Translations under genes and position numbers: made by a program
In this document: in pieces, positions 1-64,000 of the stretch
Layout of the letters: each line of letters starts with the position of its first letter
Numbering within the stretch: the stretch's first letter is position 1
Notes under the pieces: model-generated
Databases searched by the model: none
What the model saw: only the letters and a program-made list of their open reading frames with translations
What the model was told of the DNA's origin: nothing
Source of the DNA: Caldisericota bacterium
Lineage (GTDB): Bacteria; Caldisericota; JANLFM01
Direction of reading: 5' to 3'
DNA: 64,000 nucleotides
Assembly (NCBI GenBank): GCA_024655865.1
Contig: JANLFM010000002.1
Span: 21,647 to 85,646, forward strand

Positions 1-617
1 CCTCCTCTTTCCCTTCGTAGCTCCCAGCATTTGTCATAAATTTCCTTGACGTTGGACTCGCTTCCCGGGGTAGCGATAATCTCCCTGGTGCCGATCTCTC
101 TGAGCCATTCGAAGCGCTCCCTGCTCATCTCTTCGGGGAGGATGGCGATGGCGTCGCAAGCCAGAAGAGCGCAGTCAAAAGCCCCACCGCGACAATAATT
201 TCCCGTAGAAGGCCAGACCGCCTTCTGACTTGTGGGGTCGAACTGCCCGGTCACCAGGCGAGGGACCAGACAGCCAAATGCCGCTCCTACCTTATGAGCT
301 CCCGTAGGAAAGTACTTCCCAATGAGGCCCACGATGCGCGCTTTTACTCCCGTTAAGGAAGAGGGGAGCTCTATAAAATTCACACCGTCGAAAAGCCCGG
401 TTTTGATATCGTTTTTCCAGGTAATGCGGAAAAGGTTCAGGGGGTGAACATCCCAGAGCCCGATTTCCGGGAGTTTCCTTTTGACGGCATCGGGGATCAG
501 ATCGGGATTTTTCTGCTGGCTGAAAGTAGGAATGATGATCCCGCGCTCCCGGCAACGCTCCACGGTCTTTTCAAGGACTTCCTCGTTTACTTCCAGAGGC
601 TTGATATATCTGGCCAA
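1..617 (-). CDS. PLP-dependent cysteine synthase-like enzyme (partial; C-terminus beyond window)
   Basis: Minus-strand reading frame open from about 626 to the left edge, so only the N-terminal ~205 residues are present. It carries GAHKVGAAFG, which fits the PLP-lysine segment of fold-type II enzymes, and a WPSTGNYCRGG stretch like the substrate loop of cysteine synthase/threonine synthase relatives. The family (COG0031-like, long form) makes or breaks beta-substituted amino acids, but the substrate cannot be told here. I chose TTG at 615-617 because AGGAGTGAG lies at good spacing; the GTG at 624-626 would overlap that ribosome site. A second fold-type II enzyme (TrpB2) lies at the other end of the window. 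Confidence 0.8.
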   Translation of the reverse strand, partial: MARYIKPLEVNEEVLEKTVERCRERGIIIPTFSQQKNPDLIPDAVKRKLPEIGLWDVHPLNLFRITWKNDIKTGLFDGVNFIELPSSLTGVKARIVGLIGKYFPTGAHKVGAAFGCLVPRLVTGQFDPTSQKAVWPSTGNYCRGGAFDCALLACDAIAILPEEMSRERFEWLREIGTREIIATPGSESNVKEIYDKCWELRRERG

Positions 618-654
618 AGCACTCACTCCTAAATCTTTATTTGTCTGACATTTG

Positions 655-685
655 AGAATATGCCAGAAGGACCCGGCCTTGTCAA
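655..685 (-). promoter_or_regulatory. Predicted sigma-A promoter for the PLP enzyme
   Basis: On the minus strand a perfect -35 TTGACA (680-685) is followed after 17 nt by a weak -10 CATATT (657-662), or after 19 nt by TATTCT (655-660). It lies about 40 nt upstream of the gene start, in the short gap before the radical SAM pseudogene. Confidence 0.45.
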
Positions 686-697
686 TTGAGAGGGGAC

Positions 698-1668
698 CTA
701 ACTTGCTTCCGTGGCTCCTACTGAGGCAGCTAGTTCTTTTACTTCCTCTTTGTGGACGAATAGGGCACAGGGGGACCCTTCTGGTTCCAGTAGATTCTCG
801 CTTTCGCGGATGAGTCGGAAGAAATCGCTGGAAAGGGCCTCCTTTAATGGGGTACCGAGAAGACTGTGCGTTGAGAAACTGGAGACTGGACAAGGAGTGA
901 GAAAGCCTTTGGGAGTAACGTGAGCAAACCCCCTTCCCGCGGAAACGCAGCCCCCAGCGTACTCTTCGTCTCCGGGGGAATGAATAAGGAATATCCTTTT
1001 CTTCTGCCGATATTCCAGCACCTTCTCTCGGAACTGGGCCCGCTCTTTCTGCGTGTGATTGTAACGGAGACGCCCGCAAGCGTTCCTCCAAGGATCAGTT
1101 GGGCCTTCGTTTCCATCACCCGTTTGTAGACTCCCCTACCCCGACGGGAATCGGTTTCCTCTTCTCCACCCTCGAGGCTCAAAATTACTGCCACGTTGTT
1201 CAACTTCTTCAGCTCGGCCAGATGCACCTTTGAAACCGCCACACCATTGGTGAAAACAAGGAAAAAATTCCCGGGAAATTCTTTGATCAGGTTCAGAATA
1301 CCCGGATGCAGGAAGGGCTCCCCTCCAGCGAGGAGAAAGAAAAAGACTCCTAATTCCTTTGCTTCTTTAATGATTTTCCGCCACTGATCTATATTCAGAT
1401 GGGGACGATAGCTTGGTTGGCCCTTCTTCATGGTTCCCACCTGAGCTGCGTAGCACCCTGTGCAGGCGAGATTGCATTCCTGGGTGATACTCAAAATAAG
1501 CATCGGGGGAACAACAAGTCCGTCCTGAAGCAGTTCCCTTCTTTTTTGAGTTGCCCTTTTAAAGGAAAAGAGGAAAGAAGGGAGGTGGAAAAAGTAGCGT
1601 GGACTTTTCCAGAGCCAGAGGGAGAGAATTCTAAGAAGGGTTTTGATATCCAAATTATTTTGTTGCAC
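698..1668 (-). pseudogene. Broken radical SAM/SPASM protein (frameshift plus internal deletion)
   Basis: Two minus-strand frames together encode one protein. The first (1668 to about 1055) has the radical SAM motif CNLACTGC and GGEPFL, and runs through VSVTITR. The second (about 1055 to 698) resumes as KERAQFREKVLEYRQ and holds the SPASM-like GGCVSAGRG and a Cys near the end. The intact paralogue at 54047-55441 has roughly 75-80 residues between the matching TITR and GGC motifs; here there are about 35. So roughly 40-45 codons have been lost and the frame shifted at the same join. A GTG start at 1668 has AAAGG upstream. The protein cannot fold as a full radical SAM enzyme unless this is an assembly error. 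Confidence 0.8.
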
Positions 1669-1695
1669 TCTAATTACCTTTCCGAATATTGAGTA

Positions 1696-1724
1696 TTTAT
1701 ACCACCTCGATCTTAGAGAGTCCA
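1696..1724 (-). promoter_or_regulatory. Predicted promoter of the radical SAM pseudogene
   Basis: Minus strand: -35 TGGACT (1719-1724), 17-nt spacer, -10 TATAAA (1696-1701). The -35 is inside an inverted repeat (1719-1749), so the site may be regulated. Confidence 0.4.
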
Positions 1725-1749
1725 GGATAAAGCGAGCAACTCCTGGACT
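1719..1749. repeat. Inverted repeat between divergent genes
   Basis: Perfect 9-bp arms AGTCCAGGA (1719-1727) and TCCTGGACT (1741-1749) separated by 13 nt. It lies between the radical SAM pseudogene (minus) and the CDF exporter (plus) and overlaps the predicted -35 of the former. It could be an operator or an RNA hairpin; no U-tract follows on either strand. Confidence 0.5.
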
Positions 1750-1847
1750 TCATCCCTTTAGCAGTGAATTGGTGCGGAATGTTGACAGGATACCGTTTTC
1801 GGCCTATTATAGGCGGCAATGCTCTTTCCAGTTATGGGGAAATCCCT

Positions 1848-2783
1848 GTGAATACCAATATAAATCTAAATCAAGCTAGTCGAGAAAAGAATAATGCTGC
1901 CCTGAGTTCCGTGATTGCCGCGGTGGGCCTTACGATGCTTAAGCTCGTGGTCGGTATCACCACGAACAGCTTAGGCATCCTGGCCGAGGCTGCCCACTCT
2001 GGACTCGACCTGGTGGCTGCTATCATTACCCTGATTGCCGTCCGGATCTCAGATCGGCCTGCCGATGGGAATCACCGTTATGGACACGGTAAGGTGGAGA
2101 ATTTATCTGCCCTCTTCGAAACCCTTTTGCTCCTGGCCACCTGCGTTTGGATCATCTACGAATCTGTCCAACGCTTGTTTTTCCGACCAGCGGACGTTGA
2201 CCCCAGCATCTGGGCCTTCCTGGTGATGGGGTTGTCTATCGCCGTGGATGCTTCCAGGTCGCGGATCCTCTACCGGGCAGCCCGCAAACATAACAGCCAG
2301 GCGCTAGAAGCTGACGCGCTTCATTTTTCTACCGACATCTGGAGCTCGAGCGTAGTTATTTTAGGCCTGGTCGGTGTAGTACTGGCCAGGACTTTTCCTG
2401 GGTTGTCCTTTTTACAGCAAGCCGACGCTGTAGCAGCGCTGATTGTTGCTGCTATTGTGGTCTATATCAGTTTTCAATTAGGTAAGCGGACGATCACGGC
2501 ACTTCTAGACACCGCTCCCCCAGGAATAATTGAAAAGCTGCAAGCGGTTGTGCAAAGCACACCAAAAGTGCGCAATTGCCATCGAATTCGAGTTCGCCCG
2601 TCCGGCGCACATTACTTTGTAGACGTGCACATTTTGGTGGATAGCAAGGCTAGAATTGAAGAGGTTCATGCCATTACCGAGGCGGTCGAGCAAGCCGTTC
2701 GCAAGGAACTCCCAGGAGCCGATGTAACAGTCCACCCTGAACCGAACACCCCGGCTAACCGCCCCACTCCCTCCGAGTTGTAG
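1848..2783 (+). CDS. Cation diffusion facilitator (CDF) family metal exporter
   Basis: About 311 residues. CDF proteins export Zn2+, Fe2+, Mn2+ or Co2+ in exchange for protons across the cytoplasmic membrane. The two metal-site signatures are visible: HSGLD in the second membrane helix and HFSTD (within ADALHFSTDIWSS) in the fifth. About six membrane segments are followed by a cytoplasmic metallochaperone-like domain ending VHPEP, as in FieF/CzcD relatives. The frame is open upstream to 1764, but I prefer GTG at 1848 (GGGGA upstream), since the extra 28 residues do not resemble the family. It stands alone between the pseudogene and the end of the long minus operon; no metal-sensing regulator is nearby. 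Confidence 0.85.
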   Translation: MNTNINLNQASREKNNAALSSVIAAVGLTMLKLVVGITTNSLGILAEAAHSGLDLVAAIITLIAVRISDRPADGNHRYGHGKVENLSALFETLLLLATCVWIIYESVQRLFFRPADVDPSIWAFLVMGLSIAVDASRSRILYRAARKHNSQALEADALHFSTDIWSSSVVILGLVGVVLARTFPGLSFLQQADAVAALIVAAIVVYISFQLGKRTITALLDTAPPGIIEKLQAVVQSTPKVRNCHRIRVRPSGAHYFVDVHILVDSKARIEEVHAITEAVEQAVRKELPGADVTVHPEPNTPANRPTPSEL

Positions 2784-2814
2784 ACCAATTTCGCCTGACC
2801 ACTATAAAGCCAAC

Positions 2815-3447
2815 CTATTCCAGAGGTATCAGCTTCCTGCGCGAGATTGCTTCAAGACAGAATTTATAACCTCCCTCTTCCAGTAGCCGGAGCACCTCCT
2901 CTAAACGAGCGCCTCCTAAAGGTGAGGAGTAAAGCTCAACTTCCAGAAAACCTCTCCTTGCCCTCAAAGCCCGGAGGTATTTCTTCAGGTTAATTTGTTT
3001 TACCACTTTAGGAGTGGAGCGCAGGGTAAAAAGCTCCTCCCTTTGAAGGAGTGCTTTTAAAAAGTCCTCCTCCGGGACCTTCTCCCAGGTTCCTGAAAGG
3101 TACCATAAAGAAAGAAAGGGGAAAGCCGTGAGTGCTTTATCTTTTTCCTCCACGAACCAGGTCTCCTTAATTTCCAGACCAGGAGGAGAACAGGCTTTTA
3201 ACCTTGAAAGGAGATCAGAATCTGGTTCTCTTTCAAGAAATATATCCAAAAGTTCCTCCTCCCCCGATGCTCCCACAGGCAAAGCAGGCCCCATGGAAAT
3301 CATAGGACGGGGGTGGAATCCCTGGCTAAATTCAATGGGAATTTCTGCGCGGCGCACGAGCCGGGAAAAGGCCCTCCAGATATCCAGATGGGAAAGGAAG
3401 GCAATTTCCTTACCCTTCTTATAACGTATGCGCACCCTTTTACTCAT
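2815..3447 (-). CDS. TIGR03936 family (DUF2344) radical-SAM-linked protein
   Basis: 210 residues, opening with VRIRYKKGKEIAFLSHLDIWRAFSR, close to the conserved start of the family that always accompanies the TIGR03960 radical SAM protein. The motif GFHPRPMISMGPALPVG is well kept. The molecular function is unknown; in some genomes the domain is fused to the C-terminus of its radical SAM partner. It overlaps that partner by 8 nt (3440-3447) and is the last gene of the long cell-shape operon, just before a convergent CDF gene with no clear terminator between them. Confidence 0.85.
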   Translation of the reverse strand: MSKRVRIRYKKGKEIAFLSHLDIWRAFSRLVRRAEIPIEFSQGFHPRPMISMGPALPVGASGEEELLDIFLEREPDSDLLSRLKACSPPGLEIKETWFVEEKDKALTAFPFLSLWYLSGTWEKVPEEDFLKALLQREELFTLRSTPKVVKQINLKKYLRALRARRGFLEVELYSSPLGGARLEEVLRLLEEGGYKFCLEAISRRKLIPLE

Positions 3448-5179
3448 TACCGCTAAGGGCCCTCATCCTTTCCCTAAAGAGGTACTCCTTTCCTGCAGTA
3501 TAAAGCGCTCCTTCCCAGGGCAGGGACTCGCTCTTATCCCGTTTCCGGTAAAGGTAGAAGGAGGGATCAATACCGCAGGCCTCAAAAGCTTTCTCCCATC
3601 TTTCGAAGGAAAAGTGGTCGCTCCAGCCATCGAGTCGAGAACCATTTTTCCAGGCCGCTTCGATAACATCCGCTACCCTGCGGTCACCCCGGGCAATCAC
3701 GCCCTCAAGGAAACTCAGCTCCTCTTTCTGACCCCCCACTTCTATTCCCCTTTGTTCTAATCTGGAGCGAATGAAATACCTCTTTCTCTTGAGCTCTGAA
3801 AGCCCCTCCATTTTCTCCCACTGAAAGGGCGTCTGCGGTTTGGGGACAAATCCCGAGCAGGACACGGAAAGGTGGGTTTTCCTATTAATCGATCTTGCCT
3901 CCTGATTGAGTTTGAGAACTAAATTTATGATCCCTTCCAGGTCTTTCTCTGTTTCCCCAGGGAGCCCCACCATAAAATACAGCTTTACCCTGCTAAATCG
4001 GTTTTGAGCAGCCAGCCTGACGGCCTCCAAGATTTCCTCCTCACTCAGATCCTTGCCAATAATGTTTCTCAAGCGCTGGGTTCCGGCCTCCGGAGCGAAA
4101 GTAAGGGTAATGTTGCTTCCCATTGCGAGCCGGGCAATTCTCACGGAAAATGAATCTGCCCGGAGTGAGGGCAGGGAAATTTGTACCCTCCTTTTCCGAA
4201 GATCGGACTCGAGCCCTAAAATTACCTGTTCTAACCAGGGATAATCGCAGGTAGATAAGGAAACCAGGCCTAATTCCTCCCAACCCGTATTTTCTAAGAT
4301 CTCCTTCGCTTGAAAGATCACTGTTTCCGGCCTTTTATAGCGCCGGGGTCGATAGACAAAACCGGCCTCACAGAAGCGACACCCTCTGAGACAACCTCGA
4401 AAGAGCTCCACCTGAGCCCGATCATGGATTGTTTCGATTCCAGGGAGGATTGGCTTAGTGGGGAAAAAGGCCGAATCCAGATCTTTTACCCTTCTACTCC
4501 TCACGGGCCAGGGTTCACCCTTTGTCTCCCAGGAGAGAATAACCCCTGAGTCAGAGAAATGGGGTTGATAGAGAGAGGGGACATAAACCCCGGGGATTTT
4601 ACTCAGCGCATAATGAAGCTCTGATCTTGTGTAAATTGCGCCCCTCTTATAATCCAGGACGGTCCGGGCAATCTCCACTGCGGCTTCTTCCCCATCTCCC
4701 AGAAGCATAGCGTCGAAAAAGGGAGCCATGGGCTCTGGATTTGCGGTACAGGGACCACCAGCCACTACCACGGGGTCCTTCTTTTCCCTATCCTCTGTCC
4801 TGATGGGCACTCCTCCCAATTCCAGCATATTCAATACCTGGGGGTAAGTGAGCTCGTATTGCAAGGAAAATCCTATCAGGTCAAAGTCCTTAAGCGGGGT
4901 TCTGCTTTCTAAAGAAAAAAGGGGCAGACCGTTTTCCCTTAGCTTTTCCTCCAGGTCAGGGGCAGGAGCAAAGGCCCTCTCGCACCAGAATTCACGCTCT
5001 TGATTCAACCTGTGGTAAATTATGGAAATTCCCAGATTGGACATCCCCACCTCGTAGAGGTCCGGGTAGCAAATGACCGCGCGCAAGGAGACGTCAAATC
5101 CTTTATGAACGGAATTCAGCTCACATCCCAGGTACCGTCCGGGCTTCTCTACTTGAAAGAGGATTTCCTCGATGGTCAT
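3440..5179 (-). CDS. TIGR03960 family B12-binding-fold/radical SAM protein
   Basis: 579 residues from ATG 5179, whose ATGA overlaps the rodA stop by 4 nt; a longer frame to 5350 lies inside rodA and is rejected. The N-terminal ~200 residues resemble a cobalamin-binding-like fold (FSLQYELTYPQVLNML, then GGPCTANPEP). The radical SAM core has C263, C267 and C270 in GCLRGCRFC for a [4Fe-4S] cluster. The family is found next to mre/rod genes in many Clostridia, and its substrate is not known. Translational coupling to rodA and to the TIGR03936 gene argues for a job tied to envelope or ribosome-related gene expression, but that is inference from position only. Confidence 0.85.
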   Translation of the reverse strand: MTIEEILFQVEKPGRYLGCELNSVHKGFDVSLRAVICYPDLYEVGMSNLGISIIYHRLNQEREFWCERAFAPAPDLEEKLRENGLPLFSLESRTPLKDFDLIGFSLQYELTYPQVLNMLELGGVPIRTEDREKKDPVVVAGGPCTANPEPMAPFFDAMLLGDGEEAAVEIARTVLDYKRGAIYTRSELHYALSKIPGVYVPSLYQPHFSDSGVILSWETKGEPWPVRSRRVKDLDSAFFPTKPILPGIETIHDRAQVELFRGCLRGCRFCEAGFVYRPRRYKRPETVIFQAKEILENTGWEELGLVSLSTCDYPWLEQVILGLESDLRKRRVQISLPSLRADSFSVRIARLAMGSNITLTFAPEAGTQRLRNIIGKDLSEEEILEAVRLAAQNRFSRVKLYFMVGLPGETEKDLEGIINLVLKLNQEARSINRKTHLSVSCSGFVPKPQTPFQWEKMEGLSELKRKRYFIRSRLEQRGIEVGGQKEELSFLEGVIARGDRRVADVIEAAWKNGSRLDGWSDHFSFERWEKAFEACGIDPSFYLYRKRDKSESLPWEGALYTAGKEYLFRERMRALSGNE

Positions 5180-6309
5180 TTCTGAGGGTAAAAAAGGAAT
5201 TTCCTCTTGTGCAGGACAACAGAGAAAACCAGACCGATAGTGAAAAAGTTCAAAAGCACGTTGTTTCCGCCGTAAGAGAAGAAAGGAAGCCAGATTCCTG
5301 TTACTGGCATAATCCCCACTGTCATTCCTATATTTACTAAAATGTGGCAAAGCCAGAGGCTCACAGCTCCAATAACAATTAGCCGTCCATAGATATCCTC
5401 TGCTTCCTGCGCCACCCTAAGTGCAAGATAGAACAGAAGGCCGTAGAGGATCAAAAGTAAGGTAACCCCAACAAACCCCAATTCCTCGGCCAATACTGCG
5501 AAAATAAAATCAGAGTGCCTTACTGGTAAAAATTGAAGTTGTTTCTGGGTTCCCTGGAGATATCCCTTGCCAAAGAGTCCTCCGGAACCAATAGTCACGA
5601 GAGATTGTCTCAGGTTATACCCGATCCCCAGGGGGTCTACGTTGGGGTTAAAAAGCACCAGAAATCGGTTTCTCTGATAATCGTGAAGGAAATACCAGAG
5701 AAGCGGAAAACTTGCCAGTAATGCTCCCAGAAACCCGAGGATGTACTTCAGGCGGATTTCTCCAAAATAAGCCATGGGGAAGAATATAAAAAGAAGCACG
5801 ATGGAAGTTCCCAGGTCAGGTTGTTCAAAAGTCAGAATTGCAGGTAATATGACCAGAAGAAGGTAGCGTAGAAAGCAAGAAAGCTCGGAACCTCCCTCCT
5901 TACGGGTTCCGATCTCCTTTGCCAGTACAAGGATTAAGGCAGCTTTAGCAAGCTCAGAGGGCTGAATCGCAACAGGACCAAGGAAAAGCCATCTTTGAGC
6001 GCCATATACTTCCTTTCCCAAAATAAGTACCACCACAAGGAGGAGCAGAACAATAATGTAAAAAGGATAAGCCAGCTTAAGCCACACATGATAGTCTATG
6101 AAGGCTAAAAATAAAGCCAGAATTATTCCTACCAGGGTGAAGCCCAATTGCCACCAGAAAGCCGCTCTTCCAGATTCGTGGCTCGAGGCGCTGTAAAGGA
6201 CAAAAAGACCATAAAGAACCAGGGCAAGGCAGGTCAAGATTAAAGCCCAGTTTAGATTGCGCCAGATCTTCTTTATCTGGCCAGCTTTTAAAAAGGTGCT
6301 CTCCTTCAA
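5176..6309 (-). CDS. rodA: RodA, SEDS peptidoglycan glycosyltransferase
   Basis: 377 residues with about ten hydrophobic helices, typical for SEDS proteins. RodA polymerises lipid II glycan strands during side-wall growth, working with the class B PBP encoded directly upstream. Conserved segments include GAQRWLFLGPVAIQPSELAK and FFSYGGNNVLL. The start overlaps the mrdA stop by 4 nt and its own stop overlaps the next gene by 4 nt, so the three are translationally coupled. FtsW is the alternative family member, but adjacency to mrdA and mreBCD supports RodA. Confidence 0.93.
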   Translation of the reverse strand: MKESTFLKAGQIKKIWRNLNWALILTCLALVLYGLFVLYSASSHESGRAAFWWQLGFTLVGIILALFLAFIDYHVWLKLAYPFYIIVLLLLVVVLILGKEVYGAQRWLFLGPVAIQPSELAKAALILVLAKEIGTRKEGGSELSCFLRYLLLVILPAILTFEQPDLGTSIVLLFIFFPMAYFGEIRLKYILGFLGALLASFPLLWYFLHDYQRNRFLVLFNPNVDPLGIGYNLRQSLVTIGSGGLFGKGYLQGTQKQLQFLPVRHSDFIFAVLAEELGFVGVTLLLILYGLLFYLALRVAQEAEDIYGRLIVIGAVSLWLCHILVNIGMTVGIMPVTGIWLPFFSYGGNNVLLNFFTIGLVFSVVLHKRKFLFYPQK

Positions 6310-8054
6310 GGAGTCACCCCTTTCGAGGAGAAGAAGGTAGCGAGAAGCTCGTGTGCGAATGGGGCAAGGTAGCTCCCGTAAGGAAGCTTTGAGTACTCAT
6401 CCATTATGAGGACAACAATTTGCGGATTCTCCACAGGGGCATAGGCGGCAATCCAGATATCTTGTTTTTCTGAAGTGATCTGTGCCGTTCCCGTTTTTGC
6501 CGCCACAGAAATTCCCTCTAACTTAATTTTCTGAGTGGTGCCCCTTTCCGTGGCCTTCATCATTCCCTCCCTCAGGTAAGAAAGGGTTTCCTGGGAAAGT
6601 GGGATTTGGGCTTTGACAACGCTGGGGATAGTTTTTACGAGAAGGCCATCGTAGGTTCTGATCTCCCTGACGAGGTGGGGAACATAGAGAGTTCCTCCGT
6701 TCGCGATGGCGGCATAAACGTTAGCCAAACCCAGAGGGGTAACCAGGACATCGCCCTGCCCTATGCCTATATTGGCGGTGTCTCCAGGGTACCAGGACTC
6801 TCCTGTAACTTTTTCCTTCCATTCTGGATCCGGAATCAGGCCTTTGGCTTCTTCGGGTAAGTCTACCCCCGTGTAACCATCGAGATTAAAGATTCTGGCC
6901 CACTTGGCTATCCTTTCAGGCCCCACTTCTAAAGCCAGAGTGTAAAAGAAGACGTTGCAGGAGTTGGCGATAGCCTCAATTAAATCCTGTTCCCCATGAC
7001 CGGATGTCTGCCAGCAATAAAATCTCCTGTCACCTATGTCTTTATAGCCCGGGCAGACCACTTTAAAAGTCTTAGGATCAATGACCTTTTCTTCCAGAGC
7101 GGAAATGGTTGTGATCACCTTGAAAGTGGAGCCCGGGGGAAACCTATCCTGGGTGGCCTTGGGAATGAAGGCCTGGGCTTTCAGCAGCGCATCGTACTCT
7201 TTTAAAGAAATGCCCTTCACGAAGAGGTTAGGATCATAGTCGGGAGTAGAAGCCATAGCGAGGATTTCTCCATTTCTGGGGTCCAGGCAAACCACCGCTC
7301 CGTTCATTTTATTATCCACCAGGATCTGGCGCGCCTTCTCCTGAAGTTTCAAATCTAAGGAGAGAATCAGGTCGTTTCCCGGCTGGGGTTCGATCTCGTG
7401 AAGGACCTTGATGGGCTGACCAAGGGCGTTAACCTCAATAACCTGCTTTCCCTTTTGTCCCTTGAGATAATCTTCGTAAGATTTCTCCAATCCTGTCTTG
7501 CCAATCGTGTCCCCCCCTGTATAACCCTTTTCGCCTAAAGAAGCCAGTTCCTCTCTGGAAATTTCCCCTACATAGCCAATGATGTGGGAAAAGAGGTTAC
7601 TGAAGGGATAGCTCCTCTTAGGTTCGATCTGCAGAACCACTCCTGGCAATTTGAGATGCTGTTCCTCAATTTTCTGTGCTACATCTTCGCCCAACCCGGA
7701 GCGCAGCGTGAAGGGCTCCCAGGGAGGGAGATCATTTTCCTCGAGCTTGGCCTGGATTTCCTCTACGGGCATGGAGAGGATGGAGGACAGAACGGGAATG
7801 GCCTCCTCTTTGAGATCATCAGGAACAATTTTTATGGCATAAGTGGGCTGATCCTTGGCGAGACAAACACCATTGCGGTCATAAATACTGCCCCTTACGG
7901 CAGGTGTGGATACCAGGCGTGTTCTGTTTTGTTCGGACTGCACTCGAAATTCTTCCCCGTGCACGATCTGCAGGTAGAACAACCTTCCCCAGATGATGGA
8001 GAGCACAAAGAAACAAAGAAGCGCGAAAGCCAGGAGGCGCTTATCCAGCTTCAT
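6306..8054 (-). CDS. mrdA: Penicillin-binding protein 2 (elongasome transpeptidase)
   Basis: 582 residues from ATG 8054 (ATGA overlap with the mreD stop); the frame extends to 8096 but inside mreD. One N-terminal membrane anchor (LLAFALLCFFVLSIIWG) is followed by a PBP dimerisation domain (RGSIYDRNG) and a transpeptidase domain. Catalytic motifs are all present: S309-T-F-K (in PPGSTFK), SCN (ANSCNVFF) and KTGTAQ. It cross-links peptidoglycan in the lateral wall together with RodA and the MreBCD scaffold. Length matches class B PBP2 proteins. Confidence 0.93.
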   Translation of the reverse strand: MKLDKRLLAFALLCFFVLSIIWGRLFYLQIVHGEEFRVQSEQNRTRLVSTPAVRGSIYDRNGVCLAKDQPTYAIKIVPDDLKEEAIPVLSSILSMPVEEIQAKLEENDLPPWEPFTLRSGLGEDVAQKIEEQHLKLPGVVLQIEPKRSYPFSNLFSHIIGYVGEISREELASLGEKGYTGGDTIGKTGLEKSYEDYLKGQKGKQVIEVNALGQPIKVLHEIEPQPGNDLILSLDLKLQEKARQILVDNKMNGAVVCLDPRNGEILAMASTPDYDPNLFVKGISLKEYDALLKAQAFIPKATQDRFPPGSTFKVITTISALEEKVIDPKTFKVVCPGYKDIGDRRFYCWQTSGHGEQDLIEAIANSCNVFFYTLALEVGPERIAKWARIFNLDGYTGVDLPEEAKGLIPDPEWKEKVTGESWYPGDTANIGIGQGDVLVTPLGLANVYAAIANGGTLYVPHLVREIRTYDGLLVKTIPSVVKAQIPLSQETLSYLREGMMKATERGTTQKIKLEGISVAAKTGTAQITSEKQDIWIAAYAPVENPQIVVLIMDEYSKLPYGSYLAPFAHELLATFFSSKGVTP

Positions 8055-8554
8055 CAGGCGACTGCCCTCCTTTGCGGTATGGTTTTTAACATCCACAACG
8101 AAGGGTAAAAAAGCAAGGGGGCGAAGAGAGCGGTATAAAAGAGGTGCCAGAGAAAACGGGAAAGAAAGATCTCCCAGGTTAGGATGTTTCCACCTATGAA
8201 AACAAAAAAGGTGTAAAGGAGCTGAGAGAAAAAGTCAAAGCCTACCACCAATAAAAGCCAGGTCAAAAATCCTTTCTGGAAGAACGTTCTCCTCCAGGCG
8301 CTGAGAAGGAGAGCGCTAAGTAAATAAACCAGCATATTCAAGCCAAATAGAGTGGAGGAAGAAAGATCTAAGAAGAACCCGGCAAGGACTGAGAAGGAAA
8401 AAACAAGGGGCAAATTTTCAGTATAGAGAATCAATGAGATTAAAAAAGGTACAAAGAGAGAGGGAATAGCAGTGGGAAAGAGAAAAGCCAAAAACGATGC
8501 CTGAAAGACGCTCAAAAAGGCAAAAAGCAAGGTGTAGACAATGAAGGTTCTCAT
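8054..8554 (-). CDS. mreD: Rod shape-determining protein MreD
   Basis: 166 residues, almost wholly hydrophobic with about five membrane segments, as usual for MreD. It links the MreB/MreC cell-shape scaffold to the wall-synthesis enzymes. It overlaps mreC by 4 nt and mrdA by 1-3 nt (ATGA), in the canonical mreB-mreC-mreD-mrdA order. Sequence similarity within this family is weak, so identification leans on size, hydropathy and position. Confidence 0.88.
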   Translation of the reverse strand: MRTFIVYTLLFAFLSVFQASFLAFLFPTAIPSLFVPFLISLILYTENLPLVFSFSVLAGFFLDLSSSTLFGLNMLVYLLSALLLSAWRRTFFQKGFLTWLLLVVGFDFFSQLLYTFFVFIGGNILTWEIFLSRFLWHLFYTALFAPLLFYPSLWMLKTIPQRRAVA

Positions 8555-9363
8555 TCTTTCGGTCCCACAACTACCAGGACAAACTTCAATTCCGAGAAAT
8601 CAGCCTGGGGAACAATTGTGGCCCTAAGATGCAGGGAACCACGGGCAAAGACCTCTTTAATTTTCCCAATAACCAAACCGGGAGGAAAAATGCCACCCTG
8701 GCCGGAGGTCACCACCACATCTCCTGCTTTCATTTGCGTTTCCTTGAGGAGCCTCTCTAAGTAACAGCCCTCAAGCCCATCACCTTTTACCACGGCAAGC
8801 TCTCCGGAGCTTTGAATTTTCCCGGAAACAAAGGAATTGGCGTCAGTAATTAAAAGCACCCTCGATTTAGTAGGGTAAATCTCCAGAATCTGGCCTACCA
8901 GCCCTCCATTTGGTGCAAGAACGGGCATCTGCTCTTTTATCCCATCGTTCGACCCCAAAGAGATCAGGAGGCTCCGTCCGTACAGGGCGGAATCAGCAGC
9001 CAGTACTGAAGCCGCTTTTGTGTCCAGTGCGGTCAGAGAATTTTTCAGATTGAGAAGAGCGCGGAGTGATTCGTTCTCCTTACGCGCTTCCTCCATAAGA
9101 ACCTTCTCCGCAAGAAGCTGGCTATTCTCTTGACGCAACTTTTCAAGCTCGGAGGTGATAGAGGATAAGCGAGTTAGGTTTTCCCAGGTGCTGGCTATCC
9201 ACTCCCCGAATTGCACGAATGGGCGGCTGATAAAAGCAAAAACGGTGGAGAATCCTTCTTTGAGCCAAGCACCAAAGGGCAGGTGGGCAATAGTCAGGAT
9301 GATTATAAGAAGGACAAAACAAAGGAGCACCAAAAAGACATTACGGCTTAAGTTACTCCTCAT
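8551..9363 (-). CDS. mreC: Rod shape-determining protein MreC
   Basis: 270 residues: one N-terminal membrane helix (about 9-28), a predicted coiled coil around 65-105 (rich in E/L/K heptads), then the beta-rich periplasmic/extracellular MreC domain with GLVGQI and TSGQGGIFPPGLVIGKI. MreC forms filaments outside the membrane and activates the RodA-PBP2 pair. It lies 8 nt after mreB. Confidence 0.93.
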   Translation of the reverse strand: MRSNLSRNVFLVLLCFVLLIIILTIAHLPFGAWLKEGFSTVFAFISRPFVQFGEWIASTWENLTRLSSITSELEKLRQENSQLLAEKVLMEEARKENESLRALLNLKNSLTALDTKAASVLAADSALYGRSLLISLGSNDGIKEQMPVLAPNGGLVGQILEIYPTKSRVLLITDANSFVSGKIQSSGELAVVKGDGLEGCYLERLLKETQMKAGDVVVTSGQGGIFPPGLVIGKIKEVFARGSLHLRATIVPQADFSELKFVLVVVGPKE

Positions 9364-9371
9364 TCACGCTA

Positions 9372-10403
9372 TTAAGCCCGTTTGCTTAAAGCCAGGACTT
9401 GTCTCAGGGTATCAAGGTTTTCCAAAACTTTTCCAGCTCCCAGGACGACACAGGATAAAGGGTCCTCGGCCACGAGTACGGGAAGTCCCAGGGCATCTGA
9501 AAGGAAGCGGTCCAGACCATAAAGCAGGGCTCCTCCACCAGTGAGCATGATGCCCCGATCCACGATATCGGCGGCAAGCTCGGGGGGTGTAGTCTCGAGA
9601 CAGGCCTTAATGGCATCGAGGATCACAGCCAGAGGCTCGGAAATGGAATGCCTGATTTCCTCAGAATCAACAGTAATGGATTTGGGAAGACCGGTAACCA
9701 GATCCCTACCTGAAACGTCGTAGGTCCTAACCTCCGGAAAGGGATAGGCACAGCCAATACGAATTTTCACTTCCTCCGCAGTGCGTTCCCCGATCATCAG
9801 GTTATAGTTTTTCCTGATGTAGGCAAGGATGGCCTCATTCATCTCATCCCCTCCCACACGCACAGATTTGGTAGCCACCATACCTTTCATAGAGATCACA
9901 GCTACTTCAGAGGTTCCTCCACCCAGATCCACCACCATGGAGCCCGTGGCTTCCACAACCGGAAGACCAGCCCCAATCGCCGCGGCCATGGGTTCCTCAA
10001 TCAGGGAAGCTTCCTTGGCGCCGGCATGGATAGCGGCATCCAGGACGGCGCGCTTCTCCACCTCGGTAACTCCCACGGGAATTCCCACCAGGACACGTGG
10101 GCCTACACGGAAAAGTCCTCGATCGTTGAGAGCTTTGGAAATGAAATAGCGCAACATTTTCTCGGTGATGTCAAAATCAGCAATTACCCCATCCTTAAGG
10201 GGCCTGATGATAGTAATATCCGCCGGGGTTTTGCCTGCCATGCGCCTGGCCTCTTGCCCAACTGCAAGGACAGTATTGTTGCGGTAAACCGCAACCACGG
10301 AGGGCTCCCGAACGACGATTCCCTTTCCCTTCACATAAACCAAGCTATTAGCTGTCCCTAAATCTATTGCTATATCTTTTTGCAGAAAAGAGAAGAGTCC
10401 CAT
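9372..10403 (-). CDS. mreB: Rod shape-determining protein MreB (actin-like ATPase)
   Basis: 343 residues, standard MreB length. Actin-fold signatures are clear: IDLGTANSLVYVKG at the N-terminus (phosphate 1), VVDLGGGTSEVAVI (phosphate 2) and LTGGGALLYGLD (adenosine motif). It polymerises under the membrane and positions lateral wall synthesis. It lies 5 nt after maf and heads the cell-shape genes; radC, often found here in other Firmicutes, is missing. Confidence 0.96.
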   Translation of the reverse strand: MGLFSFLQKDIAIDLGTANSLVYVKGKGIVVREPSVVAVYRNNTVLAVGQEARRMAGKTPADITIIRPLKDGVIADFDITEKMLRYFISKALNDRGLFRVGPRVLVGIPVGVTEVEKRAVLDAAIHAGAKEASLIEEPMAAAIGAGLPVVEATGSMVVDLGGGTSEVAVISMKGMVATKSVRVGGDEMNEAILAYIRKNYNLMIGERTAEEVKIRIGCAYPFPEVRTYDVSGRDLVTGLPKSITVDSEEIRHSISEPLAVILDAIKACLETTPPELAADIVDRGIMLTGGGALLYGLDRFLSDALGLPVLVAEDPLSCVVLGAGKVLENLDTLRQVLALSKRA

Positions 10404-10408
10404 TCTGC

Positions 10409-10984
10409 CTACTTTACTTTAATTCCAATTTTTTTCAAGAGCATATGCAACCTGTACAAGGGTAAACCTATCACATTATAAAAGCAACCTTCAATCCTTT
10501 CCACGAAAATGGCAGCCTTGCCCTGGATGGCGTAAGCACCAGCTTTACCAATGGGTTCGCCGCTTTTTACATAATTTGTGATCTCCTCTTCATCCAATTC
10601 TCGAAAATAAACAGAGGTACACTCGTAATCGGTGAGGATTTCTGAATTTTCAAGGTCGAGAAGGGCGAGGCCCGTATAAACCATGTGCCTCTTTCCCGAG
10701 AGCTTCCTGAGCATAAAAATTGCCTCTTCGGGGTTCCTTGGTTTTCCGAGGATATCCGAGTCCACGACCACTATTGTGTCGCAGCCCAAAACTACGCCCT
10801 CCTTTAGCTTTGAAGCAGCATGAATCGCCTTATCCAGCGCCAGGCGCTGACAGGCCATCTCTGGAAGCTCTCCAGGGAGAAAAATTTCCTTGATCCTGCT
10901 GGGCACGACCGTGTACTCCACCCCAAGAAGCTTCAAAAGCTGTTTCCTTCTCGGAGAGGCAGATGCCAGGTAAAATTTCTTCAT
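10409..10984 (-). CDS. maf: Maf-family nucleotide pyrophosphatase
   Basis: 191 residues. Begins LASASPRRKQLLKLLG, the phosphate-binding Maf signature, and has GCDTIVVVDSDILGKPRN and GKAGAYAIQGKAAIFVERI, matching dTTP/UTP/CTP pyrophosphatases (YhdE/BSU Maf type). It probably removes non-canonical nucleotides and is linked to septum/cell-shape control in Bacillus. Gaps to neighbours are 2-5 nt, so it is part of the same operon. Confidence 0.93.
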   Translation of the reverse strand: MKKFYLASASPRRKQLLKLLGVEYTVVPSRIKEIFLPGELPEMACQRLALDKAIHAASKLKEGVVLGCDTIVVVDSDILGKPRNPEEAIFMLRKLSGKRHMVYTGLALLDLENSEILTDYECTSVYFRELDEEEITNYVKSGEPIGKAGAYAIQGKAAIFVERIEGCFYNVIGLPLYRLHMLLKKIGIKVK

Positions 10985-10986
10985 TT

Positions 10987-11229
10987 TTAAATCAGAGAAT
11001 AAAGGTAAAGGCCAAGGAGTATCCCTAATGCGCTTCCCAGGGTGAGCTTGATGGAAATGCCAAAAGTAATAGTCAGCACCACAAGATCAAGGGTGGCAGG
11101 GCCAAAGGAAGCACTGAGGCCGTAATCCATAAAAGGCAAAATGTCCTTAAGAGCGTGGCTGATCAAACTTCCAATTAACGCCCCCAGGATCAAAAACAGG
11201 ATCAGGAGCCCCACCCTTACATTCCGCAC
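10987..11229 (-). CDS. DUF4321 family small membrane protein
   Basis: 80 residues with two membrane segments and the middle motif LPFMDYGLSASFGPATLDL, typical of the DUF4321 family found between metabolic genes and maf in Clostridia. Function unknown. It starts 1 nt after the flavoprotein gene and ends 2 nt before maf. Confidence 0.75.
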   Translation of the reverse strand: MRNVRVGLLILFLILGALIGSLISHALKDILPFMDYGLSASFGPATLDLVVLTITFGISIKLTLGSALGILLGLYLYSLI

Positions 11230-11230
11230 C

Positions 11231-12622
11231 TCACCATTTGGCCTCCAGATATTTCAGGATATTCTCTACCGCAATTTTTCCTTCTCCCATAGCGGAAATA
11301 ACGGTGGCGCCGCCGGAAATAACGTCTCCACCGGCAAAAACCCCGGGGCGTGTGGTCTTCCCGGTCTTTTTGTCCACGACCAGGGTACCGTGAGGGCTCA
11401 TCTTCAACCCAGGGGTGGTCATGGTAACTAAGGGGTTCGGAGTTGTGCCGATAGCGATCACCACAATGTCTGCCTCGATCTCAAAATTTGATCCATCAAT
11501 GGGTATCGGCTTCCTTCTTCCCGAGGCATCCGGTTCGCCAAGCTGCATCCTGACGCATTCCAGTCCTGCTACATTTCCAGAATCTTCAAGGATCCTAACC
11601 GGAGCCGTAAGCCAGTGGAATTCTACTCCTTCCTCAGCCGCATGGTGATACTCCTCTCTTCTGGCGGGCATCTCCTCAAAGGAGCGACGGTATATGATCA
11701 TGGATTTTTCCGCGCCCAACCTTAAGGCAGTGCGGGCACAGTCCATGGAAACGTCTCCGGCCCCGATAACCGCCACCTTTTTGCCCCTTTTTGTGGGTGT
11801 GTCAAACTCTGGGAAAAGATAGGCTTTCATCAAATTGGAGCGGATGAGGTACTCATTGGCGGAGAAAACCCCGTTCAGGTTTTCCCCGGGAATGTTTAGA
11901 AGGAGAGGAAGACCAGCTCCGGTTCCCAAAAATACAGCCTCGTATCCCTCGCCGAAGAGGTCATCGATCGTGATCGTGCGCCCCACGAGCACATCGAGCT
12001 TAACTTCCACCCCTAAGCGCTTGACGTAATCAGCCTCTGCAGCCACGATCTTTTTAGGCAGACGGAATTCGGGAATCCCGTAAACCAGAACCCCTCCTTC
12101 CTTATGTAGGGCCTCAAAGAGGGTAACCTGGATTCCAGCGCGGGCCAGGTTTCCGGCAACTGTCAACCCCGCTGGTCCTGCTCCCACAACCGCCACCTTT
12201 TTCCCTACTGGCTCAGGGAGAGATGGGATTTCCACTCCGTGTTCCAATTCCCAATCAGCGGCAAAGCGCTCCAGTTTTCCAATGTTGATGGGGTCTCCCC
12301 TTTTCCCCATCACGCAGGGCTGTTCGCATTGTCTCTCCTGAGGACAGACCCTGCCGCAGATAGCAGGAAGGTTGTTCCAGCGCTTCAGCTCTCGGATAGC
12401 TTCCATAAATTCGCGCTCGGCAATATGTTTGATGAATTTAGGAATATCAATATTTACCGGGCAGCCACTTCGGCAGGGTGGGTTCTTACACTGCAGGCAC
12501 CTCTTAGCTTCAGCAACTGCCTCCTCTTCATTGTACCCCAGGGCCACTTCTTGAAAATTTTTGACCCTCTCCTGGGGAGATTGTTCGCGAACCGGGATCC
12601 TTTTGAATTCCACAGGGCTCAT
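11231..12622 (-). CDS. NADPH-dependent glutamate synthase small-chain-like flavoprotein (NfnB/SudA type)
   Basis: 463 residues. N-terminal iron-sulfur region with CLQCKNPPCRSGCPVNIDIP and CGRVCPQERQCEQPC (two [4Fe-4S] sites), then an FAD motif (VGAGPAGLTVAGNLARAG) and an NAD(P) motif (VIGAGDVSMDCARTALRLGA). The proteins of this shape are either the NfnB subunit of ferredoxin:NADP transhydrogenase, the SudA subunit of sulfide dehydrogenase, or (with a large chain) glutamate synthase. The partner encoded with a 4-nt overlap is an NfnA/SudB-like protein and no glutamate synthase large chain is nearby, so the electron-bifurcating Nfn or Sud reading is favoured. Confidence 0.85.
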   Translation of the reverse strand: MSPVEFKRIPVREQSPQERVKNFQEVALGYNEEEAVAEAKRCLQCKNPPCRSGCPVNIDIPKFIKHIAEREFMEAIRELKRWNNLPAICGRVCPQERQCEQPCVMGKRGDPINIGKLERFAADWELEHGVEIPSLPEPVGKKVAVVGAGPAGLTVAGNLARAGIQVTLFEALHKEGGVLVYGIPEFRLPKKIVAAEADYVKRLGVEVKLDVLVGRTITIDDLFGEGYEAVFLGTGAGLPLLLNIPGENLNGVFSANEYLIRSNLMKAYLFPEFDTPTKRGKKVAVIGAGDVSMDCARTALRLGAEKSMIIYRRSFEEMPARREEYHHAAEEGVEFHWLTAPVRILEDSGNVAGLECVRMQLGEPDASGRRKPIPIDGSNFEIEADIVVIAIGTTPNPLVTMTTPGLKMSPHGTLVVDKKTGKTTRPGVFAGGDVISGGATVISAMGEGKIAVENILKYLEAKW

Positions 12623-13455
12623 TTGACACCTCTTCTTTTAAGATACAAATCCAGTGCGGCTTTTTCTTCAGCTTTGTACACTGCCAAGCGCGAGAGAAGG
12701 TGATCGAAGTCCACCTTATGAGCATCAAAGTCCGGGCCGTCCACGCAGGTGAACCTGGTTTTCCCATCCACCATCACGCGGCAAACGCCGCACATGCCAG
12801 TACCGTCAACCATCATAGCGTTCAGGCTAGCTATCGTGGGTATACCGGCAAGAGCAGTTACTTCGGCAACCTTCTTCATCATAATCGCCGGGCCCGCGGT
12901 AAAAACCATGTTGATCTTCGTTCCCCTCGAGATCACCTGTTTTAGGAGATCTGTAGTGAAACCGTGAAAACCAAAGGAGCCGTCGTCAGTGGAGATTAGA
13001 ACTTCGTCCGAGACCGAGCGCATGCGATCCACCCAGAAAAGCAGGTTTTGGGAACGAGCCCCCATGCAGGTAATCACCATGTTTCCTTGTTCCTGAAGGG
13101 CTCGAGCTATCGGGAAAAGGGGAGCAATACCGACTCCTCCAGGCACGCAGACTACGGTCCCAAATTTATCAATGTGAGTGGGCTGACCCAAGGGGCCAAG
13201 AAGATCCTGAAGTTGGTCCCCCTCTTCAAGCTCACCCAACTTCAGGGAGGTCACTCCCACTTCCTGAAAGACAATGGTCACAATTCCTGAGTTCGGCTTC
13301 CAATCAGCAATGGTTAAGGGGATACGTTCTCCTTCCTCTCTGACTCTAACAACGACGAACTGCCCGGGTCTTGCTTTTCGGGCCACCATGGGTGCATGCA
13401 CGTCAATGAGCTTAATTGAGGGAGCAAGCTCCTCCTTGCGTAAAATCCTGAACAA
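12619..13455 (-). CDS. NfnA/SudB-type FAD/NAD(P)-binding [2Fe-2S] subunit
   Basis: 278 residues of the dihydroorotate dehydrogenase electron-transfer (PyrK-like) fold: an FAD domain, an NAD domain (VCVPGGVGIAPLFPIARAL) and a C-terminal [2Fe-2S] binding segment (GTGMCGVCRVMV followed by a Cys in RFTCVDGPDFD). With the preceding-frame partner it forms a heterodimer that couples NADH, NADPH and ferredoxin. It lies 13 nt after AMMECR1, so it may be transcribed from the promoter before that gene. Confidence 0.85.
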   Translation of the reverse strand: MFRILRKEELAPSIKLIDVHAPMVARKARPGQFVVVRVREEGERIPLTIADWKPNSGIVTIVFQEVGVTSLKLGELEEGDQLQDLLGPLGQPTHIDKFGTVVCVPGGVGIAPLFPIARALQEQGNMVITCMGARSQNLLFWVDRMRSVSDEVLISTDDGSFGFHGFTTDLLKQVISRGTKINMVFTAGPAIMMKKVAEVTALAGIPTIASLNAMMVDGTGMCGVCRVMVDGKTRFTCVDGPDFDAHKVDFDHLLSRLAVYKAEEKAALDLYLKRRGVK

Positions 13456-13468
13456 TTGCTAACCTCCT

Positions 13469-13990
13469 TTACTTTAAGCGTTGGACTTTAAAGCGATAGA
13501 TTTTATAAGGTTCAGTTTCCAGAATTCCTGCCTTTCGCCTGGCAATTTCAAGCTGCTCCTCCACGGTGTCCACTCCCTCAAGGTCGGGGAGAAGAACTCC
13601 TTTCCTCCAACCACTTTCCACGATCACCCCGTAGACTTTGGGATCGAGCTCATCAAGTGATTTCACTGGTTCGGGAGGAGTGAGGACATCCACGGAAATC
13701 TCCAGCTCTGGGATTTCGGAAATTTGAACAGGAGGGAAGCGAGGATCCTGAATAGCCGCAGCGATGGCGTTTCTTTGCACTTCTTCCTCGAGTGTTGGAG
13801 ATTGAGGGGAAAGGGTACCGATGCAGCCACGCAGCATTCCCCGTTTCTTTAAGGATACAAAAGTAGCAGCTCTATTGGGCAAGCCCTCAGGGTGTGGAAT
13901 TCCTGGTTTAGAAACCTTCCCTTGTTTGAGATACTCTTCGATCGTCCTTCGCGCTAATTTAACTAAAGGGTGTTCCTCTTCTTTTGCCAT
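13469..13990 (-). CDS. AMMECR1 domain protein (AmmeMemoRadiSam system protein A)
   Basis: 173 residues with the AMMECR1 signature [10 protein letters not shown] and PRFPPV, and the typical [10 protein letters not shown]. Its partners in the usual cluster (Memo-like dioxygenase and an AmmeMemoRadiSam radical SAM protein) are not in the window. Function unproven. The start ATG (13988-13990) has no ribosome site, and a -10 box TATAAT lies only 7-12 nt upstream, so the message appears leaderless. Confidence 0.88.
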
Positions 13991-13996
13991 GTCCCA

Positions 13997-14005
13997 ATTA
14001 TATCA
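13997..14005 (-). promoter_or_regulatory. Extended -10 promoter giving a leaderless AMMECR1 message
   Basis: Minus strand TGATATAAT with TATAAT at 13997-14002. The predicted start of transcription is at or within 1-2 nt of the ATG (13990). No good -35 hexamer is seen at 17 nt. Confidence 0.5.
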
Positions 14006-14093
14006 AAATCCGTAGAAAGGCTTAAAAAGGAAGTTCCAAGCGAAGGTTGAGAGCTGATATTATTTCAATTTTAAAGGTAATCTCTGCTCCGGC

Positions 14094-14873
14094 TTACCTC
14101 CCTCCCTTTAAAAATAAAGTATGGGCGTTCTCCCAACTCTTCTGCGCAAGGTCCTCAAGCTTTTCCCCGCGAAGATCGGCTAAAAAGCGAAGTACCTCTT
14201 TGATAAAAAGGGGCTCGTTTCTCCCTTTTCTGTCCGGCCAGGGCTTAAGGTATGGAGAATCAGTTTCTACGAGAATCCTTTCTCGAGGAACTTTCTGTGC
14301 AGCTTCCTGGATTCCTCTGCTTGAGGGATAAGTCAAATTTCCAGCAAAAGAGATATAAAAGTTTAGATCCAGTGCTTCCCTGGCTTCCTTCCAGGAAGCG
14401 GAGAAGCAGTGCATTACACCTCCAACCTCATTCGCTTTTTCCTCCTTAAGGATCCTCAGAATATCCTGATGGGCATCTCGGTCATGGATGATGATTGGCA
14501 TACGGTGTTTTTTAGCAAGCTGGATCTGGGCGCGGAAGACGGATTTTTGGACATCGCGGGGGGATAAATCACGATAATAATCCAGACCAATTTCTCCCCA
14601 GGCGACTACTTTTGGAGAAGACAAAAGCATGGATTCCAGGAATGAGAAATCCTCCGCCTGAACGATCTTGGCATCATGAGGGTGCACTCCTATTGCAGAA
14701 TAGACATCCTTGTTTTTTTCTGCCAGGGCCACGGATTCCCCTGAGGAGCGGAAATTAAAGCCCACACAAAGAAATTTCTGAACCCCGGATTCCCTGGCCC
14801 GGGAAAAAACCTCAAGGAGGTCTCGCTGGAAGTCCCTCATGGAAAGGTGAGTGTGAGTATCAAAGATCTGCAT
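14094..14873 (-). CDS. tatD: TatD family metal-dependent DNase/hydrolase
   Basis: 259 residues. TIM-barrel metal ligands are visible: DTHTHLS at the start, GEIGLDYYRD, the HDRDAH and MHCFS histidines, and ETDSPYLKP near the end. TatD proteins are magnesium-dependent 3'-5' exonucleases and also D-aminoacyl-tRNA deacylase-like. It begins 1 nt into the end of the metG C-terminal gene (A shared at 14873), in the usual Firmicute metG-tatD order. Confidence 0.92.
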   Translation of the reverse strand: MQIFDTHTHLSMRDFQRDLLEVFSRARESGVQKFLCVGFNFRSSGESVALAEKNKDVYSAIGVHPHDAKIVQAEDFSFLESMLLSSPKVVAWGEIGLDYYRDLSPRDVQKSVFRAQIQLAKKHRMPIIIHDRDAHQDILRILKEEKANEVGGVMHCFSASWKEAREALDLNFYISFAGNLTYPSSRGIQEAAQKVPRERILVETDSPYLKPWPDRKGRNEPLFIKEVLRFLADLRGEKLEDLAQKSWENAHTLFLKGGR

Positions 14874-15205
14874 TAAAGAATGCGCGACCCCTCCTTCACC
14901 GGGTGATCTAAAGTGAGAAGGGAAATAGTATGCTCCGGGGAATCCTCTTCAGCGGCAAGGAGCATGCCTTCAGAGCGTATCCCTCGAATGGTTGCGGGTT
15001 CTAGGTTGGAAACCACTACTACCAATTTCCCCAGGAGGGACTCGGGTGCGTAGTGCATCGCTATACCCGCTACCAGGGTCCTCTCCCCATCCTGGCCTAA
15101 GTTCACTTTCAGCTGGAGTAGCTTCTCGGAACCCTCCACTTTTTGGGCTTCGATCACTCGACCTACTTCTAACTTCATCTTCCGGAATTCCTCAATGCTG
15201 ATCAT
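14873..15205 (-). CDS. Stand-alone tRNA-binding domain of methionyl-tRNA synthetase
   Basis: 110 residues, the OB-fold EMAP/Arc1p-like domain that in most Firmicutes is fused to the C-terminus of MetRS: KLEVGRVIEAQKVEGSEKLL, VAGIAMHY, NLEPATIRGIRSEGMLLAA. It is encoded from ATG 15205, whose ATGA overlaps the metG stop, so the two parts are made from coupled open frames. The upstream extension of the frame to 15298 lies inside metG. It probably dimerises and helps tRNA binding by the synthetase. Confidence 0.9.
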   Translation of the reverse strand: MISIEEFRKMKLEVGRVIEAQKVEGSEKLLQLKVNLGQDGERTLVAGIAMHYAPESLLGKLVVVVSNLEPATIRGIRSEGMLLAAEEDSPEHTISLLTLDHPVKEGSRIL

Positions 15206-16752
15206 GGATTCTCCTTTCCGGGACGAGGGAAAATAGGAGGCTTTTTGGAAATCCGAAGTCCGGGAGCTAATTTGCCCCAGACAAGTTCCCTGTCCCAAAT
15301 AGCCTTTTTTACTTCTCCATCCAGGCCCAGAGATTCCCAGAAAAGCTGAGCTGTAGTGGGCATGAAAGGAGAAATCAGCAGGGCAGAGAAACGCAGCCCC
15401 TCAGCGACATTAAACAGGGAATCCCCCAATTCCTCAGTTTTTCCCTCTTTGGCCAGTCTCCAGGGGGCCCGCTCATCGAGGTATTTATTCAGGGTTCCCA
15501 AAAAGGCCCAAATGGAGTTCAGAGCCTCACTGAAGGCCAGATCACCCATATGTTCCTCCACCAGGGCCACTGTCCTCTCGGCCTCCTTGCCCAGTACCGG
15601 ATCGGGCCTACCCTCGGGGATCGACCCTGCAAAGTTCTTCTCAATCAGCGGAAGGGATCGGTTCAGAAGGTTTCCCAGATCGTTTGCCAGGTCCGCCGAG
15701 TAGCGTAGTTCTAATGAAGCGTCTTTGAAATCTCCATCGGCCCCAAAAGGAACTTCGCGCAGAATGAAGTAACGGAAGACATCCACGCTTACCCTTTCGT
15801 TTCCAGTATATTGCGTGAGGTCTTGCACTACTTTCAAGGGATCGATTACGTTGCCCAACGACTTGGAGATCTTCTGTCCTTCCTTGGTCCAGAAGCCGTG
15901 AGCGAAAACTTTTTTGGGGAGGGGGAGACCGGCTGCCATAAGCATAGCCGGCCAGATGATGGAATGAAATCTATTAATCTCCTTGCCTACCAGGTGCACG
16001 TCCGCGGGCCAGAAGAGGGTAAACTTTTCCCGATTATCCAGCCATCCAGCAACGGTAATGTAGTTCAGAAGCGCGTCCACCCAGACATACACTACATGCT
16101 GGGCATCGAAGGGCAGAGGGACTCCCCAGGTGATCGTGGAACGGGAGATAGAAATGTCTCTTAAACCGGATTTCAAAATATTGAGCATCTCATTGTAGCG
16201 GATTTCCGGCTCCACAAATTTGGGATTGGCCAGGAAGTGCTCTAAAAGGGGTTGAGTGTATTTGGAAAGGCGGAAAAAGTAATTCTCCTCTTTCATCCAC
16301 TGGAGTTCCCTGGAGCAGTCCGGGCACTTCCTCTCCTGGACCTCAGACTCGGGAAAGAACGCCTCGTCCCAGAAGCAGTACCAGCCTTCATAGTATCCTT
16401 TGTAGATATCCCCTGAAGCGTAAAGTCGCGAGACGAACTCCTGAACCACCTTTTTGTGGCGGGGTTCGGAAGTGCGAATGAAGTCATCGAATTCCACCTC
16501 CAGGAAGGAGAAAACCTTTTTCCAAGAGGCTGCGAGCTGATCCACGTAATCTTGAGGGGCCAGGCCCTTTTTCTCCGCGGCCTGCCTCACCTTTTGCGCA
16601 TGCTCATCTGTACCCGTAGAGAATAGCACCTGGAGGCCACGGTGCCTCTTGTAGCGTGCCAGTACATCGGCAGCGATTGTCGTGTAGGCGTGGCCGATGT
16701 GCGGCTCATCATTAACATAGTAAATGGGCGTGGTAATGTAATACTTTCCCAT
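15202..16752 (-). CDS. metG: Methionyl-tRNA synthetase, catalytic chain
   Basis: 516 residues. Class I signatures: H18-I-G-H and K294-I-S-K-S. The zinc-knuckle insertion keeps CPDC but its first half reads CFWD, so one Cys is replaced by Asp. The protein ends after the anticodon-binding helical domain (about residue 500); the C-terminal tRNA-binding domain is a separate overlapping gene. Start at ATG 16752 with GAGGTG 6 nt upstream; the GTG at 16761 is part of that ribosome site. Expression is controlled by the T-box upstream. Confidence 0.95.
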   Translation of the reverse strand: MGKYYITTPIYYVNDEPHIGHAYTTIAADVLARYKRHRGLQVLFSTGTDEHAQKVRQAAEKKGLAPQDYVDQLAASWKKVFSFLEVEFDDFIRTSEPRHKKVVQEFVSRLYASGDIYKGYYEGWYCFWDEAFFPESEVQERKCPDCSRELQWMKEENYFFRLSKYTQPLLEHFLANPKFVEPEIRYNEMLNILKSGLRDISISRSTITWGVPLPFDAQHVVYVWVDALLNYITVAGWLDNREKFTLFWPADVHLVGKEINRFHSIIWPAMLMAAGLPLPKKVFAHGFWTKEGQKISKSLGNVIDPLKVVQDLTQYTGNERVSVDVFRYFILREVPFGADGDFKDASLELRYSADLANDLGNLLNRSLPLIEKNFAGSIPEGRPDPVLGKEAERTVALVEEHMGDLAFSEALNSIWAFLGTLNKYLDERAPWRLAKEGKTEELGDSLFNVAEGLRFSALLISPFMPTTAQLFWESLGLDGEVKKAIWDRELVWGKLAPGLRISKKPPIFPRPGKENP

Positions 16753-16773
16753 CACTCTCACCTCTTTATAAAT

Positions 16774-16816
16774 AAAAAACCCCCTTCTTTTTATTCTTTA
16801 GGGACGGGAGGGGGTT
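16774..16816 (-). terminator. Rho-independent attenuator of the metG T-box
   Basis: Minus strand: AACCCCC ... GGGGGTTTTTT. The 5' arm partly overlaps the T-box antiterminator segment, as expected for a switch. Confidence 0.85.
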
Positions 16817-17027
16817 CCCGCGGTACCACCCTAATTTGCCCCAAGAGCTCAAGCTACAAGAGGCAATCTCTAAGCCCTTTAACGAGGGCCAGACGGCTCG
16901 GCCTACTTACCTTAGTTCAGCCAGCGGCTCCCGAAACATTTCAGGCGCACTCCCTGACCGGCTTTCACCTTACCCGGTTCTCTGAGCAGTTGCGGGCACC
17001 TTACTCCCTTCGTTCATCGCCGAATTT
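16774..17027 (-). promoter_or_regulatory. T-box riboswitch (methionine) with terminator, upstream of metG
   Basis: Leader RNA of about 254 nt. The 14-nt T-box core AGGGTGGTACCGCG lies at 16832-16819 (minus strand). In stem I the segment GGTGAAAGCCGG is followed by the specifier loop, where ATG at 16937-16939 sits in CTGAAATGTTTCGGGAGC, giving a methionine codon that agrees with the gene. Downstream, AACCCCC pairs with GGGGGTT ahead of a T run (16774-16816), forming the terminator that uncharged tRNA-Met would disrupt. Confidence 0.93.
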
Positions 17028-17033
17028 TAATGG

Positions 17034-17062
17034 AATTTAGAGCATTCCTGAACTGTTGTCAA
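17034..17062 (-). promoter_or_regulatory. Promoter of the metG T-box operon
   Basis: Minus strand: -35 TTGACA (17057-17062), 17-nt spacer, -10 TAAATT (17034-17039). The predicted start near 17027 fits the 5' edge of T-box stem I. Confidence 0.65.
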
Positions 17063-17092
17063 CAAAACTTCGAAGAACTTGACGATATTTCC

Positions 17093-17530
17093 CTATAGTT
17101 TCCAGTACTCGGCCAGGAAAACGGAGAATGCACCTAAGGGGTCCATTTCTGGCTTTTCTGGAAAGCCCCCTGGCCAAAAGTGGAGCAGGCGGTCCAACAG
17201 AGTTAGTGCCTGAACGTGGTCAAGGGTGTCCTCCGTAACAGCGCCGTTCACGTAGAGGAACCGAGATGCTGAGGTTCCACAGGTGAAGTAGAGGTAGGAA
17301 AGAAAAACAACCTTATGGTTCTCGATGAGGATCTTCACCTGATAACGGTAATCAAGGGAACAAGCTTCAACGTACGCATATCCCAGGTCCCTGGCGTAAA
17401 CTCCCTGGAAAAAGGCATTTTCTGAAACTAAAGACATTGGGACAGGGTAGAAAGGTTCAGATCCGGCAAAGGTGGACGCAGGGAAAATCAGGGAAAATAA
17501 CAGAACCAGAATAAGCAGCTTAACCTTCAT
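17093..17530 (-). CDS. Secreted protein of unknown function
   Basis: 145 residues with a clear signal peptide (MKVKLLILVLLFSLIFPASTF, cleavage near AGS). The mature part has two Cys (in EACSLDY and YFTCGTS) that could form a disulfide and no domain I recognise. It begins 13 nt after the WD40-SLH gene and is likely co-transcribed with it, which suggests a partner role at the cell surface. Confidence 0.6.
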   Translation of the reverse strand: MKVKLLILVLLFSLIFPASTFAGSEPFYPVPMSLVSENAFFQGVYARDLGYAYVEACSLDYRYQVKILIENHKVVFLSYLYFTCGTSASRFLYVNGAVTEDTLDHVQALTLLDRLLHFWPGGFPEKPEMDPLGAFSVFLAEYWKL

Positions 17531-17543
17531 GATTCATTCCTCC

Positions 17544-19205
17544 TTAAATTAAAAGTTTGCCTTTGCGCAAGGCCCTTTCAACGAGAAAACAGGCTTCAGC
17601 CCTGGTCGCCTCACGGGAAGGGTTAAATAACCCCTCTTCAGAAATCAGGGGGGGATCGGGAAAATGGAGCGCTCCCATGGAGAGAAGAGCGCCGAGATAC
17701 CCTGAGGCCCAGTCGTTAAGAGGAACATCCAGGGGAAATTGTTCCAGGGTTGAGGGGGAAATCTCGTCCCACCCCATTGCCCGGGCAACCATGGCCAGAA
17801 TTTCCGCTCTCGAGACGAATTTCTCCGGCTTAAATGTCCCATCGGGGTATCCTTTAACCAGACCATGAAGTTGAGCAGAGGCAATGTACCCGTAAGCCCA
17901 GTGCTCAGGGGGGAGGTCGCTGTAAGGAAGGGAAGCGTTTTCTGCAGCCTGAATTCCCAATGAAAGCAGAATTATTTTCACCGCCTGGGCTCTGGTAACT
18001 AGAGCATCGGGTCTGAAGGTGTTATCCGGGAAGCCGTTCACCGCACCTCTTTCCACTAAAGAGTCGATGTAATCCTCAGCCCAATGCCATCCGAGATCCG
18101 AGAAAGTTGGAGGTTTGAGAGTAAAGGTGCGAATGGTCCCATCGTCAGACACGGATGCCAGAACAGGCTTAGTTCCCTCAGGGGTCTTTTTCCAGGAAAC
18201 ACCGTTTACCGCATCCCAGTGGCGCTCAATTTTCTGTTTTAAGTTCCCTTCCGCAGTATAAATTCGAATCACTCCTTGATTATCCCCGCAGGCAATCAGG
18301 GAACCATCTGGGGACCAAGAGACGCTTTTTACGGTGGCGTTCCAGGTAGCGACAAGCTTACTTTCAGATTTATCTAAATCAAAGATCTCAAAACCGCCAA
18401 CTTCACCTTCCGGTTCCCAGTAAGCGCTGCCGAAACCCAAGGCGAGCTTGCGTCCATCGGGACTCCAGGATACGGAAGTATATGGCTTATATCCCAAGAC
18501 GAGGTACTGATCAAGGTTTTCCCCTTGCCAGATCCGGGCTTCTCCGCTTAAATCGCCATTTAGAGGCCTCCAGATGGTGGATGCCAGCTTTTCCCCGTCA
18601 GGGCTCCAGGATACAGCAGTTATTGATCCATTTCCCAGCTTTAATACCCGGAAAGGGGATTTCTGGTCAACGTCCCAGAACTGGATCTCCGCTTCTGGCA
18701 AAGGGCTGCTTGATGAGAGTAAGGCCCCCACACCTAAAGCGAACTTCACGGAGGAAGGATGCACGGCAACGGTTAGCACGGGGAAATCAGAAACCTTAGT
18801 GGCAAAACGCAATAGCCTCTCCTTCGTGTCCCAGAGGAAAATCCATCCTTCGCTGTAGGAACCATCTTGTAGATAATCTCCCGTTCCCGCAAGAAGGAGA
18901 GCGCTTTCAGAAGTCCAGGAAATAGCTCTCACGCAAGATTGGTTTTCTGCCTCCAGAGAAAACCCTGGCAGCCGCAAGCCAGGGTAAGAAATCCAAATTT
19001 TGCCAATTCTTGATCCAGTAGCCAGAGCCTGATTGCCATCATAATCCCAGGCAAGGGAGAGCACTTCGGCCTGGTGAAAGGTGTCCCTCTGTTCCTGTCG
19101 GAAGCGCTCTTCCTCCGCAATTACTGGGAAAGGGCTCCAGAGGAGCGCGATTAAAAGAAAAACCATTATTTTCCTGAACACGGACACCACCACCTTCGCC
19201 CTCAA
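17544..19205 (-). CDS. Secreted WD40-propeller protein with three S-layer-homology domains
   Basis: 553 residues. A signal peptide (about 1-30) is followed by a WD40-like propeller to about residue 370, with repeats such as ISWTSESALLLAGTGD, VSWSPDGEKLAS, VSWSPDGRKLALGFG and VSWSPDGSLIACGDN. Three SLH domains follow: DLGWHWAEDYIDSLVERG...GFPDNTFRP, PPEHWAYGYI...GYPDGTFKP, and a weaker third (LNDWASGYLGALLSM). SLH domains bind secondary wall polymer, so the propeller is displayed outside the cell. WD40 repeats are usually cytoplasmic; an exported, S-layer-bound form is uncommon. Ligand unknown. Confidence 0.85.
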   Translation of the reverse strand: MRAKVVVSVFRKIMVFLLIALLWSPFPVIAEEERFRQEQRDTFHQAEVLSLAWDYDGNQALATGSRIGKIWISYPGLRLPGFSLEAENQSCVRAISWTSESALLLAGTGDYLQDGSYSEGWIFLWDTKERLLRFATKVSDFPVLTVAVHPSSVKFALGVGALLSSSSPLPEAEIQFWDVDQKSPFRVLKLGNGSITAVSWSPDGEKLASTIWRPLNGDLSGEARIWQGENLDQYLVLGYKPYTSVSWSPDGRKLALGFGSAYWEPEGEVGGFEIFDLDKSESKLVATWNATVKSVSWSPDGSLIACGDNQGVIRIYTAEGNLKQKIERHWDAVNGVSWKKTPEGTKPVLASVSDDGTIRTFTLKPPTFSDLGWHWAEDYIDSLVERGAVNGFPDNTFRPDALVTRAQAVKIILLSLGIQAAENASLPYSDLPPEHWAYGYIASAQLHGLVKGYPDGTFKPEKFVSRAEILAMVARAMGWDEISPSTLEQFPLDVPLNDWASGYLGALLSMGALHFPDPPLISEEGLFNPSREATRAEACFLVERALRKGKLLI

Positions 19206-19254
19206 TTTACAAGAAAATTCTCAATCGGGCAAACGCTGTCTCAAGTTGAGATCC

Positions 19255-19677
19255 CTACGCCCAATCGGGAAATTGCACCCCGGACGGGAATTTCTTCATC
19301 ATGAAGGGTTTTATGTCCAGAACAGGGGAGCCATCATAGGCATCAAGCCCCTTAACTGTAAGGATGTTTCCCTTGACCTCTTCCAGGCGAACCAGGGTCA
19401 GGCCAATAGGATTGGGCCTTGTGGGGCTCCGGGAGGCGAAGACGCCAACTTCCTCAAAATCTGGATCTCCTCGAGGATGCACTCTCAGGCGCACTTGATC
19501 TGAACTCATCCAGAAAAGCACGTATATGTGAGAAAAACCCTTCAGGCCAGTTAACCCGGCCTCGTAAAGAGGGTCTATCTCAATCCTGGACTTTACCAAC
19601 GCCCAGTTTATTCCTTTTTCCCCAAAGGTGATCCCATTGCACACAACCCCAATGGGCCTGAGGGTGATCTCATTCAC
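19255..19677 (-). CDS. trmO: TrmO/TsaA family tRNA N6-methyltransferase
   Basis: 140 residues of the TsaA/UPF0066 beta-barrel family. Characteristic segments: ITLRPIGVV, GLKGFSHIYVLFW, HPRGDP and SRSPTRPNPIGLTLVRL, DAYDGSPVLDIKPF. In E. coli TrmO methylates t6A37 of tRNA-Thr using S-adenosylmethionine. It overlaps the osmC-like gene by 8 nt. Some members of the family are not tRNA enzymes, so the exact substrate is inferred. Confidence 0.85.
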   Translation of the reverse strand: MNEITLRPIGVVCNGITFGEKGINWALVKSRIEIDPLYEAGLTGLKGFSHIYVLFWMSSDQVRLRVHPRGDPDFEEVGVFASRSPTRPNPIGLTLVRLEEVKGNILTVKGLDAYDGSPVLDIKPFMMKKFPSGVQFPDWA

Positions 19678-20107
19678 TTTCTATGGTGTAGCTGGAAGTG
19701 ATTTCCACCTGAGGCATCAAAGTAGCCCTGACCAGGCAGTACTTCTCCTCCGAAAGCTGAATGGCTCTCTCCACGGCCTCAGGGTCTATGCCTTTCCCCT
19801 TGACCCTGTATTCCACTTTGATTTTCACAAACTTTCTGGGATAATCCGGGGCTTGCTCGCCCCAAACGGCAACTTCAAAAGAGGAAACCTTCTGTTGCTT
19901 CTTTCTCAGGACGGAAATCACATCCATCCCGGTGCATCCGGCAAGGGCAAGGAGGAGGAGTTTTCCGGGAGTAACTCCCTGGTTCAGACCTCCAACATCC
20001 GGAGTGGTATCCACCACAAAGGCGTGCCCGCGATCATCACGGCCTACGAACTGTAACCCCTCTACCCACTTAACCATAGCGTGGGGTTGAGCTTTTTCTT
20101 CCATCAT
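19670..20107 (-). CDS. OsmC/Ohr family peroxiredoxin-like protein
   Basis: 145 residues. The two redox cysteines of the family are visible in LALAGCTGMDV and KYCLVRATL, the second in the usual EEKYCxV context. OsmC-like proteins reduce organic hydroperoxides. It overlaps the disulfide oxidoreductase gene by 4 nt, which suggests that protein supplies its electrons. Confidence 0.85.
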   Translation of the reverse strand: MMEEKAQPHAMVKWVEGLQFVGRDDRGHAFVVDTTPDVGGLNQGVTPGKLLLLALAGCTGMDVISVLRKKQQKVSSFEVAVWGEQAPDYPRKFVKIKVEYRVKGKGIDPEAVERAIQLSEEKYCLVRATLMPQVEITSSYTIESE

Positions 20108-20796
20108 TTGTTGCCCTCCTGTGCTTTAATTACCTGCTCGATGAAGGGACCCTCGGGAAGAGCGCCCTCAAAAGAGTATAGGTCATTGATCACGGTTTTG
20201 GGAACTGCATAGACCTGGTAGCGGTTGCTCAGATCCGGGAACTCAATTGCTTCAATCATTGCCGACTTTACGAGGGGAGACTCCATCGCAAGCTGATGAG
20301 CCAGAAGGACTGCGGAGGGACAATAAGGACAGGTCGGGGTAATGAAAACCTTAATATCCACGGGTTTGGTAATCTCTGCTTTAACTCTTTTCTTTGCGGC
20401 ATCAGAAAGCTTGGTGCTCCCCCTTGAGACCATAATTAAGGTTTCAAGGAGAGTTGCAAACTCATATCCCGAGACCATCCCCAGGAAGCGGATACCAGGA
20501 TCATTCTCCTCGGTGCGCACAATGGTCGCTGGGAGAAGGGAAACCTGATACCTGGAGCGTTCCTCTTCTTCATACCAATCGTGCACTTCCAGGGTAATTT
20601 TGCCGGAAAGTTGGGAAACCTCCGAGATAAGTTCCAGGGCTTCTGCACAGTATGGGCAGGGGGGTACGGTGATGCTCTCCGGAAGCGCGATACCTGCTTT
20701 GTTCTGAGTAAAGTGCACGATCTTCACGGGGCTTGTGAGCTCTGCCTCTAATTTTTTTCTGATTAATTCCTTATCTTTTTCACTGATCATTCCCAT
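20104..20796 (-). CDS. Protein disulfide oxidoreductase (PDO), two glutaredoxin-like CPYC domains
   Basis: 230 residues made of two thioredoxin-fold units, each with a CPYC active site: C47-P-Y-C50 and a second in PTCPYCPS about 105 residues later. This tandem form (PDO) is typical of thermophiles, where it works as a thiol reductase with thioredoxin reductase. I chose ATG 20796 (GGAGG 9 nt upstream); the frame reaches 20868 but through the promoter. First gene of a PDO-osmC-trmO operon. Confidence 0.88.
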   Translation of the reverse strand: MGMISEKDKELIRKKLEAELTSPVKIVHFTQNKAGIALPESITVPPCPYCAEALELISEVSQLSGKITLEVHDWYEEEERSRYQVSLLPATIVRTEENDPGIRFLGMVSGYEFATLLETLIMVSRGSTKLSDAAKKRVKAEITKPVDIKVFITPTCPYCPSAVLLAHQLAMESPLVKSAMIEAIEFPDLSNRYQVYAVPKTVINDLYSFEGALPEGPFIEQVIKAQEGNK

Positions 20797-20847
20797 TTCC
20801 TTTTTACCTCCAATTTGGAATTCTCTTTCTGAAACAAAAAATCTGAT

Positions 20848-20876
20848 AAAATATTTCCCGTGGGCCAAAGGTGCAA
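20848..20876 (-). promoter_or_regulatory. Promoter of the PDO-osmC-trmO operon, overlapping a divergent promoter
   Basis: Minus strand: -35 TTGCAC (20871-20876), 17-nt spacer, -10 TATTTT (20848-20853). On the plus strand an extended -10 TGATAAAAT (20844-20852) overlaps it and points to the small Cys-rich gene. Confidence 0.4.
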
Positions 20877-21171
20877 ATACATTACGATAATTAAAAAGCC
20901 CCTGATCAAAGGGTCTCCGGAAGAGATATACCAGTTCATCTGCCGAGCTGGTGAAGAGAAAGTGATCGGCACTCCGGCCAATTTAAATCTCCCCTGTTCC
21001 GAATGCGTGATTGGAAAAATATTTTCTGAGCGCCACTGCCAGTTTCTGGAAGCCGAGAAACGCTGGGGAGAAAAACCCGACTACTTCTTTAAATGCCGAC
21101 TTCTAAACAAAAAGGGGTTCGACCCCACAGTCTTCTGCCCGAAATGTAACGACTATGAAATTGGACGTTGA
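20860..21171 (+). CDS. Small cysteine-rich protein, unknown function
   Basis: 103 residues from GTG 20860. Eight cysteines, including two CxxC pairs (PCSEC and FCPKC) and a further HC and KC, suggest a zinc- or iron-sulfur-binding fold. I recognise no family. There is no ribosome site, but TGATAAAAT (20844-20852) would place transcription start at the GTG, a leaderless message. Codon pattern looks coding and Cys spacing is regular, yet a chance frame is possible. It lies between the divergent PDO operon and comF, overlapping the comF end by 19 nt. Confidence 0.5.
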   Translation: MGQRCKYITIIKKPLIKGSPEEIYQFICRAGEEKVIGTPANLNLPCSECVIGKIFSERHCQFLEAEKRWGEKPDYFFKCRLLNKKGFDPTVFCPKCNDYEIGR

Positions 21172-21875
21172 GTTCCTGTCCCGCGAGCAAGGGTCAGGAC
21201 ATATACCGCTGAAGCTCCGACACCCTGGAGAACCTTTGCGCATTCGGAAGCAGTAGCACCTGTGGTAAGAACGTCATCTACAAGCAAGACCGCCTTTCCC
21301 CCAAGATCTTCATTTCCGTATGTCGCAAAAACCCCGATTACATTTTTAAGCCTTTCTTCTCTTTTCAATTTGCTCTGCTCTCTGGTCTCCCTTCTTTTTA
21401 CTAAGAGAGTCCGGTAAGGAATCCCCAGACTTCTGGCTACCACCTTGGCCAGGAGTTCCGCCTGATTGTAGCCCCGAACTTTAAGCCTTCTTGAGGAAAT
21501 GGGAACTGCGGTTACGAGATCCACCTTAATTCCGCTCTGGCGCCACCTCTGAACCATCAATTGCCCCAGGGGTTCCGCCAGATGCGGGTGGTCTTGAAAC
21601 TTGAAGCGCAAGATAGCCTCCTCCAATTTTCCCTCATACAGGCCGTAGAAAAGGGCCTTTTTATAATCAGGGGGATTATGAGAACACTGAGGGCAAAAGT
21701 TCCCTTCGCCTTCCATAGGAACTCCGCAAAGGGAGCACGTTTTCCCGGAAAATGGCTTAAGCTGAAAAAGACAGTCCGGACAGATAAGTTCGGGATAGAA
21801 TCGCTGGCAGAGAATGCATTTGGGAGGAAAGAGCAGGTCCAGAAAAAAACGAAATGTTCTTTTGAAGATCTCCAA
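21153..21875 (-). CDS. comF: ComF family phosphoribosyltransferase-like protein
   Basis: 240 residues. N-terminal zinc-ribbon-like region with four CxxC pairs (CILC, CPDC, CSLC, CPQC), then a type I phosphoribosyltransferase domain with VLLVDDVLTTGATASE, the PRPP loop. ComF is needed for DNA uptake in competent Bacillus, acting on single-stranded DNA after transport. It follows ktrA by 6 nt. Confidence 0.92.
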   Translation of the reverse strand: MEIFKRTFRFFLDLLFPPKCILCQRFYPELICPDCLFQLKPFSGKTCSLCGVPMEGEGNFCPQCSHNPPDYKKALFYGLYEGKLEEAILRFKFQDHPHLAEPLGQLMVQRWRQSGIKVDLVTAVPISSRRLKVRGYNQAELLAKVVARSLGIPYRTLLVKRRETREQSKLKREERLKNVIGVFATYGNEDLGGKAVLLVDDVLTTGATASECAKVLQGVGASAVYVLTLARGTGTQRPIS

Positions 21876-21881
21876 AACTGT

Positions 21882-22535
21882 TTATTCCTGGATCAGTTTT
21901 TTTACCTCTTCCGTCTCCCCAACGATCACCAGAACATCTCCCTCCCGGATTTTTTCCGAGCCGGGAGGCCCCACTATGATGTGATCGTTGCGCTTGATGG
22001 CTACTACGATAACGCCACTCCTTTTGTCAGGTTCAAATAGGTGAGCCAAAGTCTTTCCTACCATTTGGGCGTTCGCCCGTTCCTCAAGTATGGTGTAATC
22101 TGGGGAGAGGTCAATGATGTCCATCACGTTAGTTGAGGTGAGAACCCGAGCCAGTTTTTCCGCCATCTCCTTTTCCGGATAAACTACCCGGGAAACCCCG
22201 ATCTTTTCCAGGATCTTCCCGTGCGTTTCGTTCATGGCCTTGGCCACGACAATAGGGATTCCTAAATCTTTTAAGGCCATAGCAGCCAGCACGCTGGCCT
22301 CAATATTTGTCCCCATAGCCACAATGGCTACATCGGAGTTGGCGACCCCGGCTTCTCTCAAGGCTTCGATGTCAGTGCAATCTACCACTCTGGCCACAGA
22401 CACGTAATCGGAAATATCCTGGACTAATTTTTCGTCTATATCAAAAGCCAAAACCGTATTGCCCAGCTTGGCAAGGCTTAAAGCGAGGCATTTTCCAAAT
22501 CTTCCCAATCCCAGTACTGCAAAGTGTTTCCTCAT
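21882..22535 (-). CDS. ktrA: KtrA/TrkA-type RCK regulatory subunit of potassium uptake
   Basis: 217 residues. Rossmann domain (VLGLGRFGKCLALSLAKLG; acidic DIDE after strand 2) binding NAD/ATP, then a TrkA-C domain (GKTLAHLFEPDK, EGDVLVIVGE). It gates the membrane subunit encoded 1 nt upstream. TrkA-C domains of this kind bind c-di-AMP in Firmicutes. Confidence 0.9.
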   Translation of the reverse strand: MRKHFAVLGLGRFGKCLALSLAKLGNTVLAFDIDEKLVQDISDYVSVARVVDCTDIEALREAGVANSDVAIVAMGTNIEASVLAAMALKDLGIPIVVAKAMNETHGKILEKIGVSRVVYPEKEMAEKLARVLTSTNVMDIIDLSPDYTILEERANAQMVGKTLAHLFEPDKRSGVIVVAIKRNDHIIVGPPGSEKIREGDVLVIVGETEEVKKLIQE

Positions 22536-22536
22536 T

Positions 22537-23874
22537 TCAACCTACTATTATTTCCTCCTGTGGATACCCAATACGGGTTTCCTTTCTTTTTAAAATTAAG
22601 GCGGTCACAAGAGTTAGAATGCCCACACGACCGCTGAAAACCGTGAAGATGATGAAGAGTTTTCCGGCAGTTGTCAAGGAGGGGGTAATTCCAGTAGAAA
22701 GGCCTACCGTGCCAAAACCGGAGGTAACTTCAAAAAGGAGCGCGGGGAAAGCATAAGGTTCAAAAAGGGAAATCCCAAGAGAGACAAGACATACCAGAAA
22801 AAACGAGAGCGCGACGATGGAGAAAGCTTTGCGAACTAAATAGGAGGGGATCTGCCGGCCAAAAAGGACGGTCTCTGAGTACCCTCGCACCGTGCTTTTT
22901 ATGGTAGCCAGAATTACGGCAATGGAGGAAGTTTTCACTCCTCCCCCTGTTCCTCCCGGGGAAGCCCCGATGAACATCAGGATCACGAGGAACATCAGAG
23001 TCCCTACGTTCATAGCGTTGATGTTCAGGGTGTTAAAGCCCGCCGTCCTGGGGGTGACCGCCTGGAAGAATGCGGTTAGTGCCTTTTCCCAGAGAGGCAG
23101 AGAACCAAGCGTGTGGGGATTATTGTATTCCAGGCCGAAAACCGCCAGGGTTCCCAGGATTAAAAGGACTGCCGTAAAACGAAGCACGATTTTCGCGTGC
23201 AGCTCCAAGGGTTCTTTTCTTCCCAAATGTCTGATTAAATTGGCGATTACGGGAAAACCAATGCCTCCTATGATAATCAGGGTGCACACGGTGAGGTTTA
23301 CCAGTAGATCTCCTCTAAAGTAGGTGAGACTGGAAAATGGTCCCGAAAAGCTGCCCATAATGTCAAAACCAGCGTTGCAGAAGGCGGAAACGGAATGGAA
23401 CAAGGCAAAGTAAAGGGCTTTATAAACGGGCATGAGAAAAACGAACCGTAAAAAAAGCAGGAGAGCGCCCAAGCCTTCCATGATGGCCACGGTGAAGAAA
23501 ACATATTTGGCAAGAAGCATAATCCCTTTTAAACTGGAGAGGTTCAGGGTCTCTGCCAGGCGAATCCGGTCGATAAGACCTACTTTTCTCCCCAGGATAA
23601 TGGGGAAGAAGGTAGCAATGGTCATGTAACCAAGACCGCCAATTTGAATCAAAAGAAGGATCACCATCTGGCCAAATATTGACCAATAGGTACCGGTATC
23701 CTTTACTACCAGGCCTGTGACACAGGTGGCAGAAGTTGCTGTGAAGAGGGCATCAATAAATGGGGTAAACTGCCCTTTCTGGGAAGAGATGGGGAGCCAG
23801 AGTATAGTAGCTCCCACCGTAATCACCAGCAGGTAGGACAAAACGACAAATTGTATTGGCTTAACCTTTATCAA
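22537..23874 (-). CDS. ktrB: KtrB/TrkH-type potassium transporter membrane subunit
   Basis: 445 residues with about ten membrane segments in four pore repeats. Selectivity-filter segments with the conserved Gly are visible: ATCVTGL, AFCNAGF, TPRTAGF and GFGTVGLS. The length is that of KtrB. Potassium (and possibly sodium-coupled) uptake. First gene of a ktrB-ktrA-comF run. Confidence 0.92.
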   Translation of the reverse strand: MIKVKPIQFVVLSYLLVITVGATILWLPISSQKGQFTPFIDALFTATSATCVTGLVVKDTGTYWSIFGQMVILLLIQIGGLGYMTIATFFPIILGRKVGLIDRIRLAETLNLSSLKGIMLLAKYVFFTVAIMEGLGALLLFLRFVFLMPVYKALYFALFHSVSAFCNAGFDIMGSFSGPFSSLTYFRGDLLVNLTVCTLIIIGGIGFPVIANLIRHLGRKEPLELHAKIVLRFTAVLLILGTLAVFGLEYNNPHTLGSLPLWEKALTAFFQAVTPRTAGFNTLNINAMNVGTLMFLVILMFIGASPGGTGGGVKTSSIAVILATIKSTVRGYSETVLFGRQIPSYLVRKAFSIVALSFFLVCLVSLGISLFEPYAFPALLFEVTSGFGTVGLSTGITPSLTTAGKLFIIFTVFSGRVGILTLVTALILKRKETRIGYPQEEIIVG

Positions 23875-23901
23875 ATCTTTGCCTTCCCTTAACAGAAATG
23901 T

Positions 23902-23907
23902 ATTATA
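23902..23907 (-). promoter_or_regulatory. Candidate -10 box for ktrB
   Basis: Minus strand TATAAT about 28 nt upstream of the ktrB start region; -35 weak (GTGGAA at 17 nt). No c-di-AMP riboswitch could be recognised in this short leader. Confidence 0.35.
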
Positions 23908-23958
23908 TTACCAAAAGGGAAAAATTCCACTTTCGTTAACGATTGGAACGTGGTGAGG

Positions 23959-24153
23959 ATGGAAACAGAAGAAAAAGAGGGATACGGTTTTTTTATCCCC
24001 CCAAAAAAGAAAGTTAAAAAAGGAAAGAAGCTTATAGTTGAGGAGCAGGTCTTTGAACCTGCAGATACAGTCTGGGACGAGGAGGATATTCCCATCGATG
24101 TTGAGGCGGAGTCCTCTTTGCCCGAGAAGGAAGATGAATCACTACCTCTTTGA
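23959..24153 (+). CDS. Small charged protein of unknown function
   Basis: 64 residues from ATG 23959 (GTG 23950 also possible). It has a basic patch (PPKKKVKKGKK) followed by an acidic half (DEEDIPIDVEAE). No family recognised. It overlaps the metalloprotease gene by 20 nt, divergent from ktrB. The gene could be a coupling cistron for the protease. Confidence 0.45.
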   Translation: METEEKEGYGFFIPPKKKVKKGKKLIVEEQVFEPADTVWDEEDIPIDVEAESSLPEKEDESLPL

Positions 24154-24505
24154 AAAGTTGGTAAGCGAGGCGCTGGACAGCCTCCCTCCGGAGTTCCAGG
24201 AAAAACTCTCTAATGTCTCCGTGGTGATTGAGGATCTCGCTTCATGGGAGGTCCTAAAGGCTCAGAACTTGAAAGATCCCTATGCCCTTCTTGGCCTTTA
24301 CGTAGGCATTCCTCAAAGCAAGCGCGGAATAGGTTATAGCTTTGTACTCCCCGATCGTATCTTTATCTACAGGAGAGCCATTGAGGCCAGGGCATCAACC
24401 CCGGAAACGATCAGAAGCCTCGTACGCAAGGTAGTACTCCATGAAATCGGCCACCATTTTGGCCTCTCGGAAGAGGAATTGGAGGAAGCAACGAGAGATG
24501 ATTGA
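24134..24505 (+). CDS. Zincin-like metallopeptidase family protein (DUF1025 type)
   Basis: 123 residues from ATG 24134. Near the C-terminus VVLHEIGHHFGLSEEEL is the HExxHxxG zinc-binding site. The overall shape (short helical N-terminus, LGLYVG, PDRIFIYRR) matches the small metallopeptidase family common in Actinobacteria and Firmicutes. Substrate unknown. It overlaps the small gene before it and the SDR gene after it (8 nt). Confidence 0.82.
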   Translation: MNHYLFEKLVSEALDSLPPEFQEKLSNVSVVIEDLASWEVLKAQNLKDPYALLGLYVGIPQSKRGIGYSFVLPDRIFIYRRAIEARASTPETIRSLVRKVVLHEIGHHFGLSEEELEEATRDD

Positions 24506-25328
24506 TCCTCTGGAAGTGCGAGACCTGAGCAGGACGGAAGATTTCCTGAAAGTCAGGGTCCTCACCGAGAGCCGGACTGAACCCCTGATCTTAGCCCGGG
24601 AGGTGGTCCTGATTTCGGGAGGAAATTCTGGAATTGGCCTGGGGATGGTTCACGCACTATTGAAGAGAGGCTTCCGCGTTGCAGTTCTGGATTCCTCGCG
24701 GGAGAACCTGATCTCCTTACAGGTCTGCTTTTCCAACCTTCTCGTGCTGAGGTGCAATGTCACGGATTCCGAAGAGCTGAAAACAGCGCTGGACCTAATC
24801 GTGAGAAAATGGGGAAGGATTGACGTCTTAGTAAACATCATACCTGACCCTGAGAGCTACTCGACCAGTAACCCTTCTTTAGAGAGAACCAGAGAGTGTA
24901 TGGAGAGGGGCTTTTTCCTCCCTTTAAAAATTCTCTTAGAGGTTCTTCCCCAGATGCAAAAGCAGCAAAAGGGGATCGTGCATAACGTAATTTCCCCTAT
25001 GGCATTGGTTGGCCTCAAGGGTTCCTTTCCCTATTGCGCTCTAAGCGGAGCTTTAGAAGCCATGAGCCGCTCCCTGGCTATGGACACAAAAAGAGATGGT
25101 GTGGATATAAACATCATGCTTAAAAGTGTCCTTCCCTCAAAAAAGAAGGGCAAGGACATGCTTGAGGGGAAAGTGGGGGAAAGCTTGGCCCGGGAAATCC
25201 TTACTATAAAACCGGTAATATCTCCAGATTTTGCTACCAGTCTGTTCGCTTTTTTCGCCCGAAGGTTTCCCTATTTTTTAGGGAGAATTTCCTCCTGGTT
25301 AATCAGGTCAGGACTGATAGAGCCTTAA
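24498..25328 (+). CDS. Short-chain dehydrogenase/reductase-like protein lacking the catalytic lysine
   Basis: 276 residues from ATG 24498 (overlaps the peptidase end). The cofactor motif SGGNSGIGLG (40-49) and NVTD are intact. At the active site S166 and Y179 are present, but the position of the catalytic Lys is S183 (Y-C-A-L-S instead of Y-x-x-x-K). An N-terminal ~35-residue lead precedes the fold. Either catalysis is altered or the protein has become a nucleotide-binding regulator. Its stop interlocks with the convergent TrkA gene (4 nt). Confidence 0.75.
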   Translation: MIDPLEVRDLSRTEDFLKVRVLTESRTEPLILAREVVLISGGNSGIGLGMVHALLKRGFRVAVLDSSRENLISLQVCFSNLLVLRCNVTDSEELKTALDLIVRKWGRIDVLVNIIPDPESYSTSNPSLERTRECMERGFFLPLKILLEVLPQMQKQQKGIVHNVISPMALVGLKGSFPYCALSGALEAMSRSLAMDTKRDGVDINIMLKSVLPSKKKGKDMLEGKVGESLAREILTIKPVISPDFATSLFAFFARRFPYFLGRISSWLIRSGLIEP

Positions 25329-26017
25329 TGTTTGGAATTCCCCTTCTGGGCTTCCGAATGCGATAGGAGCTTCCCGAACTTTTCCGATCCCTCTTCATCC
25401 ACCACAGCCAGGACTTCGTCCCCTTCTTCAAAAGAGGTTTCTCCTCGGGGAAGGATCAGCTCCCCCTGCCTGATGATTGCAGCAATGACGCAACGCTTGG
25501 GAAGCTCAAGTTCCTTAATGGTTTTCCCGATAGCGGCGCTCCCTTTCACAATCCTTTCGCTCACGAGAAAGTAGTTGCCCTGGCGTAGCTTGAGTAAGGT
25601 CATCATGTCACCCAGGGCTATGTCCTCCTCAATCACCGAGGCTAAAATTTCTGACTCGTTTACCGCAACATCGACATGGAATTTTTCGTCGAAAAGCCAG
25701 GCATGACGGGGATCATTAATTCTTGCGATGGTGCGAGGAATATGATAGCGAGAGCGCGCCAGGTAGCATACTAGGAGATTGACCTCGTCGTCGGGAGTGC
25801 TGGCCACTATTACCTGTGCTCGCGAAGCCCCGGCCAGATCAAGGGTGAGCGGATCATCCGCTCTCCCCTCAAAAATTACCTCCGTAGGCAATTCCCGATG
25901 AAGCCTGGAAAGCAATTCTTGCCTGTGTTCTATGAGAAGTACCTCATGTTCCTGAGAAAGCAAGATGTGCGCCAGGTGCGCTCCTGTTTTTCCCCCACCG
26001 GTAATTATGACAAACAT
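25325..26017 (-). CDS. TrkA-N/TrkA-C potassium channel regulatory protein (second)
   Basis: 230 residues: NAD-binding domain (IITGGGKTGAHLAHILLSQ) and a C-terminal TrkA-C domain (EGDEVLAVVDEEG). The glycine motif is GGGKTG. It overlaps the other TrkA-N gene by a single base (TGATG). Together with the KimA-like permease upstream they form an unusual tandem regulator-transporter set. Confidence 0.87.
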   Translation of the reverse strand: MFVIITGGGKTGAHLAHILLSQEHEVLLIEHRQELLSRLHRELPTEVIFEGRADDPLTLDLAGASRAQVIVASTPDDEVNLLVCYLARSRYHIPRTIARINDPRHAWLFDEKFHVDVAVNESEILASVIEEDIALGDMMTLLKLRQGNYFLVSERIVKGSAAIGKTIKELELPKRCVIAAIIRQGELILPRGETSFEEGDEVLAVVDEEGSEKFGKLLSHSEAQKGNSKH

Positions 26018-26688
26018 CAGTGACCTGCACCTCCTTCTCCAGGCCGAAAGAGCTTAGCCTGCAAGCATTCGATCCCCTTTAACGTGGCGCTGATATGGAG
26101 AACATCCCCTTCCTCTAAAACGGCATCCTGGTCTGGCAAGCGAGCCTGCCCTGCTCTCGTCAGAGCTATTAGAGTACACTCACCTCCGGAAAATAATTCC
26201 TTGATTTTCCTTCCCTGCCAATGAAGGGGGGTAATTACTTCGTAAATTTTAATCTCGCCGTTCCCCAAAGAAAAAGCTACTCGCAATCCGGAATTCAGAA
26301 GGATCTCTTCCATGCGTTGAACTCCCCAGCTGACAGAGCTGACTACTTGAAGTTCAAATTCTTCAAACAGGGCGCGATATTTGGGATCATAATTGCGCAC
26401 AACGATATTGGGAACGTGAAAGGCTTCACGTGCAATATGAGCCACCACCACGTTGATGGCATCGGAATTGGTTGCCAGAGCTAAACTATCGGCTTTCTCT
26501 ATACCGGCCCTAAGGAGGACATCCTGAGAAAGGGCATCTCCTTCTAACATTAAGCCAAGGAAATCAGGGGGCAAATTATCAAAAGCATCGGGGTTTCTGT
26601 CGATGATCGTTACGTTATTACTTGATTTGTACAGGCGATAAGCAAGAGCAGCTCCAAACCTGCCACAGCCTACTACGATAATATTCAA
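26017..26688 (-). CDS. TrkA-N/TrkA-C potassium channel regulatory protein (first)
   Basis: 223 residues: VVGCGRFGAALAYRLYKSS (NAD motif), DRNPDAF, and a C-terminal TrkA-C domain (LEEGDVLHISAT). TTG start with GGAGGG upstream. It lies 27 nt after the KimA-like permease and 1 nt overlapping the second regulator, so the three are co-transcribed. Confidence 0.87.
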   Translation of the reverse strand: MNIIVVGCGRFGAALAYRLYKSSNNVTIIDRNPDAFDNLPPDFLGLMLEGDALSQDVLLRAGIEKADSLALATNSDAINVVVAHIAREAFHVPNIVVRNYDPKYRALFEEFELQVVSSVSWGVQRMEEILLNSGLRVAFSLGNGEIKIYEVITPLHWQGRKIKELFSGGECTLIALTRAGQARLPDQDAVLEEGDVLHISATLKGIECLQAKLFRPGEGGAGH

Positions 26689-26715
26689 CTCTTTACCCTC
26701 CTTTCCCTTCTAAGT

Positions 26716-28656
26716 TTAATCCAGTTGATAAGGCACCGAGGTAATCACTATGTCTTTATGAAAGAGCAGGGCCCTGCGGAGCACTGAAGCGGTCTGGGCA
26801 TGAAGCAGTCTGTTCCAGAAGTGCCGAGGGACAAACTCCGGAACTACCACAGTGATGATTTCATTGGGTTGGCGCCTTTTATCGATTTCATCAATATACT
26901 CTAAAAGTGGTTCGATAAACAATCGATATGGTGAATCCAGAATCACGAGCCGATAGCCCATACCCCAAATTTCCCATTTTTGGCGAATCTTCTCAGCTTC
27001 CTGGGGATCCAGGGATACGTAGACTGCAGTAATGTCATCTGAGAGGGTTTCGGCGTAACGCAAGGCTAAAAGCGTCCCTCGGTGCACACCCCCAATGGGA
27101 ACGATTACCCTGTGCCTGATGATTGGTGGAGTAGAACCAAAATTTTCCAGGGATAACTTGCGTGCTAAGCCCCTGTAATGACGGTGAATTCCAGAAAATA
27201 AAAAGACCAGCGCGGGGATTATCAGGACTACCAGCCAGGCTCCATCCACAAATTTGGTTGCCGTGAAGATTACTACTACTACTGCAGTGCAGATCGCTCC
27301 TAGGCCATTAATAGCCATTTTGGTTTTCCAGTTTTTCTGGCTAAAGAGAACGGAACCGCGCTCCTTTCTTTCTTCTCCGGGTTTGAGGTGCCCGATTTTC
27401 CACCAGCGGTGGGCCATGCCCAACTGGGACAAAGTAAAGGAAAGGAATACGCCAATGGCATAAAGAGGGATCAAACGGGTAACGCTGGCCTGAAAAACAA
27501 TAATCAGGACAGAGGCCAAAATGGCCAGGGAAATTATGCCCCGGGAATATACTAATCGGCTTCCGCGATAGGTCAACTGGCGGGGAAGAAAACCATCAGA
27601 GGCCATAATAGCGCTTAGCCTGGGAAAATCGGCAAAGGAGGTGTTGGCTGCCATAACCAAGATTACAGTAGTAGCTACAATGGTGAACCAGTAAAATACT
27701 CCTCTGCCATCAAATATGGTGCGCGCAATTTGGGAAATAACCGTCTCTGTTTCAGAAGGGACAGCATGAATGGAGGAAGCAAGGAAAGAAATCCCCAGTA
27801 GCATGCTACCCAAAATGCAGGCCATGATAATCAGGGTAGCACCAGCATTTTTCGTACGGGGTTCACGGAAAGCAGGAATACCATTGGAAATGGCCTCTAC
27901 GCCAGTCAAAGCCGAGGTTCCACTGGAAAAAGCGCGCAGGAGCAAGAAAAGGCTCAAGTTTCCGCCTAAATTCATGACCTCCAAAGATGGAGGAGCGCTC
28001 ACCTGCCCTAAATAGCCCGTCAAACTGCGTACCAAACCCGCCCCTATCGTCAAAAACATAGTAATAATGAAGAAATAGGTCGGGAAAGCAAAAAAGATAC
28101 CTGATTCCTTTACGCCTCGCAAATTGACAAGCATAATGAATAATACCAGGCCCACAGAGACCCAAACCCGATAAGGGTAAAGGGATGGGACTGCAGAGAT
28201 GACCTGAGCCACTCCGGAAGAAACGGACACTGCCACCGTCAAGAGGTAATCCGTTAACAGGGCTGCTCCCGCTACCTGGGCGGGAATTTCTCCGAGATTA
28301 TCCCTGGAAACGATGTAGGAGCCCCCTCCATTGGGATAAGCGTGGATGGTTTGCTCATAGGACAAGGTCACGATCGCTAAAAGAAGCACAATGGTTATGG
28401 AAAGGGGAAAGACGAATTGATAAGCTGCAGCGCCCAGGACAGCCAGGATAACCAACATTTCCTGGGTAGCATAAGCTACAGACGATAGGGCATCAGAGGA
28501 AAAAACAGCCAAACCAAGGAACTTGCCTATTGTCTGGTGTGGGGCATCAGAGGTGGGTAAAGGTCTTCCAATTAGCCATGTTCGCCAGGAGCGTCTGGGC
28601 TGGTATTTAGTTTTTCTTTTAAGAACCGCACTTCCAAATTCGTCCTCATTATCCAT
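26716..28656 (-). CDS. KimA/YdaO-like APC-superfamily potassium/amino acid permease
   Basis: 646 residues. An APC core of about twelve membrane segments (SSDALSSVAYATQEMLVIL, YPNGGGSYIVSRDNLGE, GVEAISNGIPAFREPRTKNA) is followed by a cytoplasmic universal-stress-like domain (PIGGVHRGTLLALRYAETL). This layout is that of KimA, the high-affinity K+/H+ symporter of Bacillus. The family is often under c-di-AMP control; I found no ydaO riboswitch in the 304-nt leader. Distinct amino acid permeases of the same shape cannot be excluded, but the neighbouring K+ genes favour K+. Confidence 0.82.
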   Translation of the reverse strand: MDNEDEFGSAVLKRKTKYQPRRSWRTWLIGRPLPTSDAPHQTIGKFLGLAVFSSDALSSVAYATQEMLVILAVLGAAAYQFVFPLSITIVLLLAIVTLSYEQTIHAYPNGGGSYIVSRDNLGEIPAQVAGAALLTDYLLTVAVSVSSGVAQVISAVPSLYPYRVWVSVGLVLFIMLVNLRGVKESGIFFAFPTYFFIITMFLTIGAGLVRSLTGYLGQVSAPPSLEVMNLGGNLSLFLLLRAFSSGTSALTGVEAISNGIPAFREPRTKNAGATLIIMACILGSMLLGISFLASSIHAVPSETETVISQIARTIFDGRGVFYWFTIVATTVILVMAANTSFADFPRLSAIMASDGFLPRQLTYRGSRLVYSRGIISLAILASVLIIVFQASVTRLIPLYAIGVFLSFTLSQLGMAHRWWKIGHLKPGEERKERGSVLFSQKNWKTKMAINGLGAICTAVVVVIFTATKFVDGAWLVVLIIPALVFLFSGIHRHYRGLARKLSLENFGSTPPIIRHRVIVPIGGVHRGTLLALRYAETLSDDITAVYVSLDPQEAEKIRQKWEIWGMGYRLVILDSPYRLFIEPLLEYIDEIDKRRQPNEIITVVVPEFVPRHFWNRLLHAQTASVLRRALLFHKDIVITSVPYQLD

Positions 28657-28960
28657 ATTTCTTCTATTGAATGTTGCTTCCTGGAATCTTTAACATTTAC
28701 TATGTATAACTGCCTTACCAGGTTCTTGAGGTAAAAACCTCCGCTCAAAGACCGTAGGCACCTAAGAAATTCGATCAAAATTGGCCAGGAAATAAGCTAA
28801 TATCAAACTCTCCTCCTCTCTACAGACAAGGTATTATATCGCTACCTCTAAAAAAAGAAAGAAAATTTCAAAGCAAAAGGGCCTGGCAGTAAAACCTTGA
28901 GGCGGGGTTTCCTCCCTCGATTTATTGTCTAAAAGGTGCCGAGTTCGCGGAGAATAAAGC
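28657..28960. other. 304-nt intergenic region between the permease and pcp
   Basis: No gene. Upstream of the permease on the minus strand it holds a TATAAT box (28833-28838, no convincing -35) and a short hairpin GAGGTTTTTACCTC (28729-28742). A GAGG/CCTC stem (about 28899-28920) with a short T run could end pcp. No riboswitch recognised. Confidence 0.4.
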
Positions 28961-29572
28961 CTATTTAAAGTGAGCGCTCATGTAGTTAAGGATTTTCCGG
29001 GCTCCTTTGAGCATCAGATCCAGGGGAAAGGAGGGTGCAACTTTTTCCAGCTGTGCTACAAGCTCGGGAGTGCAGGGAAGGTGAATGAATCCCCCTTTAA
29101 AATCCCTCCAGTTTCGAGAGTAGTGAGCCAGAAGGTAAAAAATTTGGTTACATACATAAGTTCCCGCAGTGTTGGAAATCTCGCAGGGTATCCCCTCTTC
29201 CCTTAAAACTTGCTGGAGCTCTTTCAGGGGAAGACCTGAAAAGTAAGCGAGCGGACCCTCAGCCACAATAGGGGTTTCCTCCGGCTTCCATCCCTCATTA
29301 TCCGGAATAGAAAAGTCCAGGAGATTAATGGCTACTCTTTCTAAGGAAATTGCGGGCCGGTTATAAGCCAGACCAAAGGAAAGGACGAGCTGGGGTTTAA
29401 ATTCTTCCAGAGCGTCCTTGAGCTCCTCCCCTACCCTTTTTCCCTTCACCGGAAGCACCCAGGCATAAATTTCGAGGCCTGGATCTGAGGAAGCTAACTC
29501 TTCAACAAGAAGTTGGGAGGGGTTTACAGAATATCCCCCGAAGGGCTCGAAACCAGTAAGCAAAACTCTCAC
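28961..29572 (-). CDS. pcp: Pyroglutamyl-peptidase I
   Basis: 203 residues. Cysteine peptidase family C15: start VLLTGFEPFGGYSVNPSQ, catalytic Glu in ISLERVAINL, Cys in SNTAGTYVCNQIFY and His in GFIHLPCTPE. It removes N-terminal pyroglutamate from peptides, giving free 5-oxoproline, which PxpABC at 39-41.7 kb could hydrolyse to glutamate. GTG start with GGAGAAG upstream; lies 19 nt after the GDT1 gene. Confidence 0.92.
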   Translation of the reverse strand: MRVLLTGFEPFGGYSVNPSQLLVEELASSDPGLEIYAWVLPVKGKRVGEELKDALEEFKPQLVLSFGLAYNRPAISLERVAINLLDFSIPDNEGWKPEETPIVAEGPLAYFSGLPLKELQQVLREEGIPCEISNTAGTYVCNQIFYLLAHYSRNWRDFKGGFIHLPCTPELVAQLEKVAPSFPLDLMLKGARKILNYMSAHFK

Positions 29573-29591
29573 AGAACGCTTCTCCTTGCGC

Positions 29592-30167
29592 CTAAAAAGA
29601 GAGGGCGGGTATGAAAGTGGAAAGCAAGGTCAAAACGCCGAAGATCAAAAAAAGAGCCGCCGCCACATAGCTGAGAGTGCGCACAGGAATGACCTTGCCC
29701 AAACGATTCCCCAAAAAAACCGCCACTCCGTCCACCAGAATCATAGCCAATGAGGCTCCGAGCCAAACTAGGAAGGGACTCTTGTATTCTGCTGAAAGGG
29801 CCATTGTCATAAGCTGAGTCTTATCTCCCAACTCGCTCAGAAAAAAGGTGAGAAAGGTGGCCCAGAATGGTGAGAGCTTGTTCTTTACCTTCTCCTCACC
29901 CTTTTTGCCCCGTTCCCAGAGGGTGTAGACCCCAAAAAAGAGAAAAAGACACCCCGCGATGATCTTCAGGGCCAGTTCAGGGAGGAGAGCAAGCAGGTAG
30001 TTCCCCAGAATAACAGCCAGCCCCATAAGGATCAGGATAGCCAGGACGATACCCCCCAGGACGGGTTGCCATCTATACCTGCAGGCCAGGGCCACGGCGA
30101 GGAATTGTGTCTTGTCCCCCAGCTCGGCCACCATGATCAACCCCAATACCAGAAGAAAGACCTTCAA
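29592..30167 (-). CDS. TMEM165/GDT1 family (UPF0016) manganese/calcium transporter
   Basis: 191 residues, six membrane segments in two repeats. Both repeats carry the family motif ELGDKTQ (near the start and again in the fourth helix). Bacterial members export Mn2+. The TTG start sits on the stop of the SLH gene (TTGA, 4-nt overlap). No yybP-ykoY riboswitch is present, since the gene is inside an operon. Confidence 0.9.
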   Translation of the reverse strand: MKVFLLVLGLIMVAELGDKTQFLAVALACRYRWQPVLGGIVLAILILMGLAVILGNYLLALLPELALKIIAGCLFLFFGVYTLWERGKKGEEKVKNKLSPFWATFLTFFLSELGDKTQLMTMALSAEYKSPFLVWLGASLAMILVDGVAVFLGNRLGKVIPVRTLSYVAAALFLIFGVLTLLSTFIPALSF

Positions 30168-31138
30168 GGTTTTTTGATCTCCTTAGCATGGAGGAGAAAA
30201 AAGGCCGTCTGCGCTCTGGTGGCAGGTAGTGCAGGATCAAAAAGGAGCGCCCCTGAACTATCGGTTCTGACGATCTGGGGTACATCCAGGGGGATGAGGC
30301 CGTTTCCGGAAGCTGTTTCTATATATCTATAGTACCAGTCTTCAGGAGAGCAGTCGGAAAAAGTAGGGCTTGAAGGTAGGATAATAACCCAGCCAAGAGA
30401 GCGGACGAGAACGGTAATCATTTCTGCTTTGGTAATTTCCCCATCCGGCTTAAAGGCACCATCAGGATAGCCTTTGACCAATCCCGCCTTCACTGCCGCT
30501 TCCACATATCCAAAGGCCCAGTGTTCCGGAGGGACATCGGGAAAGGTGGCTCTCTCGGGTTTAATCGGGGAAAGGCCAAACGAAAGAAGGACCATTTTGG
30601 CAAATTCCGCCCTGGAGACCGGGTTATCAGGACGAAAGGCTCCATCAGGGTACCCGGAGATCACACCCGCTTCCGTTAATGCGGATATTTCCTGAAATGC
30701 CCAATAGTCCAGGGGTACATCGGGAAAGGCAAGCTCGATTTTCTGAATGGCGAAGTCCCCATCGGAAACATCCCAAACGCTTTCCCCCCACTTTGGGGAC
30801 CAGATTACTCTGATTCTCCCGTGATCGCTCTTTACCGGGGGGACCAGCCAGACGTAGGCTCCTTTCTCTCCGCCTTTTGAAGCCGGGTTAGGAAAGTAAG
30901 CGATGTCCGTCCAGGTCTTCCCTGAATCCAGCGAGTACTGAAGGCCTATATTCCCTCCAGTAGCGGAAGTAGTCCATTGAATTTCAAAAACTTTCAAAGC
31001 GGCGAGGGTTTCCCCTCCATTGGGCTGGATCAAGGTCACGGAAAGAGGTTCCTCCGTGGGAAATACCACCGGCACCGAGATCACCAGAACTCCCAGAAGC
31101 ATGGAGGTCAGGAAATTTCTAAAAGCCATGAGTTTCAT
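30164..31138 (-). CDS. S-layer protein with one beta-sandwich and three SLH domains
   Basis: 324 residues. Signal peptide (ends near VPVVFPTE), a Kre9/KNH-like Ser-Thr-rich sandwich (PNGGETLAALKVFEIQWTTS ... YSLDSGKTWTDI), then SLH repeats: FPDVPLDYWAFQEISAL...GYPDGAFRP, PPEHWAFGYVEAA...GYPDGAFKP, and a weaker third ending in LPATRAQTAFFLL. It anchors the sandwich to the wall polymer. First gene of the SLH-gdt1-pcp operon. Confidence 0.85.
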   Translation of the reverse strand: MKLMAFRNFLTSMLLGVLVISVPVVFPTEEPLSVTLIQPNGGETLAALKVFEIQWTTSATGGNIGLQYSLDSGKTWTDIAYFPNPASKGGEKGAYVWLVPPVKSDHGRIRVIWSPKWGESVWDVSDGDFAIQKIELAFPDVPLDYWAFQEISALTEAGVISGYPDGAFRPDNPVSRAEFAKMVLLSFGLSPIKPERATFPDVPPEHWAFGYVEAAVKAGLVKGYPDGAFKPDGEITKAEMITVLVRSLGWVIILPSSPTFSDCSPEDWYYRYIETASGNGLIPLDVPQIVRTDSSGALLFDPALPATRAQTAFFLLHAKEIKKP

Positions 31139-31172
31139 TGAGCATTACCTTCCCTTCGAAGCATCAATGGGG

Positions 31173-31178
31173 ATTATA
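31173..31178 (-). promoter_or_regulatory. Candidate -10 box of the SLH-gdt1-pcp operon
   Basis: Minus strand TATAAT 35 nt upstream of the SLH gene; -35 (TTCCAC) is weak. Confidence 0.35.
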
Positions 31179-31233
31179 CAATCCAGTCAGGGAATGTGGA
31201 ACCCCGTCCCTTTAATAATTTAATTAATGGAAA

Positions 31234-31620
31234 TTGTGCCACATCTGCTTTAAGAAGGGTAAAATACCCTCAGCTTCAAAGTTGACTATGCGGGATTCGG
31301 ATATACAAACGGTCACCGGAAGAATAGGGGGCATTCCTTTGCTCCTTCAAGGAAGAGCAGCCACAATACTGGTCTGGCTGATAGGCTTTTACTTTCCCGA
31401 GGCCAGAGCCATAACGCATCCCTTATTTTTCGATTATCCAGAGGATAAAAGGGCAAAGAGTATCTGGGACGAATACTTTTACGGGCCGGAATACCTCGTA
31501 GCGCCGACCTGGAGGACAGAGAAAAGGGAAATCTGTCTTTCGGAAGGAAACTGGGTGGATTTCTGGAATTGCTCAAAGGTACATCAGGGACGATTACTAT
31601 GGTATACCGGGCAGAATTAG
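31234..31620 (+). pseudogene. Remnant of a family 31 glycoside hydrolase
   Basis: A 128-codon frame whose middle and end match the C-terminal barrel/sandwich junction of GH31 alpha-glucosidases: THPLFFDYPEDKRA, EYFYGPEYLVAPTW and LSEGNWVDFWNCSKVHQG. The catalytic part and everything after this segment are missing, and no matching sequence precedes it. It has no convincing ribosome site. A short relic of a lost gene is the best reading. Confidence 0.65.
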
Positions 31621-31656
31621 ATCCCTACCCATGATTGAAAGGCTGGAGGGTGTTCC

Positions 31657-32592
31657 ATGAGCTCTGAAAAAGGCAACTATTACCGAGGGGTTTTTGCTAT
31701 CCTCCTCGCTGCCTTACTCTGGTCCACTCTGGGGGTGATGGGGAAACTTTTCCTGAAGGAGGGCATCGACATTATTGCGGGAGTCTCTCTGCGTCCTCTG
31801 TTCGCTTTCCTTGTCCTGCTCCTCGCCCGTCCTATTTTCCCCAAAAGGAGAGAAATTACTCCAGAAAATAAGTGGCGCAAAATTTCCTTCTTTGTCCTTT
31901 TTGGCTTCGTGGGGGTTACTATTTTTTACGTCCTTTATTTCTTGGCGGTGAAGATCACTTCTATCTCCCTGGCTGTGATCCTGCTTTACACTGCTCCTAT
32001 CTGGGTGCTCGTTTTCTCCCTGCTCTCCCGCTGGGAAAAGTTTCGCCTGGAAAAGGGCGCGGGCATTATCCTTTCCCTTCTGGGAGTTAGTCTCATCGCC
32101 CAGTCCTCTTTAGGGGAGTTCTCCTTCTGGGGGTTTCTTGCGGGCCTGGGCTCTGCTCTGACCTACGCCCTGTTCACATATTTTGGCAAAGTGGCCCTGG
32201 GAAAATACGACCTGGGTACCGTCCTGGTATGGGTTTTTGGTTTTGGTGCCCTGGGATTTTTGCCTTTCTGGCTGGTTAAACCTGAACTTCTAATTCAGGT
32301 TCTCAACCATCCCAAAGCGCTTCTCATTTCTTTCCTGATGGGTCTGGGTCCTACGGCGATATCCTATGGCGCTTACCTCTGGGCCCTGAATCATGTTCCT
32401 CCCACAGTTGCTGCTTTAATCTGCACTCTGGAGCCTGTCCTGGGAAGTATCTGGGGGGTGCTCTTTTTTTCGGAAAGTTTTACCCTTCTCAATGCCCTGG
32501 GAGGGCTTTTGGTTCTATCTGCGGTAATAATTGCCTCAATAGGGGGCGGTAGGAATCGCCTTCTTAAAGTTTCCGAAAGGAACACTATCTGA
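31657..32592 (+). CDS. EamA/DMT family transporter (RhaT-like)
   Basis: 311 residues, ten membrane segments in two EamA repeats (AALLWSTLGVMGKLFL and LGPTAISYGAYLWALNHVPPTVAALICTLEPV). Drug/metabolite transporters export amino acids or nucleotide-like molecules; substrate not predictable. Start ATG with GGAGGG upstream, next to the GH31 relic. Confidence 0.85.
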   Translation: MSSEKGNYYRGVFAILLAALLWSTLGVMGKLFLKEGIDIIAGVSLRPLFAFLVLLLARPIFPKRREITPENKWRKISFFVLFGFVGVTIFYVLYFLAVKITSISLAVILLYTAPIWVLVFSLLSRWEKFRLEKGAGIILSLLGVSLIAQSSLGEFSFWGFLAGLGSALTYALFTYFGKVALGKYDLGTVLVWVFGFGALGFLPFWLVKPELLIQVLNHPKALLISFLMGLGPTAISYGAYLWALNHVPPTVAALICTLEPVLGSIWGVLFFSESFTLLNALGGLLVLSAVIIASIGGGRNRLLKVSERNTI

Positions 32593-32737
32593 GATGCTCT
32601 TCCAGGGAGGGTTCTCGCTCCTCATAAGTATCCTCTTTGAGTTATCTATTCCAGGTAGGGTCTTGACGGGTTCTACCCTCGTGTTTCCATTTGTCAGAAT
32701 TTAAGGGAAAATGATTTTAGCCTGAAGGATGGAAACA
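32593..32737. other. Intergenic region before the CYTH gene
   Basis: 145 nt. Holds a GGTAG...CTACC hairpin (about 32655-32680) and a TTGACG that could be a -35, but no good -10 at 17 nt. Nothing firmer seen. Confidence 0.25.
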
Positions 32738-33190
32738 ATGGAAATTGAACGGAAATTTGTGGTTAAGGGGTTATCACTCTCCAAGCTTGAGGGATTAATA
32801 TTCTCTCAAATAGAGCAATACTACCTGAGAAACTGCAGAGGGGTGCGCCTGCGCAAGGAGAATGACAGGTTCACTTTAACGATAAAAGGAGAGGGCCTCC
32901 AGGAAAGAGTGGAGGTGGAAAAAGAGATCATGGAATCCGAATTCCAGGAACTTTTAAGCCTCTGCGATCGTGGTCTCAAAAAAAGGCGCTATTTTGCAGG
33001 AAGGTGGGAAATAGACGTCTTCGAGGGAAGTCTGGAGGGCCTGATTCTTGCAGAAATTGAGCTGGAGTACAAAGAGGAACCCCCGCCTAAATTTCCCTTT
33101 CCGGAAGCGAGGCTCGTTGAGGTTACGGATAACCCCGCTTTCCTCAACCAGAATTTGGCCCTGGGAAGAATTCCTCCCCTGAAGCCCTGA
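32738..33190 (+). CDS. CYTH (triphosphate tunnel metalloenzyme) domain protein
   Basis: 150 residues from ATG 32738 (GAAGGATGGA upstream). The class signature EIERKF is at residues 2-7, followed by YYLRNCRGVRLRKENDRF and the beta-barrel EIELEYKEE. Members hydrolyse tripolyphosphate or thiamine triphosphate, or act as class IV adenylate cyclases; this short protein is most like a tripolyphosphatase. Its 3' end overlaps the convergent histidine kinase gene by 47 nt. Confidence 0.82.
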   Translation: MEIERKFVVKGLSLSKLEGLIFSQIEQYYLRNCRGVRLRKENDRFTLTIKGEGLQERVEVEKEIMESEFQELLSLCDRGLKKRRYFAGRWEIDVFEGSLEGLILAEIELEYKEEPPPKFPFPEARLVEVTDNPAFLNQNLALGRIPPLKP

Positions 33191-35111
33191 GGGGCAGTTT
33201 CACAGTGACCGTTGTTCCCTTTCCAACCTCACTTTGAAGGCTCAGCGTTCCTTCATGGGCTTCCACTATCTTGCGGGAAACATAGAGGCCCAGGCCAGTT
33301 CCTGGAAGGGCTCGTTTGGATGATTCCCTGGTCCGGAAGAAGGGCTCAAATATTGAGTCCATCTCTTCAGGGGGAATTCCTATCCCTTCGTCCTGGACCT
33401 GGAAGATTACTTCTTTGCCAGACTGAAAAAGCCGGATGAAAATTCTGGAGCTATGCCTGGAGTATTTCAAAGCATTGGAAAGCAAGTTGCTCACTACCCT
33501 GCTAATAGCTTCCCGGTCCAGGCTTAAGACAGGGACATCACCGATCTCAAAAGAAGCACGCACATTCAGGGTTTGGGCATAGGATTCTAAATCCTCCCAA
33601 CATTCCTTGACTATTGTGGGAAGATCAGAGGGAGAAAGGGATAAGGGGTATTTCGCCTCCCTTATCCTCAAGGTGTCCACGAGGTTATCCACAAGCCTCT
33701 TTAACCTCTTCAGGTTACGCTCCATGGGAGTGCTCCATCTTGAAAATACCCGGGGTATTTCCTCGGGAGAGGAGTTCTGAAGCACTTCAAAGGCCGAAAA
33801 CAGAAAAGTAAGGGGCGATTTGAGCTCGTGAGAGATACTGTAAAGCAAATCCATTCTGGCGTTCTCCAGACTTTCCTCCAGTAGTTTCCTTTCCGTGATT
33901 TCTCTGGAAATTCCCAAGATTCCGATAGGTTTGCCTCTTCCGTTCCTCATTGGGGTCTTGATCGTGTCGTAGACCCTCGTTTTTCCACCCCAGGTCAGGC
34001 TTTCTTCCAGCCTCATAGGGCCATCGCTTTTGATGAGCTCCCTGTCCGTCGAGATAATGCGCTCTGCAAAATTGGGGTCGAAGAGATCCCTGGCGGTTTT
34101 TCCCAGTATTTCCGATTCCGGCAAGTTTAAGGCGTTCATAAAAGCCTGGTTCACCATCTGGTAGCGCCCTTTGAGGTCCTTCACGTAGATAGGGTCAGGA
34201 CAGCTTTCAAAGAGAAGGGCAAGACTCTGCTTGAGCTCCTTTTCGGATTCCTCAAAACGTAAGCGAAGGATTAAAGCGGAAAGGGTCTGAGAGACAAGAA
34301 AGAGGAGCTCCAGGTGCTCTTCGTTGAGCGCTACTTCCTTCTCGTAGCTCTGAACCGCCAGAACACCGTAGGCTTTACCTTTGACCATTAGAGGCACACC
34401 CATCCAGCTTTCCGGCGGGGTTCCCAGGACTTCCACCTCTCCCCTTTCCACCATTTTCAGGAAATCATTTTTGGTTTCAAGAAGCAGTGGCTTTCGAGAG
34501 TTCAAAACCCACTCTGTCAGGCCTTTTGCCTTTTTCCGGAATCCTCTTTTAGACTTCTTGAAATCATCCACGTAGTAAGGGAAGGCAATTCGATCCCGTT
34601 CCTGGTCAAAGAAAGCGACATAAAAATTTCTTGCCGGTACAAGGTCGTTCAATACGGCATGAAGGGTCCTGAAGAAACCCTGGAGGCTTCTTCCGGTAAG
34701 CGCTTGGGTGACAATCCGGAGATAAGCTTCCCGCACCCTTTTGCTCCTTTCAGCGTCTCCCTCGCCAGTTATGAAAATTACTTCCTTTTCCCCGTTTGGG
34801 TAATAAAGCGTTTGTTTTCTGAGCTCTAAGGGGAGCTCTTTCCTTCCATTTTTAAGAAAATAAATCAGGGCCTTTTCCTCCTCTTCCGGCTTACTGAAAA
34901 AGGCCTGAGCGCGTTCAGATGATCGGGGAGAAACCAAACTTTGAACGTTTATTTGAGCCTGCTCTTCCTGTTTCAGGGAGAAAATCTCAAAAAATGACCG
35001 GTTGGCCCACTTTAAGGAACCATCCGGGTTGAGAGCAAAAATAGGTACTTCTCCAGGATTGTTAGCGTCCCGGGATTTATTGCCTTCCCCTTCCCTGCTC
35101 TTTTTCGCCAT
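33144..35111 (-). CDS. PAS-GAF-PAS sensor histidine kinase
   Basis: 655 residues, no membrane helix, so a cytosolic sensor. N-terminal PAS (about 20-110: FALNPDGSLKWANRSFFEIF), GAF (about 130-285), second PAS (about 300-425: DPIYVKDLKGRYQMVNQAF), HisKA with the phosphoryl His in YSISHELKSPLTF, and HATPase with DEGIGIPPEEMDSIFEPFFR and GTGLGLYVSRKIVEAHEG. No response regulator is adjacent, so it is an orphan kinase. Upstream ribosome site CTGAGGAG. Confidence 0.88.
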   Translation of the reverse strand: MAKKSREGEGNKSRDANNPGEVPIFALNPDGSLKWANRSFFEIFSLKQEEQAQINVQSLVSPRSSERAQAFFSKPEEEEKALIYFLKNGRKELPLELRKQTLYYPNGEKEVIFITGEGDAERSKRVREAYLRIVTQALTGRSLQGFFRTLHAVLNDLVPARNFYVAFFDQERDRIAFPYYVDDFKKSKRGFRKKAKGLTEWVLNSRKPLLLETKNDFLKMVERGEVEVLGTPPESWMGVPLMVKGKAYGVLAVQSYEKEVALNEEHLELLFLVSQTLSALILRLRFEESEKELKQSLALLFESCPDPIYVKDLKGRYQMVNQAFMNALNLPESEILGKTARDLFDPNFAERIISTDRELIKSDGPMRLEESLTWGGKTRVYDTIKTPMRNGRGKPIGILGISREITERKLLEESLENARMDLLYSISHELKSPLTFLFSAFEVLQNSSPEEIPRVFSRWSTPMERNLKRLKRLVDNLVDTLRIREAKYPLSLSPSDLPTIVKECWEDLESYAQTLNVRASFEIGDVPVLSLDREAISRVVSNLLSNALKYSRHSSRIFIRLFQSGKEVIFQVQDEGIGIPPEEMDSIFEPFFRTRESSKRALPGTGLGLYVSRKIVEAHEGTLSLQSEVGKGTTVTVKLPLRASGEEFFPGPNSG

Positions 35112-35238
35112 TTTCTCCTCAGGAGAATGAATAAATAGTAACTAAATTGGGGAGGATTTTTGCCTAATGTTCTTTGCCCTGTAGTAAGCCCGTCTACCCC
35201 CGTTAATTTATATATTGTAAACAAATGAGAAAAAATTT

Positions 35239-35270
35239 AAAGGAGGCCCAAAGGGCCTCCTTTCCTTTTT
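35239..35270 (-). terminator. Terminator of the YvrJ cassette (bidirectional hairpin)
   Basis: Perfect 11-bp stem AAAGGAGGCCC/GGGCCTCCTTT (35239-35263) with a 3-nt loop. T runs follow on both strands (TTTCCTTTTT on plus, AAATTTTTT on minus), so it may end transcription both ways. It sits 65 nt after the yvrJ-like stop. Confidence 0.75.
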
Positions 35271-35334
35271 GAACCTGATTTCCTGCTTACGAATTATGGA
35301 TCTCCTTTTCTCTATTTCCTTTTTCTTCTTTTCT

Positions 35335-35496
35335 TTATGCATCCTGAATATTTGCTTTAAGGCTTTCTACGATCCTGCTCAACTCCACGATTACCTCGGA
35401 AAGATTCTCCAGCTTGCTTTCCACTCGAAATAAAAGATAGGCGGAAACCACAATCGGGAATCCGAAGTTTGCCACCAGACGCAAGAAATCCTCCAA
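35335..35496 (-). CDS. YvrJ family small membrane protein
   Basis: 53 residues, below usual ORF cut-offs. DFLRLVANFGFPIVV is the typical YvrJ membrane segment, followed by SKLENLSEVIVELSRIV. The family occurs in Firmicutes beside DUF2922 and DUF1659 genes, of unknown function. TTG 35496 is chosen (GGAGGTGA 5 nt upstream) over GTG 35505, which overlaps the amidase stop. Confidence 0.85.
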   Translation of the reverse strand: MEDFLRLVANFGFPIVVSAYLLFRVESKLENLSEVIVELSRIVESLKANIQDA

Positions 35497-35501
35497 AATT
35501 C

Positions 35502-36245
35502 TCACCTCCTCCCTTCTTCCTGGATGTAATTTACAAGCCGCATGAACAAAATCGCGGCTTCACCTCGAGTAAGCGGCTTTTCCGGATGAAAGGTTCCGTC
35601 TGGATACCCCTTTATCAGTCCCATCTTGGCTAATCGCACCAGAGCATCTTTCACTTCCCCGGAGGAGACATCCCAAAAAGGCAGGTTAAGTGAAAAAAAC
35701 TTCCTCAATCCTTTAACTATAGCCAGTGAAGCGTTTTCCAGAAACTTTGGATTTAAGAGGAGCCGAGCTTCCTCCGGGTCGGATATGAAAAGAAGTTCAA
35801 TTACCACCGCCGGACCGGGAAACTCGCGTAAAATTCCCATTCCTCCCTTCCATCCGGGATCCGAGGGAGGAAACCATTGATCGTCTGATTTTATCCCCCT
35901 CATCTTTAAGGGAAGCTCGGACAGGAAACCCTGGAGGGAAAGGGCAAGCTCCTTCCCTCCTTCGCTTCCTGTCCGGTACCAGATCTCGCAACCTCTCGCT
36001 CCTTGAGGACCGGCATTCAAATGAAGGCTGAGGAGAACCTGACACTCGTTTTCCTGAGCCTCCCTGGCTCTCTGGGAGGATAAAAGCTCGCGATCTGGAA
36101 AGAAGACCTGGAAATCAGGCACCAGTTTTTCCTTGATTAGTTCTCTTAAGACGGACACGGCCTGGGCCTCGGAAAGTAAGAGTTCCAGGTTCACTGCACC
36201 GGGGTCTCCATCTCTACCATGCCCCGCATCAATCGCAATCTTCAA
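35502..36245 (-). CDS. N-acetylmuramoyl-L-alanine amidase (family 3) with one SLH domain
   Basis: 247 residues. Amidase_3 zinc enzyme: IAIDAGHGRDGDPGA at the start, then a catalytic-type LLSLHLNAG and AVVIELLFISDPEEA. A single SLH domain closes the protein (GLIKGYPDGTFHPEKPLTRGEAA). No signal peptide is visible, so export is unexplained. It lies between the DUF2922 and YvrJ genes of the cassette. It would cut stem peptides from wall glycan. Confidence 0.85.
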   Translation of the reverse strand: MKIAIDAGHGRDGDPGAVNLELLLSEAQAVSVLRELIKEKLVPDFQVFFPDRELLSSQRAREAQENECQVLLSLHLNAGPQGARGCEIWYRTGSEGGKELALSLQGFLSELPLKMRGIKSDDQWFPPSDPGWKGGMGILREFPGPAVVIELLFISDPEEARLLLNPKFLENASLAIVKGLRKFFSLNLPFWDVSSGEVKDALVRLAKMGLIKGYPDGTFHPEKPLTRGEAAILFMRLVNYIQEEGRR

Positions 36246-36299
36246 GATCTCCTCCTTTCTCTGTCAGGGGCGGGGGAGTACCCCGCCCCGAATCAACTT

Positions 36300-36530
36300 T
36301 TATGGCACTAAGTCCTGGACGTTGCGGTTCACGATCTGAGCATCAACGATGCCCATCAGTCTGCCGCCGGGAGCCTGGAAGACGTCCCGGGTGATGATGT
36401 TGGTCATCACCTGGGTAACCTCCTCCTGAGTCACGTTATCGCGAGGGTTGTTGATCGTGATGATGAAATTTCTGGAGGGGTCCTCCGTTGAGAAAATCAT
36501 CCTCAGGGTCTGTCGAACGGAATCCGCCAA
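36300..36530 (-). CDS. DUF2922 family protein
   Basis: 76 residues. The LRMIFSTEDPSRNFIITINNPRDN pattern is that of DUF2922, a short Firmicute family of unknown function that travels with DUF1659 and YvrJ. Ribosome site GGAGG at good spacing. It lies 38 nt after the DUF1659 gene. Confidence 0.82.
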   Translation of the reverse strand: MADSVRQTLRMIFSTEDPSRNFIITINNPRDNVTQEEVTQVMTNIITRDVFQAPGGRLMGIVDAQIVNRNVQDLVP

Positions 36531-36568
36531 TTAAATCACCTCCTTCCATCAAATTTTCACTGAGCTAC

Positions 36569-36796
36569 TTACATCGAGAGGAGTTCGGAGCGATCGACCT
36601 TTTCCACGGAATAAAGTGGAAGTTCCATCAGTCCCGCCAGGTCCTGGGCGGTTGCGTAAAGGTTGTCAAGTGTAGCGTCGGGGCGGACGTTGTTAAAGCT
36701 AACGGTTCTCAGGATAGGCCTTCCGGTCTGCTCGTTAGTGCCCGCATTTAGCCTCAGGGTAAGCCTGGAAGGATATGGGTTAGCATTAATCGGCAT
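36569..36796 (-). CDS. DUF1659 family protein
   Basis: 75 residues. RLTLRLNAGTNEQTGRPILR and FNNVRPDATLDNLYATAQDLAGL match DUF1659. First gene of the DUF1659-DUF2922-amidase-YvrJ cassette. Clear ribosome site (AGGAGG). Function unknown. Confidence 0.82.
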   Translation of the reverse strand: MPINANPYPSRLTLRLNAGTNEQTGRPILRTVSFNNVRPDATLDNLYATAQDLAGLMELPLYSVEKVDRSELLSM

Positions 36797-36817
36797 CTTT
36801 TCACCTCCTTTCCTGGA

Positions 36818-36862
36818 AGCGGCGGAGAAACAAAAACAGCGGCATCAGGTTTCTCCGCCGCT
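36818..36862 (-). other. Leader hairpin before the DUF1659 gene
   Basis: Perfect 14-bp stem AGCGGCGGAGAAAC (36818-36831) / GTTTCTCCGCCGCT (36849-36862) with a 17-nt loop. It is in the transcribed leader, just upstream of the ribosome site. No U-tract follows, so it is not a simple terminator; it may control stability or translation. Confidence 0.7.
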
Positions 36863-36868
36863 GTCCCT

Positions 36869-36892
36869 AAAATGCAATTGCAATTGCATTTT
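36869..36892. promoter_or_regulatory. 24-bp palindrome over the cassette promoter
   Basis: AAAATGCAATTG/CAATTGCATTTT is a perfect 24-bp palindrome. It covers the -10 and predicted start of transcription of the minus-strand cassette, as a repressor operator would. Confidence 0.7.
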
Positions 36893-36917
36893 TAGCATAT
36901 AAAGAAGGGAATGTCAA
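36889..36917 (-). promoter_or_regulatory. Promoter of the DUF1659-DUF2922-amidase-YvrJ cassette
   Basis: Minus strand: -35 TTGACA (36912-36917), 17-nt spacer, extended -10 TGCTAAAAA (TAAAAA at 36889-36894). Start near 36882, inside the palindrome. Confidence 0.65.
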
Positions 36918-36971
36918 GGGGTTTTCGAAAAAATTTTTCCAGGGTTTTCCAGGCCCTTGTATAATTAGTAT

Positions 36972-36993
36972 ATAATATATTCGCATATATTAT
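36972..36993. promoter_or_regulatory. Inverted repeat (operator candidate) at the XRE promoter
   Basis: 9-bp arms ATAATATAT (36972-36980) and ATATATTAT (36985-36993) with a TCGC spacer. It abuts the -35 of the XRE gene, the usual place for autorepression. Confidence 0.6.
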
Positions 36994-37020
36994 TGACTTT
37001 TTGGAAATATTCTGTATAAT
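36993..37020 (+). promoter_or_regulatory. Strong promoter of the XRE/ImmA pair
   Basis: Plus strand: -35 TTGACT (36993-36998), 16-nt spacer, consensus -10 TATAAT (37015-37020). Confidence 0.75.
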
Positions 37021-37043
37021 ACTAAAAGAGAGGAGTTGAGGAA

Positions 37044-37457
37044 GTGGCACTGGCGCGGGATAAAATTCGGGAGATCAGGTTAAGTAAAGGTCTTTCGCAG
37101 GGTCAGCTGGCGCACCTTCTGGGATATACGCCCTCCACTGTCTCCCGCATCGAACAAGGGGCACTGAAGCCCTCCTTAAAGTTCCTCCAGAAGTTCGCTG
37201 AGGCCTTTGGGCTTTCCCTCTCATACCTGATCGACCCTGCTGAACCAATTTACCTTGATGACAAAGAGGAAGTTGATCTCAACAGGCTTGAGCCGGGGTT
37301 GAGGGACCTTGCTCTTGATAGTGAACTCAGGCGCCTGTTCGGTGTCCAGGACGAGGATATCAAGCGCCTGGCAACCGTCAGGTTCAGGGCGGGAGCCGTA
37401 GACAAGCAGGGCTATCTCAGTTTGCTCCTTTTTCTGCGCAATTTAGACCGAAGGTAA
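37044..37457 (+). CDS. XRE family repressor
   Basis: 137 residues. N-terminal helix-turn-helix (IREIRLSKGLSQGQLAHLLG, YTPSTVSRIEQGALKPSL) of the phage-repressor type, then a C-terminal region (about 70-137) without known motifs. GTG start with GAGGAG upstream. It probably represses its own promoter and perhaps the divergent cassette through the inverted repeats between them. Confidence 0.87.
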   Translation: MALARDKIREIRLSKGLSQGQLAHLLGYTPSTVSRIEQGALKPSLKFLQKFAEAFGLSLSYLIDPAEPIYLDDKEEVDLNRLEPGLRDLALDSELRRLFGVQDEDIKRLATVRFRAGAVDKQGYLSLLLFLRNLDRR

Positions 37458-38123
37458 ATGGGTGCCCTGGAACAGGTTATTCTTGACACTTTAGCTCAAG
37501 CCGGGATTTACGGGCCGCCAGTAAACATAGAAAAGGTTTTGAAGGTCCTGGGCCTAGATGACATATTTATCGATTATTCCAAACCCCCAATGGGGGGAAC
37601 TTCGCTTTTCTTCGACGACCTTAAAAGGAAGTGGCGGATTCGGCTTTTACCTTCTCTTCCCCCTGAAAGGCGGACTTTTGATCTGGCTCATGAGTGCGTG
37701 GAGTACCTGGCCCTGAGGGAGGAATTCAAGGGCCCTCACTATCAGATCAATGAGGGCGCGGCTGAACTGCTTATACCGAGGAAATGGGCGGAAGAATGCA
37801 TCCGAAAGAACGGGCTGGACCTTTTTGCCTTAAAGCGCTTGTTTTCCACAGCTTCATTTGATACCTGCGCATTGAGGCTTCTGCGCCTTTCGCCCTGGCC
37901 CTGTACCCTCGTTGTTGTCACGGAAAATGAAAAGCGGGTGATGGGGAGGAAGAAAAAGGCTGGCCTTTCTCCTGATGAGGAGGTTTTCGTGAACAGGGCT
38001 TTCCGGACACTGACCCCGCTTCTTACATCCAAGGGCAGAAAGTTGCTCAGGTCTTTTCCCATTCCTGACGAGAAAAGGCTTAAGATTAAAAAGGCTTATA
38101 TTTATGTCTGGGATCGCATTTAG
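37458..38123 (+). CDS. ImmA/IrrE-like (DUF955) protein with altered zinc site
   Basis: 221 residues, ATG directly after the XRE stop. The order XRE then ImmA is that of ICEBs1/phage induction modules, where ImmA cleaves the repressor. Here the zinc motif is H78-E-C-V-E82 in place of HExxH, so one His ligand is Glu. NEGAAELLIP, the usual downstream segment, is kept. An Arg/Lys-rich tail follows. Either it is a dead regulator or a variant metal site. Confidence 0.75.
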   Translation: MGALEQVILDTLAQAGIYGPPVNIEKVLKVLGLDDIFIDYSKPPMGGTSLFFDDLKRKWRIRLLPSLPPERRTFDLAHECVEYLALREEFKGPHYQINEGAAELLIPRKWAEECIRKNGLDLFALKRLFSTASFDTCALRLLRLSPWPCTLVVVTENEKRVMGRKKKAGLSPDEEVFVNRAFRTLTPLLTSKGRKLLRSFPIPDEKRLKIKKAYIYVWDRI

Positions 38124-38132
38124 GAGGGGATT

Positions 38133-38360
38133 CTGGAGTACCTTACCGCACAACAATTAGCGATTCGCTGGAATGCTCCCTTGAGGGCCGTTTACGGCAT
38201 CGCTCTGGGTAAACACCGCTTTTCCTCTCTTACCGGTCCCTTAAATATTTACCAAAGGGACAAACGAACAATGTTTTCCCTGGAGGAGGTCATGGAATGG
38301 GAGAAGAAATTGGCCCGGTCAAAGATTCCCCTGGAACTCATAATCAACGAATTCAAATAA
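38133..38360 (+). CDS. Excisionase-like small DNA-binding protein
   Basis: About 75 residues, too short for common ORF cut-offs. The pattern EYLTAQQLAIRWNAPLRAVY...FSLEEVMEWEKKLARS resembles winged helix-turn-helix excisionase/MerR-like proteins. AGGAGGGG lies just after the ImmA stop; the start may be CTG 38133 or ATT 38130, which is uncertain. Third gene of the module. No integrase is in the window. Confidence 0.55.
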   Translation: MEYLTAQQLAIRWNAPLRAVYGIALGKHRFSSLTGPLNIYQRDKRTMFSLEEVMEWEKKLARSKIPLELIINEFK

Positions 38361-38431
38361 AAAACAGGGGCTGCCTGGCGGCAACCCCTGCCATGGGGGA
38401 GGTGGGAAGACAGGCTATTGGCAATAACCTT
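38356..38431 (-). ncRNA. Predicted small RNA with C-rich linker (orphan)
   Basis: Minus-strand transcription unit without a gene. A strong promoter (see 38438-38467) starts it near 38431. The RNA has a 5' hairpin (GGUUAUU-GCC-AAUAGCC, 38413-38429), an open C-rich linker CUUCCCACCUCCCCC, and a terminator: 11-bp stem with GCCA loop (38365-38390) followed by six U. C-rich open loops pair with ribosome sites in Firmicute regulatory RNAs such as FsrA and RsaE. Its 3' end reaches into the end of the excisionase-like gene. Confidence 0.7.
38359..38390 (-). terminator. Terminator of the predicted small RNA
   Basis: CAGGGGUUGCC / GGCAGCCCCUG stem (one U-G pair), GCCA loop, then UUUUUU, on the minus strand. 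No gene ends here on that strand, so it must belong to a non-coding transcript. Confidence 0.8.
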
Positions 38432-38437
38432 GCATTC

Positions 38438-38467
38438 TTTATAGAGGAGAAAAATGATGGTTGTCAA
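38438..38467 (-). promoter_or_regulatory. Promoter of the predicted small RNA
   Basis: Minus strand: consensus -35 TTGACA (38462-38467), 18-nt spacer, -10 TATAAA (38438-38443). No coding frame follows before the terminator. Confidence 0.7.
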
Positions 38468-38525
38468 GAGGGAAGTAAAATTTTTTTAAAAATTTTAACT
38501 TCCTGGCTGGAGCTTGAATAAAAGG

Positions 38526-39269
38526 ATGGAAGCAAGAATTTTGAAATTAACCCCCTCTCTGGTTGATATTTTTGAGTCCTGCCCCAGAAGGTACTGGTAT
38601 ATTTATGAGCCGGATTCTCCTCATGTGGAAAAAAGGGTCTCCTGGCAGCTTTCTTTCGGCAACTCTCTCCACGATGCCTTAAAGGAAATTTACAATCAGG
38701 GCGGACCTCCCCGAGTTTCCCTGGCTTCCCTTCCCGGGATTCTGGAAAAGGTATGGCGCAACGAAGGATATCCCGACGGGGAGCTTGAAAAGGAGAAGAA
38801 AACTTTGGGCCTGGAAATTTTAGAAAGGTACCTGGAAGAGAACCGTTTTCGCTCAGTTTGGACCATTGAGCTGGAAAAACAGTTTACGGCAACCATGGAA
38901 GGCGTTACCCTTTCTGCCCGGGTGGACCGTTTGGATTTGCTCAAGCCTGGACTTTTGATCGTGGACTACAAAACTGGACAGGGGACCTTGAGCGAAAACC
39001 AACTTTACATTTCCTACCTCGTGGTGAGAGCTAACTATCGTTCAAATCAGGACAGGCCGATACGTTTTCTGCTTTTGAACCTGGAGCGTCAGGAAGAACG
39101 GCTGATCGATGTTGAGGAGGAAAAGGCTCTTTCTCAAATTTATTACTACCGTGAGATCAAGGATCAAATTATAAGAAGGGAATTTCCGCCCAATCCTTCT
39201 CTTCCAACCTGTAGATATTGCGAGGCAGTAAAAATCTGCCCTTATGCGCGACAATGGGAAAGGGAGTGA
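38526..39269 (+). CDS. PD-(D/E)XK nuclease family protein (RecB-like)
   Basis: About 247 residues. Nuclease signature: GNSLHDALKEIY, RVDRLDLLKPG and LLIVDYKTG (the D...DxK core). Four Cys suited to a [4Fe-4S] cluster: one in FESCPRRY and three in CRYCEAVKICPYA, as in AddB/Cas4 families. No AddA, AddB or CRISPR genes are near, so it is a lone member. TTG 38514 is an alternative start; neither has a strong ribosome site. Confidence 0.8.
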   Translation: MEARILKLTPSLVDIFESCPRRYWYIYEPDSPHVEKRVSWQLSFGNSLHDALKEIYNQGGPPRVSLASLPGILEKVWRNEGYPDGELEKEKKTLGLEILERYLEENRFRSVWTIELEKQFTATMEGVTLSARVDRLDLLKPGLLIVDYKTGQGTLSENQLYISYLVVRANYRSNQDRPIRFLLLNLERQEERLIDVEEEKALSQIYYYREIKDQIIRREFPPNPSLPTCRYCEAVKICPYARQWERE

Positions 39270-39277
39270 ATAAAGCT

Positions 39278-40054
39278 ATGAAGGAAATTTTTGTTGATCT
39301 AAACGCAGACGTAGGGGAGAGTTTTGGCGTCTATCGCCTGGGGCACGACGAGGAACTCTTTCCTTACCTATCTTCTGTGAATATCGCCTGTGGTCTGCAC
39401 GCTGGAGATCCCCTCGTTATGGAGAAAACAGTAAAAAGAGCTCTGGAATTTAATCTGGCTATCGGAGCGCACCCCGGCTACCCTGATTTACAGGGGTTTG
39501 GCAGAAGAAAGCTCGCTCTGTCCCCTCGGGAAGTAAAAAGCTTCCTGATATATCAAGTGGGGGCACTCATGGGATTCCTTAAAGTGCAAAAAGGGAAACT
39601 CTCCCATATAAAACCTCATGGGGCTCTTTACAACGAGGCCGCGGTTAACCCGGAGCTGGCTCTGGCGATTGCTCAGGCTGTGCAGGAAATCGATCCGGGC
39701 CTTATCCTTCTTGCTCGTTCTGGTTCGGAAATGGTAAAGCAAGCCCGACTTATCGGCACCAGGGTTGTCGAGGAAGCCTTCGCCGACCGCAACTACCAGG
39801 AAAACGGCGACCTAGTCCCAAGGAGTCATCCCCAGGCTTTAATTTCCGACCCCGTAGAAGCTTCAGAGAGGGCGCTCATCATGGTTCAAGAGCAAAAAGT
39901 TCAAGCTTTGGATGGGACCTGGATCCCGCTCTCCTTCAGGAGCCTGTGCCTCCACGGGGATAATCCCCATGCCCTGAATTTAGCGCGCTCCATCCGTCGG
40001 CTCTTCCAGGAAAACGGAATCAGGGTTGTCCCTTTAAACAGGACGGCGGAATGA
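39278..40054 (+). CDS. pxpA: 5-oxoprolinase subunit A (LamB/YcsF family)
   Basis: 258 residues. VDLNADVGESFGVYRLG at the start and ACGLHAGDP, GFGRRKL, IKPHGALYN typical of PxpA. With PxpB and PxpC it hydrolyses 5-oxoproline to glutamate using ATP. ATG 39278 follows GGGAGTG; its stop overlaps pxpB by 4 nt. Confidence 0.92.
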   Translation: MKEIFVDLNADVGESFGVYRLGHDEELFPYLSSVNIACGLHAGDPLVMEKTVKRALEFNLAIGAHPGYPDLQGFGRRKLALSPREVKSFLIYQVGALMGFLKVQKGKLSHIKPHGALYNEAAVNPELALAIAQAVQEIDPGLILLARSGSEMVKQARLIGTRVVEEAFADRNYQENGDLVPRSHPQALISDPVEASERALIMVQEQKVQALDGTWIPLSFRSLCLHGDNPHALNLARSIRRLFQENGIRVVPLNRTAE

Positions 40055-40767
40055 ATTTAGAGTATCCCAGGTACCTCAAGGCGGGAGAGGATGGTTTAGT
40101 GGTGGAGTTTGGGGACTCCATCGACCCTGAGATCAACTTTTGGGTTCTGAAATTAGAAGAAATTTTAGAGGAGTCCCAGATATTGGGGATAGAGGAGCTA
40201 ATCCCCACCTATCGTTCCCTATTCGTCTCTTATAATCCTTTAATCCTCTCTTTCTGGGAATTGCAAGAAAAGATAAAAGAACTCATTCCCTTTCTCCAGG
40301 GTGGGAGGGTGAGGGCGCACAAATTGGTGAGGATTCCAGTAGCTTATGGCGGTGAGTATGGACCGGATCTTGAGGACGTAGCAAAAATGCACGGGTTGAC
40401 TGAAAAAGAGGTCGTTGATATTCACACAGGAAAGGAGTACCTGGTCTATATGCTGGGCTTCACCCCGGGCTTCCCTTATATGGGAGTGGTTCCAGCAGAG
40501 ATCGCCACCCCTCGCCTGGAAAACCCACGGGTCAAAGTCTCCAGGGGTTCTGTGGGAATTGCCGAATCCCAAACCGGGATTTACCCCCTGGAAAGCCCGG
40601 GGGGCTGGAGGATCATCGGGCGCACTCCCATAGAAATCTTCAACCCTATAAGAAAGCCCCCGTTTTTACTCTCCCCTGGTGATCGTGTGCGCTTCTTTGC
40701 TATTTCCCTTGATCAGTTCGAGGAATTCACACTCTCAGGCTTTTTACCAGAGTTCGAGCAAAGGTAA
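40051..40767 (+). CDS. pxpB: 5-oxoprolinase subunit B (KipI-like)
   Basis: 238 residues. Allophanate hydrolase subunit 1 family: VAYGGEYGPDLEDVAKMHGL, MLGFTPGFPYMG, RVKVSRGSVGIAESQTGIYP, PGGWRIIGRTP. Overlaps pxpA by 4 nt; pxpC begins 7 nt after it. Bacillus KipI also inhibits the sporulation kinase KinA. Confidence 0.92.
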   Translation: MNLEYPRYLKAGEDGLVVEFGDSIDPEINFWVLKLEEILEESQILGIEELIPTYRSLFVSYNPLILSFWELQEKIKELIPFLQGGRVRAHKLVRIPVAYGGEYGPDLEDVAKMHGLTEKEVVDIHTGKEYLVYMLGFTPGFPYMGVVPAEIATPRLENPRVKVSRGSVGIAESQTGIYPLESPGGWRIIGRTPIEIFNPIRKPPFLLSPGDRVRFFAISLDQFEEFTLSGFLPEFEQR

Positions 40768-40774
40768 AAGGAGA

Positions 40775-41716
40775 ATGAAGACCCCTTTCCTTAAGGTGAT
40801 TCACCCTGGGGCTATGACCCTGGTTCAGGATCTTGGCAGACCGGGATACCTGAAATATGGTCTTCCCCCTTCTGGATGCGCGGATGAAATCTCATTTCGG
40901 GCGGGAAACGCCCTTGTAGGAAACCAGGCGGGGTGTGCAGGACTGGAGATGACAGTTCAAGGAGGGAAATTCCAATTATTGGCCGACACCTTACTGGCCA
41001 TTACGGGAGCTGACATGAAACCCAGAATTAACGGTCATCCCTGCCCTATGTGGCAATCTTTCCTCACAAGAGCAGGGGATATCCTGGAATTCTCTTTCGC
41101 TCGTTCGGGTTGCCGCTCCTATCTATCCGTAAGTGGAGGTATCGAGGTATCCTTGATCATGGGAAGCAGAGCCACGTACCTCACCGCGAGAATTGGGGGC
41201 CTAGAAGGGCGCCCTTTACAGCCAGGGGATATCCTTTGCCGGGAAAGTGGCGGAGGAGAGGAAGGAAAGTGTTTCCCACCTCAGTTTATCCCAGAGTTCA
41301 AAGAAACCCAGGAGTTGCGAGTGGTCTTAGGGCCCCAGGACGACCACTTCACCGAATCCGGATTGAAAACCTTCCTCTCTGAAGAATACACCGTGACCCC
41401 TCAATCAAATCGCATGGGTTACCGCCTTCAAGGGCCTCCCATAGAAACTGTAAAGAAGGGGATCATCTCCGATGCCATTGCTTTAGGTGCTGTGCAGGTA
41501 AGTGGCGAGGGGCAACCAATAGTCCTTCTCTGGGATCGGCAGACTACTGGAGGTTATCCCAAAATTGGGGTTGTGGTCAAACCCGATATTTGGAAGCTGG
41601 CACAGGCAAAACCAGGGGATAAATTCAGGTTCAGGAAAGTGGAATTAGAGGAAGCGCGTTCCCTTTACCGAAATTACGTCCACTTTCTCCTTATCCTGGA
41701 AAACTTAGTAAAATAG
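40775..41716 (+). CDS. pxpC: 5-oxoprolinase subunit C (KipA-like)
   Basis: 313 residues from ATG 40775 (AAAGGAG upstream); the frame to 40679 overlaps pxpB and is rejected. Allophanate hydrolase subunit 2 family: PGAMTLVQDLGRPGY, GCADEISFRAGNALVGN, QSNRMGYRLQGP, RQTTGGYPKIGVV. Completes the PxpABC complex. Confidence 0.92.
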   Translation: MKTPFLKVIHPGAMTLVQDLGRPGYLKYGLPPSGCADEISFRAGNALVGNQAGCAGLEMTVQGGKFQLLADTLLAITGADMKPRINGHPCPMWQSFLTRAGDILEFSFARSGCRSYLSVSGGIEVSLIMGSRATYLTARIGGLEGRPLQPGDILCRESGGGEEGKCFPPQFIPEFKETQELRVVLGPQDDHFTESGLKTFLSEEYTVTPQSNRMGYRLQGPPIETVKKGIISDAIALGAVQVSGEGQPIVLLWDRQTTGGYPKIGVVVKPDIWKLAQAKPGDKFRFRKVELEEARSLYRNYVHFLLILENLVK

Positions 41717-41745
41717 AATCAAAAATAGAAAAGGAGGCAAGAAGG

Positions 41746-43257
41746 GTGGTGTTGAAGGTCTTAAATTTTTTCCTCGCGCTTTCCCTAGTGTTTGCCTCCC
41801 CTGTAGTTAATTTCAGTAAATTTCAGGATCTCCCCCAGGAGCACTGGGCTTATGAAGTGATTGAAAACCTCACTTCCCTGGGAATTATTGCCGGTTACCC
41901 CGATAAAACCTTTCATCCAGAAGGCTCGGTAACCCGCGCTGAATTCGCCAAAATAATCACCCTAAGCTTCAAGATACCCGTTCCCTCGAATTCAGGTTCC
42001 CGGTTTCCCGACGTGGGAGCATTTCACTGGGGAGCTCCTTTTGTGGAAGCCTGTGCCCTTGAAGGGATAATTGAAGGATATCCGGATGGAAATTTCTACC
42101 CGGAAAAGCCGGTTTCTAAGGAAGAGGTTCTGGCCATTCTTATTAGGCGCATATTGCCCGATCAAGAACTATTGCCTGAATCCGTAACTTTTCCAGACGT
42201 AGAGCCTGAGCGCTGGTCCTCTCCTTATATTGAGGCTGCTTTAACCCTGGGCCTTTTTACAAGAGACGACCCCCATTTTACTGAAAAGGGCCTTTTCCAT
42301 CCTGATGTTTCCTGTACTCGAACTCAGGCCTGTTACCTGGTTTATCGGGCCAGATTTTTGGGGGCCTCTCTGTATTTAGGTGCTCCTTCCACATATGAGG
42401 TGAACTATACCGTACACCTGGTCAACAGGGGGGCAGGTCGCTCTGGAGAGCTGGATTTCACCCTTGCTCTGTTCCCGGATGTCTTGCCCTTTCAGAAAGT
42501 GGAAAGCCTTGCCCTCACCCCGCTACCAGAGGACTACGAGGAAGATGACCACGGGAATCAGTACGCTTTATTCCGCTTAGATGGGATCAATCCAGGAGAA
42601 TCGGTCTCATTGAGTATGGTCGCAGAAGTAGAGGTTTTCCCCTTTACCTATTTTCCGGATCCCGAAATAAACAACCTCACATACCTCAAAAGCACTCCGG
42701 GATACGAGTGCTACACCTCCTCCGAGCCTTATGAGGAATCAGGGAGTCCTGAAATCCAGGAAAAATCAAAAGAGTTTCCCTCGGGGAATAGTCATTTTGA
42801 TGCCGCCCTTGAAGTTTACGATTTCGTGCGCAGCTATCTTGAATACTCGGGATACAATCCTCTAAGTTCCGGCGCGCTCGAAGCATTGTTTTCGGGGAAA
42901 GGTGATTGCACGGAATTCGCAGATCTTTTCGTGGCTCTGGCGCGCGCTAAAGGGATACCTTCTCGTTTCGTAGAGGGCTTTACTTACAATCCCGGGTCTC
43001 AAGGAAGAGGAGACCTAACTCACGATTGGGCTGAGATTATGTTACCAGGGGAAATCTGGTTACCGGTTGATCCTACCTATGGGCGTTTTGGAGAAAACTA
43101 TTTCTGCTCTTCTGATAATAAGCACATTATCCTCACCAGGGGCAGGAATTTGGATCTACTGGGCGGTTACCATTACTACTATTACACTTACAGCACCGGA
43201 GGAGGTCTGGCGGAAATCAATTCCTGGGATGAGATCTCCATTGTCCCCTTAGAGTAA
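41746..43257 (+). CDS. SLH-anchored transglutaminase-like protein
   Basis: 503 residues. Signal-like N-terminus (about 1-20), three SLH repeats (about 22-210: AGYPDKTFHPE, EGYPDGNFYPE, then a weaker third), a beta-sandwich region (about 215-330) and a transglutaminase-like core. Catalytic triad visible: C388 (GKGDCTEFAD), H426 (LTHDWAEI) and D442 (VDPTYG). GTG start with AAGGAGG. It probably modifies or cross-links surface proteins, or cuts peptides; exact reaction unknown. Confidence 0.87.
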   Translation: MVLKVLNFFLALSLVFASPVVNFSKFQDLPQEHWAYEVIENLTSLGIIAGYPDKTFHPEGSVTRAEFAKIITLSFKIPVPSNSGSRFPDVGAFHWGAPFVEACALEGIIEGYPDGNFYPEKPVSKEEVLAILIRRILPDQELLPESVTFPDVEPERWSSPYIEAALTLGLFTRDDPHFTEKGLFHPDVSCTRTQACYLVYRARFLGASLYLGAPSTYEVNYTVHLVNRGAGRSGELDFTLALFPDVLPFQKVESLALTPLPEDYEEDDHGNQYALFRLDGINPGESVSLSMVAEVEVFPFTYFPDPEINNLTYLKSTPGYECYTSSEPYEESGSPEIQEKSKEFPSGNSHFDAALEVYDFVRSYLEYSGYNPLSSGALEALFSGKGDCTEFADLFVALARAKGIPSRFVEGFTYNPGSQGRGDLTHDWAEIMLPGEIWLPVDPTYGRFGENYFCSSDNKHIILTRGRNLDLLGGYHYYYYTYSTGGGLAEINSWDEISIVPLE

Positions 43258-43335
43258 GCTTTAATTTGACAGGGAATGATAGTAAAACTTAAGCTATACA
43301 AGAGAAATGCTAAACAGCAAGAGGGTGGTTAAAAA

Positions 43336-43815
43336 ATGTTCTTGAATCAAGTGCTGGCACAGACTGCCACTTATCAGGTGGTAGTGCTGGAGCCTTTACC
43401 TGCGTCTAATATGCTGGATTTAATCCCAGCAATTATTATTAGCGTTCTTTCTGTGATTTTCCTTTTTCTGAGCATCAGGCTCTCCCGGGTAAGAACTGAC
43501 GGCATTGGCTCCACATACCTTTTAATGGGAGTTTTTCTCTTTCTCGCTTGCGTTTTTCAGGTAATTTTCCTGTTTTTAAGAAGCGAGTGGCTTTACACCT
43601 TTATATTCGCTCAGGAGGTTTTCCTTCTTTTGGCTTTAATTACCCTGATCGTCTCGGCCTTGAGCCTGAGCAAGAGGGCACCGCAGCCCCCACCTGCCCC
43701 AATGCCACCAGTCAAGGGAAAACCGGTTTCCCCACTCAAAGAGGAGCCTGCGCCCGAAGAAGGAGAGAAGAAAGAAAACGCTCAGGAACCTGAAAGGAGC
43801 CCTGAGGGCCAATAG
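43336..43815 (+). CDS. Membrane protein with Pro/Glu-rich tail, unknown
   Basis: 159 residues. Three to four hydrophobic segments between about 25 and 110, then a charged proline-rich cytoplasmic tail (QPPPAPMPPVKGKPVSP). No family recognised. It precedes the flippase-like gene by 5 nt, so the two are likely made together. Confidence 0.6.
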   Translation: MFLNQVLAQTATYQVVVLEPLPASNMLDLIPAIIISVLSVIFLFLSIRLSRVRTDGIGSTYLLMGVFLFLACVFQVIFLFLRSEWLYTFIFAQEVFLLLALITLIVSALSLSKRAPQPPPAPMPPVKGKPVSPLKEEPAPEEGEKKENAQEPERSPEGQ

Positions 43816-43820
43816 TTTCA

Positions 43821-44864
43821 GTGGCCAAAGAAACTCCCCGCAGGACAAACGTCTGGCGTAGCATTTTCCTCGCTGTAGGCTTTTCCGCCCTGGCGATCAG
43901 TCTACTTTTGTATTTTACCCACACCAATCTCAGCAGCCTTTTCTCCCTGGTAAACCTGTGGTATTTTCTCGGCGCTCTGGCATTAATCCTCTTGAACTGG
44001 GTTCTTGAGGCCGAGAGGCTCTGCGCCATCTCCAACCTTCTGGGGTACAAGTTGCTTTTTAGCAAAGCCTTTCAGATCGTACTCGTCGGCTCATTCTTCG
44101 CCAACATTACCCCTTTTGATACGGGAGGAGAGCCCTTTCAGCTTTATCTCCTGGCAAAGAACGGGGTAGGTGCGGGAAAGTCAGCGGCCATTATCATGAT
44201 CAAGGGAATCATGAGCGCTCTGGCCCGGATAACCCTGGGAATTGGTATTCCTCTCTGGCTCCTTTTAATTAAAAGGGCCTGGCAACTGCCCATCGGGTTG
44301 AATACAGCCTTAAACATCGGGATAATCATCTATGGGGTGGCTACGGTTTTCATGCTCCTCGTCTCCTGGAAGCCCCAGTTCCTCAATCATTTGATCCAGT
44401 GGCTCTTTTCCCGAAAATTAATTCAGAGAATCTTTTCCAGGGAGAGATTAGAGGCCTTGGGGTCGAAAATCACGGGCGGCGTGAACGAGTTTCGGGAATC
44501 GATGCACAGTCTCGCCCAGGCAGACAAAAAGACCATCCTTCTTATCGCCATCTACAGCCTACTTCTGTGGGTCATCGTGCTCACAGTCCCGGCACTGCTC
44601 TTGTGGGGGTTAGGAGTTTACTCCCCCCTCTCCCAAATCCTGGCTGTGGGAATAGTCTTTTACCTGGCTTCCGCTTATGCTCCTACCCCTGGCTCCTCAG
44701 GGGTAGCCGAGGCAGGATTCGCCACGATCTTCTACACCGCCCAGCTCGTCCCCTACCCTCTTCTGGGAGTTTTTGTGACCCTCTGGAGGCTACTCACCTA
44801 CTACATGAGCTTTCTTATTGGCGGGCTGGTGAGCCTTTTCTCCTTTTCCAAAAAGAAGCGCTAA
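43821..44864 (+). CDS. Lysylphosphatidylglycerol synthase TM-region/YbhN family membrane protein
   Basis: 347 residues, about eight membrane segments. Family motifs SFFANITPFDTGGEPFQLYLL and YAPTPGSSGVAEAGFA are present, as in AglD/YbhN and the flippase domain of MprF. Probably transfers a lipid or lipid-linked group across the membrane. GTG start. Its stop interlocks with the convergent ispH stop (4 nt, CTAA). Confidence 0.82.
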   Translation: MAKETPRRTNVWRSIFLAVGFSALAISLLLYFTHTNLSSLFSLVNLWYFLGALALILLNWVLEAERLCAISNLLGYKLLFSKAFQIVLVGSFFANITPFDTGGEPFQLYLLAKNGVGAGKSAAIIMIKGIMSALARITLGIGIPLWLLLIKRAWQLPIGLNTALNIGIIIYGVATVFMLLVSWKPQFLNHLIQWLFSRKLIQRIFSRERLEALGSKITGGVNEFRESMHSLAQADKKTILLIAIYSLLLWVIVLTVPALLLWGLGVYSPLSQILAVGIVFYLASAYAPTPGSSGVAEAGFATIFYTAQLVPYPLLGVFVTLWRLLTYYMSFLIGGLVSLFSFSKKKR

Positions 44865-45688
44865 AAGGATCGGAGGCGCCTTACTACGTCTTCCACCGTC
44901 TCTTTGGGAGTGGAGGCACCTGATACTACTCCCACCGTTCTAATTCCTTGAAACCACCCGGCTTCGAGCTCTTCAGCCCTCTCTACATGCCAGGTTCTTT
45001 TTCCGTTTTCTTGGGCAATTAAGGCCAGGCGCCTGGTATTGGCGGAGTTCTTCCCTCCCACCACAACTATCCCTTCCACTTCTGGGAGCAATTTCCGCAA
45101 AGCTCCCTGCCTTTCCCTGGTCGCGGAACAGATAGTGTTAAAAACTCTTAATTCCCTGGCTCCCTGGACTATTAGTTTATGCGCCAGATTTGCCAGCGCG
45201 TTATTATCTTGAGTGCTCTGGGAAAATAAAGCTACTTTCTTTGAAAGAGGGAGATTTGGGAGTTCTCCCGGGGAAACCAGCCTGGCTTTAGGCACAAAGG
45301 AAAGTAAACTTTCCACTTCCGAGTGCCCCCGGTCTCCCAAAAGAAGGACCTCATATCCCTCATCCAGAATGCGCAGCATAAGCTCTCGAGTTCTTTCAAG
45401 CTCAGGACAGGTGAGGTCCAGAATTTTTATTCCTCTTTTTAACGCTTCCTCCAGGATCTCGGCTCTTGCACCTTGAGCGGAAATCACAAGAACCTCCTCG
45501 GGCTTAACCTCGTTCAGGGAGCCTGCCACCCGAATTCCTCTTTTTTCCAGCTCTTCCACTACCTGGGCGTTGTGAATCAGTGGCCCCAGGGTAACAGTTT
45601 TACCCGGTTCGGAGGAAGAAAGGGCTCTTTCGATTGCCAGCTTCACTCCGTAGCAAAAGCCAATAGCTGGAGAAACAACGATCCTCAA
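44861..45688 (-). CDS. ispH: 4-hydroxy-3-methylbut-2-enyl diphosphate reductase
   Basis: 275 residues. Iron-sulfur Cys ligands: C12 (GFCYGV), one in DLTCPEL and one in NTICSAT. Also GPLIHNAQVVEEL and VVGGKNSANTRRL. Last step of the MEP isoprenoid route. Not fused to S1 domains as in some Clostridia. It lies 12 nt after korB, an operon that links it to ferredoxin supply. Confidence 0.95.
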   Translation of the reverse strand: MRIVVSPAIGFCYGVKLAIERALSSSEPGKTVTLGPLIHNAQVVEELEKRGIRVAGSLNEVKPEEVLVISAQGARAEILEEALKRGIKILDLTCPELERTRELMLRILDEGYEVLLLGDRGHSEVESLLSFVPKARLVSPGELPNLPLSKKVALFSQSTQDNNALANLAHKLIVQGARELRVFNTICSATRERQGALRKLLPEVEGIVVVGGKNSANTRRLALIAQENGKRTWHVERAEELEAGWFQGIRTVGVVSGASTPKETVEDVVRRLRSF

Positions 45689-45700
45689 TTGCCTGAAACC

Positions 45701-46540
45701 CTATTTCTGAGAGAGAACAAGTTCCTTTGGTGTGACCGGGCGTACTCCCTCCATAATTTTTGAAATCCAGTCGTGATAGGTCAACTTCTCCTGGCGATAG
45801 AAGATCCCTGTGTAAATGACATCCTGCATTACCTGGGCCATCTCTATAGCTTTCGTGCGGTCATCTGGCTGATATTCCGCAGGCAGAGGGGTTACTTTTT
45901 CCTGGAAATATTTGTAGGTATGCACCTTATTGAAGGTGACACACGGGGAAATCACTTCCAGGAAGGCGAAGCCCCGATGAGTGATGGCTGCGACGATCAG
46001 ATCCGTAAGCTGATCAACCTTCCCGGAAAATCCTCGGGCTGCGAATGTCGCCCCTACCGAGATAGCAAAAGCTACGGGGTTGATAGGCTCCTCGAAATTT
46101 CCATAAGGGGAGGAAACGGTGCGGAAGTTGACATCAGAAGTGGGGGCCACCTGTCCCTTTGTTAACCCATAAATCCTGTTGTTCATGACAATGTAGGTCA
46201 GGTCAATGTTTCTTCTGGCAGCATGGGGAAAATGACCTCCTCCGATAGCGAAGGCATCCCCGTCTCCCCCAACTACGACCACCTCAACCTCAGGATTGGC
46301 AAGCTTTACTCCCTGGCCGATGGGTAGGGCGCGGCCGTGAAGGCTGTGCACACCATAGGTGGAAGCGAATCCTGGAAGACGACTGGAGCAACCGATTCCC
46401 GAGACGATGGCGATGTTGTTCGGGTCAAGATCGAGTCTGGCAAAAGCGTTGAATAAGGCTGTAAGAACTCCGAAGTCGCCGCACCCGGGACACCAGGTAG
46501 GTTTTAGTTTCCCCTTATAATCCAAGGCTGTGCGCACCAT
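45701..46540 (-). CDS. korB: 2-oxoacid:ferredoxin oxidoreductase, beta subunit
   Basis: 279 residues. Thiamine diphosphate motif GDGDAFAIGGGHF...NN. Four cluster Cys: CPGCGDFG, GIGCSS and SPCVTF. 1-nt overlap with korA. Oxidises 2-oxoacids (likely 2-oxoglutarate) to acyl-CoA with ferredoxin reduction. Confidence 0.92.
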   Translation of the reverse strand: MVRTALDYKGKLKPTWCPGCGDFGVLTALFNAFARLDLDPNNIAIVSGIGCSSRLPGFASTYGVHSLHGRALPIGQGVKLANPEVEVVVVGGDGDAFAIGGGHFPHAARRNIDLTYIVMNNRIYGLTKGQVAPTSDVNFRTVSSPYGNFEEPINPVAFAISVGATFAARGFSGKVDQLTDLIVAAITHRGFAFLEVISPCVTFNKVHTYKYFQEKVTPLPAEYQPDDRTKAIEMAQVMQDVIYTGIFYRQEKLTYHDWISKIMEGVRPVTPKELVLSQK

Positions 46541-48255
46541 TATAGGACCTCCTCAATTTTCTTCAGGATTTCATAACCGGCAAAAGGTCTTCCCCCGGCG
46601 AGATTCAGAGGGATGGGATCGAAGAGAAAGTATGCTCTAAGCAGGTGAGAGAGTTGCCCCGAGTAGTTCACTTCAGGGACAATGACCTTCTTTTTGTTCT
46701 TCAGAAAATCCTCGATCTGTTTTCTGGGCAGCGGACTGAGCAGCTTAATGTATAACACGTCCGGCTCCTCGCCCCGGGCCTTCAGTTGATTGGTGGCTTC
46801 CCTGACGGCCCCTTCCGTAGACCCCCAGGAGATAATGCCGACCTCACTTTCCTGGTTGCCCCAGCGCAGAGTGACATCATTATCGTTCTGGGCCAGATTG
46901 AGTTTTCGGAAACGTTTCTCGGTCATAACCTGATGAATCCCAGGGTCATAGGAGGGGGTTCCTTCACCGTCGTGTTCAAGTCCCCTGGCGATGTAAGCTC
47001 CCGGTTTTCCAGGAATGCCCATGGGCATCAAGCCGTTTTCCGTGATCCGGTAGCGCTGGTATCCCTGGGCAACCTCCTCCGGGGAAACAATAAGCCGATC
47101 CTCAACCTTAATGGAATCAAAGTCCGGAACGGAAATGGTTTCATATCTATGGGAAAGGGATTGGTCTGAGAGGATAATTACGGGAAGCTGGGTCCTCTCG
47201 GCAAGATTGAATCCCTTGATCGTCTGGTAGAAGCAGTCCTCTACGTTAGTCGGAGCAATTACAACCCTGGGACAGTCCCCATGGCTCCCGAAAACTGCAT
47301 GGAAAAGGTCTGATTGCTCGGTCTTTGTTGGCAGACCTGTCGCCGGCCCACCCCTCTGAACATCTACGATCACCACGGGAATTTCGGCCATAGAGGCGAA
47401 GCCGATCAGCTCGCTCATCAGAGAGAGCCCTGGTCCAGAGGTGGCAGTCATCGCTTTCTTTCCGGCGAAGGAGGCCCCTATGGCCATAGCCAGAGCAGAG
47501 ATCTCATCCTCCACCTGGATAGATACCCCGCCCACGCGAGGCATCTCCTTCATCAGGATCTCCAGAATATCGGTGGCTGGAGTGATAGGATAGCCAGCGA
47601 AGAAACGACACCCTGCGTAAACAGCGCCCAGCGCAATAGCCGCGTTCCCGGAGATCACGATCCTGGTCTCGCCTTCGGTCCCTCCTAATTTCAGGTTTTC
47701 GCGCTTGGGGATGTTCTGACGAGCGTACTCCATTCCTACCTTAAGCGCCAGAAGGTCCTTTTCCAGAATCTGAGAACCCTTTGATCCGAACCTTTCCTGG
47801 ATAACCTCCTCAAGCTTATCCTGAGGAATGGAGAAGAGTTCAGCCAGAACGCCAACAGTGACAATATTTTTGGTCTGGATGGCCTGAACTTGATTCAGGG
47901 CTAAGTCCTTTAGAGGACAGGGATAAAGGATCAGATCCTCCCGATCGTGTGGCTTGACACTCTCAGGATCGTAAACCAGCACTCCTCCTTTTTTAAGGGT
48001 GGAGTAATGGCGATCGTAAGCCTCCTGGTTTAATGCCACAAGGATGTCCACAAGGTCTCCAGCAGAAAAAATGGGCGCATTTGCTGCCCTCATCTGAAAC
48101 ATGGAGTGCCCGCCACGAACTTCAGCCGGGTAGGCACGGTAGGTGTAGACTTCAAAGGAAGCTCTGGCACAGGCTAAGGTAAGAATTTCACCTGCGACGA
48201 TGATTCCCTCTCCCGATTCCCCACCAATGCGCACAACCAGATCAACTTTTTCCAT
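46540..48255 (-). CDS. korA: 2-oxoacid:ferredoxin oxidoreductase, fused gamma-alpha subunit
   Basis: 571 residues: an N-terminal gamma domain (about 1-185; RIGGESGEGIIVAGEIL, YPAEVRGGHS) fused to an alpha domain (from about 200; FAGYPITPATDILE, EDEISALAMAIGASFAGKKAMT). Two-subunit KorAB type. Start 18 nt after the isochorismatase gene. Confidence 0.92.
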   Translation of the reverse strand: MEKVDLVVRIGGESGEGIIVAGEILTLACARASFEVYTYRAYPAEVRGGHSMFQMRAANAPIFSAGDLVDILVALNQEAYDRHYSTLKKGGVLVYDPESVKPHDREDLILYPCPLKDLALNQVQAIQTKNIVTVGVLAELFSIPQDKLEEVIQERFGSKGSQILEKDLLALKVGMEYARQNIPKRENLKLGGTEGETRIVISGNAAIALGAVYAGCRFFAGYPITPATDILEILMKEMPRVGGVSIQVEDEISALAMAIGASFAGKKAMTATSGPGLSLMSELIGFASMAEIPVVIVDVQRGGPATGLPTKTEQSDLFHAVFGSHGDCPRVVIAPTNVEDCFYQTIKGFNLAERTQLPVIILSDQSLSHRYETISVPDFDSIKVEDRLIVSPEEVAQGYQRYRITENGLMPMGIPGKPGAYIARGLEHDGEGTPSYDPGIHQVMTEKRFRKLNLAQNDNDVTLRWGNQESEVGIISWGSTEGAVREATNQLKARGEEPDVLYIKLLSPLPRKQIEDFLKNKKKVIVPEVNYSGQLSHLLRAYFLFDPIPLNLAGGRPFAGYEILKKIEEVL

Positions 48256-48273
48256 GGACTTACTCGCACCTCT

Positions 48274-48798
48274 TCACGTAATTTTAACCGCAAAAAGCTT
48301 TGTCAATTGCTCCAGGGCCATTTCTCCTTCTTCCTTTGATAGAGCTGCCACGCCCTTCCGGGGGATATATACTTGAAAACCGCGCATACAAGCATCCGCT
48401 GAGGTAAAAAACACGCAGATGTTCGTGACACAACCAACCACTTCCACCTCGTCCACCCCTTCCTTACGAAGGATCTCCTCCAGGGGAGTGCCCACGAAAC
48501 CGGAGTAAGTCTTTTTTGGGACAAGGATCTCCCCTGGAGCAGGGGCAAGCTCATCTACAATTTTCGCGCCAGGAGTTCCTCTGAGGGCATGCAAGGGGAA
48601 AATGTTCATTTCAAAATCAGTGGGTTCATGGCAATCTGAAATAAAAATAACGGGCAAGCCCGCTTCGCGATAATGAGCGATTCTCTCCTTGATGAAGGGA
48701 ATAATTTCCCTTGTTGCGGGAACCTCAAGCGGCGCTCCCGGGTCCACGAAATCGCGAATCATGTCCACTACGAGCAAGGCTCGCTTACCGGGTTTCAT
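48274..48798 (-). CDS. Isochorismatase-like cysteine hydrolase (nicotinamidase-type)
   Basis: 174 residues. Catalytic set: Asp in LLVVDMIRDFVDPG, Lys in VPKKTYSGF, and Cys in VGCVTNICVFFTS. Could be a nicotinamidase for NAD salvage. Leads the korAB-ispH operon. Confidence 0.85.
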   Translation of the reverse strand: MKPGKRALLVVDMIRDFVDPGAPLEVPATREIIPFIKERIAHYREAGLPVIFISDCHEPTDFEMNIFPLHALRGTPGAKIVDELAPAPGEILVPKKTYSGFVGTPLEEILRKEGVDEVEVVGCVTNICVFFTSADACMRGFQVYIPRKGVAALSKEEGEMALEQLTKLFAVKIT

Positions 48799-48905
48799 AG
48801 CAATTAAAATTTTAAATTTTACTTTATGATACCATTTTTTGATCCGTTTGGATTATGAAACCAAAAAATTTAAAAAGTTTTTAGCGGAGTGCTAAAATCC
48901 TCTTG

Positions 48906-48919
48906 AGGTAATATTACCT
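48906..48919. promoter_or_regulatory. 14-bp palindrome upstream of pepA
   Basis: AGGTAATATTACCT lies in the divergent gap between the isochorismatase and pepA genes. Upstream, an extended -10 TGCTAAAAT (about 48889-48897) points to pepA. Confidence 0.4.
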
Positions 48920-48953
48920 TTTTGACGGAGATAAACAACGAAAGGGGTTATAT

Positions 48954-50414
48954 ATGAAAATCAGGATAAGTGAGCAGGCTATTCCAGAGATAGAAGCAAA
49001 CACAATCATCATCCTCCTTCCCAGTCGTTTACCTGAGGCCCTTCAAACCCTTGATCCTGCTTTGAAAAACAGGATAGAGGAAGCCAGGCAAACCATGCCT
49101 CTCTACACGAAGGATTCCATAGTACTTCTTTCTCACGGAGAGGTGAAAGCGCAGAAATTATTCCTTTTGAAGGTTCCAGATAATGCAGATTCCTTTGAGT
49201 TGAGGCAGATTTATTCCCAGGCGGGGCGAGAGGCGCGCCTCAGGGAGCTGGGTCCGGATGTGGCGATAGCACTCACGGGCCTCTTAGACCCCCTGATGGA
49301 GGCCGAAATTGCTGTTGAGGGTTTAGTTCAGGGGTCCTACTTACCGGAATTGTATAAGACGGAAAAAGCTCATAAGAGTTTGGAGAACTTGATTCTTTGC
49401 TTTTCCCGTACCTTTGAGATAGAAAAAATAGTCCGTAAGGCGGAGCTTGTGGGTAACACTCAGAACTATGTGCGAGATCTGGTCAATGAGCCAGCTTCCA
49501 GGGCTACCCCATTATTCTTAGTTGAGGAGGCAAAAAGGATTGCTTCCGAAACCGGATCACGAATTGAGGTATTGTCTCTCAACGATGCGGAAAAAATGGG
49601 GATGGGCGCTTTTTCTGCTGTAGCCCGAGGATCGGATCAGCCAGCCTTCATGGTGAAGCTTCACCATCCCGGAGAAGATGGTGCACAAAAGCTGGGGTTA
49701 GTAGGCAAGGGCTTAACCTTTGATTCCGGAGGCCTCTCACTTAAACCCTGGGAGTCCATGACTACTATGAAGTCCGATATGGCTGGTGCAGCAGCTGTCC
49801 TGGGCGCCTTTCGGGTCCTTTCGTTCCTCAGGCCGGAGTTGGATTTCATGGCCTTTTTGCCTTTAACTGAGAACTTGCCCTCCGGGAAATCCTATAAGCC
49901 CGGAGATGTGGTTAGAGCCATGAACGGAAAAACCATCGAGGTGCTCTCCACAGACGCTGAGGGCAGGCTGATCTTAGCTGATGCCTTGTGCTGGGCAGTC
50001 AAGGAAGGGGTCACGCACATTGTGGACGTAGCTACTCTTACCGGGGCTTGCATCATTGCTCTAGGCCATGAGACCACAGGTCTTTTCACCAACAGTGAAG
50101 CGTGGAGAGAACAGATTTTGATGGCCGCCCTTAAAGCCGGGGAAAGGGTCTGGGAACTTCCCATGTTCCCGGAATACAAGGAGCTCATTCGTTCCGAGAT
50201 CGCGGATCTGGCAAACAGTGCGGGGAGGTCCGGTGCACCGGCTGGAGCCATTTTTGGCGCAATGTTCCTCAAGGAGTTCGTCCCCGAGGAAATTGCCTGG
50301 GCTCACATGGATATTGCCGGGCCATCCTGGCTTCCCAAAAGCAGCAAGACCATAGCTTCAGGAGCCACGGGAGCAAGCTTCAGAACGCTTGTAGAATTAG
50401 GGCTAAGCTTCTAA
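48954..50414 (+). CDS. pepA: Leucyl aminopeptidase, family M17
   Basis: 486 residues. Two-metal site: VGKGLTFDSGGLSLKP, MKSDMAGAA and STDAEGRLILADAL, with the NTDAEGRL signature as STDAEGRL. Cleaves N-terminal residues from peptides. Ribosome site AAAGGGG. Its stop interlocks with the convergent CBS gene (4 nt). Confidence 0.95.
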   Translation: MKIRISEQAIPEIEANTIIILLPSRLPEALQTLDPALKNRIEEARQTMPLYTKDSIVLLSHGEVKAQKLFLLKVPDNADSFELRQIYSQAGREARLRELGPDVAIALTGLLDPLMEAEIAVEGLVQGSYLPELYKTEKAHKSLENLILCFSRTFEIEKIVRKAELVGNTQNYVRDLVNEPASRATPLFLVEEAKRIASETGSRIEVLSLNDAEKMGMGAFSAVARGSDQPAFMVKLHHPGEDGAQKLGLVGKGLTFDSGGLSLKPWESMTTMKSDMAGAAAVLGAFRVLSFLRPELDFMAFLPLTENLPSGKSYKPGDVVRAMNGKTIEVLSTDAEGRLILADALCWAVKEGVTHIVDVATLTGACIIALGHETTGLFTNSEAWREQILMAALKAGERVWELPMFPEYKELIRSEIADLANSAGRSGAPAGAIFGAMFLKEFVPEEIAWAHMDIAGPSWLPKSSKTIASGATGASFRTLVELGLSF

Positions 50415-51040
50415 TTAACGGAAAGAACGTTGTAACCTTTAGTTTTTAGTTCCTCAACCAGAGGGGATACTTGAGATGTGCTTAGCCTGAGCATGATCTG
50501 AACCTTTTCTCCCAGCTCGATGCAAGCCAGGCCGATCACGTTGATCTGATGATCACGGACGATCCCTAATAGATCGGCAAGGGTGCCCAGTTTGTTCTCC
50601 GCCTCAAGAACCAGCCTGACACCCGGCCTCCGGAATCCGAATATTTTGATTAAGGCCTCAAAGAGATTGGATTCCGTGATAATGCCCACGAGATTCTCCC
50701 CTTCCATCACGAGAAGGGAACCAAACCTGTGCTCCCGCATGATCACGGCCGCCTCCTCTATCGTGGCATCGGGGCTGATTCGAGCAGGAGATTTGATCAT
50801 CACCTCTTTTACGGTCATCCTGGAAAGGAGATAGTTTATCTCATAAATACTTAAAGTGGTAGCTGGAGAGGGAGAGACAGTGAGCAGGTCCCTTTCTGTC
50901 ACCAGTCCCAGAAGTTTTCCATCCTCTACCACGGGGAGCTGCTTAATGCGATGTTTTTTCATCAGATTCAGGGCTTCAAAGATGGGAGTATTAGGTTCAA
51001 CGGTAATGGGATTAGGGGTCATATGATTCTTTACAAACAT
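50411..51040 (-). CDS. CBS-pair plus ACT domain protein (AcuB-like)
   Basis: 209 residues: two CBS motifs (MTPNPITVEPNTPIFEALNL and MIKSPARISPDATIEEAAV) and a C-terminal ACT-like domain (about 138-209). Resembles acetoin utilisation AcuB. Binds adenine nucleotides; target unknown. Divergent from xdhC. Confidence 0.85.
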   Translation of the reverse strand: MFVKNHMTPNPITVEPNTPIFEALNLMKKHRIKQLPVVEDGKLLGLVTERDLLTVSPSPATTLSIYEINYLLSRMTVKEVMIKSPARISPDATIEEAAVIMREHRFGSLLVMEGENLVGIITESNLFEALIKIFGFRRPGVRLVLEAENKLGTLADLLGIVRDHQINVIGLACIELGEKVQIMLRLSTSQVSPLVEELKTKGYNVLSVN

Positions 51041-51121
51041 TTTGTATTCCTCCTTGTTTGTTCTCTTTTAATTTTACAACAGCATCTGCTCTGGTTAAAT
51101 TCCTGTCTTTGAGTTATCCAG

Positions 51122-51130
51122 TGCTATAAT
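51122..51130 (+). promoter_or_regulatory. Extended -10 promoter of the XdhC-like gene
   Basis: TGCTATAAT with TATAAT at 51125-51130; -35 weak. The gene starts 30 nt downstream. Confidence 0.5.
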
Positions 51131-51160
51131 CATTGTAAATCCTCAAGAAGAGGGATAGGG

Positions 51161-51982
51161 ATGAGCACAAAGGATATCTTTGAGGAAATAGTGAGACTAA
51201 GAAGCTCTGGAGAGGAAGGGGCCCTGGCCATAGTGGTGAACACCTCTGCCTCCAGTCCGGGAAGAGTGAACTTCAAAATGTTAGTCTATCCGGACGGACA
51301 AATCCTCGGAACCGTAGGTGGAGGGATAATGGAGAAAAAAGTAATTGAGGAAGCTTTACAATGCATCAGGAACAAGCGTTCCAGATTTCTTCATTATTCG
51401 CTGAAGGAGGATGAAATGGAGGGATTGGGCGTCCTTTGCGGGGGAGAAGCTGACGTTTATATTGAACCTATCGGAGCTCCTCCTTTCCTTTACATTTTCG
51501 GTGGGGGACATGTAGGCCATGCCTTATACCAAATAGCCTCGCTCCTGGAGTTTCGCATTGTGGTCGTGGACGACAGGCCAGCCTTTGCCTCCCCCGAGAG
51601 ATTCCCCAAAGCTTATAGAGTCCTCTCTAAGGATTTTAAGGCAGCGGTTTCGGAAATAGAGTTTTCCCCCTCAGACTTCGCCGTGATCGTCACCCGAGGG
51701 CATGCCCACGACCAACTGGTCTTAAAGGAAATCCTTTCCAAGGATCGGCTTCCCGGTTACCTCGGAATGATCGGCTCTAAATCTAAGACCGCCAGGGTCT
51801 TCCAGAATCTGGCGAAGGAGGGAATCCCTCAGGAGCTCCTGGAGAAAGTCTTCGCTCCCATTGGTCTGGACATAGGTGGAGAAAAGCCGGAAGAAATTGC
51901 CATCTCTATCCTAGCCGAGATCATTGCCTTTCGCCATGGGAAGATTCAGGGTAAAACCCGGGACAAAAACGCTGCAATCTGA
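51161..51982 (+). CDS. XdhC/CoxI family protein
   Basis: 273 residues. NTSASSPGRVNFKMLV, VGGGIMEKKV and VLCGGEADVYIEP in the XdhC-CoxI domain, then a Rossmann domain (YIFGGGHVGHALYQIASLL, YLGMIGSKSKTARVF). Helps insert or sulfurate the molybdenum cofactor of xanthine dehydrogenase-type enzymes; no such enzyme is in the window. Its 3' end overlaps the convergent propeller-SLH gene by 37 nt. Confidence 0.9.
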   Translation: MSTKDIFEEIVRLRSSGEEGALAIVVNTSASSPGRVNFKMLVYPDGQILGTVGGGIMEKKVIEEALQCIRNKRSRFLHYSLKEDEMEGLGVLCGGEADVYIEPIGAPPFLYIFGGGHVGHALYQIASLLEFRIVVVDDRPAFASPERFPKAYRVLSKDFKAAVSEIEFSPSDFAVIVTRGHAHDQLVLKEILSKDRLPGYLGMIGSKSKTARVFQNLAKEGIPQELLEKVFAPIGLDIGGEKPEEIAISILAEIIAFRHGKIQGKTRDKNAAI

Positions 51983-54012
51983 GCTCTACTGGCGGGCTCG
52001 TTAAAGGCCACAGCGCCTCCCGTGCCTACTTTTTCTGTAAGGTTGGGGTCATCGAATTTTAAAAGGCCATTTTTGAAAGCTGCCCCTGCGTAAAGAAAGT
52101 ACCAGTCGGTGGGTTGGATTGGTCTCACTATGCTCCCCTCTTTCAGGAAGACATCAACTGGTGCCTCAAGCTGCCACCTTTTAGCGCGCACGATCAGAGT
52201 AATTGCTTCCGCCAGGGTCACCTTACCTTCCGGACGAAAAGTGCCATCGGGATAACCCTGGACTAGGCCATAAGCTACCGCCGCTTCGATGTAGGAGTGC
52301 GCCCAATGAGAGACCAGCACATCCGGAAAAGTCGTGGCCTGGGTGCTGACGGGTTCTAAATTGAAGGTTAACAGGATCATCTTGGCGAACTCCGCCCTGG
52401 TCACCTTGTTCTCGGGCTTGAAAGTCCCATCGGGATATCCGTTGATTACCTCTCTTTCCGAGAGGGCCCCAATAGCCGCAAAGGCCCAGTGGTCTGTGGG
52501 AACATCAGGGAAAACCGGGGTCTTGACTACCACAAGAAGCATGGTCTTAGTTTCAAAAGAACCAGAGACTGCCTTTATTTCCAGACTGTAAGTTCCAGAG
52601 GGGAATCCCTGGGGAACAGCCAGATTGAGAAGTACCTGAACATCCTGGCCAGAAAGCTGAAATTCGCTGGGAGAAAGGGAAACAGAAAACCCGGGAGTGT
52701 AAATGGCCTCAAGCCTTCCGGAAATCGGGGAGCTATCCAGCGGGTGCACGTTGACAACCAGAACCCTGCTTGATCCGGGATAAAGATCGATTTGTGGAGG
52801 ATTCAACAATAGGGAGAAAAGTGGAGTTGAAGGGGAAGGCTGGGGTGTGGGTGAAGTGGGAGTAACCGGAGTCTCACTGGTTGAACCGATGCAATAAAGA
52901 TAGCCGTCGTCGCAGCCAACGAGCAGACGTCCCCCTTGGTCGATCACGGCAGAACTCCTGGTAAAGCTATTCTGGAAAGGCATACGCCAGATCAATTCTC
53001 CCTGGCGATTCAAGCAATAAAAAAACCTGTCGTGCCCTCCAAAAAAGATGTTCCCGTTAGGATCAACGGTGGGAGAGGTGTCAATGGGATAATCGGTTTT
53101 AAAACTCCAGAGCTTCGTTCCTGTTTCAGTTCTCAGAGCGTACAGATAGCCATCATGGGAACCAAAATACAGGGCACCATCGGGGGAAAGCGCAGGAGTG
53201 GAAATGATTGAGCCTTCGGTTTTAAAGCTCCAACGCAGGTTTCCAGACTGATCTAAGGAATAAAGGGAAAAATCCTTGGAGCCGAAGTATACGTTCCCCG
53301 AAGAATCCAGAACTGGAGAGGACTCCACTCCCCCCTCGCACTTAAACTTCCATCTTAGGTTTCCAGAGGGAGTAAGGGAATAAAGATAGCCATCCTCAGC
53401 TCCAAAGTAGAAATTTCCCCAGGGGTCTCGAGCGGGCGAGGAGAGAATCGCGCCTGAAGCCGTGAAGGTCCAATAGGTCTTCCTGAGATCAGGGCTCAAA
53501 GCGTAGAATTTGCCGTTTGCCCCTCCCACATAAACTGTGCCATCCTCACCTATTAGAGGTGAGGAAAGCAAGGAGGAAACATAGGTGGGTAGAAAGAGAA
53601 TCTCTTTGCCGGTGCTATCAAGGGCATAAAAGAGATAGCCGGAACCTACATAAATCGTGCTCGTTAGAGAGACAGCGGGGGAGGAATCAACGGCACCTCC
53701 GTAAAGAAAGTCGTGGCTCCATTTTAGCTTCCCATCGGGGTCCAGGGCATAGAGGTGACGGTCACCGCTCCCCAGGTATATCGTTCCATCGGGTCCGATG
53801 GCCACAGAACCAGAAATTCTGTACCCGGTTTTGAAGGACCACTTAATTTCCGGCTTCAATGGTCCTGCAAATCTGGCTTGACCTGAATGGGCGGGATCGA
53901 AACGGTACATAGGAGCTGGAGAAGAAGCAAGCTGAGCCCGAGCTCCGGGGAAAACGGGCAATCCTGTGACCACCAGGGCAACAATCAGCAGCAAAACCCA
54001 CCTATTTTTCAT
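51946..54012 (-). CDS. PQQ-like propeller protein with three SLH domains
   Basis: 688 residues. Signal peptide, then about eight PQQ-like propeller repeats (for example VAIGPDGTIYLGSGDRHLYA, SPALSPDGALYFGSHDGYLYA), a Thr/Pro linker (VTPTSPTPQPSPSTP), a beta-sandwich (about 420-515) and three SLH domains (VPTDHWAFAAIGAL...GYPDGTFKPE, LVSHWAHSYIEAA...GYPDGTFRPE, then a weaker third). Surface protein; ligand unknown. The repeat cassette is like the WD40-SLH protein in design only. Confidence 0.85.
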   Translation of the reverse strand: MKNRWVLLLIVALVVTGLPVFPGARAQLASSPAPMYRFDPAHSGQARFAGPLKPEIKWSFKTGYRISGSVAIGPDGTIYLGSGDRHLYALDPDGKLKWSHDFLYGGAVDSSPAVSLTSTIYVGSGYLFYALDSTGKEILFLPTYVSSLLSSPLIGEDGTVYVGGANGKFYALSPDLRKTYWTFTASGAILSSPARDPWGNFYFGAEDGYLYSLTPSGNLRWKFKCEGGVESSPVLDSSGNVYFGSKDFSLYSLDQSGNLRWSFKTEGSIISTPALSPDGALYFGSHDGYLYALRTETGTKLWSFKTDYPIDTSPTVDPNGNIFFGGHDRFFYCLNRQGELIWRMPFQNSFTRSSAVIDQGGRLLVGCDDGYLYCIGSTSETPVTPTSPTPQPSPSTPLFSLLLNPPQIDLYPGSSRVLVVNVHPLDSSPISGRLEAIYTPGFSVSLSPSEFQLSGQDVQVLLNLAVPQGFPSGTYSLEIKAVSGSFETKTMLLVVVKTPVFPDVPTDHWAFAAIGALSEREVINGYPDGTFKPENKVTRAEFAKMILLTFNLEPVSTQATTFPDVLVSHWAHSYIEAAVAYGLVQGYPDGTFRPEGKVTLAEAITLIVRAKRWQLEAPVDVFLKEGSIVRPIQPTDWYFLYAGAAFKNGLLKFDDPNLTEKVGTGGAVAFNEPASRAQIAAFLSRVLP

Positions 54013-54046
54013 TATTGTGCTCCTTTATTCTCTATTAGAATTACCT

Positions 54047-55441
54047 TCAGGCGCTTGGAGGCCTCTGGTGAGTACTGTACCAGATTTCGTCAGCCTTTTC
54101 CTTCCAGAGCCTGGCTTTCTCGTCCAGAATGTGAGCGTTCTCAGGCTTGAAGATATCGTCCGCGCCCTCATGCGTGGGGCGCGCTCCAGACTCCCTCACG
54201 ATCTCCCTTAAAGCCCCGGGAATATCTATGATGGGACAGGGACGAAGGAGGTTATCCGAGAAAGGTTGCCTGCTCTGATAGGCTTTAAAAAGAGGGTTTT
54301 TCAGCACCTCAATCAGGCTCTTCTCCTTGATGTTATCACAGGCAAAATGAACGAAAGCACATGGTTCCACATCTCCTCTGGCAGTTATATGAAAATACCT
54401 TCTCCCACCAGCTATGCATCCCCCGGCCAATTCCCCGTCATTCCAGAAATCCGCAAACTGAATGGGCTTTGTGGACCGGAGCTTGGGCACTTGCCTGGCC
54501 AGCCAGCTCCTTTGTTCAGGAGTAATCATCAAATCAAAATTGGGGTCCCTGCCTACCGGAACGTAGTGGAAAGTCCAGCCATATAAGCATCCTTTATTGA
54601 TCAGAAAGTCGATGAACTCCTCAGACATTACCTCGTAACAGTTTTCCCTGGTGATCGTCAGGGAAAAGCCAAAGGGGATTCCCCTTTCTTTGAGGAGATC
54701 CATGGCCCGCATCACCCTGGCAAACACGCCCTTTCCCCGGCGCCTATCCGTGGCCTCTTCCCATCCTTCCAGGCTGATAGCGGGAGTCATGTTGGCAACT
54801 TTGAAGATCTTATCGGCCATCTTCTCATCAATCATGGTACCGTTGGTATAAAGCATGAAACAGGTATCCCTGTGTTTTTCCGCAAGATCAAAGAGATGGG
54901 GGTAAAGAAAGGGTTCCCCACCTGACATGACCACCCAGTAAATTCCCAGCTCCCTGGCCTCCTCGAGCAACCGATCCAGGCGCTCGAAGCTAATGACATC
55001 AGTTTTGGGGTATTCCCCCGCCCAACAACCGATGCACCTCAGGTTGCACTTGCTTGTGGGATCAACGAGGAAAAAGTAAGGAATATGCACCCCCAGCTCT
55101 TGCGATTTCCTGATGATGATCGGCTGGCCGAAGAGGATCCAGTTCACGAACCAGTTAAAGACAACGCCTCTTAAAAGACGGGGGTGTATTTCCGTAAAAA
55201 CTCGCTTCACGAAGGCCACAACGTGGGGCTTTGAGAGTAAAGCCTCCTTCAACTGCAAAATGTTCTGACGATGGGATTCCAAACGGGCAAAATGTAAAGA
55301 CAAATCCAGAAGACGCACAAAATTTTTCTCTGGGTTGCGCCCGATTAAGGTAGCGCTTTTTTCCAGAACGAACCTTCCCGGCGTTGAGCGGATCAGGCTC
55401 ATTAAAGTATTATGATCTTGAGTCCTGATTTCCACTCCCAT
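54047..55441 (-). CDS. Radical SAM/SPASM domain protein
   Basis: 464 residues. TSKCNLRCIGCWAG carries the radical SAM CxxxCxxC, and GGEPFLYP follows. SPASM-type Cys in GGCIAGGRRYF, VEPCAFVHFAC and RPCPII. Close to the broken paralogue at 698-1668. Modified substrate unknown. No peptide precursor gene was seen next to it. Confidence 0.87.
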   Translation of the reverse strand: MGVEIRTQDHNTLMSLIRSTPGRFVLEKSATLIGRNPEKNFVRLLDLSLHFARLESHRQNILQLKEALLSKPHVVAFVKRVFTEIHPRLLRGVVFNWFVNWILFGQPIIIRKSQELGVHIPYFFLVDPTSKCNLRCIGCWAGEYPKTDVISFERLDRLLEEARELGIYWVVMSGGEPFLYPHLFDLAEKHRDTCFMLYTNGTMIDEKMADKIFKVANMTPAISLEGWEEATDRRRGKGVFARVMRAMDLLKERGIPFGFSLTITRENCYEVMSEEFIDFLINKGCLYGWTFHYVPVGRDPNFDLMITPEQRSWLARQVPKLRSTKPIQFADFWNDGELAGGCIAGGRRYFHITARGDVEPCAFVHFACDNIKEKSLIEVLKNPLFKAYQSRQPFSDNLLRPCPIIDIPGALREIVRESGARPTHEGADDIFKPENAHILDEKARLWKEKADEIWYSTHQRPPSA

Positions 55442-55568
55442 GCTTTATCCCTCCTTTCGGATCGTCTATTAATTTTAATCTTAGAGAAAACGCTAATCAA
55501 TTTTTGGAAAAAATCTCCTGTTCGGGAATAAATAAATTTCAATTAAATAATAAAGTGGTGGTTTTGCA

Positions 55569-55584
55569 TTTTATAATTATAAAA
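55569..55584 (+). promoter_or_regulatory. Palindromic -10 region of the AbiEii-like gene
   Basis: Perfect 16-bp palindrome TTTTATAATTATAAAA; it contains TATAAT (55572-55577) 8 nt upstream of the ATG. No ribosome site is present, so the message looks leaderless. Confidence 0.5.
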
Positions 55585-55585
55585 G

Positions 55586-56410
55586 ATGAGTGCATTAAGG
55601 GTTCCCTCGATGTTTACCGAGTCCGATCTCAAAAATTTGGCAAGGAAAATAGGGCTTAACCCTTTTTCCTTAGAGAGAGACCTTGTTTTTGTCTCCCTCC
55701 TTCTGGCTATTGGGGGGCTCCCCACGGCTTTCAGAAAGTTAATCCTGAAAGGAGGGGGAGCGCTTAAGCGCATTTATTTCCCTAACTGGCGTCAGCATGA
55801 GAACCTGCGCTTTTCCGTTGAGGAAAAGCAATCGGATCGGGAGTTAATTTCCCTGATTCAAAATGTGCTCAAGAAGGCGGAGAAGGAGACAGAAATCAAG
55901 TTCCAGTATCAGGAAAGCTTCCGGGAAAAAAGGTCCTTCCGCGTTCTTGTGGCTTATGCCGGACCTTTGAGAAGACCCACGATAATCACCCTACTTTTTT
56001 CCTTAGGAGAGCCCCTTTTCCTTTCTCCATGTAAGGAAGATGTGATTACTGACCCCTTCCCGCTAAAACCCAGGAAGATCTCCACCATGGCTTTGGAGGA
56101 GATCCTGGCAGAAAAATTAAGAGATTTTCTCCTTGCGGGAGAACCCAAGGATCTCTACGATGCCTGGAGGCTCCTGGCAGAGCACTTCCCGATTTTGGAT
56201 CGAGAGGACTTCAAAAGAACTCTGGAGCGAAAATGCCAGGCTGCGGGTTTTGACCTGGAGGGGCCACAGGACTTCCTGGATCCCGAGCTCTTTGTTCCCA
56301 CCCGCGCCTACTGGGAAATCAAATTGAGCGAGGTAGTTCCCACATTACCTCCCTTCGAGGAAGTCTATTCTCAGTTCAAACAGCTTTTACCTGCGCTCCT
56401 TGCCTCTTAA
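55586..56410 (+). CDS. AbiEii/AbiGii-like nucleotidyltransferase (orphan)
   Basis: 274 residues. Family features: [13 protein letters not shown] (K55; usual GGTAL), [13 protein letters not shown] and [10 protein letters not shown]. The catalytic D-x-D segment (usual SeDlD) reads S77-V-E-E-K81, so both acids are changed. The AbiEi antitoxin that normally precedes it is missing. Possibly an inactive or altered toxin relative. Convergent with rubredoxin, 4-nt interlocked stops. Confidence 0.75.
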
Positions 56411-56568
56411 TCCTTGATCGGTTCAAACATATCCTTTTCCGCTCCACATTCCGGGCAAACCCAGTTATCAGGAAGATTGGCAAACTCTGTTCCTGGCTCA
56501 ACTCCTTGACTGGGATCCCCTTTAGTGGGATCGTATACATAACCGCAGATAGTGCACTGGTACCTCAT
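56407..56568 (-). CDS. Rubredoxin
   Basis: 53 residues, shorter than usual ORF limits. Two iron-binding pairs: [10 protein letters not shown] and [14 protein letters not shown]. One-electron carrier in peroxide/superoxide removal. Its ATG overlaps the reductase stop by one base (TAATG). Confidence 0.95.
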
Positions 56569-57782
56569 TAAATACTCCTTTCTATTTCTTTAAAAGTATC
56601 CTCAAGAAAGCTTTGAGCTTCCTCGGGGCTCATTTCGCGTTTTTCCTGAACCATCCGGTTCATGGTTAACCCAGCTTTCTTCCAACCTAAAGCTATGGCT
56701 CCCACTACAAGGTTGTCTTTTAAAACGATCTTCAGGTAGATTCCCCTTTCCTGATCTTTGACTCGGAACTCCTGGAAGCCAGGTTCTAAAGGAATGGTGT
56801 TCCCTGCAGTGATCAAGTCCAGGCCCGCGACCTTAAGCACGTTGGAAGGCACGGTGCCTTCATAGCTTACTTTCTCTCCATTAATGGCAGAGGCGGCTAC
56901 TGCGGCTTGATCAAGAGCAGGGGGGATAATTCCCCACATTTTTCCTCTCCATTGCGCTACATCTCCCACGGCGTAAATGTAGGGGAAGTTAGTTTGCATT
57001 TGATCGTTCACGACAATTCCCTTTTCCGTGAGAATTCCTTTCCCCTGAAACAGGGAGACTTCCGGTCGAACACCCGCCGAAATCAGAACCATGTCTCCGG
57101 AAACCGATTTTCCATCCTTCAATTGGGCTCCTTCAACCTTCTTTTCGCCCAGGAAGGAGTCGCAGGAAGCCTTAAGGATTACCTCGATCCCTCTTTGCTC
57201 AAGAAGATCCTTGAGGAGGGCAGCCCCTTCTTCATCGAGCTGACGTGAAAGCAAGCGCTCTGAGTGGTCCAGGACGGTAACTTCCTTACCCAGGCGAGCG
57301 AGGGCAAAAGCCGACTCCAATCCTAACAAGCCTCCCCCTATTACCAGGGTCTTCCTGGAGTTCGATAGCGCCCATTCTTTGATCGCCAGGGCACCGGCCA
57401 GGGTGCGCAGTGTGAAAATCCCGGAGAGGTCCAGATTTCCAAAGGGAGGCACATTGGCTCGGGAGCCAGTAGAAATTACCAGGAAATCAAAAAATGCGCT
57501 TTTACCACTTTTTGTTTTCAGGGATTTCTCCTCGGGGTAGACCTCTTCCACAGGTGTGGCATAAAGCACCTCAATCTGGTTTTTCTCGTACCAATCCTGA
57601 GGGTAATAAAAAATTTCCTTCTCTCCCAGATTGCCCTGAAGGAATTCGATTAACCTGGGCCTGGGATAATAGGGATATGGCTCCTCGGCAAAGATAGTAA
57701 TTTCCGCCTGAACTTTTTTCTCTCGCAAAATCCGGGCTGTGGTCACCCCAGCTACGCCGTTCCCGATTATGGCAACTCTCAT
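56568..57782 (-). CDS. NAD(P)H:rubredoxin oxidoreductase-type FAD enzyme
   Basis: 404 residues. Two Rossmann motifs: [17 protein letters not shown] (FAD) and [21 protein letters not shown] (NADH). Pyridine nucleotide-disulfide fold without the Cys pair; [12 protein letters not shown] closes the FAD site. The rubredoxin gene directly after it indicates the electron acceptor. ATG 57782 has AGAGGG 5 nt upstream. Confidence 0.87.
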
Positions 57783-57861
57783 TTTTCCCTCTTTCCATTT
57801 TTTCAACTAAAACACCCGCATTTAGCAGACATATTCCAGCAATCCCTTGCCCAGGTTCAGA

Positions 57862-58770
57862 TTACAGGAAAATCTTTCCCTCCATAGCGGGAATTACCTT
57901 CCCTCCCACCTTCACCTTGTAGGGATGGCCCATTCTATCTGCTTTTACCTCGACATAGATCTTGCTGGGGCGCCCGATCTCCTCACCTTGTTCAATTTGA
58001 AATTCCATGGACTTAGGAAGGAGCCCCCTGAGTGCCAGATATGCTCCCAGGCCACCCGCGGCCGAACCGGTGGCCGGATCCTCCCTTACACCCTGGGCTG
58101 GAGAAAAGAAGCGCATGTGCACCAGTGCGTCTTTATCCTTTGTCTCCAGAGTGAACACGCAGCAGCCGATCACCCCTAACTTCCTTTCCTGCTCCCTGAG
58201 CTCCAGGAATCTTGGCCTGAGTTCGCGAATCGTCCTCAGGTCAGGCAGTGGAACGAAAACCTGGGGAATTCCCGTAGAAATAATGGCCACGTCCATCCCC
58301 GTGCTTCCGATTACTTCCTTTTCCAACCCCAGAGCGGAGGCTAACTCCTGAATATCCGTAAGGCAAGCTCCTAACTCAGTCTCTTTCTGGGTCATAACTA
58401 CGCGCTCCACCTCTCCCTCTTTCAGGTAGATCTCCAGAGGAAGGACTCCCACTTTTAGCTCCTGATTAATAATGGTAACCGGCTCAGTGACGGGAAATCT
58501 TCCCAGCTCAGCCATTACATAGGCTGTCCCCAGGGATGGATGTCCCGCAAAGGGAATTTCGGCATTTGGGGTGAAAATGCGCACTTTGTAAGCGGCTTCT
58601 CTTGACTCGGGCGGAAAGACAAAAGTGGTCTCGGAAGTAGCCATTTCCTTGGCAATCAATTGCATTTCCACATCTTCCAGACCCAGGGCATCAGGAATTA
58701 CTACCAGAGGGTTTCCGCTGAAGTATTTATCGGTAAAGACGTTCACCCTGTGAAAAGATACGGCCTTCAT
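57862..58770 (-). CDS. PhzF family isomerase-like protein
   Basis: 302 residues. VNVFTDKYFSGNPLVVI, catalytic Glu in EMATSETTFVFPP, PFAGHPSLGTAYV and EDPATGSAAGGLGAYL. PhzF-fold epimerases/isomerases; substrate unknown outside phenazine producers. Confidence 0.88.
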   Translation of the reverse strand: MKAVSFHRVNVFTDKYFSGNPLVVIPDALGLEDVEMQLIAKEMATSETTFVFPPESREAAYKVRIFTPNAEIPFAGHPSLGTAYVMAELGRFPVTEPVTIINQELKVGVLPLEIYLKEGEVERVVMTQKETELGACLTDIQELASALGLEKEVIGSTGMDVAIISTGIPQVFVPLPDLRTIRELRPRFLELREQERKLGVIGCCVFTLETKDKDALVHMRFFSPAQGVREDPATGSAAGGLGAYLALRGLLPKSMEFQIEQGEEIGRPSKIYVEVKADRMGHPYKVKVGGKVIPAMEGKIFL

Positions 58771-58855
58771 GAAAATTCCCCCTTTCTTCTATTTTTAATC
58801 CCCTCAGAGCCTGCGCTCTGCCCCCTACTTTCTGATCACCCCCTCAAAGAGTTTT

Positions 58856-59668
58856 TTAAGAATTCGAGCCCAGCCCTTTTGCTGTGGAAATCCGACCGAA
58901 CTTCTGCCAGCAGCTCAAAGTTCGTTTCAGATACTGATTCGCCCCTTTAAAATCTCCTTTTTTCTCGCACAGGCTGGCGAGCAACTGGCAGATTTCCCCA
59001 GTATCTCGCTCGCAGCCAGAATTCACTGCCAGATCAAGGCACTCCCTCAGGAGATCCTCCGCCTGCTTGAACTCCTCATCCTCAATGAGCATCAGAGCCC
59101 TACGAAACCTGGCCTTGCGCATAAGATCAGCCTGGGATGATTGTTCGGCCTCAAGAAAACAGCTCCTGGCTTTCTTCCTGAAATTTAACCTCATTTCCCG
59201 ATCCCAATGTGCGATTTCCTCATAAAATCGTCCCTGAAAATATTTCAGCCAGAGTCGATCGCCATTCTCTAACTCAGGCATCTCCATGAGGTTGCTGATA
59301 GTGCCCAATCCATCTTTGAGGATGGTCGTGGTCTTTACTGGCTCAAGCTCGGCCAGAAGCAGGAGAACGGGGAAAATTGCCGTCTGGACCAGGAGGGTCT
59401 CGTGCATCAATCCTCTTTCAGATAGAAGGGAAATTCCCTCCTCCAGCATTCTCTTGGCCTGGTAAATTTTTTCTACAGAATCGTAGCTCAAAAGAATGGA
59501 AGAAAGTTCCCTTAAGGATTGGGCATATTTGCCCCAATCCTCCATCTTCTTAGCCTGGTTCAAGGATCGACGGTACAGGCTGAGGGCCCTTCTGCGGTGC
59601 ATCCCGCCCTCTCTTAAATATCGACTCCATTCCTTGCGAGCGCTCTCCAAGACCTTGGTTAAATCCAA
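58856..59668 (-). CDS. TPR-like helical repeat protein, unknown
   Basis: 270 residues, all helical. Repeats such as AQSLRELSSILLSY and TGEICQLLASLCEKKGDFKGANQYLKR suggest tetratricopeptide repeats. No catalytic domain. Function unknown. Confidence 0.55.
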   Translation of the reverse strand: MDLTKVLESARKEWSRYLREGGMHRRRALSLYRRSLNQAKKMEDWGKYAQSLRELSSILLSYDSVEKIYQAKRMLEEGISLLSERGLMHETLLVQTAIFPVLLLLAELEPVKTTTILKDGLGTISNLMEMPELENGDRLWLKYFQGRFYEEIAHWDREMRLNFRKKARSCFLEAEQSSQADLMRKARFRRALMLIEDEEFKQAEDLLRECLDLAVNSGCERDTGEICQLLASLCEKKGDFKGANQYLKRTLSCWQKFGRISTAKGLGSNS

Positions 59669-59706
59669 TTATTCAGCTTCTCCTTCCTCGACTTTTCCGG
59701 TTCCGA

Positions 59707-60234
59707 TTAATCTAAAAATGTGACAATCTCCTCAAGAGGGCGGCGGGGAGTAATCCTTCCTTGCTCTCCCGGGAAACCCACCGGAAGTATGGCAACAGGG
59801 CGGAGGTGTGAGGGCAGGGATAGGGCTTTTGCCGCCCGGGCCTCATCAAAGGCACCTACCCAGCAAGAAGCAAGCCCCAGTTCCACGACCGTGAGCCAAA
59901 TGTTCATGACCGCGCTCGCCGTGTCCTGAATGCTGTACAGGGTCCTCCCTCTTTCCCCGTAGCGGACGGCGGATCTTTCGGGATCGGCGCAAACCACAAT
60001 CACCACTGGTGCCTGGGCCACAAATTCCTGGTCGAAAGCAGCTTCGGCTAAGGCCTGCTTCAATTCATAATTTCGCACCACATAAAAATGCCAGGGCTGG
60101 CGGTTTCCTGCTGAGGGTGCCCTCTGAGCAGCGGTGAAAATTTTCCTCAGGTGCTCTTCGGGAATGGGGTCACTTCTAAAAGACCTGATGCTGCGCCTTT
60201 CCAGGATAATCTCATAAGTTGATTTCCTTTCCAT
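59707..60234 (-). CDS. Nitroreductase family FMN oxidoreductase
   Basis: 175 residues. FMN-site motifs: ILERRSIRSF, AAQRAPSAGNRQPWHFYVV, GLASCWVGAF and ILPVGFPGE. Substrate unknown. Starts 8 nt after the HD gene. Confidence 0.87.
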   Translation of the reverse strand: MERKSTYEIILERRSIRSFRSDPIPEEHLRKIFTAAQRAPSAGNRQPWHFYVVRNYELKQALAEAAFDQEFVAQAPVVIVVCADPERSAVRYGERGRTLYSIQDTASAVMNIWLTVVELGLASCWVGAFDEARAAKALSLPSHLRPVAILPVGFPGEQGRITPRRPLEEIVTFLD

Positions 60235-60242
60235 CCTAACAC

Positions 60243-60788
60243 CTATAGCCCTAACTCTTCCCGAATAGACTTCATGGCATCCAGGCCCAATCTCACAAAG
60301 CTTTCCAGGTCATAGCCAATCTCCGTGCAGGAGGCGATTTGCTCGCGATTGGCGCCGGCAGCGAAACGCTTCTCCTTGAAACGTTTTAATACGGAATCGG
60401 CAGTTAAAGTAGCGAGTTTGTCCGGTCTTACCAGGGCGGAAGCAATGATCAATCCTGTAAGCTGATCCACTGCTCTTAAAGCTTTCGCCATTAAGGTGCG
60501 CGCCTCTTCCCCGTTGTTTTCCCCGTTGTGCGCTCGCACAGCATGGGCCATCTCCGGGGTGAAGCCCAGACCTTCAAGAATCTCTGCCCCACGCAGAGCG
60601 TGCTCCTGGGGAGTAGTCTCCTCAGCGTCCAGGTCATGCAGTAATCCCACCAGCCCCCATTGTTCTTCATTTTCTCCCTTTTCCCTGGCCACAGCCTTCA
60701 TTACGGCTTCTGTTGCCAGCATATGTTTGATCAGGTTCTGGTTTTTGATGTGTTGCTCGAGTAGAGAAAGTGCTTGGTCGCGATTCAC
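60243..60788 (-). CDS. HD domain phosphohydrolase
   Basis: 181 residues from GTG 60788 (AGGGGTGA upstream), giving the usual start NRDQALSLLEQHIKNQNLIKHML. HD motif LVGLLHDLDAEE and a second His in AVRAHNG. Probably a nucleotide phosphohydrolase. Co-transcribed with the nitroreductase. Confidence 0.82.
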   Translation of the reverse strand: MNRDQALSLLEQHIKNQNLIKHMLATEAVMKAVAREKGENEEQWGLVGLLHDLDAEETTPQEHALRGAEILEGLGFTPEMAHAVRAHNGENNGEEARTLMAKALRAVDQLTGLIIASALVRPDKLATLTADSVLKRFKEKRFAAGANREQIASCTEIGYDLESFVRLGLDAMKSIREELGL

Positions 60789-60797
60789 GAAGATCAC

Positions 60798-61019
60798 CCC
60801 TTTCTTTTCTGAATTTTAGCCCTCTTAGGGCTCCAGGGCAAGGAGTCCGTAAATAATGTGCTTCCTTTCCGACCAAGCTAACCAATATCTTGTAAGGGGG
60901 TTAACTTCCTGATGCCAGCACGATGTTTTTCAGAATCAACTCCGCTTCTCCTCCGCTTCTGCTCCCCTTGGAGGGAAAGAGAGAGATCTTGTTCGGATTT
61001 TGGGAGCTCATCCCCAGGC
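60798..61019. other. Intergenic region upstream of tRNA-Gln
   Basis: About 220 nt without a supported gene. Rich in C/T on the plus strand; nothing recognised apart from the tRNA promoter at its end. Confidence 0.3.
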
Positions 61020-61048
61020 TTGACTAATTGACGATAAAAAGCCAAAAT
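61020..61048 (+). promoter_or_regulatory. Promoter of tRNA-Gln
   Basis: -35 TTGACT (61020-61025), 17-nt spacer, weak -10 CAAAAT (61043-61048). Expected start a few nt before the tRNA. Confidence 0.4.
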
Positions 61049-61058
61049 ATTTTCCGAC

Positions 61059-61132
61059 TGGGGAGTCGTCTAGTGGTAGGACAGCAGACTCTGGATCTGC
61101 GAGCGGTGGTTCGAGTCCATCCTCCCCAGCCA
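61059..61132 (+). tRNA. tRNA-Gln (anticodon CTG)
   Basis: Cloverleaf: acceptor stem TGGGGAG / CTCCCCA (7 bp), anticodon stem GCAGA/TCTGC with loop CTCTGGA (anticodon CTG at 61091-61093), T-arm with GGTTCGAGTCC. Discriminator G and encoded CCA (61130-61132). Confidence 0.95.
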
Positions 61133-61309
61133 TTTTCTAAATGAGTATTACTCCCAAAAGGCCCTCTTAGATCCCTAAGGATTATCATTTAGGATGTCCT
61201 TACAATATATTCCTCACTATTAATCACGATCAGAGTTCTTTAACGATCCAGCGGGTAAAAAGTCAGGAAGGAATAAGTGCCTTCCTATATTTTGTTTAGG
61301 AACTGAGAA
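61133..61309. other. Intergenic region between tRNA-Gln and arsC
   Basis: 177 nt. One perfect hairpin AGGAAGG/CCTTCCT (61265-61286) with a weak T-rich tail; might end the tRNA transcript. No gene. Confidence 0.3.
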
Positions 61310-61747
61310 ATGGAAAAGGCAAGAGTGCTTTTCATCTGCACCCACAACTCGGCCCGTTCTCAGATGGCTGAAGGTTATCTGAAAAAGCGCTACGGGGAAT
61401 ACTTCGAAGCTTATAGCGCAGGAACCGAGCCCACGAGCGTCCATCCTCTGGCTGTGCGCGTTATGAGGGAAATGGGAATTGATATTTCAGAGCACAGGTC
61501 AAAAAGTGTAAGGGAGTTCCTGAACCACCACTTTGACCTGGTAATCACAGTTTGTGATAGCGCCAGGGAGGCTTGCCCCTTCTTTCCTGGAGCGAAAAAA
61601 TACATTCATGCCGGCTTTCCTGACCCTGCAATTATAGAGGGAACGGAAGAGGAAAAGCTCGCCGCTTTCAGGGAAGTCCGAGATCAAATTATCTCCTGGA
61701 TCGAAAGGAACCTGAAGCTTTTCATCCCCCGAAGAACTCCCGGCTGA
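61310..61747 (+). CDS. arsC: Arsenate reductase, low-molecular-weight phosphatase type
   Basis: 145 residues. P-loop C10-T-H-N-S-A-R16, and the two later redox cysteines C82 and C89 (VCDSAREAC), plus the DPA aspartate. These mark thioredoxin-coupled ArsC rather than a tyrosine phosphatase. No other ars gene is adjacent. Overlaps the convergent membrane gene by 26 nt. Confidence 0.88.
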   Translation: MEKARVLFICTHNSARSQMAEGYLKKRYGEYFEAYSAGTEPTSVHPLAVRVMREMGIDISEHRSKSVREFLNHHFDLVITVCDSAREACPFFPGAKKYIHAGFPDPAIIEGTEEEKLAAFREVRDQIISWIERNLKLFIPRRTPG

Positions 61748-62393
61748 AGCCGCGCAGGGCAGAAAGGGAAGTCGAGAGCACGCAAACCAATACCTGGAGG
61801 AGAACTCCGCCAAAGAACCCCAGGTAGCGCCAGGTGGAAACCAACCCAAGGAGTTCCAGCTCCCTGAAGTAGAAATACACAAGTATGGAGGCCGGGGCAA
61901 GAAAGGCATAGAGAAATAGCGGAAAGAACCATATTTTTCTATTTTTTAGAACAACAGGGAAAAATGAGAGACCAACTATTAAAGTTAAGGCCAAAAAATC
62001 AAAAGTCAGAGTGTCGAAGAAGTACTCTTGAGCAAAATCCCAGCCGAAAATCCAGTAGGCCAAGGGAGCCGTGAGAAATTGCAAGAGCAGGAAGAGAATT
62101 CCCCAGATGGTATTGAGCCCGCGAAATGTGGAAATAATGATCTGCGCTATGCGCATGGCACCAAAAATAACGGCCAGGAAAGCGCCAGGAAGAGCCCAGA
62201 AAATCAGATAAAGCGAGAAATAGAGGGTATCTCCCAGCCAGAAATGGCCAGCCCAAGTTATCGCCAGAAAAGGCTCAAAGCAAATCCAGGCAAGAAAAAT
62301 CCATTTAAGAAAGAAGGGTCCGGAGACGAGCTCCTCCTCAAAGGTTCTCGTTTCTCTCTCGTACTCCTCAAGGTCCCTATTTTTGCCCATCAA
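61722..62393 (-). CDS. Integral membrane protein, unknown (Yip1-like shape)
   Basis: 223 residues, about five hydrophobic segments after a charged N-terminus (EEYERETRTFEEEL). Layout like Yip1-domain proteins but no clear signature. Function unknown. Confidence 0.55.
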   Translation of the reverse strand: MMGKNRDLEEYERETRTFEEELVSGPFFLKWIFLAWICFEPFLAITWAGHFWLGDTLYFSLYLIFWALPGAFLAVIFGAMRIAQIIISTFRGLNTIWGILFLLLQFLTAPLAYWIFGWDFAQEYFFDTLTFDFLALTLIVGLSFFPVVLKNRKIWFFPLFLYAFLAPASILVYFYFRELELLGLVSTWRYLGFFGGVLLQVLVCVLSTSLSALRGFSREFFGG

Positions 62394-62467
62394 GTAATTT
62401 TATAATTTCTCTTCTGCGGAAGAGAAAGAAGCAATAGATAGGCTCCTTTATCCCCCCTTTCTTTACC

Positions 62468-62944
62468 TTACTGCCAAAGGTTTTCGCTTAAAGGGCTCAT
62501 TTTTAGAAAATCCAGGGGGATAGGGCACCTGGGTATTTGCCAGGGCCAGATGTGCCTGGAGGTTTTGCTGGGGTAGAGTTCTCCCCTTAGCCCTCTGGAG
62601 ATCACACTCTCTTTATTTACGGCGATTTCCGGACGCCAGCTCGCTACTTTTATGGAGCAATCGCCGTAGTCCACGAGGTAAGCGGGGATGAGCTCACAGC
62701 CCAGCTCCTTCAGCGCGCAAACCCTGTGGTGCCCGTCAAGGATCACTAAGGAAGCTCTATCCACAACCACCGGGTAGAACAGGAAGCCATCTCTCTTGAT
62801 TTCCTGAGCTAGTTCCCTGAGGTGATTTTCATCCACCATCTCGTGATGCTTGAGACAGGGAAAATATACCAGAGCCAGGGCTCCGGGGAACTGTCCCTTA
62901 TCCCATAAGCTTTTCGTGATGGAGAATGAAAGCCCTTTTTCCAT
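62468..62944 (-). CDS. ParB/Srx-fold protein, SerK/SbnI-like
   Basis: 158 residues. Motif VILDGHHRVCALKELG, with Glu and Asp residues before it (DENHLRELAQEIKRDG), is that of free serine kinase SerK/SbnI and other ParB-like nucleases. If SerK-like, it makes O-phosphoserine from serine, a precursor for cysteine. It lies 10 nt after the TrpB2 gene. Confidence 0.7.
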   Translation of the reverse strand: MEKGLSFSITKSLWDKGQFPGALALVYFPCLKHHEMVDENHLRELAQEIKRDGFLFYPVVVDRASLVILDGHHRVCALKELGCELIPAYLVDYGDCSIKVASWRPEIAVNKESVISRGLRGELYPSKTSRHIWPWQIPRCPIPLDFLKMSPLSENLWQ

Positions 62945-62954
62945 TTTCCTCTCC

Positions 62955-64000
62955 TTATGAACCCTCTTGAGCTGATGAAAAGGGAAGGTCTTTCAGGGAG
63001 CGCTCGATTTCCTCCCGGGGTTCATAATCCTCGAGCGATCCTTTAAGGTGCGCCTCATAGGCTCCCAAATCGAGGTAGCCATGACCGCTCAGATTAAAAA
63101 GGATGGACAGGGACTTATTTTCTCTCTTTGCTTCAAGGGCCACATCTATCGCCACCTTGACAGCATGCGCCGATTCCGGAGCAGGCAAAAAGCCCTCTGT
63201 TCTGGAAAACAGGACGGCGGCCTGGAACACCTCCTTTTGTCCCACTGCTTGAGCCTCGATGAGCCCCTCTTTGTAGAGCCCGCTGATAATCGGGGACATC
63301 CCGTGATAGCGCAAGCCGCCGGCATGAATGGAAGGTGGAACAAAGCCGTGCCCAAGCGTGAACATCTTCAAGGCAGGGACTATCCCTGCTGAATCACCGT
63401 AATCGTAGGCGTAAAGACCTCGCGTTAACGATGGGCAGGCTGTGGGCTCCACGGCGATGATCCTTGGTTTCTGCGGGGCTTTCTTCCCAGATTTTTTTGC
63501 CTGAAGGAAGGAACGGAGAATTGGGAAAACCAGGCCCGCGAAGTTACTCCCTCCACCGACACAACCAATCACCACATCCGGTTTGTCGCCAGCTTGCTCT
63601 AACTGGAGCAGAACTTCCTCCCCAATTATCGTTTGGTGCAGCAACACGTGATTCAGGACGCTTCCCAGGGAATATTTGGTGAAGGGATTGGAAACAGCAT
63701 CCTCCACAGCTTCGCTGATGGCAATTCCCAGACTGCCCGGGTGTTCCGGGTTTGAAGCAAGAATCCCCCTTCCGGTTTCAGTCCTGGAACTGGGGCTGGG
63801 AAGGACCTCTGACCCATAAACTTCCATCAGAGTTCTGCGGTAGGGCTTTTGAGTGTAACTGATCCTTACCATGTATACCGTGCACTCCAGATCGAAGAAC
63901 GCGCAGGCCATGGAAAGCGCTGTCCCCCACTGCCCTGCTCCCGTCTCCGTGGTTAGCCTTTTCACTCCTTCCTTTCTGTTGTAATAAGCCTGGGCCACAG
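62955..64000 (-). CDS. TrpB2-type tryptophan synthase beta chain (partial, N-terminus beyond window)
   Basis: At least 347 residues, the C-terminal part. [31 protein letters not shown] (phosphate loop), [10 protein letters not shown] and a long [10 protein letters not shown] region match the TrpB2 (TIGR01415) branch. The catalytic Lys (GSHK) lies before the window. TrpB2 works without a TrpA partner; it can use serine or O-phosphoserine in related enzymes. Confidence 0.9.

Follow-up and report, generated by a model that had tools for sequence, protein, structure and literature searches.

The analysed stretch of DNA (64,000 nucleotides, hereafter the window) comes from the genome of a Caldisericota bacterium and contains a plus-strand row of genes for an XRE regulator, an ImmA/IrrE-like protein, a small excisionase-like protein and a nuclease. 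On the minus strand, a promoter is followed by a 5' hairpin, an open C-rich stretch and an intrinsic terminator (Table 1). The first-pass annotation had taken this element for a small RNA (sRNA) equipped with a promoter of its own, a C-rich linker and a terminator. The layout, which is read directly, proved to be conserved in all five genomes of the family considered here, i.e., that of the window itself (G000), that of a sister species (G001), G003, and the pair G002 and G004 (together g2). The promoter boxes were found as claimed (TTGACA, 18 nt, TATAAA; minus strand, 38467-38462 and 38443-38438). As to the claim that the RNA is antisense to the end of the excisionase-like gene, the overlap exists but involves no more than the U run, which covers the stop codon (38358-38360).

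Table 1. Features of the sRNA gene and of its neighbours in the window
Feature	Position	Strand	Basis or remark
-35 box, TTGACA	38462-38467	-	unchanged in nine of nine copies
-10 box, TATAAA	38438-38443	-	TAT unchanged in nine of nine copies
A/T tract upstream of -35, putative UP-like element	38475-38498	-	sequence; G000 and G001 only
sRNA gene, ~73 nt	38359-38431	-	start predicted from promoter, end from terminator
5' hairpin, GGUUAUU/AAUAGCC	38412-38430	-	folds of copies; leader-shuffle test
Open C-rich stretch CUUCCCACCUCCCCC, predicted seed	38395-38409	-	mostly unpaired, near-invariant
CACCUCC, the anti-SD heptamer of the family 16S 3' end (GGAUCACCUCCUUU)	38398-38404	-	16S tails of G001 and G002
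Intrinsic terminator hairpin, 13 pairs (including two G-U pairs with the U run), GCCA loop	38363-38392	-	stem sequence same in nine copies
U run (U6)	38359-38364	-	sequence
XRE (HTH_3) and ImmA/IrrE-like (Peptidase_M78) gene pair	37044-38123	+	convergent with sRNA; syntenic neighbour of the probable ancestral copy
Small helix-turn-helix/excisionase-like ORF (EYLTAQQLAIRWNAPLRAVYGIALGKH...)	38124-38360	+	convergent with sRNA; no Pfam match
PD-(D/E)XK nuclease gene	38526-39269	+	divergent from sRNA; same place in G001, G002 and G004

The predicted fold of the RNA has a free energy of -32.4 kcal/mol (z = -4.0), equalled by none of 200 shuffles. Terminator-like patterns were no commoner than chance in a scan of the surrounding 2.6 kb, and the promoter scan skips the sRNA promoter, as it requires T at the last -10 position. 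Pattern scans alone are thus insufficient, and it is the conservation across nine copies that raises the locus above chance. A short peptide that could start from the ATG at 38394, within the terminator, was rejected, since its stops differ between the copies and none is conserved. The element has its own promoter and intrinsic terminator, lacks a conserved ORF and is kept in relatives, which are the features expected of an intergenic small RNA. Judging from its sequence, it is with high probability a genuine small RNA gene that has not been catalogued and would be transcribed from the minus strand. The description of the RNA as new agrees with Rfam 15, in which no family fits it at the gathering score (the best relaxed match, E = 2.9, is to an unrelated family), and our literature search retrieved no paper in which small RNAs are mentioned along with Caldisericota or Coprothermobacterota.

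Copies and genomic neighbourhood

The five family genomes, which are MAGs classified under Caldisericota or Coprothermobacterota, contain nine copies of the sRNA; G000, G001 and G003 have a single copy, and G002 and G004 three copies each. The earlier label 'orphan' therefore had to be given up in favour of a small multi-copy family with one to three copies per genome. In a DNA search of 100 related genomes, strong matches were confined to the four other family members. With a covariance model run on 54 genomes of the phylum and 386 related genomes, the nine copies scored 93-98 bits and everything else below 34 bits, and no convincing relative was found among the 381 genomes outside the family. 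The weak matches that were read (G013, G020, G027, G050 and others) are terminators or partial matches without an open C stretch plus promoter, and four genomes of other phyla gave weak matches only (E ~1e-4, 29-30 bits, as compared to 93-98 bits for true copies). Among public records, the same 19-mer recurs in MAGs named Caldisericota bacterium A05DMB09 and Coprothermobacterota bacterium LacPavin. A lone exact match of the 19-mer in a Bacteroidaceae MAG is not followed by a terminator and was taken as chance, and a 24-nt match in G010 sits at a coding start.

Each of the five genomes, G002 and G004 included, has one copy that is convergent with the XRE gene row. The other flank of this copy is occupied by the nuclease gene in four genomes and by a PfkB gene in G003. 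The small helix-turn-helix-like ORF follows ImmA in G000, G001 and G003 (orthologues L026 and L027) and is missing at the g2 locus (L031/L032). Two further pairs of paralogues occur in g2, one upstream of the trigger factor gene tig and the other beside a radical-SAM gene. Since the XRE-linked locus is syntenic in all five genomes, and the other copies are found in g2 only, the XRE-linked copy is probably ancestral. The existence of paralogues outside the XRE row also means that the function of the sRNA cannot depend on that neighbourhood.

These observations bear on the supposition that the RNA is a cis-antisense regulator of the XRE-ImmA-(HTH)-nuclease row, countering read-through into the nuclease gene. 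Such a role would be in line with the position of the sRNA on the opposite strand inside the XRE-nuclease row in G000, G001, G002 and G004. However, the same core occurs in paralogues away from this row (next to tig and to the radical-SAM gene), G003 has a PfkB gene where the nuclease gene would be, and the invariant part touches no coding sequence beyond a stop codon, so we regard cis-antisense action as improbable.

Sequence constraint and folding of the copies

Alignment of the nine copies revealed a core of about 50 nt, GCCUGUCUUCCCACCUCCCC(C/G)AUGGCAGGGGUUGCCGCC(A/C)GGCAGCCCCUGUUUUU, with two variable positions, which differs at one or two positions between copies. Outside the core and the promoter boxes, both the spacer and the 5' leader drift; the spacer is 18 nt long in G000 and G001 and 17 nt in the other copies. 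The neighbouring genes have diverged strongly: their fourfold-degenerate sites are 21-51% identical among G000, G001, G003 and g2, i.e., saturated, and protein identity amounts to 41-52% for ImmA (between G000, G001 and g2), 60-82% for XRE (G003 included) and 44-67% for the nuclease. The retention of the core and the promoter boxes against this divergence shows that purifying selection acts on both. It also concerns the possibility that the element is a small mobile repeat, or a site of binding or recombination at the DNA level, that merely resembles a terminator. While there are three copies per g2 genome, and both strands of the hairpin are invariant, as might be expected of such a site, the -35 and -10 boxes are kept at fixed spacing with the intervening sequence drifted, and orthologous positions are retained across genera. 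Searches for the sRNA in viral contigs and plasmids gave no matches, and those in phages only chance-level ones. In view of these arguments a mobile or DNA-level element seems very unlikely.

The degree of constraint can be illustrated by comparing 445 kb of G000 with 800 kb of G001, which share only 16 exact matches of at least 40 nt. That of the sRNA (78 nt, 38355-38432) is tied with a tRNA for the second longest. The other long matches include four tRNAs, SRP RNA, RNase P RNA and a T-box, as identified by Rfam or ARAGORN, and also an apparent tmRNA end at a contig edge and DNA resembling coding sequence or gene starts, not each of which was classified. By this measure of sequence, the conservation of the sRNA is in the same class as that of tRNA, SRP RNA and RNase P RNA, and such strictness is the surprising part of this family.

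Several of these matches deserve mention in their own right. The left end of a G000 contig (L115:1-73, G000:C22) shares 72 identical nucleotides with G001 and resembles a tmRNA 5' end; neither ARAGORN nor Rfam called it, probably because it is cut off. The T-box leader (RF00230, 16797-17026, minus strand, 110.6 bits), which is the only other Rfam match in the window besides tRNA, has 44 nt identical in the sister species. In a radical-SAM-like gene (844-1668, minus strand), the window carries next to each other two stretches whose exact counterparts in G001 are separated by about 121 nt more; the window copy thus seems to have lost an internal part with a shift of frame, or else to be misassembled.

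Folding covered the whole predicted transcript in eight copies and the leader in the ninth (L032). They share a fold in which a short hairpin at the 5' end is followed by the open C-rich stretch, whose probability of being unpaired is mostly 0.9-1.0 in the eight copies folded whole, and then by the terminator. The promoter-hairpin-terminator set, whose presence in relatives had been named in advance as a test of the first prediction, occurs in every relative of the family considered here, with the hairpin kept in position in most copies and varying in sequence. By copy group it reads GGUUAUU/AAUAGCC, GGCU/AGCC or GACA.GCA/UGC.UGUC, with the same GCC or UGUC as the end point of the replacement hairpins. 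It is supported against shuffled leaders (roughly the 5% level or better) in four copy groups out of five, the exception being the tig-linked pair. The 5' hairpin is thus, by the computed folds, favoured but not invariant. In the terminator stem, on the contrary, both arms are unchanged in the nine copies, with no compensatory change. Such invariance is unusual and suggests a second constraint, for instance a protein partner.

According to the computed folding of the nascent RNA, CCCC first pairs with GGGG of the terminator and is freed once the terminator closes. This alternative C-G pairing would suit a cis-regulatory leader, i.e., an attenuator of a downstream gene, and the g2 copies by tig do lie upstream of that gene in the same direction. 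The other seven copies, however, have as their nearest downstream gene a convergent one on the other strand, which makes attenuation extremely unlikely.

Predicted function and its alternatives

With a confidence that slightly exceeds our doubt, we suppose that the sRNA acts in trans, masking Shine-Dalgarno (SD) sequences by means of the anti-SD mimic CACCUCC and without participation of Hfq or CsrA; its transcription, pairing with SD sequences and targets are all predicted. The supposed sequence of events is as follows. A strong promoter of the housekeeping type would drive the synthesis of an RNA of about 73 nt, and the intrinsic terminator would stop the synthesis and cap the 3' end. In the course of synthesis the C stretch would be held by GGGG of the terminator 5' arm, to be released upon terminator closure, so that the mature RNA would expose CUUCCCACCUCCCCC with the anti-SD heptamer of 16S rRNA. 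This stretch could then pair with G-rich SD regions of mRNAs and block ribosomes. The extra copies may provide a higher dose or place the same RNA under other promoters.

Neither Hfq (PF17209) nor CsrA (PF02599) was matched in any of the five family genomes, the positive controls being detected in both searches, and the GGA motif is absent from the G000 transcript. The former result argues against an Hfq-dependent sRNA; the lack of CsrA matches and of GGA in the G000 transcript argues against a CsrA sponge of the CsrB/RsmY type.

Targets were sought in 445 kb of G000 (about a quarter of the genome) and 800 kb of G001 (about half); the gene starts were guesses from a simple rule, a source of noise. 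For this partial gene set of 335 orthologue pairs, the pairing of the seed with start regions did not surpass that of control seeds in which CACCUCC was kept and the flanks were shuffled (mean -31.3 as compared to -31.6 kcal/mol; mean of the top ten -47.3 as compared to -49.0 kcal/mol). Near-perfect complements of the seed in whole genomes were no commoner than those of a reversed-pattern control. As the gene set is partial and seeds of the C-rich, SD-pairing kind need only short matches, this lack of enrichment does not refute SD pairing. Among the sites of the type GGGAGGTG...ATG are those at dhaK (G000 and G001) and at a DUF3795-like gene (G000; -29.5 kcal/mol), and no site in the sampled genes was both exceptional and conserved. 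The DUF3795-like gene, named by reading (L126, G000:C11, at about 112552, minus strand, leader GGGGAGGTGAGAAGAATG), is among the strongest predicted partners, and the SD of dhaK (dihydroxyacetone kinase, also by reading; L105 in G000, L091 in G001) is unusually long and kept in both species (AAGGGAGGTGAA). The proposal that the RNA pairs with ribosome binding sites in the manner of FsrA and RsaE fits the anatomy, the undetectable Hfq and the CACCUCC motif; the check suggested along with it, computation of mRNA targets at ribosome sites, gave no enrichment of conserved targets over the control seeds in the sampled genes.

SD pairing alone also leaves unexplained why both arms of the terminator stem are invariant, and this is our main reason for keeping a protein-binding or housekeeping role under consideration. 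The whole 50-nt core, C-rich strand and terminator hairpin alike, might be recognised by a conserved protein or RNP, which the RNA would titrate or guide. The absence of compensatory changes in the hairpin, a conservation equal to that of tRNA, SRP RNA and RNase P RNA, and the failure to see conserved mRNA targets among the sampled genes would all fit such a role. On the other hand, there is no candidate protein; Hfq and CsrA were not found in the five genomes; the complementarity of the sRNA to 16S rRNA is not significant (12 and 22 of 60 shuffles are as good); and the open anti-SD sequence would have to be a coincidence. We assign to recognition by a protein a minor, though appreciable, probability. 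Equally tentative, or slightly more so, is the idea of a lineage-specific RNA of housekeeping rank, whose near-invariant module would act via a dedicated protein or the translation machinery (e.g., as an anti-SD decoy) rather than on a few mRNA targets.

Comparison with known small RNAs

Sibling sRNAs of Neisseria and cuckoo RNAs of alphaproteobacteria are multi-copy RNAs that expose an anti-SD motif, mostly in hairpin loops, and are commonly Hfq-linked. The sRNA described here resembles these proteobacterial RNAs in its copies and exposed anti-SD; they belong to different phyla, and the comparison was made by Rfam only.

The C-rich sRNAs offer parallels in anatomy. LhrC of Listeria is multi-copy, acts on translation, does not need Hfq, and binds targets by UCCC/CU-rich motifs in open stretches; UCCC-type motifs are binding sites in LhrC, RsaE, FsrA and RNAIII (PMC4132741). 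Our sRNA shares with LhrC several near-identical copies and an open UCCC/C-rich stretch. Unlike it, LhrC is 111-114 nt long, has three CU-rich sites and is controlled by LisRK (PMC4132741). In FsrA, RsaE (RoxS) and IsrR of Bacillales, an open C-rich region likewise lies beside hairpins, and there it was shown to bind SD sequences (PMC9410917, PMC4132741). IsrR, in particular, binds its targets by C-rich regions without a need for Hfq, and its terminator is poorly conserved (PMC9410917), in contrast to the invariant terminator stem of our sRNA. The unpaired C-rich stretch, a mark of sRNAs of the FsrA/RsaE/IsrR/LhrC type, is present in the eight copies folded whole, and no sequence homology to FsrA, RsaE or IsrR was found; the sRNA is set apart from FsrA, RsaE/RoxS and LhrC by the Rfam 15 models, insofar as each has one.

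Such RNAs of uncultured lineages can be detected by a simple scan of two genomes for exact matches. By covariance model the sRNA belongs to no described family, and we regard it as a new family of the C-rich, SD-pairing anatomy. Given its family-wide, tRNA-like conservation and the undetectable Hfq and CsrA, it would be a clean case of a C-rich sRNA acting without the usual chaperones.
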